Source: Deinococci bacterium (GTDB lineage: Bacteria; Deinococcota; Deinococci; Deinococcales; Trueperaceae). From it: 39,545 bases of DNA. The position numbers were made by a program, and so were the translations under genes. The notes under the pieces are model-generated. The model searched no databases. It saw only the letters and a program-made list of their open reading frames with translations, and had not been told where the DNA came from. Below are positions 1 through 39,545 of the stretch, in pieces. Within the stretch, counting starts at the first letter, position 1, and each line of letters begins with the position of its first letter. The stretch is taken from assembly GCA_030149325.1 (NCBI GenBank), contig JASBRS010000012.1, positions 1-39,545 of the forward strand, in the 5' to 3' direction.

Positions 1-491
1 GGCTGCGCGCCGTCACTGGGCTGCCCGAACTGCTTGGCGAGCCGCAGGAACGCCCGCGTCACGCGCGCGCCCACCGGCATCTCCGCCTCGTCGAGCATCT
101 CCCTCGAGCGCCGCAACTGCCGCGCCAGGCTGCGCAGCACGTAGTCGCGCAGGTTGCGATCGTTCATCGCCTGCTGCGGATCGATCGGCGTCAGGCAGGC
201 GTCGTGCACCGCGATCACTGTCTCCGCGTGCTGCCCGCCGTCCAGGGCGCTGAGGCCCAGCACGTCGCCGCTGCCGTAGAGGTCGGCGATGCGATCGCGA
301 CCCAGGCTGGTGGGCACCACCGCCTTCAGCACCCCGAAGTTGACCACGTACAGGCTGCTGGCATCCCGACCCGCCTCGAACAACACCTGACCCGGCTCCA
401 ACGTGCGCGTCGGCAGGGCCAAGGTGCTGGGAACGGGTGCGGCGGGCTTGCAGGCCGAAGGATGAACGGTGTGGGGCTTGAGGGTCGACAT
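1..491 (-). CDS. Crp/Fnr-family transcriptional regulator, C-terminus cut by window edge
   Basis: The visible 163 residues contain a cyclic-nucleotide-binding (cNMP) jelly-roll domain, roughly residues 27-120: LEPGQVLFEAG, then SLYVVNFGVLKAVV and a DLYGSGDVLGLSAL segment. A long helix follows (LRDYVLRSLARQLRRSREML), as in the dimerisation helix of Crp/Fnr proteins. The DNA-binding winged helix would lie beyond position 1 and is not seen. The ATG at 491 has a good ribosome-binding site (GGAGG) five bases upstream. The protein is probably a global regulator; its ligand cannot be told, and no Fe-S cysteine cluster is visible in the N-terminus. It follows the TPR gene on the same strand after a 74-base gap. 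Confidence 0.85.
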   Translation of the reverse strand, partial: MSTLKPHTVHPSACKPAAPVPSTLALPTRTLEPGQVLFEAGRDASSLYVVNFGVLKAVVPTSLGRDRIADLYGSGDVLGLSALDGGQHAETVIAVHDACLTPIDPQQAMNDRNLRDYVLRSLARQLRRSREMLDEAEMPVGARVTRAFLRLAKQFGQPSDGAQ

Positions 492-565
492 GGTGCCTCC
501 CATCGCCGGTCGTCGCACTGCGCGTACGCTGGGGACGAGACCGGACGGAAACGACCTTGGGTGGG

Positions 566-1357
566 CTAGGGGAAACTTCGTGACAGACGGTCGAGGGCGT
601 CGATCGCAGGAGCGTAGTTGGGATCGGCCGTGCGTGCCGACCGGTAGCTGGTCTCGGCCTGGGACACGTTGCCGAGCTTCTCGTACACCTGACCGAGGCG
701 GTAGAACGCCTCCACGTAGGCCGGCGATCCCGGGCGCGCGCCCCCCGGATCGGTGGCCTCGAAGACGTCGATGGCGTCGTTGAGCTTGGTGATGGCGTCC
801 TGGTAGCGCCCCAGGTAGATCAGGATGCGCCCCTGGTCGAGGAGCGGCCACATGCTGGTCTTGCCGGCATCGGTGCCCGCCGCCGCCTGGAACGCCTGCA
901 GGGCCTGGTCGAACGACCCCGCCTGCCAGGCGGCGCGCCCCCAGTCCATGGCGTAGGTGTAGTCGTGGGTATGGATGTACGCCGACTGGAGCGGACGCAG
1001 CGCGGCCGCGGGATCGCCCTCGGCGGCCTTCAGCAGACCGCTGAGGTGCAGGTACTCGGGGCCGGCGTCCCCCTGGACGAGCCCGGTCGCGACGTCGAGC
1101 TGCTTCTGGGCGTCGGTGAGGTTGCCCGTCAGGTAGAGGGCGTAGGCGTACAGGTAGTGCGCGCGCGGCTGGTCGGGGTAGGTCTTGATCAGCTCGGGTC
1201 CGTTGAGCTCCGCCGCCGAGTTGTAGTAGCCGCGGTCGAGCAGGTCCTGCATCTGGCTGTAGCCGTCCTGGGCGAAGGCCAGGGGGAGCAGCACGAGCAC
1301 CAGCAGGGGGAGGGGACGGATCGCGCGGAGCACGGCCCTACGATAGCGCGAGCGCAT
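566..1357 (-). CDS. Secreted tetratricopeptide-repeat protein
   Basis: This 263-residue protein opens with a basic stretch and a hydrophobic core (PLPLLVLVLLPLAFAQ), so it has a Sec signal peptide or membrane anchor of about 30 residues. The rest is helical TPR repeats: pairs such as PRAHYLYAYALYLTGNLTDA and AFYRLGQVYEKLGNVSQAET fit the 34-residue consensus. TPR proteins act as protein-protein scaffolds; no enzymatic motif is seen. The ATG lies only 9 bases after the csaB stop and has no clear Shine-Dalgarno, so it is probably translated by coupling with csaB. Its place behind csaB and DUF5693 suggests a role at the cell envelope, which is inference. Confidence 0.85.
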   Translation of the reverse strand: MRSRYRRAVLRAIRPLPLLVLVLLPLAFAQDGYSQMQDLLDRGYYNSAAELNGPELIKTYPDQPRAHYLYAYALYLTGNLTDAQKQLDVATGLVQGDAGPEYLHLSGLLKAAEGDPAAALRPLQSAYIHTHDYTYAMDWGRAAWQAGSFDQALQAFQAAAGTDAGKTSMWPLLDQGRILIYLGRYQDAITKLNDAIDVFEATDPGGARPGSPAYVEAFYRLGQVYEKLGNVSQAETSYRSARTADPNYAPAIDALDRLSRSFP

Positions 1358-1366
1358 GAGGATTGC

Positions 1367-2353
1367 TTAGTCCCCGATGTGATCTCCGAGCCAGCTGAGC
1401 CCGTCCTGGGCGCGACGGCGCAACCGGGTCACGGCCTCGGCGTCGGCCGCGGGCGTCTCCAGTCCGAGCCGTACCAGGCGCTCGACGTCGACCGGCCGTG
1501 TCAGGCAGGGCGCGGCGGCGTCGGCCAGGAAGCCGGCGACCTTGGGGTCGTAGACCAGCCCGGCGAAGCCCACCCCGGCCACCGCTGCCAGGATCAGACC
1601 GTGCAGCCGGGCCGACAGCACGTACCGTGCCGTCGCGAGCAGCGCCAGCGCATCGGTCGGATCGGCGGCGTGCAGCCTGCGCGCGCCGGTCGCGCGCTCC
1701 AGCCGTTGCGAGGCGGCGCCGTCCTCGGCCTCGTGGAGCGCCAGGACCGCGAGCGGCACGCCGGCGTCGGCGAGCCTCCGGCCGGCCGCTTCGAGGGCAG
1801 CGTTGAGGTCATCGTGGCCGGCGCGGGGCACCAGTACCAGCGGACGCTCGCCGGCGCCTCCGGGAGCGGGCACGGGCCCCAACAGCAGCGCCGCGTCGGC
1901 CACGCGCTCGGCCGGGAGCCCGAGCTCGGTCAGCAGGTCCTGCGAGGGAGCGTCGCGAACGGCGATCGGCACCCCCCGGAGGCTCCGCGCCACGCGGGCG
2001 CGCCCCGAGGCGCTGAGCGGGCCCACCGACTGGCCGTACACCAGCGCGCGGCGGCCGAGCCTGCGGGCGAGGCCGATGACGCCCAGGTAGTAGCCGAGGC
2101 TGCGTGCGCTGGTGACGTCCTGGAGCAGGCCGCCGCCCCCCGACACCAGCACCTGCGCGCGCAGCAGTGCCGGCAGCAGACCGCGGTAGCGGTGGGCGGC
2201 GGGCACGCCGTGCAGGGCCCGCGTGGCGGCGGGGTCGCCCGACAGCACGCACACCTCGTGGCCCTGCCCGCGCAGGCCCGCGATCAGGCCGGCCAGCAGC
2301 GCCTCGTCCCCGAGGTTGCCGTACCCGTAGTAGCCGCTCAGAAGGACGCGCAT
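1367..2353 (-). CDS. csaB: Polysaccharide pyruvyl transferase CsaB
   Basis: CsaB transfers pyruvate from phosphoenolpyruvate onto secondary cell-wall polysaccharide, creating the ketal that SLH domains of S-layer proteins bind. The 328-residue product has the family's N-terminal glycine-rich start (LLSGYYGYGNLGDEALL), the central SGGGGLLQDVTSARSLGYYL segment, VYGQSVGPL, and the C-terminal signature SARLHGLILAAVAG followed by YDPKV. The open frame extends upstream, but family similarity starts at the ATG at 2353, which has a GAGGG ribosome site. It starts 17 bases after the stop of the DUF5693 gene, a pairing that recurs in S-layer-bearing Deinococcota and Firmicutes as I recall it. No S-layer gene lies in the window. 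Confidence 0.9.
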   Translation of the reverse strand: MRVLLSGYYGYGNLGDEALLAGLIAGLRGQGHEVCVLSGDPAATRALHGVPAAHRYRGLLPALLRAQVLVSGGGGLLQDVTSARSLGYYLGVIGLARRLGRRALVYGQSVGPLSASGRARVARSLRGVPIAVRDAPSQDLLTELGLPAERVADAALLLGPVPAPGGAGERPLVLVPRAGHDDLNAALEAAGRRLADAGVPLAVLALHEAEDGAASQRLERATGARRLHAADPTDALALLATARYVLSARLHGLILAAVAGVGFAGLVYDPKVAGFLADAAAPCLTRPVDVERLVRLGLETPAADAEAVTRLRRRAQDGLSWLGDHIGD

Positions 2354-2370
2354 CCCTCGAGCAGGCGCGC

Positions 2371-4215
2371 TCACGCCTCGGACTCGCCGGGGGCGCTCGC
2401 CAACCAGCGTCGGCCCAGGCCCAGGACGATGCGGACGATCGGCACCAGCAGCAGGCCGACGGCGAGCCCGATGGCCAGGGCGATGAAGGTGCGTTCCGCC
2501 GAGATCAGCAGGGGCGTGTGGTAGTGGCTGAAGGTGTTCAGCACGCTGGCCTGCGCCAGTACGCCGCCCGTGAGCAGGAGCCCGCGGAGCCACGACGGCC
2601 AGCGTGGGTTCGCCAACGCCAGCACGGCCAGCGGGTGGCCGATCAACTCCTTGAAGCGCGGCCGAACGAACATGTCCGACAGCCACTGGCGGATCGCCAG
2701 CTCGGCGTGCGAGGCGCCGATCACCGGGGTGTTGCCGCGCCGCAGGAACGCCAGCGCCAGGGCGGCGACCGCCACCAGCGCCAGCGTGACGTGGCCGACG
2801 CGTACCTCCGCGCCCCAGAAGTCGCGGACCCAGGCGGCGGGCCGGCGGTAGCGCAGGGCGTACTGGAACAGGAACAGCGCCGGCGGGACCACCAGGGTGG
2901 CGCCGACGCCGGCGAACGGGCGGATGGCCAGCATGGTGTCGCGCTCGCTGCCGACCGCCGCCAGCAGCGCGGCCCCGGCGACGCTGATGAGCGTCGCGAG
3001 CACCACGCTCCAGGGGTTGCGCCGAAGGTGGCCGTAGCCCAGGACCGGGAACGTAAGCGCCGCCATCAGGGCCAGTGCGTCCCATCGGGGCCCCCCGGCG
3101 ACCAGCCCGAGCCCCGCGATCAGCAGCGCCACCAGCACCCCCCAGGGGGCGGGGAAGAGCGGGATCAGGAGCAGCACCCCCGCCACGATCCCGACCCCGG
3201 CCAGGGCGCGCAGCAGGGTGCTGGTGCGGTAGTGGAAGGTCTGCGCCTGCAGCGGTCCGACGGTGTAGCCCGCCTTGCGCAGGGCGCTCGTCAGCCCCTT
3301 CAGGGTGCGCTCGGTGTTGGCCACCATGTCACCGCCGTCGCTGGTGGTGTAGGGGCGCAGGTAGAGCAGGCGGATGTTGCGCTCCGACACGGCCAGCATG
3401 TACTTGTCGACGAGGTCCTGGGGGCTGAGGCGGCGGTTGACGTAGTCCTGGTTGAACGACAGCAGTCGCACCGTCGGCACCCTGTTGAGCAGCGTGTCGA
3501 GCCCCTGCTGCGGCGTGCCCTCGATGAGCGCCGTCAGGTAGGGCTGCGACGCCTTCACCAGGGGGGCCACGTCGCCCGGGAAGCCGGGCACCTGCGTGCC
3601 GCTGTAGATCAGGTAGTGAGCGAGTTCGGGGAAGTCGGCCCCGGGATGCAGCAGCCGGTAGGGCGCGTTGCGCGGTCGGTAGGCGATGTCGAAGCCGGCG
3701 TCGTGCCAGGCTCGGATCTCCGTCAGATCCGGTCCGGCGGGCAGGCTGGCGCGGACGTCGCCGGGGTAGACGTACCAGCTGCGGCCGCCGAACGCGACGG
3801 TGCGGGGCGCCGGCACGTTGTCGGCGACCAGGGCGTCGAGGGCGCCCGGGACCAGAGCGGTCACCAGCGTGGCATCGGCGGGGACGTCGGGGGGCGCCTC
3901 GCCGCGCGCGACGGCCAACGCCGTCGCCTCGCTGCCGAGCAGGGCGACGGCGCGGCCCTTGGCGACGAGGCTGTCGCTGGTGTCCTCGTAGAGCGCGATC
4001 CCGGTGAGGCCCATGGCGCGGTAGCGCTGGGCCAGCTCGAGCGGGGTCAGGCCGAGCTGAGCGGCCTGGTCGGCGAGGGCCGGCTCGTCCATGATCAGCG
4101 CGACCCTCTCGCTGACGCCCTCCGACTGGATCCTGCGGACGACGAGGACGGCGGCGGGGATCAGGCTGAGCAGGACGATCCCCGCCAGCCACCGTCGGTA
4201 CCTGGACTTCAGCAC
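2371..4215 (-). CDS. DUF5693 family polytopic membrane protein
   Basis: This 614-residue protein has one N-terminal membrane helix (about residues 10-25), a large extracytoplasmic domain (about 30-320) and about eight membrane helices in the C-terminal half. The soluble part begins VALIMDEPALADQAAQLGL and carries a repeated style of 'IALYEDT... LVAKGRAVAL' that matches the DUF5693 family as I know it. The start is GTG at 4215 with GGAGG four bases upstream, right behind the udk stop. Function is not established; its tight linkage to csaB suggests export, assembly or modification of the secondary cell-wall polysaccharide. Alternative: a general membrane polysaccharide factor. No catalytic motif was recognised. 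Confidence 0.8.
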   Translation of the reverse strand: MLKSRYRRWLAGIVLLSLIPAAVLVVRRIQSEGVSERVALIMDEPALADQAAQLGLTPLELAQRYRAMGLTGIALYEDTSDSLVAKGRAVALLGSEATALAVARGEAPPDVPADATLVTALVPGALDALVADNVPAPRTVAFGGRSWYVYPGDVRASLPAGPDLTEIRAWHDAGFDIAYRPRNAPYRLLHPGADFPELAHYLIYSGTQVPGFPGDVAPLVKASQPYLTALIEGTPQQGLDTLLNRVPTVRLLSFNQDYVNRRLSPQDLVDKYMLAVSERNIRLLYLRPYTTSDGGDMVANTERTLKGLTSALRKAGYTVGPLQAQTFHYRTSTLLRALAGVGIVAGVLLLIPLFPAPWGVLVALLIAGLGLVAGGPRWDALALMAALTFPVLGYGHLRRNPWSVVLATLISVAGAALLAAVGSERDTMLAIRPFAGVGATLVVPPALFLFQYALRYRRPAAWVRDFWGAEVRVGHVTLALVAVAALALAFLRRGNTPVIGASHAELAIRQWLSDMFVRPRFKELIGHPLAVLALANPRWPSWLRGLLLTGGVLAQASVLNTFSHYHTPLLISAERTFIALAIGLAVGLLLVPIVRIVLGLGRRWLASAPGESEA

Positions 4216-4219
4216 GGCG

Positions 4220-4858
4220 TCAGCCTCCGTTCCTGGACGCGATGTGGTGGCTGACGTAGCTCGCCAGCACGTCGAGGGCGACGCGGTTGCGTCCGCCCTC
4301 GGGGACGATCAGATCGGCGTGTTGCTTGGTGGGTTCGACGAAGAGGTCGTGCATGGGGCGGACGGTGCGGCGGTACTGCTCGATGACGCTGTCGGCCGGC
4401 CGGCCGCGCTCGCGCAGGTCGCGCTCGAGCCGGCGGATGAAGCGCTCGTCGGGGGGCGCGTCGACGAAGACCTTGAGGGTCATGCGGCGGCGCAACTCGG
4501 GCTCGTGCAGCACCAGGATGCCTTCGACCACGAGCACCGGCGTCGGGCGCAGGAGCACCGTGCGGGCCGCACGATCGTCGCGCACGAAGTCGTAGACCGG
4601 GCGTTCGACGCTCTCCCCGCGCACCAGGCGATCGACGTGGTCGGCCAGCAGCGAGGTATCGAAGGCCGTCGGCTCGTCGTAGTTCACCGAACGCCGTGCG
4701 GCGGCGTCGAGCTCGCTGCGTGCGCGGTAGTAGGCGTCCTGGGGGAGGACGGTGACGTTGCCGGCGCCGGCGGCCTGCACCAGCACCTGGGCCACCGTGG
4801 TCTTGCCGGACCCGGTGCCCCCCGCAAGCCCGATCACCAGCGGCGCGTTCGGCTCCAC
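4220..4858 (-). CDS. udk: Uridine kinase
   Basis: Udk phosphorylates uridine and cytidine in pyrimidine salvage in the cytoplasm. The 212-residue protein has a P-loop (GLAGGTGSGKTT, residues 10-21), the DAYYR motif that binds nucleoside, NYDEPTAFD, and the lid region around FIRRLERDLRERGR. Length agrees with bacterial Udk (about 210). The start is GTG at 4858, 17 bases after the pyrG stop, so it is the second gene of a pyrG-udk unit joining de novo CTP synthesis with salvage. Phosphoribulokinase is the nearest alternative family, but the size and motifs favour Udk. Confidence 0.93.
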   Translation of the reverse strand: MEPNAPLVIGLAGGTGSGKTTVAQVLVQAAGAGNVTVLPQDAYYRARSELDAAARRSVNYDEPTAFDTSLLADHVDRLVRGESVERPVYDFVRDDRAARTVLLRPTPVLVVEGILVLHEPELRRRMTLKVFVDAPPDERFIRRLERDLRERGRPADSVIEQYRRTVRPMHDLFVEPTKQHADLIVPEGGRNRVALDVLASYVSHHIASRNGG

Positions 4859-4875
4859 CTAGCGACGGCCCTCGC

Positions 4876-6564
4876 TCACGGCAGCACCTCGCCCGGGACC
4901 GCCGCGCGCTCGGGACCGGCGTCGTTCCGGCGCGCGCCGGCGCGCGCCACCGCGGCCTGGATGAAGCCCTTGAAGGGCGGGCTGGGGCGCATCAGGCGGG
5001 AGCGGAACTCGGGGTGCGACTGCAGGCCCAGGAAGAAGGGGTGCCCTTCGATCTCGATCGCTTCCACCAGGCCCTCGCCGCGCCCCGCCATGCCCGGGGT
5101 GATGCCCGACACCGTCAGCCCGGCGTCCTTGAGCTGCGCGACGTAGCCGGGGTTGACCTCGTAGCGGTGGCGGTGGCGTTCGTAGACGACGTTCTGGCTG
5201 GCGGGCGCAGGATCGTAGAGGCGCTGGAGCAGGGTGCCGTCGCTCACCTGCATCGGCCAGCTCCCCAGCCGCATGGTGCCCCCCATGTCGGCCACCTCGA
5301 GCTGCTCGGGCATCAGGTCGATGACCGGGTGCGGAGTGTAGGGGTCGAACTCGGTGGAGTTGGCCGCCTCCAGGCGGGCGACGTTGCGGGCGTACTCGAT
5401 GACCGCCACCTGCATGCCGAGGCAGATGCCGAGGTAGGGGACGCGGTGCTCGCGCGCCACCTGCGCCGCGCGGACCTTGCCCTCGATGCCGCGCACCCCG
5501 AAGCCCCCCGGCACCAGGATGCCGTCGAACGTCCGCAACGGGCTCAGGTCGGCCTCGACCAGCGCCTCGGCGTTGACCCACTCGATGTTCACGCGTGCGT
5601 CGTTGGCGATGCCGGCGTGCTTGAGGGCTTCCATCAGGCTCAAGTAGGCGTCGGGCATCGCCACGTACTTGCCGACCACGGCGATGGAGACCTCGCTGGC
5701 GGGCTGGCGCAGCACCCGCACGGCGTCCTGCCAGACGCGCAGCTCCGGGGTGACGCGCTCGAGCGAGAGCATGCGCTCGATGAAGCGCCCGATGTTCTGC
5801 TGCTCCAGCATCTCCGGCACGGCGTAGACGAAGTCGGCGTCGAAGGCGTTGAACACCGCGTCGGCCTCGACGTTGGTGAACAGCGCGATCTTGCGGCGCG
5901 CCTCCTCCGGGACCGGCGTCTTGGAGCGCAGGATGATGCCATCGGGCTGGATGCCCACCCCGCGGAGGGTGGCCACCGAGTGCTGCGTGGGCTTGGTCTT
6001 GTACTCCTCGCTGGTCCCGAGGTAGGGGAGCAGCGTGACGTGGAGGTAGAGGGTGTTCTCCCGGCCCATCTCGAAGCGGATCTGGCGGATCGCCTCCAGG
6101 AAGGGCAGCGACTCGATGTCGCCCACCGTGCCGCCGACCTCGACCAGCACCAACTCCGCGCCGACCCGCTCGCCGGCGTCGACGATGCGCTGCTTGATCT
6201 CGTCGGTGACGTGGGGGATGACCTGGACCGTCTGCGATAGGTAGGCGCCCTGGCGCTCCTTCTCGATGACCGTCTGGTAGACCTGGCCGGTCGTGATGTT
6301 GTTGCCCCGCGCCAGGTCGACGTCGAGGAAGCGCTCGTAGGTGCCGATGTCGAGGTCGGTCTCGGCGCCGTCGTCCGTCACGAACACCTCGCCGTGCTCG
6401 TAGGGACGCATGGTGCCGGCGTCGACGTTGATGTAGGGGTCGATCTTGATGGCGGTCACGGCGTAGCCGCGGGCCCGGAGCAGCGCTCCGATGCTGGACG
6501 TTGCGATGCCCTTGCCCAGGCTCGAGACCACCCCACCGGTGATGAAGATGTACTTGCGGTCCAT
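4876..6564 (-). CDS. pyrG: CTP synthase
   Basis: PyrG makes CTP from UTP with ATP and glutamine. The 562-residue protein has the amidoligase domain first (GGVVSSLGKGI near residue 10, EVGGTVGDIESLPF near 145) and the glutamine amidotransferase domain second: GGFGVRGIEGK, the nucleophile segment YLGICLGMQ, and the C-terminal SHPEF of the catalytic triad. The ATG at 6564 precedes MDRKYIFITGG, the standard N-terminus, with an AAGGTGAGG ribosome site. It is divergent from the fluoride operon and is followed by udk. A 30-residue Arg/Ala-rich C-terminal tail extends beyond the usual end. Confidence 0.97.
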   Translation of the reverse strand: MDRKYIFITGGVVSSLGKGIATSSIGALLRARGYAVTAIKIDPYINVDAGTMRPYEHGEVFVTDDGAETDLDIGTYERFLDVDLARGNNITTGQVYQTVIEKERQGAYLSQTVQVIPHVTDEIKQRIVDAGERVGAELVLVEVGGTVGDIESLPFLEAIRQIRFEMGRENTLYLHVTLLPYLGTSEEYKTKPTQHSVATLRGVGIQPDGIILRSKTPVPEEARRKIALFTNVEADAVFNAFDADFVYAVPEMLEQQNIGRFIERMLSLERVTPELRVWQDAVRVLRQPASEVSIAVVGKYVAMPDAYLSLMEALKHAGIANDARVNIEWVNAEALVEADLSPLRTFDGILVPGGFGVRGIEGKVRAAQVAREHRVPYLGICLGMQVAVIEYARNVARLEAANSTEFDPYTPHPVIDLMPEQLEVADMGGTMRLGSWPMQVSDGTLLQRLYDPAPASQNVVYERHRHRYEVNPGYVAQLKDAGLTVSGITPGMAGRGEGLVEAIEIEGHPFFLGLQSHPEFRSRLMRPSPPFKGFIQAAVARAGARRNDAGPERAAVPGEVLP

Positions 6565-6585
6565 GCCTCACCTTCCCGGGATTCC

Positions 6586-6594
6586 ATGCTACCA
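6586..6594 (-). promoter_or_regulatory. Extended -10 promoter for pyrG
   Basis: On the minus strand the bases read TGG followed by TAGCAT, an extended -10 element (TGN plus TANNNT). It lies 21 bases before the pyrG ATG and leaves room for a short leader with the AAGGTGAGG ribosome site. No good -35 is seen, which is normal for extended -10 promoters. Inferred from motif only. Confidence 0.5.
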
Positions 6595-6664
6595 CCCAAC
6601 CCCCTGGAGGCCGGCCGGAGGACCCTGGTGTCGACCGGGCGCGCTGTCGCCCTGCCGGGCCGGA

Positions 6665-6673
6665 TGATACACT
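6665..6673 (+). promoter_or_regulatory. Extended -10 promoter for the fluoride riboswitch operon
   Basis: TGA followed by TACACT forms an extended -10 element at 6665-6673. The predicted start, about seven bases on, falls at the first base of the fluoride riboswitch. That coincidence supports the call. No clear -35 box is visible. Confidence 0.6.
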
Positions 6674-6678
6674 CCGCG

Positions 6679-6734
6679 CGGGTGATGGCGTTCACCCTCG
6701 CGTAACCGCCCGCGTTCGGCTGATGACGCCTGCC
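6679..6734 (+). promoter_or_regulatory. Fluoride riboswitch (crcB motif)
   Basis: The sequence holds the conserved parts of the crcB RNA in order. GGGTGATGG at 6680-6688 is followed by GTTCACCC, which closes the first stem and supplies the pseudoknot loop. Next comes TAACCGCC at 6703-6710, and then GGCTGATGACGCCTGCC at 6718-6734. These match the fluoride-binding riboswitch consensus from Pseudomonas and Thermotoga. The downstream gene is crcB, the usual target. The ribosome site GGGAGGA (6752-6758) lies 18 bases after the aptamer and no T-rich terminator is seen between them, so control of translation is more likely than termination; that part is inference. Confidence 0.9.
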
Positions 6735-6761
6735 CTCACTCCACGGACGCCGGGAGGACCC

Positions 6762-7154
6762 ATGCTCATCCTGGGAGTCATGCTGGGGGGCGCTCTCGGC
6801 GCCCTGACCCGCTACCTGGTCACCAACGGGGTCCAGGGAGCGCTGCAGGGGACCGGCTTCGCCGGCTTCCCGCTGGCGACCCTGCTCGTGAACGTGGCGG
6901 GCTCGTTCCTGCTCGCGTTCGTGACCGAGCTCGGCTTGCGCGGCCTGGTATCGCCCGCGGCGCGGGTCGCGGTCGGTACCGGGTTCCTCGGCGCCCTGAC
7001 CACCTTCTCGACCTTCGAGCTGGAGAGCCAGCTGCTCATCCGTGACGGTGAGCTGGTGCGCGCCGGCACGTACGTGATGGCCAACCTGGCGGTCGGCTAC
7101 CTGGCGATCCTGGCCGGCCGCGCCGCCGCGCTGCGGCTGGCGGGAGCGCCGTGA
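6762..7154 (+). CDS. crcB: Fluoride channel CrcB/FluC
   Basis: FluC exports fluoride as a dual-topology dimer in the inner membrane. The 130-residue protein has four hydrophobic helices and the family signatures: GGALGALTRY near the N-terminus, LVNVAGSFLLAF (conserved Asn at residue 44) and GFLGALTTFSTFELE (residues 75-88), which includes the Phe residues and the Thr/Ser track lining the pore. The ATG at 6762 was chosen over the in-frame ATG at 6723 because GGGAGGA lies just upstream and homology begins there. Only one crcB is present, so a homodimer is expected. It is preceded by a fluoride riboswitch and overlaps the first DUF190 gene by four bases. Confidence 0.95.
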   Translation: MLILGVMLGGALGALTRYLVTNGVQGALQGTGFAGFPLATLLVNVAGSFLLAFVTELGLRGLVSPAARVAVGTGFLGALTTFSTFELESQLLIRDGELVRAGTYVMANLAVGYLAILAGRAAALRLAGAP

Positions 7155-7516
7155 GCGCTGCGTCGCGGTCGTCCGGCGAGGAGGCCGCCCTGCTGAGGGT
7201 GTTCTTCGGCGAGAGCGATCGCGTCGGAGGACGCCCCGCGGCCGAGGCGCTGCTCGTCGCCGCCCACGAGGCCGGCCTGTCCGGCGCGACCCTGCTGCGC
7301 GGCAGCCTCGGCTACGGCGCCGATTCGGTGCTCCACCAGCCGCAGCCCTTCCGCCTCTCGGGCGACCTGCCGATGGTGTTCGAGGTGGTCGACGCGGAGA
7401 GTCGCATCGACGCCTTCGTCGACGAGTTGGGCCGGCTGCTGACGGGTGGCGGTCTGGTGACGGTGGAGCGCGTGACCCGCCTCCGCCCCGCAGCTGACGG
7501 GAGCGAGACCCCGTGA
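7151..7516 (+). CDS. DUF190 family PII-like protein, copy 1
   Basis: This 121-residue protein matches DUF190, small proteins with a PII-like (ferredoxin-fold) core. Visible marks are LLRVFFGESDRVGGRPAAEAL, then AHEAGLSGATLLRGSLGYG and the hydrophobic strand MVFEVVDAESRIDAFV. The GTG start at 7151 overlaps the crcB stop (GTGA), so translation is coupled. DUF190 genes often lie beside crcB, as I recall, and the family is thought to regulate or sense; no enzymatic function is proved. A second, divergent copy follows directly. Confidence 0.88.
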   Translation: MSAASRSSGEEAALLRVFFGESDRVGGRPAAEALLVAAHEAGLSGATLLRGSLGYGADSVLHQPQPFRLSGDLPMVFEVVDAESRIDAFVDELGRLLTGGGLVTVERVTRLRPAADGSETP

Positions 7517-7881
7517 GTGTGCTGCACAGGGCCGGCCTGGAGGGGGCATCGTTGCTGCGCGTCTACACCCTGGCCGGCGACAAGGTCGGGCGCGTGAGCC
7601 TGGCCGAGGCCCTGGTCCACGCCGCCCGCGAGCGCGGCCTGCGGGGGGCCACCGTGCTGCCGGGGCTGGCCGGGTTCGGGCGGCACGGCCTGGACGTGGC
7701 GCTGTCGGTGCTGGTCTACCGCCCCGAGCGGCAGCCGCTGGTGGTCGAGCTGGTCGACGAGCCCGAGCGGCTGAAGCGCTTCGTCGACGAGGACGTGGCG
7801 CGCCTCGACCGCTGGGGCCGGTTGGCGACCCTCGAGCGGCTGCGCCTGCACGCCTACCACGCCACCCCGGAGCCCGGCTGA
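7513..7881 (+). CDS. DUF190 family PII-like protein, copy 2
   Basis: This 122-residue protein has the same layout as the preceding gene: GASLLRVYTLAGDKVGRVSLAEAL, then ARERGLRGATVLPGLAGFG and the strand LVVELVDEPERLKRFVDE. The two copies are clearly homologous but much diverged, with differing loops, so they may form a heteromer or bind different ligands (inference). The GTG at 7513 overlaps the stop of copy 1 by four bases. It is the last gene of the fluoride unit; the next gene, gmk, has its own promoter. Confidence 0.87.
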   Translation: MSVLHRAGLEGASLLRVYTLAGDKVGRVSLAEALVHAARERGLRGATVLPGLAGFGRHGLDVALSVLVYRPERQPLVVELVDEPERLKRFVDEDVARLDRWGRLATLERLRLHAYHATPEPG

Positions 7882-7895
7882 CCCCCGACGGCTCG

Positions 7896-7904
7896 TGGTA
7901 CAGT
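7896..7904 (+). promoter_or_regulatory. Extended -10 promoter for gmk
   Basis: TGG followed by TACAGT at 7896-7904 is an extended -10 element, just after the stop of the second DUF190 gene. It would start RNA near 7911, giving a leader of about 60 bases before the favoured gmk start at 7972. Confidence 0.5.
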
Positions 7905-7971
7905 CGCGCGCAGTCCGATGCCGCCACGGCGGCGCGGGCGGTCACCCCACCTGCGAGGAGCGGCCACGACG

Positions 7972-8601
7972 TTGGACGAGGCGCAACATCGGAAGGGCAT
8001 CCTGTTCGTCATGACCGGCGCGTCCGGTGTCGGCAAGGACACCATCCGACGGGCCGCCCTGCCCGCGATCGACGGCATGGTCTACTCCATCTCCGCGACC
8101 ACGCGAGGGCGTCGGCCGGGGGAGGTGCACGGCGAGCAGTACTACTTCTACGACCGCACCACCTTCGAGGGCATGATCGAGCGTGACGAGCTGCTGGAGT
8201 ACGCCGACTACGTGGGCGACTACTACGGCACGCCGAGCCTGCCGGTGCGGCAGGCCATGGACGACGGCAGCGACGTGCTGCTGGAGCTGGAGCTGGTGGG
8301 CGCCCGGGAGGTGAAGCGCAAGATCCCGGAGGCAGTGATGCTGTTCATCGCGCCGCCCTCGTTGTACGAACTCGAGCGCCGCCTGCGGGGGCGGGGCACC
8401 GACAGCGAGGCCAAGATCCAGAAGCGCCTGGCGCGGGCGCGCGACGAGATCCGCGCGGTCCGCGAGTTCGACTACGCCATCGTCAACGACGTCCTCGAGG
8501 ACGCCGTGGGGCTCTTCACCAGCATCATCCGCGCCGAGCGGGCACGCGCCAGCCACCTCCAGGACAGCGACGTCGCCGACTTCCTGCGCGAGCAGGGCTG
8601 A
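7972..8601 (+). CDS. gmk: Guanylate kinase
   Basis: Gmk converts GMP to GDP with ATP. The 209-residue product has a P-loop (MTGASGVGKDT), the GMP-binding segment SISATTRGRRPGEVHGEQYYF, YADYVGDYYGTP, the LLELELVGAREVKR region, and the lid around LRGRGTDSEAKIQKRLARAR. The usual P-loop GPSGxGK is here GASGVGK. I favour TTG at 7972 because GAGGAG lies about 11 bases upstream and the extra N-terminal residues from the ATG at 7918 (Arg/His-rich) look non-native; that ATG is close to the promoter and cannot be excluded. It heads the common gmk-rpoZ-coaBC order. Confidence 0.9.
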   Translation: MDEAQHRKGILFVMTGASGVGKDTIRRAALPAIDGMVYSISATTRGRRPGEVHGEQYYFYDRTTFEGMIERDELLEYADYVGDYYGTPSLPVRQAMDDGSDVLLELELVGAREVKRKIPEAVMLFIAPPSLYELERRLRGRGTDSEAKIQKRLARARDEIRAVREFDYAIVNDVLEDAVGLFTSIIRAERARASHLQDSDVADFLREQG

Positions 8602-8649
8602 CGCCCCCGACCGCAGCGGCGTGCTGCACGCGCGGGCGTCGGGCCGTCG

Positions 8650-8657
8650 TGTAGAAT
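8650..8657 (+). promoter_or_regulatory. Probable -10 element for rpoZ
   Basis: TG followed directly by TAGAAT (8652-8657) resembles a -10 element in the 158-base gap between gmk and rpoZ. It would give a leader of about 95 bases, which contains a GC-rich stretch (CCGCCGCCATGGCGGGCGG) able to form a hairpin near 8672-8690. Motif evidence only. Confidence 0.42.
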
Positions 8658-8759
8658 CACCTGTTAGGCCCCCGCCGCCATGGCGGGCGGCCCCGGAGCA
8701 GCGGCGGGAGGTGCCCGCTCTGCGTGCGGTGCGGGCGAGGCCCGCTGAAGGAGGACGAG

Positions 8760-9059
8760 GTGGCCCAGGAAGGCTACGACACCCTGATGGCGCTGACCGA
8801 CTCGCGCTACCGGCTGTCGATGATCGTGGCGAGGCGCGCTGCTCAACTCAAGGCGGGCATCCCGACCACGCTCGACGTCGACGAGGCGCCGCGGACGAGC
8901 AACACCGTGAGCCTGGCCATGAAGGAGCTGGAGACGGGTCGCGACATCGTGTGGGGCGACGAGCTCCCGAGCACCGACGATCTCAAGCGGTTGGTGGAGC
9001 GACGCCCGGAGGAGCCGAGCTTCGGTGTCGCCCGACCCGAACCGGCCGACGAGGCGTAG
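8760..9059 (+). CDS. rpoZ: RNA polymerase omega subunit
   Basis: Omega helps fold the beta-prime subunit and completes core RNA polymerase. The 99-residue protein contains the family core: YDTLMALTDSRYRLSMIVARRAAQL, with the helix that latches beta-prime, and then TVSLAMKELETGRDIVW. A perfect ribosome site AAGGAGG at 8748-8754 selects the GTG at 8760 over an upstream in-frame ATG at 8724. It overlaps the start of coaBC by 35 bases, which implies translational coupling. The length and position after gmk are typical. Confidence 0.93.
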   Translation: MAQEGYDTLMALTDSRYRLSMIVARRAAQLKAGIPTTLDVDEAPRTSNTVSLAMKELETGRDIVWGDELPSTDDLKRLVERRPEEPSFGVARPEPADEA

Positions 9060-10275
9060 ACCCCGCCTGATCGTCGCCGCCAGCGGCGGCATCGCGGCCA
9101 CCAAGACGCCGTCGGTGCTGCGCCGGCTGCGGGAGGCGGGCTGCGAGGTACGCGCCGCCGCGACCGACGACGCCTATGCCTTCGTGACGCGCCTGTCGCT
9201 GGCGGTCGCGGCCGGCGGCGAGGTGTTGGACCGCGAGCTGTGGTTCCGTGCCGACGGACGCGTGCGCCACCTGGAGTGGGGGCGCTGGGCCGACGGCCTG
9301 GTGGTGGCCCCCGCGACGGCCGACGCTCTGGCGTCCGCCGCGTCCGGCAGGGCCCACGACGTGGTGTCGGCGCTCATCGCCGGCGGCGTACCGCGCGTGC
9401 TGTGGGCGCCCGCCATGAACCCCGCGATGTGGGAGCATCCCCCCGTACAGGCCAACGTGCGCACCCTGGCGGCGCTGGGGCACGCCTTCGTCGGCCCCGT
9501 CGAGGGACCCCTGGGTGGGGTCGAGGAGGGCACGGGCATGGGCAGGATGGCGGAGCCCGAGGCGATCGTCGCGGCGGCGTTGGGGCTCCCCTTCGATCGT
9601 GACCTGCAGGGGGTACGGGTGCTGGTGTCCGCCGGCCCGACGCGCGAGTACCTCGACCCCGTGCGTTTCCTGAGCAACCCGTCCAGCGGCCGGACCGGCT
9701 TCGCGGTCGCGGAGGCGGCCCACGCCCGTGGGGCTTCCGTGACGTTGGTGACGGGCCCGAGCGGGCTGCCCGATCCGCCCGGCGTGGAGGTGGTGCGGGT
9801 CGAGGACGCCGCCTCGATGGGCGCCGCCCTCGAGGCGGCCTTCGACGCGTGCGACCTGGTGGTGATGACGGCGGCCGTCGGGGACTGGCGCGCGGCCGAG
9901 CGCTCGGACCGCAAGGAGCCCAAGACGGAGGGCGACCTCACCGTGCGGCTGGTGCGCACGCCCGACCTGCTGGCCGGGCTGGCGCGGCGCCGCCGTCACC
10001 AGGTGCTGGTCGGCTTCGCGATGGAGACGCACGAGGGCGTCGAGCGGGCGGCGCGCAAGGCGCGCGACAAGGGCCTGGCCTTCATCGCCCTGAACTACCC
10101 CGCCCGTGAGGGCGTCGGCTTCGCGGCGGAGGCCAACGACATCACGCTCGTGCGTGCCGACGGCTCGGCGCAGCCCTGGCCTCGGATGTCGAAGCGCGAC
10201 CTGGCCGACCGGTTGCTCGACGAGGCGCTGCCGTTGTTGTCGCGTGCGGCCGACGACGTCACGGACCCCGCCTGA
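9025..10275 (+). CDS. coaBC: Bifunctional phosphopantothenoylcysteine decarboxylase / phosphopantothenate-cysteine ligase
   Basis: CoaBC adds cysteine to phosphopantothenate and decarboxylates the product, two steps of coenzyme A synthesis. The 416-residue protein has the FMN-binding CoaC domain first (ASGGIAATKTPSVLRRL; His and Trp in VRHLEWGRWADGLVVAPATAD; PAMNPAMW). The CoaB domain follows (VSAGPTREYLDPVRFLSNPSSG, MTAAVGDWRAAE, VGFAMET). Odd: the CoaC cysteine that normally sits in an ACGD-type motif before GxGRM is absent; the sequence reads GGVEEGTGMGRMAEP. The GTG start at 9025 lies inside the end of rpoZ, with GGAGG upstream. Confidence 0.93.
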   Translation: MSPDPNRPTRRRPRLIVAASGGIAATKTPSVLRRLREAGCEVRAAATDDAYAFVTRLSLAVAAGGEVLDRELWFRADGRVRHLEWGRWADGLVVAPATADALASAASGRAHDVVSALIAGGVPRVLWAPAMNPAMWEHPPVQANVRTLAALGHAFVGPVEGPLGGVEEGTGMGRMAEPEAIVAAALGLPFDRDLQGVRVLVSAGPTREYLDPVRFLSNPSSGRTGFAVAEAAHARGASVTLVTGPSGLPDPPGVEVVRVEDAASMGAALEAAFDACDLVVMTAAVGDWRAAERSDRKEPKTEGDLTVRLVRTPDLLAGLARRRRHQVLVGFAMETHEGVERAARKARDKGLAFIALNYPAREGVGFAAEANDITLVRADGSAQPWPRMSKRDLADRLLDEALPLLSRAADDVTDPA

Positions 10276-10282
10276 GCCGGGT

Positions 10283-10302
10283 TATACTGAATAATTATGC
10301 CG
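10283..10302 (+). promoter_or_regulatory. Leaderless-type promoter with half ARG box over argR start
   Basis: TATACT at 10283-10288 is a near-perfect -10 hexamer ending only eight bases before the argR ATG (10297), so the transcript likely begins at or next to the start codon. The bases right after it, TGAATAATTATGCC (10288-10301), carry a perfect left half of the ARG-box consensus (TGAAT, AT spacer), while the right half is poor. This suggests self-repression by ArgR. Motif-based inference. Confidence 0.6.
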
Positions 10303-10755
10303 AGCAAAGAGTACCGCCAACGTCTGATCGCGGAGCTGGTGGAGAGCGAGTTCATCTCCACCCAGGCGGAGATCGCCGAGCATCTCGCGAGGCGCGGCAT
10401 CAAGGTGACGCAGGCGACCATCAGTCGTGACGTCAACGAGCTGCGTCTGGTGCGCCTGCCCGCGGGGAACGGGCAGCACCGCTACCGCTCGACCCCGCTG
10501 ACGGCGCAGGAGGACGTGGTCGGCGAGCTCGGCCAGCGCTTCCGGCTGTTCGTCCGCGACCTCGACCGCGGCGAGAACCTCATCGTGATCACCACCGACG
10601 AGGGTCACGCCTCGGGCATCGCGTACGTCATCGACAAGCTCGATCGCGACGAGATCGTCGGTACCCTGGCCGGCCAGAACACCATCCTGGTGATCGGGCG
10701 CAGCGAAGAGCGCGCGATCGCCCTCCTCGAGGAGTTCGAGGCGCTGCTCGAGTAG
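10297..10755 (+). CDS. argR: ArgR-family transcriptional regulator
   Basis: The 152-residue protein has the ArgR layout. An N-terminal winged helix (residues 1-70) includes ISTQAEIAEHLARRGIKVTQ and TISRDVNELRLVRLP. A C-terminal oligomerisation and ligand domain (about 80-152) includes NLIVITTDEGHASGIAYVID and IVGTLAGQNTILVIGRS. In classical ArgR/AhrC the last motif is GDDT, whose two aspartates bind arginine; here it is GQNT. The family assignment is firm, but arginine as ligand is doubtful. No arginine gene is next to it. The -10 hexamer eight bases before the ATG indicates a leaderless mRNA. Confidence 0.88.
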   Translation: MPSKEYRQRLIAELVESEFISTQAEIAEHLARRGIKVTQATISRDVNELRLVRLPAGNGQHRYRSTPLTAQEDVVGELGQRFRLFVRDLDRGENLIVITTDEGHASGIAYVIDKLDRDEIVGTLAGQNTILVIGRSEERAIALLEEFEALLE

Positions 10756-10822
10756 GGCCCGACCTACCGTACCCGGGCCGCCGGCGGGCCGCCCTCCGGC
10801 ACCTTCCGGGGGACGGTCGCCG

Positions 10823-10831
10823 TGCTAGCCT
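10823..10831 (+). promoter_or_regulatory. Extended -10 promoter for the TPR gene
   Basis: TGC followed by TAGCCT at 10823-10831 forms an extended -10 element. It leaves a short leader that carries the ribosome site TGGAGG (10841-10846) before the ATG at 10852. No clear -35. Confidence 0.5.
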
Positions 10832-10851
10832 GACGCCATCTGGAGGCCCGC

Positions 10852-11847
10852 ATGCGTAGGTGCTTGCTCGTCCTGACCACCCTCCTCCTCGGCGCCAGCG
10901 CCTTGGCGTCGAGCCTCGTCGTGTACCCCTTCGACAGCCAGGATGCGCTGCTGGGCGTGGCCGTCGCCGACCGCGTGGCTACCGCCTTCGACGGTCCCAT
11001 GCAGGTCGTCGGGCCGGGCACCGCTCCGGGCCTGGTGCCGCCGCTGGTGGCGCCGGGCGGCTTCATCAACCTGGCCACGTTGCTCGGGCCGAAGACGATG
11101 ACCGGACCGAGCGGCGCCCCGATCCTGCGCGGCGCCCTCGGAGCCGACGTCGCGGTCACCGGCTCCATCGCCGTAACCGACGCCGGTTACCGCCTCGACC
11201 TGGTGGTCGCCTCGGCCGCGGGTCTGCGCCAGGCCGTCGTCGAGGCGCCCAAGGACGCCCCCGGGACGCTGGCCGTGAAGGCGGCCGGGGTGGTGGCCGC
11301 GGTGACGGGGCAGGCCTCGGCCGCCGTCGATCCCAAGCTCGACCTCAGCGGGAGCTACGGAGCGTACGTGCGCGCCCTCGCCCTGCTGTCGGCGGGCCTG
11401 CCGCAGGACGCCGCCAACGCCTTGGCGCAGGCCGGCCCCTCCGACGCGCTGCCGCCGCAGGCGCAGCGCCTGGCCGCCGATCTCGACGCCGTTCTCCACG
11501 GCGGTGACGCACGCGACCCGCTGCGCGTGGCGGTGGCGTCGTTGAGCCTGGCGCAGCTCGACGCGGCACACAGCGCGCAGCTGTTCCAGGCCGCCGAGCG
11601 GGCCACGGGGCTGGGAGTGGCCCAGGTGTGGATCGGCGCCCTCGACAGCAGCGTCAATGACAAGCAGGGGGCCGCGGCCGCCTTCGACCGCGCCGCCGGT
11701 GCCTACCCCTTCGGCCGCGCCGCCCGGGCGGCGTTCCTGAACGAACGCGGCGACACCGCCGCCGCCCTCGCCGACGTCAAGGCGGTGCTCGACAACGCCG
11801 CCGACGACCCGGCCGCGCTGCTCGGCGCCTCGGTGGCGGCGCAGTAG
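10852..11847 (+). CDS. Secreted TPR-type protein, N-terminal part before an in-frame amber codon
   Basis: This part (331 residues) starts with a signal peptide (RCLLVLTTLLLGASALASS), followed by a domain resembling N-terminal domains of surface proteins that bind or sense (VYPFDSQDALLGVAVADRVA, then GALGADVAVTGSIAVTDAGY). Helical repeats begin near residue 165. The frame ends at TAG 11845-11847, yet the same frame stays open and coding-like for another 1296 bases, to 13143. The original protein would be 763 codons long. The promoter, ribosome site and ATG are intact, so a truncated secreted protein could still be made. No function recognised beyond TPR scaffold. Confidence 0.8.
   Translation: MRRCLLVLTTLLLGASALASSLVVYPFDSQDALLGVAVADRVATAFDGPMQVVGPGTAPGLVPPLVAPGGFINLATLLGPKTMTGPSGAPILRGALGADVAVTGSIAVTDAGYRLDLVVASAAGLRQAVVEAPKDAPGTLAVKAAGVVAAVTGQASAAVDPKLDLSGSYGAYVRALALLSAGLPQDAANALAQAGPSDALPPQAQRLAADLDAVLHGGDARDPLRVAVASLSLAQLDAAHSAQLFQAAERATGLGVAQVWIGALDSSVNDKQGAAAAFDRAAGAYPFGRAARAAFLNERGDTAAALADVKAVLDNAADDPAALLGASVAAQ
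11845..11847 (+). other. In-frame TAG codon splitting one long TPR reading frame
   Basis: The bases read CAG TAG GCC at codon 332 of a 764-codon frame running from 10852 to 13143. Both sides are in the same frame with the same high-GC codon pattern and the same alpha-helical repeat character. A single C-to-T change from CAG, or a change from another sense codon, would explain it. A sequencing error is equally possible. Confidence 0.9.
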
Positions 11848-11985
11848 GCCAAGCAGGTCGAGCTGGAGAAGAGCGCCCTCCAGGCGCTGGACCGCGCCGC
11901 CCCGTTCCAGACCTACGGCTTCGAGCGCCTGTCCTACATCGCCTTCGACCAGAACGACCCGCTGGCGGCCGCCGAGGCGCTGAAG

Positions 11986-13143
11986 GTGGCGGTGGAGCTC
12001 GAGCCCGGGAGCGCCCTGTACTGGACCAACCTGGGCTGGTCGTACTACCTCCTCGGCTTCCTGAACGAGAGCGAGCAGGCCTCGCTCAAGGCCCTCAGCC
12101 TCGATCCCGGGGAGACCATCGCCGACTACAACCTGGGCCTCGTCCGGGTCGTGACCGGCCGGCTGCAGCAGGGCATGAGCGCCTACAGCGACGCCCTGCG
12201 CGTCGACCCCAAGGTGGACGCCGAGGCCATCGGCGACCTGGAGCGAGCCCGCGGTCGCTACCCCGATCAACCGGGGGTCGCGTTCGCCCTCGCCTGGCTG
12301 TACGAGGCCGACGGTCAGCGCAGCGAGGCGCTGCGGTCGTACCAGGCCTACCTCGGGGAGTCGGCCGCCGACGCGCCGCTGCGCAGCGAGGCGCAGGCGC
12401 GCGCCGAGGCCCTGAGCGCGCCGCCTCCCGTGATGGAGCTCGGCGGCGGCATCACGCTCACGCTCGGCAAGCGCGGGTCGGCCGCCAGTCCCTACCACCC
12501 GTTGGACGCCGTCTACCCCAGCTTCGAGCTGAGCACCCCCGGCGATGCGCTCCCGCGGCGCGTCACGCTGAGCTACCGCTTGCTGGGGATGGACGGCGCC
12601 GAGCTGGCGCGCGCCAGCGAGGAGGTGGCGATCCCCCAGAACGCGGTCGGATTCGTGGTCGACGACCTGGCGCTGACCCTGCCCGCAGACCTGACACCCG
12701 GGAGCTACCGGATCACCGTCCTGGCGACGGCGGCCGACGGGCGCAAGGTCGACGGTGCGACCACCGTCGAGGTGGCGGCCGGTGCGGTGCCGCTACGTCA
12801 GCTCCTCGGCCGCGCCATCACCATGACGGCGCTGAACAGCAACGCCCCGCTCTACGGCGCGGGCGATCTCGATCATCCCGAAGGGCTGGTGGGGGTGCTG
12901 GTCCAGGAGCTCCGCGCGACCGCCAACGAAGCGGAGCAGGCCCTGCCGAAGGCGACCAACGGGCGCTTCGCCGGCCTCTCCGGAGCCCAGGTCTTCGAGC
13001 GCAGCACCGCGCAGGACGTGGGGGACTTCCTGACCTACCTGCTGGCCTCGGGGGCCCACGACACCAGCTTCACCTTCGTGGACGCCTACGCGCAGTGGGT
13101 CCTGGACGGCACGCCGGCCAAGCCGGCGGCGAGCGGTCCGTGA
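11986..13143 (+). CDS. TPR-type protein, C-terminal part after the amber codon
   Basis: The open frame resumes directly after the TAG (11848) and could restart at GTG 11986, though no good ribosome site lies before it. It contains clear TPR units (GSALYWTNLGWSYYLLGFLN, PGVAFALAWLYEADGQRSEA), then a beta-rich domain from about 12430 (FELSTPGDALPRRVTLSYRL, LPADLTPGSYRITVLATAAD) and a helical C-terminus. As it lacks a signal peptide, a separately made product would stay in the cytoplasm, so this is more likely the broken half of the upstream gene. It ends 30 bases from the convergent TraB-family gene. Confidence 0.75.
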   Translation: MAVELEPGSALYWTNLGWSYYLLGFLNESEQASLKALSLDPGETIADYNLGLVRVVTGRLQQGMSAYSDALRVDPKVDAEAIGDLERARGRYPDQPGVAFALAWLYEADGQRSEALRSYQAYLGESAADAPLRSEAQARAEALSAPPPVMELGGGITLTLGKRGSAASPYHPLDAVYPSFELSTPGDALPRRVTLSYRLLGMDGAELARASEEVAIPQNAVGFVVDDLALTLPADLTPGSYRITVLATAADGRKVDGATTVEVAAGAVPLRQLLGRAITMTALNSNAPLYGAGDLDHPEGLVGVLVQELRATANEAEQALPKATNGRFAGLSGAQVFERSTAQDVGDFLTYLLASGAHDTSFTFVDAYAQWVLDGTPAKPAASGP

Positions 13144-13173
13144 CGGGTCCGTGACCGGCGACGGGGCCGCGCT

Positions 13174-14472
13174 TCAGCCGAGCAGCCGTCCGAAGATGCG
13201 GAAGCCGGCCAGGTAGGTCCCGATCGCCGACCCGAGGGTCGACAGCAGGAACACCAGGAAGATGCGGGCGACGCGGTTGCGCCACCAGCCGCGCAGGGTG
13301 GTGACGTCGGCGCGCAGGCTGGCGAAGTCGCCGACGTTGGGCTTGCGGAGCCACAGCTCGACGCCCGCGGCCACGAAGCCGGCTCCGACCAGCGGGTTCA
13401 GCGAGGTGAGCGGCGCGGCCAACGCGGTCGCGACCACCGTGAGGGGATGAGCCAGCGCGATGGCGGCGCCGAGGCCGGCCAGCCCGCCGTTGATCACCAC
13501 CCAGTCGGCCAGCAGCGACAGCCCGAGGGAGGGGCTGCGCGCGAAGCCCAGCACGAAGCCGACCAGCACCACGGCCACGATCATCCACGGCACGATCTTC
13601 CCCCAACGCCGGCCCTTCGGGACCTGCGCGAGCTCCGCGATGCGTTCCGCGGGAGGGCTCGACGGCGGCTCCGCCAGCGTCGCGGCGATGCCCTGGAGGT
13701 GCCCGGCCCCGAGCACCACCAGCACCTTGCGGGCGGCTCCCGGGAGCGACGCCTCCTGCTCCAGGCGGGCCGCCATGTAGCGGTCGCGTTCCTGGATGAG
13801 GGGGACGTAGAGGCGTTCGGAGCGCTCGGCGAACTCGGTGAAGGTGGCCTCCAGCATGTCCCCTTCCTTGAGCCGCTCGATCTCCTCCTCGGTGATCTCC
13901 TCCCGGCTCAGGACGCTGGCCGCCAGGCCCGCCAGCAGGGTCATGCGTTGCCACCAGGGGACGTTGGCGTAGACCCGCCGCAACGTGACCCCGATGTCGC
14001 GGTCGACGAGCAGCAGGTCGACCTCGGCCGCGCGCGCGCCCTCGATGGCGGCCCGCATCTCGGCGCCCGGCTCGATGCCGAGCTGGTCCGCCAGCCGCTG
14101 CTGGAACGCCCCCAGCGCGAGGTTGGCGGCGACCATCCCCGCCTTGCCTTCGCGGAACACGCGGAAGAGGTCCATCTTGGCCCAGCGATCGGCATCGGTC
14201 AGGGCGGCGTAGCGCCCGGCATCGAGCTCGACCGCGACGGCGTCGAAGTGCCCGCTGCGGGCCAGGGCGCCCACGACCTCGGCGCTCGCGCGCGACACAT
14301 GAGCGGTGCCCAGGAGCGTGTAGCGCGTCCCGTGCGCCGTCACGGTGACGACCGGCTGGTCGCCCACCAACGACCGCAGCTCGGGCTCCAGGTCGTTCGC
14401 GGAGGTCGGGGAGGGGGCGTCGGAGACGGGCGTCGTCGGCTCCTGAGTGGCGCCGTCGGGGGGTTCGGTCAT
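13174..14472 (-). CDS. TraB family membrane protein
   Basis: This 432-residue protein has the TraB/PrgY domain: TLLGTAHVSRASAE (residues about 53-66), FDAVAVELDAGRYAAL, the ERDRYMAARLE segment and VLVVLGAGHLQGIAATL, which hold the conserved His, Glu and Arg positions of the family. The C-terminal third has several membrane helices (VPWMIVAVVLVGFVLGF; GLAGLGAAIALAHPLTVVA; ARIFLVFLLSTLGSAIG). TraB proteins inhibit peptide pheromones in Enterococcus, but the wider family is probably a metal-dependent membrane peptidase group; the substrate here is unknown. The ATG at 14472 is right behind a -10 hexamer. Confidence 0.9.
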   Translation of the reverse strand: MTEPPDGATQEPTTPVSDAPSPTSANDLEPELRSLVGDQPVVTVTAHGTRYTLLGTAHVSRASAEVVGALARSGHFDAVAVELDAGRYAALTDADRWAKMDLFRVFREGKAGMVAANLALGAFQQRLADQLGIEPGAEMRAAIEGARAAEVDLLLVDRDIGVTLRRVYANVPWWQRMTLLAGLAASVLSREEITEEEIERLKEGDMLEATFTEFAERSERLYVPLIQERDRYMAARLEQEASLPGAARKVLVVLGAGHLQGIAATLAEPPSSPPAERIAELAQVPKGRRWGKIVPWMIVAVVLVGFVLGFARSPSLGLSLLADWVVINGGLAGLGAAIALAHPLTVVATALAAPLTSLNPLVGAGFVAAGVELWLRKPNVGDFASLRADVTTLRGWWRNRVARIFLVFLLSTLGSAIGTYLAGFRIFGRLLG

Positions 14473-14478
14473 GGCGCG

Positions 14479-14484
14479 AGTGTA
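14479..14484 (-). promoter_or_regulatory. Leaderless-type -10 for the TraB-family gene
   Basis: TACACT on the minus strand ends six bases before the ATG at 14472. With no ribosome site between, the mRNA is probably leaderless. Confidence 0.55.
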
Positions 14485-14521
14485 CCCAACCGGAGGCGGG
14501 GAGGGCCGTTCCGGCGCAGCC

Positions 14522-15562
14522 TCAGGCCCGCGTGAGGCTGCGCAGGGCGCTGATCTGCTCGACCGTCGCCATCACCAGGAGGCGATCGCCCGCCTGCAGG
14601 ACGAAGCCCGACTCGGGGTTGGGGTGCGTCTCCTGGCCTCGGAACACCGCCAGCACGCTGGCGCCCGTGCGGCGTCGGAGGTCGAGCTCCTGCAGCGTGC
14701 GGCCCGCCAGCTCGCTGGTCTCGGCCACCGCCTCCTCCTCGATGGAGAGCTCGCCCCGCCGTTCGCGCAGGGTGCCGTGCAGGAAGTCGACGGTCGACGG
14801 CCTCACCACGGTGTTGGCGAGCCGGCGCCCGCCCAGGGTGTAGAGGTCGATGGCGCGATCGGCCCCCGCCCGCTCGAGCTTGCGGACGGCCGAGGGGTCG
14901 TCGGCGCGGGCCACGATCAGGAGCGCGGGGTTGAGGGCGCGCGCGGTCATCACCACGAAGGCGTTGGTGGCGTCGGAGTTGGTGGCGACGATGAGGCCGC
15001 GGGCGCGCGCCAGGCCGGCGCTCTCCAGGACCTCCTCGTCGTCGCCGTCGCCCACCACGAAGGGCACGTCGGCGTCCTGCAACAGGGCGCCGACGCTGGG
15101 GTCGGAGTCGACCACCACGAAGGGCACGCGCTCGTGGGCGAGCTCCTCGGCGGAGCGACGGCCCATGCGACCGTAGCCCACCACCACGACGTGCCCCGAG
15201 AGGGCGGCGATGCGTTGTCTCATGCTCCTCCTCCCGAACGGGTCGCGCACCTGCTGCGCGACCAGGAAGTCCATCACCGCAGCCAGCAGGTAGAACAGGC
15301 TGCCGATGCCGGCCACCGCCACCACGATCGCCACCAGCCGACCGACGGCATCGAGCGGGTAGAGCTCGCTGTAGCCCACCGTGGTGACGGTGATGAAGGT
15401 CATGTACAGCGCGTCGAGCCAGCTCGCGCGGAAGGGGGCCCAGGTCACCTTGAAGGCGACCGTCCCCAGGACCACCACCGCGGCGAACAGCAGCAGCGGG
15501 TAGCGCACGCTGGCCAGGAAGCGCAGCCACTCGTCGGGCCGACGTTCGGAACGCCGTCTCAT
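14522..15562 (-). CDS. Potassium channel with RCK/TrkA regulatory domains
   Basis: The 346-residue protein is a two-helix K+ channel of the MthK type. Membrane helix 1 is about residues 21-37, the pore helix leads to the selectivity filter TVGYSE (61-66), and helix 2 is about 75-98. The RCK domain follows: nucleotide-binding VVVVGYGRMGRRSAEEL, acidic VVVDSDPSV, and LIVATNSDATNAF. A TrkA-C domain ends the protein (FVLQAGDRLLVMATVEQI). An internal Met at residue 114 (MRQRIAAL) stands where MthK-type genes start a free RCK form, so a second product is possible. It is followed by the TraB gene on the same strand. Confidence 0.93.
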   Translation of the reverse strand: MRRRSERRPDEWLRFLASVRYPLLLFAAVVVLGTVAFKVTWAPFRASWLDALYMTFITVTTVGYSELYPLDAVGRLVAIVVAVAGIGSLFYLLAAVMDFLVAQQVRDPFGRRSMRQRIAALSGHVVVVGYGRMGRRSAEELAHERVPFVVVDSDPSVGALLQDADVPFVVGDGDDEEVLESAGLARARGLIVATNSDATNAFVVMTARALNPALLIVARADDPSAVRKLERAGADRAIDLYTLGGRRLANTVVRPSTVDFLHGTLRERRGELSIEEEAVAETSELAGRTLQELDLRRRTGASVLAVFRGQETHPNPESGFVLQAGDRLLVMATVEQISALRSLTRA

Positions 15563-15665
15563 GCGGTGGCCCTTCCGGTACCCCGGCCGCCGCCCCGCAC
15601 GCGCGGAGCGGCGTGGGCGATCCGAGCGGGAGGCCGAGCCGCCGGGCGGGGCCGACGCGGGCGTT

Positions 15666-16196
15666 TCACGGCACCAGCTCCCGCTGCCGCCAGGTCGAGC
15701 TCGCTCGCGTCCAGGACGTGCGCGCCAGCGGCGGGCCCAGCAGCAGGCGTTCGCAGCGCTCGAGCTCCATCGCGACGACGGCGAAGTCGGGAGGTGCCGC
15801 AGCTCCGGCGCCCCCTACCGCCGATCGGTCGACGTCGGCGAGGTCGAGGCCCGGCGGCGGGGAGAAGAACAGCGCCCGGGTGGCCCCGGGGAGCGCGTCC
15901 CAGCTCCTCGAGGCCAGCGCGTCGTCGCGGTGCACCACGGCGCGACCCCGCAGCCGCCACTGCACGCCGCCAGGCGCCCACCACAGGCACAGCTCCAGGG
16001 TGGGGCGGCGCTCCAGCGCTCGGAACTTGGCGCTGCGTCGGTCGCTGACGAACCAGGGGCCGCCGTCGTCGGCGAGTCCTCGCAGCACCACGGTGCGGAC
16101 CTCGGGAAGGCCCTCGGGCGAGACGCTGGCGACCTGTGCCAGCGGGCGGCCGCCGGCCTCCCGGAACAGCTCCGCGAGCTCGGCATGGAAGGGCAC
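15666..16196 (-). CDS. Pyridoxamine 5'-phosphate oxidase-like flavin-binding split-barrel protein
   Basis: The product (about 176 residues) has the FMN-binding split-barrel fold of PNPOx-like proteins: AQVASVSPEGLPEVRTVVLRG, WFVSDRRSAKFRALERRPTLE (phosphate and flavin contacts), and LCLWWAPGGVQWRLRGRAVV. It resembles the Alr4036-type subgroup more than true PdxH, because the PdxH C-terminal substrate motif is absent and the end is short. Substrate is unknown. GTG at 16196 is preferred since GGAGG lies five bases before it; a GTG six bases upstream is possible. It is divergent from the small membrane protein at 16305. Confidence 0.8.
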   Translation of the reverse strand: MPFHAELAELFREAGGRPLAQVASVSPEGLPEVRTVVLRGLADDGGPWFVSDRRSAKFRALERRPTLELCLWWAPGGVQWRLRGRAVVHRDDALASRSWDALPGATRALFFSPPPGLDLADVDRSAVGGAGAAAPPDFAVVAMELERCERLLLGPPLARTSWTRASSTWRQRELVP

Positions 16197-16293
16197 GCTC
16201 ACCTCCGCAGTCTCGCCCCTGGCGGGCCTGGGAGGCAAGCCGGGGGGCACGGCGGGCCGCCGGCGCCCGACCGGCGTGACCCCGCCCGCGGCC

Positions 16294-16299
16294 TATGAT
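16294..16299 (+). promoter_or_regulatory. Leaderless-type -10 for the small membrane protein and kinase genes
   Basis: TATGAT at 16294-16299 is a near-consensus -10 and ends five bases before the ATG at 16305. The intervening GAGGC could be a weak ribosome site, but transcription probably starts at the ATG. Confidence 0.55.
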
Positions 16300-16304
16300 G
16301 AGGC

Positions 16305-16586
16305 ATGTCGAAGAAACAGCAACGCCGCAAGGCCGAGCGGCGCAGCCTGGAGGAGGCCCGGCGCATCACCGTCGGCAAGATGGTGCGCCTGCTGCTGAAG
16401 TCGTTGGCGTTCGCCCTGCTGCTGACGCTCGTCGTCATGGTCCTCAAGGCCGTCGGGCTCACCTGGGTGGACAACTTCTGGATCCAGATGGGGCTCGTGC
16501 TCGGCACCTACCTGCTCGTCTATCCGATCCTCATGAGCGAGTTCAGGCCTGCACGGGGGGGACGGAGCACCGGGGAGGAGGCGTGA
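16305..16586 (+). CDS. Small two-helix membrane protein of unknown function
   Basis: This 93-residue protein has a strongly basic N-terminus (MSKKQQRRKAERRSLEEARR), two membrane helices (about residues 29-47 and 55-75) with a short loop (GLTWVDNFWIQMG), and a polar tail. I do not recognise a family. The basic N-terminus suggests it is cytoplasmic. It overlaps the histidine kinase start by four bases (GTGA), so the two are co-translated. A link to the sensor is inferred from this coupling alone. Confidence 0.75.
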   Translation: MSKKQQRRKAERRSLEEARRITVGKMVRLLLKSLAFALLLTLVVMVLKAVGLTWVDNFWIQMGLVLGTYLLVYPILMSEFRPARGGRSTGEEA

Positions 16587-18409
16587 TCCGAGCCTCGGCG
16601 GATGCGCCGCGCGCCGAGCATCGAGGCAGCCTCTACGATCAGGTCCGCGCCGCGCGCCTGTGGTTGCCGCTCACCATCGTCGGCGTGGTCCTGCTCCACC
16701 AACTGGTGGTGGTCCCGCTCGGCGGCGAACGCTACCAGTTCTGGGCGCAGCTCCTCTTCTACAGCATCCTCGGGCCGCTGGCGACCTACGCCACCCTGAA
16801 CTGGATCGCCACCGAGGTGCGGCTGCGCGAGCAGGCGCAGGACGAGCTGGCCCACCTGTTCGAGCAGCTCCGCGACAGCCACGAGATGCTCACTGCCATC
16901 CAGAAGGTGACCGAGCAGTTCGCCGCCGCCTCCGACCTGGAGGCGGCCCTGGCCGCGGCCTCCCGCGGCATCCGCGAGGTCACCGGGGCGGAGGCGGTCG
17001 CCGTGCTGGTGGGGCCGGGAGGCTTCGGCGTGACCAGCGGGGTGGGCCTCAGCCCCGAGCAGGAAGCCGACGCCATCGCCCGCGACGGTGCCCTGCGCAG
17101 CCACCAGAGCCGGGGCGAGCGCATAAGCTTCGGGGACCGCGACGGCTGGGTGCTCACGTCGCCGCTGACCTGGGGCGGCAGCCTCGAGGGCTCGCTCCAC
17201 GCCTACTACGACCACAACCCCGACGGACGACAGCGCGAGGCCTTCTCGATCCTGGCGTCGGAGTTCTCGGCGGCGGCCGAGGCGTCACGCAGCCGCACCC
17301 GCGACCTGATGACGCTGTTCGACGTCGACCGCTCCATCCGCGCCGAAGGCAACCTCGAGCGCCTGCTGCGGACGCTGCTGGTGCAGATGATGGCGCGCGT
17401 CGAGGCGCGCGTCGGGGGCGTCTACCTGTCCGACGAGGGCGAGCTGCTGCACCTCAGGTCGGCCGAGGGCCTCGCGCCCGGCACCGCCAGTCCGCCGGTG
17501 CGGCTGGGCCAGGGCCTGATCGGCCGGGGCGTCGGATCGCGCGAGGCCCGCATCGTCAGCCGCCTGTCGGCCGACGACCGCCGCGAGGGGGCGCCGCTCC
17601 TCGACGGCGCCGGCAGTGCCGTGACGCTGCCGCTGCTGGCCGACGAGGGGCTGTTGGGGGTGGTGGTCCTGACGCACCCCAGCCCCGATCACTTCGACGC
17701 CGCCAACCTGCCGTTCCTGAACCTGCTGGCGAGCCAGGTCGGCCTGGCGGTACGGAACGCCAGCGCCTACCTGCACTCGGAGGAGCTCGCCATCGCCGAG
17801 GAGCGGGCCCGCATCGCGCGCGAGATCCACGACGGCGTGGCGCAGTCGCTGGCCTTCACCGCCCTCAAGCTCGACCTCGTCACGCGGCTCTTGGAGCGCG
17901 ACGGGGCCAAGGCGATGCACGAGCTGGGGCGTGCCAGGGAGACCGTGCGCGAGACCATCAAGGAGGTCCGGCGCAGCATCTTCGCGCTGCGCCCGGTCGA
18001 CCTCGAACGCTACGGCTTCGTCGAGACGGTGCGCCGCTACGCCGTCGACTTCGGCCAGCAGAACGACGTCCACGTCGACCTCGAGGTCGGAGCGCTGCCG
18101 GAGCTCGATCTCAAGTCGGAGACGGTGCTGTTCCGGATCTTCCAGGAAGCGATGAACAACGTGGCCAAGCACTCCGCCGCGCGCACGGTGGAGATCCGTG
18201 TGGGCTCCGACGACGGGCGCATGGCCTACGTCAGCGTTCGCGACGACGGCAAGGGGTTCGATCCCGTGAAGGTGGGCGACCGCGTCACCAGCGCCGGCGG
18301 GCTGGGGCTGAAGCAGATGCGCGAACGCGTGCAGGCGCGCGGCGGCCGCTTCGAGGTGGACAGCACGCCGGGGGGCGGTACCCGGGTGGTGGCGGCGGTA
18401 CCTCGCTGA
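16583..18409 (+). CDS. Two-GAF sensor histidine kinase of the NarX/LiaS (HisKA_3) type
   Basis: The 608-residue protein has two membrane helices (about residues 28-46 and 53-77) with almost no outer loop, a coiled linker, a GAF domain (about 105-240), and a second GAF domain (about 245-395, with LPLLADEGLLGVVVLTHPSP). The HisKA_3 dimerisation domain contains the phosphate-accepting His416 in AREIHDGVAQSLAF. The HATPase domain has the N box FQEAMNNVAKH and G box GLGLKQMRER. The GTG start at 16583 follows GGAGGAGGC. No response regulator is near, so the partner lies elsewhere. The sensor probably reads a membrane or cytoplasmic signal. Confidence 0.93.
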   Translation: MIRASADAPRAEHRGSLYDQVRAARLWLPLTIVGVVLLHQLVVVPLGGERYQFWAQLLFYSILGPLATYATLNWIATEVRLREQAQDELAHLFEQLRDSHEMLTAIQKVTEQFAAASDLEAALAAASRGIREVTGAEAVAVLVGPGGFGVTSGVGLSPEQEADAIARDGALRSHQSRGERISFGDRDGWVLTSPLTWGGSLEGSLHAYYDHNPDGRQREAFSILASEFSAAAEASRSRTRDLMTLFDVDRSIRAEGNLERLLRTLLVQMMARVEARVGGVYLSDEGELLHLRSAEGLAPGTASPPVRLGQGLIGRGVGSREARIVSRLSADDRREGAPLLDGAGSAVTLPLLADEGLLGVVVLTHPSPDHFDAANLPFLNLLASQVGLAVRNASAYLHSEELAIAEERARIAREIHDGVAQSLAFTALKLDLVTRLLERDGAKAMHELGRARETVRETIKEVRRSIFALRPVDLERYGFVETVRRYAVDFGQQNDVHVDLEVGALPELDLKSETVLFRIFQEAMNNVAKHSAARTVEIRVGSDDGRMAYVSVRDDGKGFDPVKVGDRVTSAGGLGLKQMRERVQARGGRFEVDSTPGGGTRVVAAVPR

Positions 18410-18422
18410 GGTACCACGACGA

Positions 18423-18446
18423 CGGCCGCTCCTTCCGGAGCGGCCG
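18423..18446. terminator. Strong hairpin between convergent genes
   Basis: CGGCCGCTCC at 18423-18432 and GGAGCGGCCG at 18437-18446 are perfect inverted repeats with a TTCC loop. There is no T-run, but the position 14 bases after the kinase stop and 40 bases after the rpmE stop suggests a two-way transcription end or mRNA 3' protector. Confidence 0.65.
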
Positions 18447-18485
18447 CGCAGGCACGGGCGCGCTGGAGGCGCCCCGGTGCTGGGG

Positions 18486-18707
18486 CTACTTGCCCTTGCC
18501 CCGCCGGTAGCTGTCGCCGAAGCGCTTCTGGAACTTCTCGACGCGACCCTCGGTGTCGATGAAGCGCTGCTGGCCGGTGAAGAAGGGGTGGTTCCCCGAC
18601 CACACGTCGACGTGGAGTTCGGCCTTGGTGCTGTAGGTCTCCAGCACCACCTGGCCCTCGCAGATCACCTTGCACGGCACCATCTTGGGGTGGATGTCCT
18701 TTTTCAT
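18486..18707 (-). CDS. rpmE: Ribosomal protein bL31, zinc-ligand-poor form
   Basis: bL31 bridges the two ribosomal subunits. The 73-residue protein begins MKKDIHPKM, as bL31 does, and has the core HPFFTGQQRFIDTEGRVEKF. Zinc-type bL31 has four cysteines (E. coli 16, 18, 37, 40); here only Cys16 remains, and the others correspond to Gly, Trp36 and Asn39 (VDVWSGNHPF). It is therefore a zinc-independent (C-minus) protein. The ATG at 18707 has GGAGGA upstream; an upstream in-frame start is not supported. A leader of about 55 bases precedes it. Confidence 0.93.
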   Translation of the reverse strand: MKKDIHPKMVPCKVICEGQVVLETYSTKAELHVDVWSGNHPFFTGQQRFIDTEGRVEKFQKRFGDSYRRGKGK

Positions 18708-18768
18708 CGTTCGTCCTCCGCCCGCGGCCCCGCTGCGCAGGGCCCCCGGGTCTGATCCAAGCCTTGCC

Positions 18769-18777
18769 ACTGTAGCA
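18769..18777 (-). promoter_or_regulatory. Extended -10 promoter for rpmE
   Basis: The minus strand reads TGC then TACAGT, an extended -10. The transcript would begin near 18762 and carry about 55 bases of GC-rich leader (GGGGGCCCTGCGCAGCGGGG can fold), a possible site for autogenous control. Confidence 0.5.
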
Positions 18778-18809
18778 GACGCCGCCGTCCCGCGGCTAGC
18801 CCGGACGCG

Positions 18810-19235
18810 TCAGCCCGTGCTCGCCGCCTCCCGGAGCTGCCGTTTGACGCGCGCCACGATCGCTCCCATGCCCCGCAGCCGCAGCGGCGAGATGAGCTCA
18901 CTCAGGCCCATGTCCAGGTAGAAGTCGTCGGGCGTGTCCAGCACCTCGTCCACCGGTAGCCCCGACAGCCCGGCGTACACCACGCCCGCGAAGCCGCGGG
19001 TGGTGGGCGCCTCCTCGGGAGCATCGAACGCCAGCGCCACGGTACCGTCCTCGGCCACCGCCGCCCGCAGGAAGAGCGGCGTCTGGCACTCGTGCACGCG
19101 CTCGAGATCGGCGTCGAGGCCGTCGGGGAGGGGAGGCACCTTGCGCGCGTACTCCAGCAGCAGCGGCAGGCGCAGGCTGCGAGGGGCGCTGCGGAAGGCG
19201 TCGACGATGGTCTGCAGGCTGGGTGGCACGCTCAC
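18810..19235 (-). CDS. sufE: SufE-family sulfur acceptor protein
   Basis: SufE accepts persulfide sulfur from the cysteine desulfurase SufS for Fe-S cluster assembly. The 141-residue protein has the family pattern: an N-terminal helix LLLEYARKVPPLP, the catalytic Cys50 in VHECQTPLFLRA, FDAPEEAPTTRGFAGVV, and a C-terminal SELISPLRLRGMGAIVARVK. The GTG at 19235 lies seven bases after a TAAGCT hexamer, so the mRNA seems leaderless; a GTG six bases later is an alternative. SufS is not in the window, so the partner is encoded elsewhere. The gene diverges from aroA. Confidence 0.9.
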   Translation of the reverse strand: MSVPPSLQTIVDAFRSAPRSLRLPLLLEYARKVPPLPDGLDADLERVHECQTPLFLRAAVAEDGTVALAFDAPEEAPTTRGFAGVVYAGLSGLPVDEVLDTPDDFYLDMGLSELISPLRLRGMGAIVARVKRQLREAASTG

Positions 19236-19242
19236 GGGCGCC

Positions 19243-19248
19243 AGCTTA
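19243..19248 (-). promoter_or_regulatory. Leaderless-type -10 for sufE
   Basis: TAAGCT on the minus strand ends seven bases before the GTG at 19235. It sits 50 bases from the opposing aroA promoter. Confidence 0.5.
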
Positions 19249-19297
19249 GCCCGCGGGTCGTGCCGGCCGCGTCGACCGGAAGACGCGCGCGGGACGG

Positions 19298-19306
19298 TGG
19301 TATCCT
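19298..19306 (+). promoter_or_regulatory. Extended -10, leaderless-type promoter for aroA
   Basis: TGG followed by TATCCT ends eight bases before the aroA ATG at 19315. There is no convincing ribosome site, so the transcript probably begins at or just before the ATG. Confidence 0.6.
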
Positions 19307-19314
19307 TCGGGGCG

Positions 19315-20619
19315 ATGTCGACGACGTCCGAGACCGTGCGCGTGGAACCCCGAGGGCCCGTCGAGGGCAGCCTCCGCGTACCCGGTTCGAAGAGCCTCAC
19401 CAACCGCTACCTGGTGGTCGCCGCGCTGGCCGACGGCGTCAGCCGCCTGCACGGTGCCCTGGTCGCCGAGGACTCCGAGGTCCTGATCCGGGCGCTCGGC
19501 GCCCTGGGCCTCGAGGTGCACGCCCGCGGCGGCGAGATCGAGGTGCACGGTGCCGGCGGGCGGGTGCCGGCCGCCAGGGCCGAGCTCGACCTTCGCCTGT
19601 CGGGGACCAGCATCCGCTTCTTGACGGCCCTGGTGGCCCTGGGCCACGGCCGCTACCGGCTCGACGGGGTCGAGCGCATGCGCGAACGCCCCATCGAGGA
19701 CCTGCTCTCGGCCCTGCGTGAGCTGGGCGCCGACGCCCACAGCCTGAAGGGCAACGGCTGCCCCCCGCTCGAGGTGCACGCCGCCGGGTTGCGCGGGGGC
19801 GTGGCGAGCGTCCCGGGAGGGCGCAGCTCCCAGTACCTGTCGGCCCTGCTGATGGCGGCGCCCTACGCCGACGACGCCGTCACCCTGGAGGTCGTCGGCG
19901 AGCTGCAGTCCAAGCCCTTCATCGACATGACGCTCGACGTCATGCACGACTTCGGCGTGCAGGTCGAGCGCGACGGCTACGCCCGCTTCCGGGTCCGGCC
20001 CGGGCGCTATCGTGCTCGGGAGGTCACCGTCGAGGGCGACGCCATGGCGGCCGGCTACTTCTGGGCTGCGGCGGCCGTGACGGGCGGACGCGTTCGCGTG
20101 ACCAACCTGGGGTCGGCCACGCGGCAGGGGGACGCCCGGATCCTCGAGGTGCTCGAGCGCATGGGCTGCCGGGTGGTCCGCGACGAGGACGCAACCGCGG
20201 TCCAGGGGCCCGCCGGCGGCCGCGTCCGCGGCGGCGACTTCGATCTCAACGACATGCCCGACCAGGCGCAGACGCTGGCAGCGGTGGCGCTCTTCGCCGA
20301 CCGGCCGGTGCACATCCGCAACGTCTGGAACCTCCGAATCAAGGAGACCGACCGCCTGTCGGCGCTGGCCACCGAGCTGCGCCGGCTGGGGGCGACCGTC
20401 GAGGAGGAGCGCGATGGCCTCCTCGTGCACCCGCTGGCGCAGCCACCGCGAGCGCCGGTGACGCTCGACACCTACGGCGACCACCGCATGGCGATGGCGC
20501 TGGCGGTGGTGGGAGCGGCCCTGCCGAACGTCGTGATCCGCGACCCGGGATGCGTCGCCAAGACCTACCCCGGCTTCTTCGACGACTTCCTCGCGCTGGT
20601 GGCCGGAGGGCTATCATGA
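19315..20619 (+). CDS. aroA: 3-phosphoshikimate 1-carboxyvinyltransferase (EPSP synthase)
   Basis: AroA joins phosphoenolpyruvate to shikimate-3-phosphate in the aromatic amino-acid pathway. The 434-residue protein shows the signatures [101 protein letters not shown] and [13 protein letters not shown], in the right order. In the first PEP-site motif Leu replaces the usual second Gly/Ala region residues of glyphosate-sensitive enzymes (I read LSGTSIRF rather than GNAGTAMR), so it looks like a class II-like enzyme. The ATG at 19315 lies just after a -10. It overlaps cmk by four bases. Confidence 0.96.
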
Positions 20620-21263
20620 ACGACGTGGAGGACGTCATCACGATCGACGGCCCGGCAGCGTCGGGCAAGTCCAGCGTGGCGCGGAGGGTGGCCGGCGAGC
20701 TCGGCATCCCGTTCGTGTCCAGCGGCCTGCTCTACCGGGTGGCTGCGCTGCTGGTCGAGGAGGGGGCAGGCGACCCCGGCGACGAGCGCGAGGTGATGGC
20801 CCGGCTGACGGGCACCGTGGTGCGCCTGCTGCCGTCGTTGCAAGGAGACCGCCTGACGGTCGACGGCCGCGACGTCACCGATGGGCTCCATACCGACGCC
20901 ATCGATGCCAGCGTCTCCGCCGTCGCGCGCCATCCGCGCGTGCGCGCCTGGGTCACCGAGCGCCTGCGGGAGATCCCGGGTCCGTTCGTGATCGACGGGC
21001 GCGACATGGGGACGACGGTGTTCCCCGGCGCCCGCGCCAAGTTCTACCTGACGGCTCCCCCCGAGGTACGGGCGCGGCGCCGCGTGGGCGAGCGCGCTGC
21101 CGACCTCCGCGAGGTGGCCGACGCCATGCGCCGGCGCGACCGGCTCGACGCCGCCCAGTCGGCTCCGGCGCCCGACGCACTGCACATCGACACCGGCGAC
21201 CTGACGCTGGACGAGGTGGTCTCCCAGGTGATGGACGCGCTCTCCGGGGTGGGCGCCGCTTGA
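20616..21263 (+). CDS. cmk: Cytidylate kinase
   Basis: Cmk phosphorylates CMP and dCMP. The 215-residue protein has the P-loop [17 protein letters not shown], the [12 protein letters not shown] segment, an NMP-binding insertion (about 75-115), and [20 protein letters not shown] followed by [20 protein letters not shown]. The ATG at 20616 overlaps the aroA stop (ATGA) and has GGAGGG upstream. Its position after aroA is a common arrangement. Confidence 0.95.
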
Positions 21264-22159
21264 GCGGCAGCGCATCGGCCTCGGACGGCCGGGCGTTCAC
21301 CACGCCCGCCCGCGGGCTCGAGCGCGCCATCGTCACCAGCACGCGCTACAAGCCCGAGGCGCACGCGCTGGCACACGAGCTGAGCGACCGCATGCGCGAC
21401 CTCGGGGCCGAGGTCGAGCTCGACCTCGAAGGCACGCTGCCGTTGGCCGAGCGCTCGCAGGGCGCCGACATGGTGGTGTCGGTGGGAGGCGACGGCACCC
21501 TGCTGGGGGCGGCGCGCCGCCTGGTGGGGTCGCGCACGCCGGTGGTGGGCGTGAACCTGGGCAAGCTCGGCTTCCTGGCCGAGTTCAGCGCCGACGAGGT
21601 GCGCGCCTACCTGGAGGGCAGGGAGCCCGAGGGGTGGCGCATCAACCCCCGCATCATGTTGCAGGTCACGCTCAACGGCGGCGGCCACCCCCCGACCTAC
21701 GCACTCAACGACGTGGTGGTGTCGCAGGGCGTGGTGGCCAGGCTGGTCAACATCGCCATGGAGATCGACGGATCGCACGCCATCCAGTACCGCGCCGACG
21801 GCCTGGTGGTCTCCACCCCGGTGGGGTCGACGGCCTACTCGCTGTCGCTCGGCGGGCCGATCGTCAGCCAGGGGCTGCGCGCCTTCGTGGTCACGCCGCT
21901 GGCCCCGCACTCGCTGACCAACCGCCCGATCGTCATCGAGGGCGGCGCCCGCGCCAGCTTCCGCGTCGAGAGCGACGCCCACGAGCTCGCCCTGGTGGTC
22001 GACGGCCAGGAGCGCATGGACCTCCACCAGGGCGATCTGTTCTCGATCGCGGCGGCGCCCACCGACCTGATGCTGGTGTCGTCGGGGCGCCACAGCTTCT
22101 ACGACCTCCTGCGTCTCAAGCTCGGCTGGGGCGCGGCACCCCGCCTGCAGGACGGCTGA
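21260..22159 (+). CDS. nadK: NAD kinase
   Basis: NadK makes NADP from NAD and ATP. The 299-residue protein has [54 protein letters not shown] and [11 protein letters not shown]. The start is TTG at 21260, overlapping the cmk stop (TTGA), so it is translationally coupled to cmk. About 20 residues before the conserved region are Ser/Ala-rich and could be nonessential. It is part of the aroA-cmk-nadK operon. Confidence 0.94.
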
Positions 22160-22186
22160 GCCTCCCGCCGCCGGACGGAAGGGCGC

Positions 22187-23392
22187 ATGCGCACCCTCAC
22201 CATCGTCTCCAACGGACACGGCGAGGACGTCGTGGGTGCCTCGCTGGCGACCGCCCTGCATGCGCTCGACCGCGACCTGGAGCTGCGCGCCTTCCCCCTC
22301 GTCGACGACGGCTCGGCCTACGCGCGGGCCGACGTCCCGCGCCTCGGACCGTGCCGCGTGATGCCGAGCGGCGGTGTCACGGTGCACTCGCTGGCCAACC
22401 TGGTCGCCGACCTTCGGGCCGGCCTCCTGGGCATGACCGTGCGGCAGGTCGCCGAGCTGGCGCGGCTGCGGACCGATGGGCTGGTGGTGGTCGGCGACGT
22501 CTACGCCCAGGCGCTGGCTGCGGTGGCGCAGGCGCGCTTCCGCGCGGTGGTCCAGCCCTTGGTCTCGCGCTACCACGCCTCGGGCCCCGGGCCGCGGCGG
22601 CTCAACCGCTACTTCATGGAGGGGGTGCGCTACCCCGAGCGGGCGCTGATGCGCCACCGGGCGCAGGTGGTCTACACCCGCGACGGCCCGACGGCGGCGT
22701 GGCTACGCGAGCGAGGGGTGGGCCACGCACGGTGCCTGGGCAACCCCATGGTCGACGAGGCGGCGGGCGCACCGCTCGAGGTGCCGGCAGGCGTCACGGC
22801 GATCGCGCTGCTGCCGGGCTCGCGTGAGCACCGGCGCGAGGCGCTCGGGATCATGGCGCAGGCGCTGGCGCGGATGGAGGACGCCTTGGGCCTGGTGGCG
22901 TGGACCGGAGGGCCGCTGCCGGAGCTGGAGGGTTGGCTTCCCGATGCGGGTGCCCCGCCGCTGGCCGGACGGGTCGCCGCCCTGCGCGCGGATCGCGGCG
23001 CCCGGCTGTGGTTCGTCGAGGGGCGTTTCGGCGACGTCCTGGCGAGCGCCCGGCTGGCGTTGGGGACGTCCGGGACGGCGCACGAGCAGGCGGCCGCCCA
23101 GGGCCTGCCGGTGGTGTCGTTCCCGCTGCCCCCGAGCCACGGACGGGCCTTCCTCGCCAACCAGCAGCGGCTCCTGGCGGAGGCCCTCACCATCTGCGCG
23201 CCGCGTGCCGAGGCGATCGCGACCGCACTCGAACGCCTGGCGGCGGACGGTCCGGAGAGGCAACGGGCGGTGCGGACGGGTCCGGAACGGATGGGGCCGC
23301 CCGGGGGCAGCGGCGCCATCGCCCGCGACCTGCTGGCTCGCTTCGATGGGGTGGTCCCGCGTCCGGCGGGTGTCGGTGCGGGCGGCCGCTGA
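22187..23392 (+). CDS. Lipid-A-disaccharide synthase-related protein
   Basis: The 401-residue GT-B-like protein resembles LpxB but is the LpxB-related family seen in cyanobacteria and Deinococcota (TIGR03492, as I recall it). Signatures are IVSNGHGEDVVGASLATAL at the N-terminus, GLVVVGDVYAQALAA, CLGNPMVDEAAG, and IALLPGSREHRREALGIMAQ, with the nucleotide-sugar-binding part GTSGTAHEQAAAQGLPVVSF. No lipid A genes are present, so it probably makes another glycolipid; the substrate is unknown. The ATG at 22187 is 27 bases after nadK. The gene is convergent with zapE (15-base gap). Confidence 0.85.
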   Translation: MRTLTIVSNGHGEDVVGASLATALHALDRDLELRAFPLVDDGSAYARADVPRLGPCRVMPSGGVTVHSLANLVADLRAGLLGMTVRQVAELARLRTDGLVVVGDVYAQALAAVAQARFRAVVQPLVSRYHASGPGPRRLNRYFMEGVRYPERALMRHRAQVVYTRDGPTAAWLRERGVGHARCLGNPMVDEAAGAPLEVPAGVTAIALLPGSREHRREALGIMAQALARMEDALGLVAWTGGPLPELEGWLPDAGAPPLAGRVAALRADRGARLWFVEGRFGDVLASARLALGTSGTAHEQAAAQGLPVVSFPLPPSHGRAFLANQQRLLAEALTICAPRAEAIATALERLAADGPERQRAVRTGPERMGPPGGSGAIARDLLARFDGVVPRPAGVGAGGR

Positions 23393-23407
23393 GGGCCGCC
23401 GCCCCCG

Positions 23408-24475
23408 TCACCCCGCGCGGACGGGCAGGCCGCTGCCGGGGACGGCGGCGGCGTCGGGCGGGTGCTCGCTCAGCAGCTCGCCCAGGCGCGAGAGGCATCG
23501 CAGGTGCTTCTTGGCGTAGGCGCTGTCGCGGTAGCTGACGTCGAAGAGCTCCGCCATCGGACGGGTGCCGGTGGCGCGGAGCGTCACCCCGAGATCGTAG
23601 AGCTTGTCCACGAAGTGGACGAACCGCAGCGCGTCGTTCTGCGTCGCCAGCGCCTGGACGTCGGCGAGGTAGAGGGTGCCGATCTGGCGCAGCAGACCGT
23701 CGTAGCGCGAGGGGTGCAGCGCCGTCAGCAGCGCCAGCAGCTCGTCGAAGGGGGCGAAGTAGCGCGGTTCGGGGCCGTCCGGGGCCCGGCACGCCCGCTC
23801 GAACGCGGGACGCGTGATCCATCGCCCCAACTGCTCGCGGTGCCGGTAGTCCGGACTGTCGAGCGTCACCGTCTCGAAGCGTTCGGCCAGGGACTGGATC
23901 TCCCGCTGGAAGTCGTCGGCGTTGAAGCGCCCCGCCCCCTGCGCCTCGGGCGCGGTGTTGGAGGTCGTGAGCACGTAGCCGCCGGCGGCCGCCACCGAGC
24001 CCAGGAAGGTCTTGACGATGAGGGTGTTGCCCGGATCGTCGAGCTCGAACTCATCGATCAGGAGCAGGCGCGCCCCGCCCAGCTCCTCGCGGGCGCGTTC
24101 CATGCCGAGCACGCCGATCAGGTACACGAGCTCCTGGAAGCTGAGGTAGTGCTTCGCCGCGACGTCGGCGCGGAAGTAGGCGGCGGCCAGCAGGTGGGTC
24201 TTGCCGACCCCGAAGCCGCCGTCGAGGTAGAGCCCGCGGCCGGGCGCGCGTCGGCGCCGAGGGGGCCAGACCGACCGCCTGCGGGGCGGGGAGCTCAGCG
24301 CGCGCTCGGCGTCCTCCACGAAGGCCCGCACCCGATCCAAGGCGTCGGCCTGGCTGGCGTGTTGCGGGCGGTAGCTGTCGAAGGAGACGCGCTCGAAGCG
24401 CGGTGGCGGCACCAGGCGCTCGGCGCGGGGCGGCGGCGGTGCGGCCAGCTCCGACAGGGGGCGCAGCAGCGTCAC
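23408..24475 (-). CDS. zapE: ZapE/AFG1-family ATPase
   Basis: ZapE is an AFG1-type ATPase involved in cell division and quality control. The 355-residue protein has the P-loop YLDGGFGVGKTHLLAAAYF, Walker B LLIDEFELDDPGNTLIVKTF, sensor TTSNTAPEA, the motif FVHFVDKLYDLGV and a C-terminal RCLSRLGELL. Versus E. coli ZapE, the N-terminal lead (about residues 1-80) is Pro/Arg-rich. The GTG at 24475 lies seven bases behind TAGGCT, so the mRNA looks leaderless. It diverges from the B12-uptake operon. Confidence 0.92.
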   Translation of the reverse strand: MTLLRPLSELAAPPPPRAERLVPPPRFERVSFDSYRPQHASQADALDRVRAFVEDAERALSSPPRRRSVWPPRRRRAPGRGLYLDGGFGVGKTHLLAAAYFRADVAAKHYLSFQELVYLIGVLGMERAREELGGARLLLIDEFELDDPGNTLIVKTFLGSVAAAGGYVLTTSNTAPEAQGAGRFNADDFQREIQSLAERFETVTLDSPDYRHREQLGRWITRPAFERACRAPDGPEPRYFAPFDELLALLTALHPSRYDGLLRQIGTLYLADVQALATQNDALRFVHFVDKLYDLGVTLRATGTRPMAELFDVSYRDSAYAKKHLRCLSRLGELLSEHPPDAAAVPGSGLPVRAG

Positions 24476-24482
24476 AGCGCGG

Positions 24483-24491
24483 AGCCTACCA
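24483..24491 (-). promoter_or_regulatory. Extended -10, leaderless-type promoter for zapE
   Basis: On the minus strand TGG is followed by TAGGCT, ending seven bases before the GTG of zapE. No ribosome site lies between. Confidence 0.55.
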
Positions 24492-24539
24492 CGCAGCCGC
24501 AGCGCTACGGCGTTCCGCCCGACCGGCGCCGCCGGGCGT

Positions 24540-24568
24540 TTGACAGCCCCAGGGGGGCGTCGTAGGCT
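24540..24568 (+). promoter_or_regulatory. Consensus -35/-10 promoter for the cobalamin riboswitch operon
   Basis: TTGACA at 24540-24545 and TAGGCT at 24563-24568 are separated by 17 bases, an ideal spacing. The transcript would begin about 24575, at the riboswitch. This is one of only two full -35/-10 promoters I found. Confidence 0.75.
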
Positions 24569-24573
24569 ACGGC

Positions 24574-24680
24574 TGTCGGTTCACGGGGAAGTCCGGTGCG
24601 ATCCCGGCACTGTCCCGCAACGGTGAAGCGCCGCTCAGGCGGCCGAAGTCCGAGTACCGTGCCCCGACGAAGCACCCCCT
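24574..24680 (+). promoter_or_regulatory. Cobalamin riboswitch
   Basis: The region has the ordered conserved elements of the B12-binding RNA: GGTTCACGGGGAAGTCCGGT (24579-24598), GCGATCCCGGCACTGTCCCG followed by CAACGGTGA, and the B12-box-like GCCGAAGTCCGAGTACCG (24642-24659). The downstream genes are btuF, btuC and btuD, the expected targets. The ends are approximate. A perfect terminator hairpin with T-run at 24730-24760 lies between aptamer and btuF, so B12 probably promotes early termination. Confidence 0.9.
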
Positions 24681-24729
24681 TGCGAGGACGAGGAAGGGTC
24701 GCCCAGAAGCCGCCACCGCGGCCAACGGC

Positions 24730-24760
24730 ATCCATCCCCTCCGGGATGGATCTCTTTTTC
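24730..24760 (+). terminator. Intrinsic terminator (attenuator) before btuF
   Basis: ATCCATCCC and GGGATGGAT form a nine-base-pair stem with a CTCC loop, followed by CTCTTTTTC. It lies 50 bases after the cobalamin riboswitch and 30 bases before the btuF start, a classic attenuation platform. Confidence 0.88.
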
Positions 24761-24790
24761 TCCCATCGCAGGAGCTGAGGAGGCGTTGGT

Positions 24791-25669
24791 ATGAAGCGTG
24801 TGGCGTTCCTCGTGGTCCTGCTGCTGGCGCTCCAGGTAGCGCTGGCCACGACCTATCCCATCACCGTCACCGACGAGCTCGGGCACGAGCTGACGTTGAC
24901 GGCGCCGCCCCAACGGATCGTGTCGATGATCCCCAGCGACACCGAGACCGTGTGTGCGCTCGCCGCCTGCGACCGGCTCGTGGGCGTCGACCAGTTCAGC
25001 GACTGGCCGCAGCAGGTCGCCGACCTGCCGCACCTGGGGAGTGCCACCAGCCCCGACCTCGAGGCGCTGGTCGCCCTCCACCCCGACCTCGTCCTCACCG
25101 ACGAGTACAGCGGCCTGGCCGACCGGCTGCGGAAGCTCGGCATCCCCGTCTACGCCGGCACGCCCCAGACCTACGACCAGGCGCTCGCCTTCCTCGGCAC
25201 CGTCGGTCACCTGCTCGACGTCGAGACCCGCGCCGCCGTGGTGAGGGGGACCATCGAGGGGCAGGTCGCCGCGGTGGCGCGCCAGGTGGCCGGCCTGCCG
25301 GTGCAGCGGGTGTTCGTCGAGCTCGATGCCACCCCCTACAGCGTGGGGCCGAGCTCGTACCTGGGGACGCTGCTGGCGAAGGCCGGCGGAGCCACCGTGG
25401 TGACCGCCGCCATGGGCGAGTACCCCCAGGTCGACCCCGAGTTCGTGGTGCAGCGCGACCCTCAGGTGGTGCTGCTGATGGACGCCCCCTACGGCCAGAC
25501 GGTGGCCGGCGCCGAGAGCCGGCCCGGCTGGCAGGGGCTGACCGCCGTCCGCGACGGACGCGTGATCACCCTGACGCAGCCGCAGGTCGACCTCCTCAGC
25601 CGGGCCGGGCCGCGCATGGGGGACGCCGTGTTGCTCCTGGCGCGCCTGCTCCATCCGGGGCGCTTCTAG
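24791..25669 (+). CDS. btuF: Cobalamin ABC transporter substrate-binding protein BtuF
   Basis: BtuF captures corrinoid outside the membrane. The 292-residue protein has a signal peptide (MKRVAFLVVLLLALQVALA), then TVTDELGHELTLTAPPQRIV and the PBP III fold: LVALHPDLVLTDEYSG, LGIPVYAGTPQTYDQALA, and a C-terminal LTQPQVDLLSRAGPRMGDAV. There is no lipobox Cys in the signal region. The ATG at 24791 has GAGGAGG upstream. It is the first gene behind the riboswitch and terminator. Iron-siderophore binding is an alternative for the family, but the riboswitch points to B12. Confidence 0.9.
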   Translation: MKRVAFLVVLLLALQVALATTYPITVTDELGHELTLTAPPQRIVSMIPSDTETVCALAACDRLVGVDQFSDWPQQVADLPHLGSATSPDLEALVALHPDLVLTDEYSGLADRLRKLGIPVYAGTPQTYDQALAFLGTVGHLLDVETRAAVVRGTIEGQVAAVARQVAGLPVQRVFVELDATPYSVGPSSYLGTLLAKAGGATVVTAAMGEYPQVDPEFVVQRDPQVVLLMDAPYGQTVAGAESRPGWQGLTAVRDGRVITLTQPQVDLLSRAGPRMGDAVLLLARLLHPGRF

Positions 25670-25672
25670 GTC

Positions 25673-26713
25673 ATGGCCCGCGCGCTCCCCGCCTCCCGGC
25701 TGCTGCCCCGGCGCGGGCCCGCCCCGCTGCTGCTCTCGGGGCTGGCCCTGGCGGCGGTGGCGGCGCTCGCGGTGGCGGTAGGCGGCGTTCACATCGCGCC
25801 CGGGGAGCTGTTGGGCGCCCTCCTCGACGGCGTGACGGGCCGCCTCCACGGGACGACCGACACCATCGTGTGGCAGCTCCGGTTGCCCCGCGTGCTGATG
25901 GCGGCGACGGTGGGCGCCTCGCTGGCCCTGGCCGGCGCCGCCTTCCAGGGCGTGTTCCGCAACCCTCTCGCCGACCCCTACCTGCTGGGGGCCGCCAGCG
26001 GGGCCGGCTTCGGCGCCAGCCTGGTGCTGGTGCTCGCCGGCAGCGTGCCCTGGCTGGCGCGCCTGGGGGTGCCCTGGGCGGCCTTCGCCTGTGCCCTGGC
26101 CACCGTCGCGGCGGTGGTGGCGCTGGCCCGCCAGGGGGCACGGTTGCCGACCGTGTCGCTGATCCTGGCGGGGGTGGTGTTGGGCTCGAGCCTGGCGGCC
26201 GCCACCTCCTTCCTGATGCTGGCCTCGCGCGATCGTGCCGCCGGCATCCTGAGCTGGCTGCTCGGGAGCTTCGCCTTCTCCAGTTGGGACGGCCTGCTGG
26301 CGATGCTTCCGCTGGCGCTGCCGGCCGCGGCCCTGCTGCTGCTGGCGGGCCGGTCGCTCGACGTGATGCAGCTCGGGGAGGAGGCCGCGGCGCAGCTCGG
26401 GGTCCCGGTCGAGTCCGTCAAGTTCGCCCTGCTCGGGGCGGCGACGCTGGCGACCGCGGCCGCCGTCAGCGCGGCGGGCGTCATCGGCTTCGTGGGCCTG
26501 GTGGTGCCCCACGCCGTGCGGCTGGCCTTCGGGCCGGCGCACGGCCGCCTGCTGCCACTCTCGGCACTGTGGGGGGCACTCTTCCTGGTGCTCGCCGATC
26601 TCGTGGCGCGGACCGTGCTGGCGCCGGCGGAGATCCCGGTCGGCATCGTGACCGCGCTGGTGGGCGGCCCCTTCTTCCTGGCCCTGCTACGGCGCCAGCA
26701 GCGGGGGCGGTGA
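25673..26713 (+). CDS. btuC: Cobalamin ABC transporter permease BtuC
   Basis: This 346-residue FecCD-family permease has about ten membrane helices. Signatures are LPRVLMAATVGASLALAGAA, FQGVFRNPLADPYLLGAASG and GFVGLVVPHAVRLAFGPAHG, and the AAQLG segment (about residues 238-242) that couples to the ATPase. It starts three bases after btuF. It imports corrinoid with BtuF and BtuD. Confidence 0.92.
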   Translation: MARALPASRLLPRRGPAPLLLSGLALAAVAALAVAVGGVHIAPGELLGALLDGVTGRLHGTTDTIVWQLRLPRVLMAATVGASLALAGAAFQGVFRNPLADPYLLGAASGAGFGASLVLVLAGSVPWLARLGVPWAAFACALATVAAVVALARQGARLPTVSLILAGVVLGSSLAAATSFLMLASRDRAAGILSWLLGSFAFSSWDGLLAMLPLALPAAALLLLAGRSLDVMQLGEEAAAQLGVPVESVKFALLGAATLATAAAVSAAGVIGFVGLVVPHAVRLAFGPAHGRLLPLSALWGALFLVLADLVARTVLAPAEIPVGIVTALVGGPFFLALLRRQQRGR

Positions 26714-26720
26714 CGCCGCC

Positions 26721-27494
<774 letters not shown>

Positions 27495-27516
27495 GCCCCC
27501 GGCCGCGAGGTCGGGG

Positions 27517-28662
27517 TCAGCCCGCGGTGGGGGGGTCGAAACGATCGCGCACGCGGATGGCGAGCCGGTAGGCGTCGACCAGGCCCTCGGTGGCCGTGCG
27601 CCATCCGAAGCGCTCCATGTCGCGGCGCGCGGCGGCGCCGAGACGCCGACGGAGCTCGGTGTCGGTCAGCAGGCGGCGCAGCTTGTCGGTCAGGTCGCCC
27701 AGATCCCCGGGGGTGAACATCAACCCCGTGACCCCCTCCTGGATGACGTCGGGGATGCCGCCGGCGCGAGCGCCCACCGGCGGGACACCCGACGCCATCG
27801 CCTCCATCGCCACGAAGCCGAGCGTCTCGGTGTCGGAGGGGAAGGCGAACACGTCGGCGCTGGCGTAGGCCGCCGCCAGCTCCTCGCCGCCCATGTACCC
27901 CGTGAAGACGGTTCGGGTGCCCTTGAAGCGCTCGCGCAGCACCGCTTCGGCCGGCCCCGACCCCACCAGCGCCAGGCGCACGCGCGGGATCTGCGTGATG
28001 GGGGCGTACAGCCAATCGAGACGCTTCTCGAACGACAGCCGTCCCACGTAGACCATCAGCGGGTCCTCGGGGTGGCCGTCGGTGAGGCGCACGCGCATCG
28101 CCTGGGAGCGCTTGTCCGGGTGGTAGAGGTCGGTGTCGACGGCCTTCGGCCACAGCCGCACGCGACGGATGCCGAGGCCGCGCGCGGAGTTGACCATCGG
28201 CCCGCTGGTGCAGAGATTGACGTGCGCCTGGTTGTGGACGTCCCGTAGGAAGATGCGCGACGGCTCCGTCAGGAACCGCAGACGCAGGGCCTCGGCGTAC
28301 TGCGTGATGTCGGTGTGGTAGCTGGCCAGCAGCGGCAGGTTGCGTTGCTTGGCGATGGCGGTGCCCCACAGGCCGAGCACCACCGGATTGATGACGTGGA
28401 CGATGTCGGGCTGGAAGCGGTCGAGCTCGCGCCCCAGCCGCGGGCGCGGCAGGCCGAGGAACAGCTCCGGGTACCAGGGTCGGAAGGGGACCCCCGGCAC
28501 GCGCACGATGCGATGGCCGGCGTAGCTCTCGGGTGGGTTGTGCGGGGCGAAGATCAGCGCCTGATGGCCGAGCGCGCCGAGCTGCTCGAGGGTACGGACG
28601 AGGCGCGTGACCACCCCGTCGATCTTGGGGAGGAAGGTCTCGGTGAAGAAGACGATGCGCAT
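27517..28662 (-). CDS. sqdX: SqdX-type sulfoquinovosyl/glycosyl transferase
   Basis: This 381-residue GT4 (GT-B) enzyme closely resembles SqdX, which moves sulfoquinovose from UDP-sulfoquinovose to diacylglycerol. The N-terminus RIVFFTETFLPKIDGVVTRL, then YPELFLGLPRPRLG, FQPDIVHVINPVVLGLWG, LASYHTDITQYA, NQAHVNLCTSGPM, and VYVGRLSFEKRLDWLYAPI match SqdX stretch by stretch. The nucleotide-binding region has FPSDTETLGFVAMEAMASG, with the E-x7-E motif. Other GT4 mannosyltransferases share parts, but the neighbour sqdB, 87 bases upstream on the same strand, supports sulfolipid synthesis. Codon use is ordinary, unlike sqdB. Confidence 0.85.
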   Translation of the reverse strand: MRIVFFTETFLPKIDGVVTRLVRTLEQLGALGHQALIFAPHNPPESYAGHRIVRVPGVPFRPWYPELFLGLPRPRLGRELDRFQPDIVHVINPVVLGLWGTAIAKQRNLPLLASYHTDITQYAEALRLRFLTEPSRIFLRDVHNQAHVNLCTSGPMVNSARGLGIRRVRLWPKAVDTDLYHPDKRSQAMRVRLTDGHPEDPLMVYVGRLSFEKRLDWLYAPITQIPRVRLALVGSGPAEAVLRERFKGTRTVFTGYMGGEELAAAYASADVFAFPSDTETLGFVAMEAMASGVPPVGARAGGIPDVIQEGVTGLMFTPGDLGDLTDKLRRLLTDTELRRRLGAAARRDMERFGWRTATEGLVDAYRLAIRVRDRFDPPTAG

Positions 28663-28718
28663 GCGGGCACGGGGTCGAACGCGCCGGGGGCCGGGGTGGC
28701 GGGCGGTCCCGACGGCGG

Positions 28719-28743
28719 GGGCCCGCGCTGCTCGCGCGGGCCC
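28719..28743. terminator. Terminator-like hairpin between sqdB and sqdX
   Basis: GGGCCCGCGC (28719-28728) and GCGCGGGCCC (28734-28743) form a perfect ten-pair stem with loop TGCTC. It lies directly after the sqdB stop on the minus strand. No T-run follows. It may reduce readthrough into sqdX or protect the sqdB mRNA end. Confidence 0.55.
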
Positions 28744-28749
28744 TGGCGC

Positions 28750-29967
28750 TCAGGCGGGTTGCTCGGTGGCCTGGTGGGGGGTCTGGGGTTCGCCGGCTTG
28801 TTGGTTGCGGGTCCAGGTGCTGGTGCAGGGGATCTTGGTGGTGTCGGCGCGGTGGGCGTATCTCTTGGCGATGGTGGTGACTTCTTCGAGGAGGCCTTGT
28901 TGGAGGGTGGTGGGTTGGAGGCCGAGGTCGAGGAAGAGGTCGTTGCGGACGTGGAGTTCGTTCTCGGCGTCTTCGTTGCGGGGGTTGGGGACGTTCTCGA
29001 TGGTGGCGCCAGTGAGGTCTGAGACGATGTGGGCGAGGTCGCGGACGCGGTGGGTTTCGGTCATCTGGTTGAGGATCTTGACGCGGTCGCCTCGTTGGGG
29101 TGGGTTCTCGAGGGCGAGTTGGATGCAGCGGACGGTGTCTTGGATGTGGATGAAGGCGCGGGTCTGGCCGCCGGTGCCGTGGACGGTGAGGGGGTAGTGG
29201 ACGGCGGCTTGCATGAGGAAGCGGTTGAGGACGGTGCCGTAGTCGCCGTCGTAGTCGAAGCGGTTGATGAGGCGTTCGTCTTGGAGGGTGTCTTGGGTGT
29301 TGGTGCCCCAGACGATGCCTTGGTGGAGGTCGGTGATGCGGAGCCTATCGTTCTTGGCGTAGTAGGCGAAGAAGAGTTGGTCTTGGGTCTTGGTGAGGTG
29401 GTAGATGCTGCCGGGGTTGGGGGGGTAGAGGATCTCCTGGCGGATCTTGTCGCCGTCGTCGGTGGTGACTTCGATGGGGAGGTAGCCTTCGGGGATCTTC
29501 ATGCCGGCGGTGCCGTAGCCGTAGACGCCCATGGTGCCGAGGTGGATGAGGTGGGTGTCGGTGTTGGCTTCGACGATGGCGGCGAGGGTGTTGTGGGTGG
29601 CGTTGAGGTTGTTGTTGACGGTGTAGCGCTTGTGCCAGCTGGATTTCATGCTGTAGGGGGCGGCGCGTTGTTCGGCGAAGTGGACGATGGCGTCGGGTTG
29701 TTCGTCTTGGATGAGGGTGAGCAGGCGGTGGTAGTTGTCGGCGATGTCGAGGCGTTCGAAGCGGATGGTGTTGCCGCTGACTTCGTGCCAGGCCTTGAGG
29801 CGTTTGCCCATGGGTTGGATGGGGGTGAGGCTGCCGGCTTCGAGTTCGTTGTCGATGTTGCGGCGGCTGAGGTTGTCGATGATGGTGATGTCGTGGCCTT
29901 GGTTGCTGAGGTGCAGGCTGGTGGGCCAGCCGCAGAACCCGTCACCGCCGAGTACGAAGACTTTCAT
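28750..29967 (-). CDS. sqdB: UDP-sulfoquinovose synthase
   Basis: SqdB makes UDP-sulfoquinovose from UDP-glucose and sulfite, the head group of sulfolipid. The 405-residue short-chain dehydrogenase-like protein has the NAD motif VLGGDGFCGWPTSLHLSNQG, VDNL-like IIDNLSRRNIDNELE, HFAEQRAAPYSM, LIHLGTMGVYGYGT and catalytic YHLTK (YxxxK), then ITDLHQGIVWGTNT and VPNPR, all as in plant SQD1 and bacterial SqdB. The ATG at 29967 has GGAGG upstream. Codon use is unusual: GAA, CAA, CTC, GTC and ACC dominate while neighbours use GAG, CAG, CTG, which hints at transfer. Confidence 0.92.
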   Translation of the reverse strand: MKVFVLGGDGFCGWPTSLHLSNQGHDITIIDNLSRRNIDNELEAGSLTPIQPMGKRLKAWHEVSGNTIRFERLDIADNYHRLLTLIQDEQPDAIVHFAEQRAAPYSMKSSWHKRYTVNNNLNATHNTLAAIVEANTDTHLIHLGTMGVYGYGTAGMKIPEGYLPIEVTTDDGDKIRQEILYPPNPGSIYHLTKTQDQLFFAYYAKNDRLRITDLHQGIVWGTNTQDTLQDERLINRFDYDGDYGTVLNRFLMQAAVHYPLTVHGTGGQTRAFIHIQDTVRCIQLALENPPQRGDRVKILNQMTETHRVRDLAHIVSDLTGATIENVPNPRNEDAENELHVRNDLFLDLGLQPTTLQQGLLEEVTTIAKRYAHRADTTKIPCTSTWTRNQQAGEPQTPHQATEQPA

Positions 29968-30171
29968 GTGAACCTCCGGGCGCCGAGGCGCCGAGTGCGG
30001 ATCGTGGTGCGGCGCGTACCTCGCGGGAGCCGCCGGGTCCGACCCGAAGGCGGCGCGACCGTACGGCGGCACCGCGGCGATCCGTCGCCCGGACGCGCGG
30101 CGAGCGCGGCCGGCACGGCCGGCCCTCGGGCCGCCCTGGGGCCCCGGCGCCGGCATCGATGGACCACGGGA

Positions 30172-30180
30172 AGTGTACCA
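30172..30180 (-). promoter_or_regulatory. Extended -10 promoter for sqdB
   Basis: The minus strand reads TGG then TACACT, an extended -10. It lies about 200 bases before sqdB. The gap 29968-30257 holds no gene; it is GC-rich with palindromes such as GGCCGGCACGGCCGGCC near 30108-30124, which would lie in the long leader. I see no riboswitch there. Confidence 0.45.
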
Positions 30181-30245
30181 CCGGCCCCGCGCACCGACGG
30201 TCGGCCCCCGGCCGTCGGCGACGGCGGGATCGGCCCTCCGTGGGG

Positions 30246-30251
30246 TAGGCT
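30246..30251 (+). promoter_or_regulatory. Leaderless-type -10 for the helicase gene
   Basis: TAGGCT at 30246-30251 ends six bases before the GTG at 30258. No ribosome site is present between them. Confidence 0.55.
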
Positions 30252-30257
30252 CCGGGC

Positions 30258-32516
30258 GTGAGCCCCGCGCGCGAGGAGAGCTTCCACGCCCTGTTGACCG
30301 GACTGCCCGAGTACCGCGATCAGCTCGCGAGCTACGCCTTCTTCCCGCCGCGGCCGGGGCGCCTGGCGGAGGACTACCGCGGCCCCTACGCCGACGCCCT
30401 CGCCTCGCTCAGCCTGGTGCCCTACCTCCACCAGGCGCACGCCCTGGAGCTGGTGGCCTCGCGACGCAACGTGGTGGTGGCGACCGCCACGGCCTCCGGG
30501 AAATCGCTGGTGTACCAACTGCCGACCCTGGAGGCGGCCGCCGCGGGCGGGACCAGCCTTTACCTCTACCCGACCAAGGCCCTCGCCCACGACCAGCTCG
30601 GTCGCTTGGTCGAGCTGGCGGGTCGGTTGGGGAGCGATCTGGGCGCTCACGGCATCGCCTGCTACGACGGCGATACGCCCGCCGAGCGCCGGGCCGAGGT
30701 CCGCCAGGGGGTCCACCTGGCGCTGACCAACCCCGACATGCTGCACTACGGGGTGCTGCCCTACCACGCGCGCTGGGCGTCGTTCCTGGCGCGACTCGAC
30801 ACCGTGGTGCTGGACGAGTTGCACAGCTATCGCGGGGTGTTGGGGACGCACGTCGCCAACATCGTGCGGCGGCTCCTGCGCGTGGCCCGTCACTACGGTG
30901 CGGCGCCGCGTCTCATCGCGGCCAGCGCCACCGTGGGCAACCCGCTGCAGCACGCCGAGGCGCTCACCGGCGAGCCCTTCGAGCTCATCGATCGGGACGA
31001 GGCCCCCAGCGGGGCCCGGGAGTTCGTGCTGTGGCGACCCGCCGCCACCGACGGCGGCGTGCGACGGCGCAGCGCTACCACCGAGGCCGCCGAGCTGGCG
31101 GCGAACTTCGTGCGTCTCGGCATCAAGAGCCTGGTGTTCTGCAACTCCCGCAAGGTCGCCGAGCTGGTACGCAGGTACGCCGTCGGTCAGCTCCAGGGGG
31201 AGCTGGTGCCGCTGCTGCAGAGCTACCGGGCCGGCTACAGCCCCGAGGACCGGCGTCTGCTGGAAGCGGGCTTCCGGAACGGCGACATCCGGGTGCTCAC
31301 CGCCACCAGCGCGCTCGAGCTGGGGATGGACATCGGCGGCGTCGACGCCGTGGTGCTGGTGGGGTACCCGGGCTCGAAGATGGCCCTGTGGCAGCGATCG
31401 GGGCGTGCGGGGCGGCAGGGGCGACGGGCCCTGACGCTGCTGGTCCCCGGCAACGACCCGCTCGACGAGTACTACCTCCACCACCCCGAGCTCCTCACCG
31501 AGGGACGCGTGGAGGACGCGGTGGCCGATCCGTACAACAGCGAGCTGCATCCCCTGCACCTGGCCTGCGCCGCGGCCGAGCTGCCGATCCGCGACGAGGA
31601 GGTCGAGGGTCTGGTCGATCCCGGGCTCGACCTGGCCGCGGTGCCGGGGCTGCATCGTGCCCCCGGGACGTGGACCACGCTCGCGCGCTACCCCCATCGC
31701 CGCCTCAGCCTGCGCGGCAGCGGGGGCCGCCTCGTCCGGCTCAAGGACGCGACCGGGAGGTCGCTGGGCACGGCCGACCCGGCCACCGCGCTGCGGGACC
31801 TGCACCCCGGGGCCGTCTACCTGCACCAGGGCGACCCCTACTTGGTGGTCCGGCTCGATCTCGAGCGCGGGCTGGCCGAGCTGCTGCCGCACATCGAGGA
31901 CTACTACACCCAACCCCGCTCCGAGACCGACATCGACATCCTCCACGAGACCGAGGCCATCTCCGACACCCTGCGCGTCGGTCGCGTGCGCGTCACGACG
32001 ACGGTGACGGGGTACGTGAAGAAGCGCTACGTCTCGGCCGCGGTCCTGGAGGAGCGGGCCCTGGACCTCCCGGAGACGAGCTACGCCACCCAGGCGCTGT
32101 GGTTCCGTACCCGCGACGTCGAGGCGGCGGTGCGGCCCGACGAGCTCCCCGGAGCGCTCCACGCCCTGGAGCACACCCTCATCGGGCTGTTGCCGGCGTT
32201 CGTGCTGTGCGAGCGCGCCGACGTCGGCGGGGTCTCGTACCCCCACTACCCTCCCACCGGGGAGAGCACGGTGTTCATCTACGACGGCTACCCGGGCGGG
32301 GTCGGCTACGCCCGCGCGGGCGCCGCGCAGTTCCAGGCATGGCTGAGCGCGGCGCGCGATCTGCTGCGCGACTGCCCCTGTGAGAGCGGCTGCCCCCGCT
32401 GCGTGCTGTCCCCCAAGTGCGGCAACGGCAACCAGTTCCTCGACAAGGCGGCGGCCCTGCGCCTGGCGTCGGCCCTGCTGGCGCGCCTGGCCGTGCCTTC
32501 GCCGGCGCAGGCGTAG
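30258..32516 (+). CDS. DEAD/DEAH-box helicase of the MrfA/YprA type with C-terminal zinc-cluster domain
   Basis: The 752-residue SF2 helicase has motif I ATASGKSLVYQLPTL, the DEAH-type box DELHSYRGV, SATVGNPLQHAEAL, helicase C motifs (VLTATSALELGMDIGGVDAV, QRSGRAGRQGRRAL). The C-terminal DUF1998 domain has the four-cysteine cluster CPCESGCPRC, then CG. This architecture is that of Bacillus MrfA (mitomycin-damage excision) and of YprA. The gene starts with GTG just after a -10 hexamer. The partner MrfB exonuclease is not next to it. A role in DNA repair is inferred from family. Confidence 0.9.
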   Translation: MSPAREESFHALLTGLPEYRDQLASYAFFPPRPGRLAEDYRGPYADALASLSLVPYLHQAHALELVASRRNVVVATATASGKSLVYQLPTLEAAAAGGTSLYLYPTKALAHDQLGRLVELAGRLGSDLGAHGIACYDGDTPAERRAEVRQGVHLALTNPDMLHYGVLPYHARWASFLARLDTVVLDELHSYRGVLGTHVANIVRRLLRVARHYGAAPRLIAASATVGNPLQHAEALTGEPFELIDRDEAPSGAREFVLWRPAATDGGVRRRSATTEAAELAANFVRLGIKSLVFCNSRKVAELVRRYAVGQLQGELVPLLQSYRAGYSPEDRRLLEAGFRNGDIRVLTATSALELGMDIGGVDAVVLVGYPGSKMALWQRSGRAGRQGRRALTLLVPGNDPLDEYYLHHPELLTEGRVEDAVADPYNSELHPLHLACAAAELPIRDEEVEGLVDPGLDLAAVPGLHRAPGTWTTLARYPHRRLSLRGSGGRLVRLKDATGRSLGTADPATALRDLHPGAVYLHQGDPYLVVRLDLERGLAELLPHIEDYYTQPRSETDIDILHETEAISDTLRVGRVRVTTTVTGYVKKRYVSAAVLEERALDLPETSYATQALWFRTRDVEAAVRPDELPGALHALEHTLIGLLPAFVLCERADVGGVSYPHYPPTGESTVFIYDGYPGGVGYARAGAAQFQAWLSAARDLLRDCPCESGCPRCVLSPKCGNGNQFLDKAAALRLASALLARLAVPSPAQA

Positions 32517-32538
32517 CGCGCGGCCGGGGCCGCCGGCG

Positions 32539-32547
32539 TGCTAGACT
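32539..32547 (+). promoter_or_regulatory. Extended -10, leaderless-type promoter
   Basis: TGC followed by TAGACT ends eight bases before the GTG at 32556, with no ribosome site between. It supports the start at 32556 rather than the in-frame GTG at 32538, which lies inside the promoter. Confidence 0.5.
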
Positions 32548-32555
32548 TCCGAGCC

Positions 32556-33446
32556 GTGCGAGTGGGATTCGTGACGACCCTGTTGTGGGAGCGCTACGGC
32601 GCGCTCTGGCTCCGGCTGGTACGCGACGCCGAGGCGGAGCCGGTGCTGGCCCCCGCCGACGCCGTGCTGGCCGCCTGGTCCGACCCGCGGGTCGCCGCCG
32701 TCGGTCCGCTGGCGTTCCGTGCGGCGGCGGCGCAGGCGCTGGCGCTGGCTCAGGTCGACGTGCTGTTCGTGCCCGACCTGAACCCCGGGATCGACGGCCA
32801 GGGGGCGCCGGCCGGCGCGATCGCCCCCGGCGGCGCCGGGGATCCGTGGGTCGCCGACTTCCCCGACGCCCTGCGTGCTGCGGTGGCCGGATTGCCGCCG
32901 TTGGTGGCGGTGCCGGCGTCGCTGGAGCAGGGCGTCGAGGCCATCGCCGTGACGGCGCTTCAGAACCTGGTACACGACGCCCACAGCGTGCGCAGGATCT
33001 GGGGGCGACGCCGCGCGGAGGCGCGCCCGTTCCGCCCGCAGCCGCCGCGCTGGACGCGTCGGCCCGAGGAGGGCAGGACGGTGGGGCTGGTCGCCCAGCC
33101 GTGGCTGCTGGACGATGCCATGGCGGCGAGGCTGACCGAGGCGGGCGAGCTGATCGTCCCGCAGCATCGCCTCGACCCGCGCGACCTGCGCGCCGAGGCC
33201 GAGCGCTTGGGCGGCTGGCTGGCGCCCACCGACGCCGAGGTGCTGGGGGCCGGCAGGCTCTTCGGCCGGCGCGGTGGGGTGGCGGCCGTGCGCGTCCTGG
33301 CCGATCGTGCCTCCGGGGCCGATGCCTGGCTGGTGGATCGGCTGCGTGCCCAGAGTCGCAAGCCCGTCGAGGTGCGCTACCTGCAGGATGTGCTCGCCGA
33401 CGCCCACCCGCTGGAGGTGCTGGCACCGACGGTGGGGGAGGGCTGA
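32556..33446 (+). CDS. Protein resembling DUF2229 (acyl-CoA dehydratase activase-related)
   Basis: The 296-residue product starts VRVGFVTTLLWERYGALWLR, which resembles the DUF2229 opening (activator-like proteins of the 2-hydroxyacyl-CoA dehydratase group) including LRLVRDAEAEPVLAPADAVL and VDVLFVPDL. The cysteines that bind an Fe-S cluster in true members are missing; this protein has no Cys. The middle and C-terminal parts are Ala/Arg-rich and unrecognised. Thus a divergent, non-cluster homologue or an unrelated protein. It starts 40 bases after the helicase, under its own promoter, and is followed three bases later by a membrane protein gene. Confidence 0.6.
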   Translation: MRVGFVTTLLWERYGALWLRLVRDAEAEPVLAPADAVLAAWSDPRVAAVGPLAFRAAAAQALALAQVDVLFVPDLNPGIDGQGAPAGAIAPGGAGDPWVADFPDALRAAVAGLPPLVAVPASLEQGVEAIAVTALQNLVHDAHSVRRIWGRRRAEARPFRPQPPRWTRRPEEGRTVGLVAQPWLLDDAMAARLTEAGELIVPQHRLDPRDLRAEAERLGGWLAPTDAEVLGAGRLFGRRGGVAAVRVLADRASGADAWLVDRLRAQSRKPVEVRYLQDVLADAHPLEVLAPTVGEG

Positions 33447-33449
33447 CGG

Positions 33450-33776
33450 GTGCTGGCGCTGCTGGTCTTGGTGGTGCTGGCGGTGCTGGCCCTGGTGGCG
33501 GTCAACGCCTTCGGAGCCTGGGCGGTGAGCCGGCGCATGCCGCGCCTGGCAGGGCTCTTCCTCCTCGCCGCGGTGGCCCTGGTGGTCGCCGCCGTGGCGC
33601 TGGCGTACGGCCTGCGCTTCGCGGTGGGCATCCTCGGCGGCGGCCTGGCCCTCACCTGGCTGGCCTCCTACCTCAACGCCCGCTGGGTGCTGGGGCGGGT
33701 GGTGGCGCGCCACCACGCCGTGCGCGCCCTCTCGGTGGTGGCCCTGTTGGCGCTGGCGGCGCTGGCCATGCGCTGA
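33450..33776 (+). CDS. Small four-helix membrane protein
   Basis: The 108-residue protein is almost wholly hydrophobic, with likely membrane helices at about residues 3-27, 33-53, 56-75 and 91-106 and a basic end. No family was recognised. The GTG at 33450 follows the preceding gene after three bases, so it is likely translated with it. Its end is convergent with gcdH (33-base gap). Confidence 0.65.
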   Translation: MLALLVLVVLAVLALVAVNAFGAWAVSRRMPRLAGLFLLAAVALVVAAVALAYGLRFAVGILGGGLALTWLASYLNARWVLGRVVARHHAVRALSVVALLALAALAMR

Positions 33777-33809
33777 GCCGGGCCCGCTCCCGCAGCGCCG
33801 TCGTGGCGT

Positions 33810-35000
33810 TCAGAAGGCGCTGGTGCCGGTGATCTCCCGACCCAAGACCAGGGTGTGCACGGTGTCCGTGCCCTCGTAGGTAGCCACCGTCTCCAGGTTG
33901 AGCAGGTGCCGGATGGCGGCGTACTCGGTGGTGATGCCGTTGCCGCCGAGCAGGTCGCGGGCGGCCCGGGCGACGGCGAGGGCGGTGCGCACGTTCTCGC
34001 GCTTGGCCAGCGACACGCGGGCCGGCCGGTCGCCGCCGTCGGCCTTGAGTTGCGCCAGGCGGTAGGCGAGCAGGCTGCCCTGGGTGATGCCCGCCAGCAT
34101 GTCGGCCAGACGCTCCTGGACGATCTGCTTGCCGGCCAGCGGCTGCCCGAAGCTGGGGCGGTCGGCGACGTAGGCGGTGACCTCGTCGAAGCAGGCCTGG
34201 GCGGCTCCCAGCACCCCGAAGGCGATGCCGAAGCGCGCCTGGTTGAGGCAGCTCAGGGCGCCCTTGAGTCCCACCACGTCGAGACGGTCGGAGGCGGGGA
34301 CGACGACGTCGTCGAGGTACAGCTCGGAGGTGACCGAGGCGCGCATCGACGCCTTGGTCTTGATGTCGACGGCCTGGAAGCCCTCGGTCGAGGTGTCGAC
34401 GACGAAGCCGAGGATGTCGCCGGTGGCCTCGTCCTTCGCCCAGATGATGGCCACGTCGGCCCGCGAGCCGTTGGTGATCCAGCGCTTGACGCCGTTGAGG
34501 ACGTAGCCGTCGCCCACCTTGCGGGCCCGCGTGCGCATCGCCCCGGGGTCGCTGCCGGCGTCGGGTTCGGTCAGGCCGAAGCAGCCGACCGCCTCGCCGC
34601 TGGCCAGGCGCGGCAGCCAGCGGTCGCGCAGGGCGTCGGAGCCGTAGCGATGGATGGGGTACATCACCAGGCTCGACTGCACGCTCACGAACGACCGCAT
34701 GCCGGAATCGGCGTACTCGAGCTCGCGGTTGATGAGGCCGTAGGCGGTATAGGAGGCCCCGGCGCCGCCGTAGCGCTCGGGCAGCGTGGCGCCCAGCACG
34801 CCGAGCTCCCCGAACCGTCGCGGCAGCTCCTCGGGGAAGCGGTCGTCGCGCCACCAGTCGGCGACCGAGGGGAGGATCTCGCTGCGCACGAAGTCCCTGA
34901 CGGCGTCGCGGATCATGCGCTCCTCCGGGGTGTAGAGGGCGTCGAGGTCGTAGAAGTCCTCCAGCGACAGAGCGGTGGCGGACGGTGCGCGCGTGGTCAT
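33810..35000 (-). CDS. gcdH: Glutaryl-CoA dehydrogenase
   Basis: GcdH oxidises and decarboxylates glutaryl-CoA to crotonyl-CoA in lysine and tryptophan breakdown. The 396-residue acyl-CoA dehydrogenase has GFLEPDAGSDP-like FGLTEPDAGSDPGAM, the family-specific SVQSSLVMYPIHRYGS, KRWITNGSRADVAIIWAKDE, ARFGIAFGVLGAA, LLGGNGITTEY, and the catalytic Glu in ATYEGTDTVHTLVLGREITG. The match with GCDH is better than with short/medium-chain types. The ATG at 35000 has AGGAGG upstream; the open frame further upstream is not coding. It follows a small winged-helix-like gene by 41 bases. Confidence 0.92.
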   Translation of the reverse strand: MTTRAPSATALSLEDFYDLDALYTPEERMIRDAVRDFVRSEILPSVADWWRDDRFPEELPRRFGELGVLGATLPERYGGAGASYTAYGLINRELEYADSGMRSFVSVQSSLVMYPIHRYGSDALRDRWLPRLASGEAVGCFGLTEPDAGSDPGAMRTRARKVGDGYVLNGVKRWITNGSRADVAIIWAKDEATGDILGFVVDTSTEGFQAVDIKTKASMRASVTSELYLDDVVVPASDRLDVVGLKGALSCLNQARFGIAFGVLGAAQACFDEVTAYVADRPSFGQPLAGKQIVQERLADMLAGITQGSLLAYRLAQLKADGGDRPARVSLAKRENVRTALAVARAARDLLGGNGITTEYAAIRHLLNLETVATYEGTDTVHTLVLGREITGTSAF

Positions 35001-35041
35001 GCTGCCTCCTGGGTGCGGTCCCGGTGGAGCCGCGTATCGGT

Positions 35042-35284
35042 CTAGGGATCGCCGAAGAGCTTCTTGAGGGCGTCCTCCTTGCTCGTACGCTGCGCTACGG
35101 CGTAGCGCTGACCGTCGAGCTGCAAGCGCCCCTGCGCCACGAGCGATGCCAGAGCGGCCTCGATGGTGTCGATGGCCAGCTCTTCGAAGTGCTTCTCGTC
35201 GATGAAGCGCTGGACCTCGCGCAGCGTCGCGCCCTTCGTGCCGGACGCCTCCACGGCCTCGAAGACCCAATCGTCCACCGTCAT
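35042..35284 (-). CDS. Small winged-helix-like protein of unknown function
   Basis: The 80-residue protein (VDDWVFEAVEASGTKGATLR, EVQRFIDEKHFEEL, SLVAQGRLQLDGQRYAVA) has the helix-helix-helix-wing pattern of a small winged helix. No named family recognised. The ATG lies five bases behind TACACT, so its mRNA seems leaderless. It is directly upstream of gcdH and could regulate it, which is inference. Confidence 0.72.
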   Translation of the reverse strand: MTVDDWVFEAVEASGTKGATLREVQRFIDEKHFEELAIDTIEAALASLVAQGRLQLDGQRYAVAQRTSKEDALKKLFGDP

Positions 35285-35289
35285 GGGTC

Positions 35290-35295
35290 AGTGTA
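35290..35295 (-). promoter_or_regulatory. Leaderless-type -10 for the winged-helix gene and gcdH
   Basis: TACACT on the minus strand ends five bases before the ATG at 35284. Confidence 0.55.
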
Positions 35296-35351
35296 CGCCC
35301 CGCGGACCTGCCCGCACCGGTCGCCGTGCGTGCCGGCGCGTAAACAGGCGC

Positions 35352-36362
35352 TCAGTGGTAGGCGGGGTCGCTGCCCGGCTCGTCGGGTGCCTTGCGGTAC
35401 ACCTCGGTCGTGCCGCCCGAGAGCTCCCCCCAGCGGACGTCGTCGTCCATGCGGATGACCTTGACGGGGCAGGCACGCACGCAGGCGTCGCAATCGAGGC
35501 AGCGTTCGGGATCGAGGCGCAACACCGGGCCCTCGCCCTGCTCCGGCTCGAAGTCGCGGGAGAACGCTCCGGTGGGGCACACCCGCGTGCACACCGGACA
35601 CAGGATGCAGCCGTCGTCGATGCGGGGCAGACGCCACGGCACGGGCGTCTCGGGGGACGGCGCGGCCAGCTCCAGCACCCGGTAGCGCCGCGCCAGTTCG
35701 CGCGGTAGCGGTCGGGGGCCGTCCTCCTCGTCCTTGAGGCGGAGCATCCCCTCCAGCGGGGCCAACGCCTCGGCGGCGGAGCGTCGCACGTTGCGCAGGC
35801 CGCCGGTGAGGAGGGCGCGACGGCTGAGGCCGGCCGGCGGTCGGTCCTGGTCGAGCTGCTCGCGCTGCTCGACCCTCACCTCGATGGTGCGGCCGTGGAC
35901 GGCCACCAGCGCCTCGGCCTCGGCGATGGCCCGTGCCAGTCCCTCCAGCACCTGCGGGACCCCGACCGGGCAGTCGGCGCAATCGCCGTGCGCCAGCGTC
36001 ACGTCGCCGTGGCGGGCCACCAGCCGTACCACGTCGCCGGCCTGCAGGCGTCCGAGGCAGACCACGCTCTGGGCCGTCCCCTCGACCTGCGAGCAGCGCA
36101 CGGAGGCGCCGGGCTGGTAGCTGAGCTTGGGCTCGAGCGCCTGCGAGGGGCAGACCTGGACGCACAGCCCGCAGCCGGTGCAGTCGACCTCGTCGATCTC
36201 CACCTGGCGGCCGAGCCTCACGGCCTCGTGCGGGCATACGGCCACGCAGGCGTGGCAGGCGGTGCTCGACTGGGTCACCGCGATGCAGCGTTCGGCGCTG
36301 TAGGCCGGGGCCACGTTGGTGGCCTTCAAGACGAAGTTGAGGAGGTCCTCGAGCCCGGGCAT
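35352..36362 (-). CDS. Multi-cluster 4Fe-4S ferredoxin-domain protein
   Basis: The 336-residue protein carries five cysteine groups. Two ferredoxin motifs near the N-terminus are C36xxC39xxxC43P with C26 further up, and C61TGCGLCVQVCP. A middle group is C90, C102, C128 and C131 (CADCPVG). Two ferredoxin motifs near the C-terminus are C252ILCPVCTRVCP and C288LDCDACVRACP. It can hold four [4Fe-4S] clusters and perhaps a fifth. No signal peptide or membrane helix is seen; the internal SRRALLTG is not a Tat signal. It probably carries electrons in the cytoplasm; the donor and acceptor are unknown. It lies nine bases after aroG. Confidence 0.8.
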   Translation of the reverse strand: MPGLEDLLNFVLKATNVAPAYSAERCIAVTQSSTACHACVAVCPHEAVRLGRQVEIDEVDCTGCGLCVQVCPSQALEPKLSYQPGASVRCSQVEGTAQSVVCLGRLQAGDVVRLVARHGDVTLAHGDCADCPVGVPQVLEGLARAIAEAEALVAVHGRTIEVRVEQREQLDQDRPPAGLSRRALLTGGLRNVRRSAAEALAPLEGMLRLKDEEDGPRPLPRELARRYRVLELAAPSPETPVPWRLPRIDDGCILCPVCTRVCPTGAFSRDFEPEQGEGPVLRLDPERCLDCDACVRACPVKVIRMDDDVRWGELSGGTTEVYRKAPDEPGSDPAYH

Positions 36363-36371
36363 CGCTGGCGC

Positions 36372-37472
36372 CTAGAAGCCGTAGACCTCGTGACGCTTCT
36401 CCGAGAGCTTGGTGTGGTAGCCGGTGTCCTCGAGGTAGCGGTCGAAGGTCTCGAAGTCGACCTGCTGCTTCTGGTCGGAGAGCGCCACCGCGGGGTTGGG
36501 GTGCACCTCGATCATGATGCCGTCGGCGCCGATGGCCAGCCCGGCCTTGGTGAGCGGCACCAACAGGTCGCGACGGCCGCCGGAGTGCGTCACGTCGACC
36601 AGCACCGGCAGGTGCGTCTCGAGCTTGGCCAGCGCCACCGCGGAGACGTCGAGGGTGTTGCGGGTGTAGCGCTCGAAGGTGCGGATGCCGCGCTCGCACA
36701 GCACCACGTTGGGGTTGCCCTCGTTGAGGAGGTACTCGGCCGCCATCACCCACTCCTCGACGGTGGCCGCCAGCCCGCGCTTGAGCAGCACCGGCTTGCG
36801 GCTGCGCCCGACGGCCTTGAGGAGCGTGAAGTTCTGCATGTTGCGGGCGCCGATCTGCAGCATGTCGACGTGCTCCTCGAACAGCGGCAGCTCCTTGGCG
36901 TCCATGATCTCGCTGACGAAGGCGAGCCCGTGGCGGTCGCAGGCCTCCCGCGCCAGGCGCAGCCCCTCCTCGCCGAGCCCCTGGAAGCTGTAGGGGTCGG
37001 TGCGGGGCTTGAAGGCGCCGCCGCGGAACAGCGTGACGCCGCGCGAGGCCACCCGCGCGGCCACCGCCTCGACCTGTTCGGCCGACTCGATGGCGCACGG
37101 TCCGGCCACCAGCACGGGCGCGTGGCGTCCGCCGATGGCGACGTTGCCGACCTCCACCACGGTGTCGGCCCGATGGGCGCTGCGCGAGGTCAGGTAGTGG
37201 CGCTTCTCCTCGGCCTCCTCGAGCTGCATGCTGGCCTGGAAGATCTGCTTGAACAGGCTCTTCACGGTGGCGTCGGTGAAGGGGCCGGGGTTGGCGGCGG
37301 TGAGCGCCTCGAGCATCTCCTGCTCACGGACCGGGTCGTAGTGCGACAGCCCCATCGCCGACTGCAGCTCGCCGATGGCCTGCGCCAGGCGCGCGCGCTC
37401 CGACAGGAGCTCGAGGAGTTGCAGGTTCAGGCCGTCAATTCGGGCTCGTAGGCTCTGGATCTTCCCGTCCAT
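36372..37472 (-). CDS. aroG: Chorismate mutase / 3-deoxy-7-phosphoheptulonate synthase fusion
   Basis: The 366-residue protein has an AroQ-type chorismate mutase domain (about residues 1-90: LRARIDGLNLQLLELLSERA, HYDPVREQEML). A type I-beta DAHP synthase domain follows (VLVAGPCAIES, FRGGAFKPRTDPYSFQGLGE, VLLKRGLAATVEEW, VVLCERGIRTFE, VLVDVTHSGGRRDL, IMIEVHPNP). It starts the aromatic pathway and is inhibited by prephenate or chorismate in related fusions (B. subtilis AroA type). The end SEKRHEVYGF is family-like. It overlaps the tatC end by 38 bases. aroA is elsewhere in the window. Confidence 0.95.
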   Translation of the reverse strand: MDGKIQSLRARIDGLNLQLLELLSERARLAQAIGELQSAMGLSHYDPVREQEMLEALTAANPGPFTDATVKSLFKQIFQASMQLEEAEEKRHYLTSRSAHRADTVVEVGNVAIGGRHAPVLVAGPCAIESAEQVEAVAARVASRGVTLFRGGAFKPRTDPYSFQGLGEEGLRLAREACDRHGLAFVSEIMDAKELPLFEEHVDMLQIGARNMQNFTLLKAVGRSRKPVLLKRGLAATVEEWVMAAEYLLNEGNPNVVLCERGIRTFERYTRNTLDVSAVALAKLETHLPVLVDVTHSGGRRDLLVPLTKAGLAIGADGIMIEVHPNPAVALSDQKQQVDFETFDRYLEDTGYHTKLSEKRHEVYGF

Positions 37473-38205
37473 ACTCCGTCCTTCGTTGCGAGAAGCGCAC
37501 CACCCAGACCGTCACCTCGTAGAGCACGATGAGGGGGACCGCGACGAGCGAGAGGTTGAAGGGATCGCCGGTCGGCGTGATGACGGCTGCGAACACCAGC
37601 CCGATCACGATGGCGTAGCGGCGGTTCTTGGCGAGCGGCGCAGAGCGTAGGATGCCGATGCGGGCCAGCAGGTAGCCCAGCACGGGCATCTCGAACATCA
37701 GCCCGAAGACGCCCATGAGCATCAGGATGGTGGAGATGTAGCGGCCGATCGACAGCAGGCCGGTGGCGGCCGTCCCCAGGAAGCCGAGCAGGATGGGGAT
37801 GGTGATCGGCAGGACGGCGTAGTAGGCGAAGGCGACGCCCGTCAGGAAGGCAAGCACCGCGAAGAAGATGAAGGGCACGGCGTAGCGCCGCTCGTGCGCG
37901 TAGAGGCCGGGAGCGATGAAGCCCCAGAGCTGGCCCAGGATCACCGGCGAGGCGACCACCACACCGAAGAAGCTGGCGATCTGCATCGACACCGTGAACG
38001 GCTCGAGCACCCCGAAGTAGCTGAGCGTGGTGTTGCCCGGCAGCGGTGCCTTGAGCCAGTCCAGGATCTGGAAGCGGAACACGAAGGCCAGGCCCGAGCC
38101 CACCACCCAGGCGCCGAAAGCGATGAGGAGCCGGGTGCGCAGCTCCTCGAAGTGTTCGATCAGGGTCACGGCTGCGGTCGAACCCAACGTGGACGCCGGC
38201 CGCAC
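37435..38205 (-). CDS. tatC: Twin-arginine translocase subunit TatC
   Basis: TatC recognises twin-arginine signals and forms the translocase core. The 256-residue protein has six membrane helices and the motifs HFEELRTRLL (near residue 18), FVFRFQILDWLKAPLPG, YFGVLEPFTVSM, GFIAPGLYAHERRY and GLMFEMPVLGYLLA. The final part VITPTGDPFNLSLVAVP is conserved. GTG 38205 is used here; a later GTG at 38169 (TLIEHFEELR) is possible because the first twelve residues look unconserved. It follows tatA by 37 bases. Confidence 0.92.
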   Translation of the reverse strand: MRPASTLGSTAAVTLIEHFEELRTRLLIAFGAWVVGSGLAFVFRFQILDWLKAPLPGNTTLSYFGVLEPFTVSMQIASFFGVVVASPVILGQLWGFIAPGLYAHERRYAVPFIFFAVLAFLTGVAFAYYAVLPITIPILLGFLGTAATGLLSIGRYISTILMLMGVFGLMFEMPVLGYLLARIGILRSAPLAKNRRYAIVIGLVFAAVITPTGDPFNLSLVAVPLIVLYEVTVWVVRFSQRRTEYGREDPEPTSPN

Positions 38206-38242
38206 CCGGAAGGGGCGCGGCCGTCACGGCCTGGTGGCGGGT

Positions 38243-38578
38243 TCAGGCTCCCTTCGCCTCGTTGTCGCCCTCGGCGGGGGCGGCCGCGGGGGCCGCTTCC
38301 GCGGGAGCCGCAGCCTGCGTCGGTGCCGACGCAGCCGCACCTTCACTGGCGGTCGCCGTGGCGGGCGCCGCGGCGGGCGCCTTGGCAGGCGCCTTCGAGC
38401 CGCTGTCGTTCGCCTCCGCCTCGAAGTCCTCCTTCATGTCCTTCACGCCCTTGCGGAACTCGCGGACGGACTGACCGAGACCCTTGGCCATCTCCGGTAG
38501 CCTGCGCGGCCCGAAGATGAGCAGAACGACCAGCAGGATGATCAACAACTCGGGAAGGCCCAGCGACCCTATTCTCAT
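38243..38578 (-). CDS. tatA: Sec-independent translocase TatA
   Basis: TatA polymers form the translocation site in the membrane. The 111-residue protein has the short N-terminal helix IGSLGLPELLIILLVVLLIF, the hinge FGPRRLPEMAKGLG, and the amphipathic helix GQSVREFRKGVKDM. The tail is rich in Ala and Pro (APAAAPATATASEGAAAS). The ATG at 38578 has GGAGG twelve bases upstream. The tatA-tatC-aroG order here is unusual in having aroG attached; it may share the tatA promoter. Confidence 0.92.
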   Translation of the reverse strand: MRIGSLGLPELLIILLVVLLIFGPRRLPEMAKGLGQSVREFRKGVKDMKEDFEAEANDSGSKAPAKAPAAAPATATASEGAAASAPTQAAAPAEAAPAAAPAEGDNEAKGA

Positions 38579-38600
38579 GGATGTGCCTCCATCGCGCACA

Positions 38601-38609
38601 AGCGTAGCA
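38601..38609 (-). promoter_or_regulatory. Extended -10 promoter for tatA-tatC
   Basis: The minus strand reads TGC then TACGCT, an extended -10. It leaves a short leader with GGAGG before the ATG at 38578. Confidence 0.5.
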
Positions 38610-38738
38610 TCCAGCGAGCGTCGACTCGGTGGTCTGAGGCGACGGTCGGGAGGGGGCGCGACGGGGACGGCCCCGCGGCCATGCCGGGGGTCGCGGTCGG
38701 CGGGCCGTTAGGCGCGTCTCGCACGGGGATTCGGTCCG

Positions 38739-38768
38739 TTGACAGGCGAAAATGGGGCGTGCTAACTT
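38739..38768 (+). promoter_or_regulatory. Strong promoter for the tRNA-tuf operon
   Basis: TTGACA (38739-38744) and TAACTT (38763-38768) are 18 bases apart, and TGC precedes the -10, giving a -35, an extended TG and a -10. This is the strongest promoter in the window and stands 80 bases before the first tRNA, as expected for stable RNA. Confidence 0.8.
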
Positions 38769-38849
38769 AGGCATTCGGACGTCAGCCCGGGACCCACCTC
38801 CGAAGCTCGGGGGCGCGGGCGAGCGTCGGCGGGGCCGCGGTTGCGGCGC

Positions 38850-38925
38850 GCCACCCTAGCTCAACCGGTAGAGCATCCGACTTGTAATCGGAAGGTTGTC
38901 GGTTCGACTCCGATGGGTGGCTCCA
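38850..38925 (+). tRNA. tRNA-Thr (anticodon TGT)
   Basis: The acceptor GCCACCC pairs with GGGTGGC, followed by T and encoded CCA. The anticodon loop CTTGTAA between TCCGA and TCGGA gives anticodon TGT at 38883-38885, reading ACA and ACG. The T loop GTTCGACTC is normal. First gene of the tRNA-tuf cluster, as thrU in E. coli. Confidence 0.97.
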
Positions 38926-38969
38926 CGACGCGAAGGCCGCGGACTCCGCGGGTGCGATGTCCAGGGTGC

Positions 38970-39055
38970 GGGTAGGTGCCCGAGTGGTTAAAGGGGACGG
39001 ACTGTAAATCCGTTGGCTTTTGCCTACGCTGGTTCGAATCCAGCCCTGCCCACCA
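38970..39055 (+). tRNA. tRNA-Tyr (anticodon GTA)
   Basis: The acceptor GGGTAGG pairs with CCTGCCC (one G-T wobble), and discriminator A and CCA follow. The anticodon loop CTGTAAA gives GTA at 39004-39006. A long variable arm is present, as in class II tRNA-Tyr. It matches tyrU in the E. coli order. Confidence 0.97.
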
Positions 39056-39056
39056 C

Positions 39057-39090
39057 CGTCGGCCACGGCCGACGTCCGCCTACGGGCGGA
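39057..39090 (+). repeat. Two tandem hairpins between tRNA-Tyr and tRNA-Gly
   Basis: CGTCGGCC and GGCCGACG form an eight-base inverted repeat with only AC between (39057-39074), so the closing pairs probably open to give a four-base loop. Directly after it, TCCGCC and GGCGGA enclose the stable TACG tetraloop (39075-39090). They lie two bases after the tRNA CCA and may guide processing or attenuation. Confidence 0.7.
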
Positions 39091-39098
39091 ACCAGAAC

Positions 39099-39174
<76 letters not shown>

Positions 39175-39179
39175 GTCCA

Positions 39180-39223
39180 GGTCCTGTGCGCGCTGGCGCC
39201 GAGGCGGCTCGTCGCACAGGACC
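39180..39223 (+). repeat. Long inverted repeat between tRNA-Gly and tRNA-Thr
   Basis: GGTCCTGTGCG (39180-39190) and CGCACAGGACC (39213-39223) are perfect inverted repeats of 11 bases separated by 22 GC-rich bases. The RNA stem would lie six bases after the tRNA-Gly CCA. It resembles a processing stem (RNase III type) in a tRNA precursor. Confidence 0.7.
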
Positions 39224-39251
39224 GGGCGGCAACGACGGGGTACGAAGGCGG

Positions 39252-39326
<75 letters not shown>

Positions 39327-39404
39327 AGGCTGAACCCCGAAGCCGGATCGAGTCGCGCTCGCGAACACGCGGGCCGGCTCGTTTCGGCTGGGAAAGGACG
39401 CTAG

Positions 39405-39545
<141 letters not shown>

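Follow-up and report, generated by a model that had tools for sequence, protein, structure and literature searches.

A fluoride riboswitch operon in a Trueperaceae bacterium joins crcB/fluC to two predicted PII-like DUF190 proteins, one of them from a distinct lineage

In fluoride riboswitches of the RF01734 class, the binding of fluoride switches on the downstream genes. FluC, the channel encoded by crcB, is a two-fold antiparallel dimer through which fluoride exits passively, and it is usually viewed as a simple, unregulated pore. For DUF190 proteins, we know of two solved structures and of no established role. They were earlier proposed to be GlnK-like modulators of other channels (PMC3543383), and the Pelobacter DUF190 discussed there would likewise modulate an adjoining transport protein, although the channels are for acetoin and glycerol and not for fluoride. 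The locus described here shares the RNA aptamer, the crcB gene and their order with the known RF01734-FluC operons, but adds two DUF190 genes to them.

The operon lies on the plus strand of the window, which is the whole stretch of 39,545 nucleotides that was analysed, in the order RF01734 aptamer, crcB/fluC, DUF190 copy A and DUF190 copy B (Table 1). It is flanked by a pyrG-like gene (4876-6564, minus strand) and by gmk (7918-8601, plus strand). A sequence-only reading had described one fluC gene followed by two DUF190 genes with GTGA overlaps, and both the coordinates and the profile matches agree with this. The overlaps are exact: the TGA stop of crcB is at 7152-7154 and the GTG start of copy A at 7151, and the TGA stop of copy A is at 7514-7516 and the GTG start of copy B at 7513. 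Genome-wide, there were one crcB gene, one RF01734 match and three DUF190 genes. The third DUF190 gene, which the sequence-only reading did not include, is on another contig (C20, 5094-5471, minus strand), where it lies directly behind a flavodoxin-like gene with no riboswitch; its product is 58% identical to copy A. Our tentative reading is that the two proteins of the operon, which would be fluoride-inducible, have a regulatory function at the membrane, in which A would sense a ligand and B would be its altered partner. At the far end of the window, at 38850-39323, four tRNA genes adjoin tatA/tatC-like genes, which is an ordinary arrangement.

Table 1. Features of the fluoride riboswitch operon in the window
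Feature	Position	Strand	Evidence
Possible extended -10, TGaTACACT, no -35	6665-6673	+	Read by eye
Fluoride riboswitch aptamer, crcB motif, RF01734	6672-6739	+	cmscan, 48.5 bits
crcB/fluC fluoride channel, 130 aa, GGGAGG upstream	6762-7154	+	PF02537, TIGR00494
DUF190 copy A, 121 aa, canonical PII-like	7151-7516	+	PF02641, TM0021 match, AlphaFold model
DUF190 copy B, 122 aa, divergent PII-like	7513-7881	+	PF02641, clade, residues, model

The crcB-motif RNA that had been proposed at 6679-6734 is real, as this interval falls inside the RF01734 match, which scored above the gathering cut-off of 34 bits (E 1.3e-10) and covered the model at full length (1-64). The extended -10 that had been placed at the start of the RNA can be read in the letters, but a scan of the leader for sigma-70-type promoters gave no site. 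The pattern TGnTAnnnT is also present 16-18 nt before the first aptamer stem in the leaders of the Deinococcus grandis and D. gobiensis operons, and, judged from sequence, the extended -10 upstream of the window's aptamer is plausible as a promoter. Neither an intrinsic terminator nor an anti-Shine-Dalgarno helix was found in the window leader, and the leader folded no better than its shuffles in a program that cannot draw the aptamer pseudoknot. The protein encoded by crcB matched PF02537 at 89.5 bits (cut-off 32.9) and TIGR00494 at 82.5 bits (cut-off 80.45). It carries the pore-asparagine motif LVNVAGS and the phenylalanine-box motif TTFSTF, read as GALTTFSTFELE, and we take this asparagine and this phenylalanine box to have the same roles as in the FluC structures.

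To the question of whether DUF190 lies next to crcB more often than by chance, which the sequence-only reading had raised, the genomes gave a clear answer. A search of 101 genomes from the order gave 71 DUF190 matches, of which 56 were on the same strand as crcB and at most 700 bp downstream of it; this is far above chance. With one crcB in a 2.5 Mb genome, about 1.4e-4 would be expected per DUF190, and chance adjacency was rejected. Within the same 101 genomes, the pairing was spread over 50 of the 57 that bear DUF190 and over 10 of 11 genera. No DUF190 was found in 33 of 89 crcB-bearing genomes, so the CrcB channel can do without it. Fifteen DUF190 matches lay away from crcB, and five of these (in G062, G075, G077, G083 and G085) followed an RF01734 match of the same strand at a distance of 1-3.4 kb. 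Some Thermales DUF190 genes are inside fluoride-riboswitch operons even when crcB is missing. The operon in G083 has the riboswitch followed by a Na+/H+ exchanger, DUF190 and an MFS gene, and the order in G099 is riboswitch, exchanger, USP, crcB, DUF190 and MFS. One fluoride riboswitch, in G013 (C1:1696664-1696726), was found 118 bp downstream, not upstream, of the crcB pair.

The pairing was also found in Actinomycetota, Alphaproteobacteria, Gammaproteobacteria, Cyanobacteriota, Bacteroidota and Chlamydiota, and an association limited to one lineage was therefore rejected. A crcB gene adjoined DUF190 in 10 of 18 inspected plasmid loci, which were picked for spread and not randomly, so that this count is no estimate of frequency. 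The ten loci came from Streptomyces (three), Methylocystis, Cereibacter, Chroococcidiopsis, Hymenobacter, D. grandis, D. gobiensis and Aquicella, with the S. nigrescens crcB assigned by HMM. On the Streptomyces plasmids (L120, L122 and L123) a single DUF190 gene has a crcB gene on either side, the two crcB genes being different and the overlaps short, and on a Parachlamydiaceae contig crcB overlaps DUF190; four-base overlaps between the genes of the operon recur outside the window. RF01734 was present in five of the ten crcB-linked plasmid loci, compared to none of the five metal-pump-linked loci that were scanned.

Metal-efflux pump genes were near DUF190 in six of the plasmid loci that had no adjacent crcB, and pump genes of the CusA/CzcA type stood beside DUF190 in Caulobacter, Phenylobacterium, Sphingomonas, Anabaena, Chondrocystis and Granulicella. 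On plasmid pJCM12687 of Mycobacterium branderi (L129:1775-2854), three DUF190 domains are joined in one protein chain, which fits a trimeric DUF190, and the gene is near those for enolase and a proton-conducting transporter subunit, both of which are themes of fluoride regulons. DUF190 might then be a general toxic-ion or stress protein that binds ions as CutA1 does, or that senses energy collapse or acidification, and that is expressed together with any efflux system that happens to be induced, with no action on FluC. The six genera with pumps, the enolase in M. branderi and the riboswitch operons, some with crcB and some lacking it, that contain Na+/H+ exchanger, USP and MFS genes all speak for it. 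Given that metal pumps, antiporters and enolase are further companions of DUF190, a general stress or ion-handling role comes close behind the regulatory reading. The adjacency to crcB in particular, and the four-base overlap with it, are nevertheless very strong and are repeated in several phyla. They suggest that DUF190 is tied more closely to FluC than to the other partners, and we consider the general role possible but doubtful. CutA1 is a PII-like trimer linked to metal tolerance; it differs from the window's DUF190 proteins in its Pfam family, and no sequence match between them was found. The loci L126, L128, L130, L134, L135 and L136 are heavy-metal efflux clusters with DUF190 on plasmids of Alphaproteobacteria, Cyanobacteriota and Acidobacteriota. 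No DUF190 was found in phage records.

Copy A matched PF02641 at 99.7 bits and TM0021 with an E value of 8.7e-18, and it retains all of the conserved residues (GExD, S, H and LSxDLP). Copy B matched PF02641 at 63.8 bits (cut-off 23.4), and the motifs LAGD, GFGRHG and RPxxQP replace GESD, S/H and LSxDLP. The equivalents of E21, S59, H62, S70, D72, L73 and G101 are altered in the window's copy B. AlphaFold models of A and B, built from seven sequences only, had a mean pLDDT of 78 and 82, respectively. Most of the changes in B are in or next to a low-confidence segment of the models at the position of the T-loop of PII proteins. A Foldseek search with the model of A returned 1o51 and 2dcl first, followed by SbtB (including the SbtA-SbtB complex), CPII and GlnK; the model of B matched 2dcl and 1o51 first, and GlnK1 and SbtB as well. 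The PII-like fold that had been claimed was thereby borne out for both copies by the matches of their predicted models. By profile, sequence and predicted fold, A and B agree with DUF190/COG1993 (PF02641), TM0021 (1o51) and PH1503 (2dcl), but B has few of the polar residues that the canonical members conserve, and it forms a clade of its own.

SbtB with SbtA and GlnK with AmtB are likened to the window's proteins by a common predicted fold, by a flexible T-loop-like segment and by an adjoining gene for membrane transport. In contrast to SbtB and GlnK, the window's A and B are below the Pfam P-II cut-off, with no match at all (the third DUF190 of the genome reached 18.2 against a cut-off of 25), and their neighbour FluC is a dimer, whereas AmtB and SbtA, the known PII targets, are trimers. 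A and B could be imagined to gate FluC directly, as a PII-like protein that plugs or opens the channel depending on a nucleotide. The conserved, overlapping crcB-DUF190 pair and the PII-like fold are in line with such a gate, as is the fact that GlnK-AmtB and SbtB-SbtA, the latter holding the nearest functional analogue, both act on transporters. A GlnK-style plug is nevertheless no simple fit to the two-fold symmetry of FluC, and many CrcB proteins occur without DUF190, among them CrcB of the same clade in G002 and G005, genomes that have no DUF190 whatsoever. DUF190 is moreover found in riboswitch operons that have no crcB and by RND pumps, antiporters and etf/hyf-like genes, and the A-B pair of G039 is distant from crcB. 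Since FluC is a two-fold dimer and close relatives of the window's CrcB occur without DUF190, gating of FluC alone is less likely, and we rate the direct gate as quite unlikely.

Three observations favour regulation at the membrane: both proteins have a predicted PII-like fold, A and B differ at the position of the T-loop, and genes for membrane transport are constantly nearby. For the window's operon we infer the induction by fluoride, the assembly of A with B, the ligand and the target. Fluoride bound to the riboswitch would give a single transcript for FluC and two translationally coupled PII-like proteins, so that A and B would be made in step with the channel. The two would act jointly as a cytoplasmic regulator, probably in the form of mixed PII-like trimers, in which A would sense a small ligand, with an adenine nucleotide as the best guess. 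The complex would adjust the efflux of the toxic ion through FluC, or through a co-induced ion transporter, as fluoride or the energy state of the cell changes. A wider version is conceivable but unlikely: DUF190 would be a widespread and so far unrecognised PII-like control of bacterial fluoride resistance, and in its Deinococcota A/B form a ligand-binding A would join an adapter B that has lost binding, the mixed trimers tuning FluC or a partner transporter according to the energy state. If the regulatory reading is true, FluC would be subject to further control by a conserved PII-like protein that shares its riboswitch, and this partnership would indicate a function for DUF190. The A/B system would also be compact, with two small soluble proteins, one channel and one inducer.

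The arrangement of crcB with two DUF190 genes, which had been singled out in the window, recurs elsewhere and comes with a separate B lineage. We placed 45 DUF190 domains in a maximum-likelihood tree, the bootstrap of which had not fully settled. In it, the five B copies (from the window, G012, G039 and the D. grandis and D. gobiensis plasmids) formed one clade (98/95), and the A copies that partner them clustered with the third DUF190 of the window's genome (92/85). Compared to 27 canonical members, the B copies retain D23, G51, G54, G56 and P75 (window B numbering), but all five have lost E21, S59, H62 and D72 (window A numbering), and all five have Q in place of the invariant L73 and R in place of G101, which are the B-specific Q74 and R103. 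Plasmid pDEGR-2 of D. grandis repeats the layout of the window, with riboswitch, crcB, A and B joined by four-base overlaps. On plasmid P3 of D. gobiensis (L137:2005-4619), the order is again riboswitch-crcB-A-B, with an IS3 element that breaks A and a B-type frame beyond it. G012, which belongs to the same family as the window, has crcB-A-B with no riboswitch detected. In G039 the A-B pair (L068:3942-4636) is behind etfB-etfA and away from crcB, and a riboswitch (3855-3915) lies between B and a hyf/mrp-like operon with NADHdh/Proton_antipo_M genes. When the B alignment was run against 84,980 species, only three loci came up, with patterns so strict that this is no proof of rarity.

The loss of conserved polar residues and the small number of B copies, limited to three genomes in the search of the phylum and two Deinococcus plasmids, might suggest that B is a duplicate in the course of decay, without a separate function. 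Against this, the reading frames are intact, the B copies form one clade over three families with invariant Q74 and R103, and each of them is retained beside an A partner; decay is hence very improbable. On the sequence evidence, copy B is an old, co-inherited paralogue and not a random duplicate. The second DUF190 of Hymenobacter has diverged in another way, so the origin or the retention of a degenerate second copy was not a single event.

The sequence-only reading had also suggested an undescribed accessory system. This agrees with the literature searched, where no paper linking DUF190 to fluoride was found, the gene list of the central riboswitch paper being outside that search; on the other hand, the crcB-DUF190 pairing is very common and a GlnK-like role had already been proposed (PMC3543383). 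We make no claim to have seen the association of crcB with DUF190 first, as gene-neighbour databases may well show the pair. The pairing of A and B, with a distinct B clade, looks to be the new part, and a B lineage that is kept beside A may be a sign that fluoride resistance has a helper not yet described. In G012, a gene for inorganic pyrophosphatase, a known target of fluoride, is located at L067:3377-3910 and is divergent from the crcB-A-B operon.
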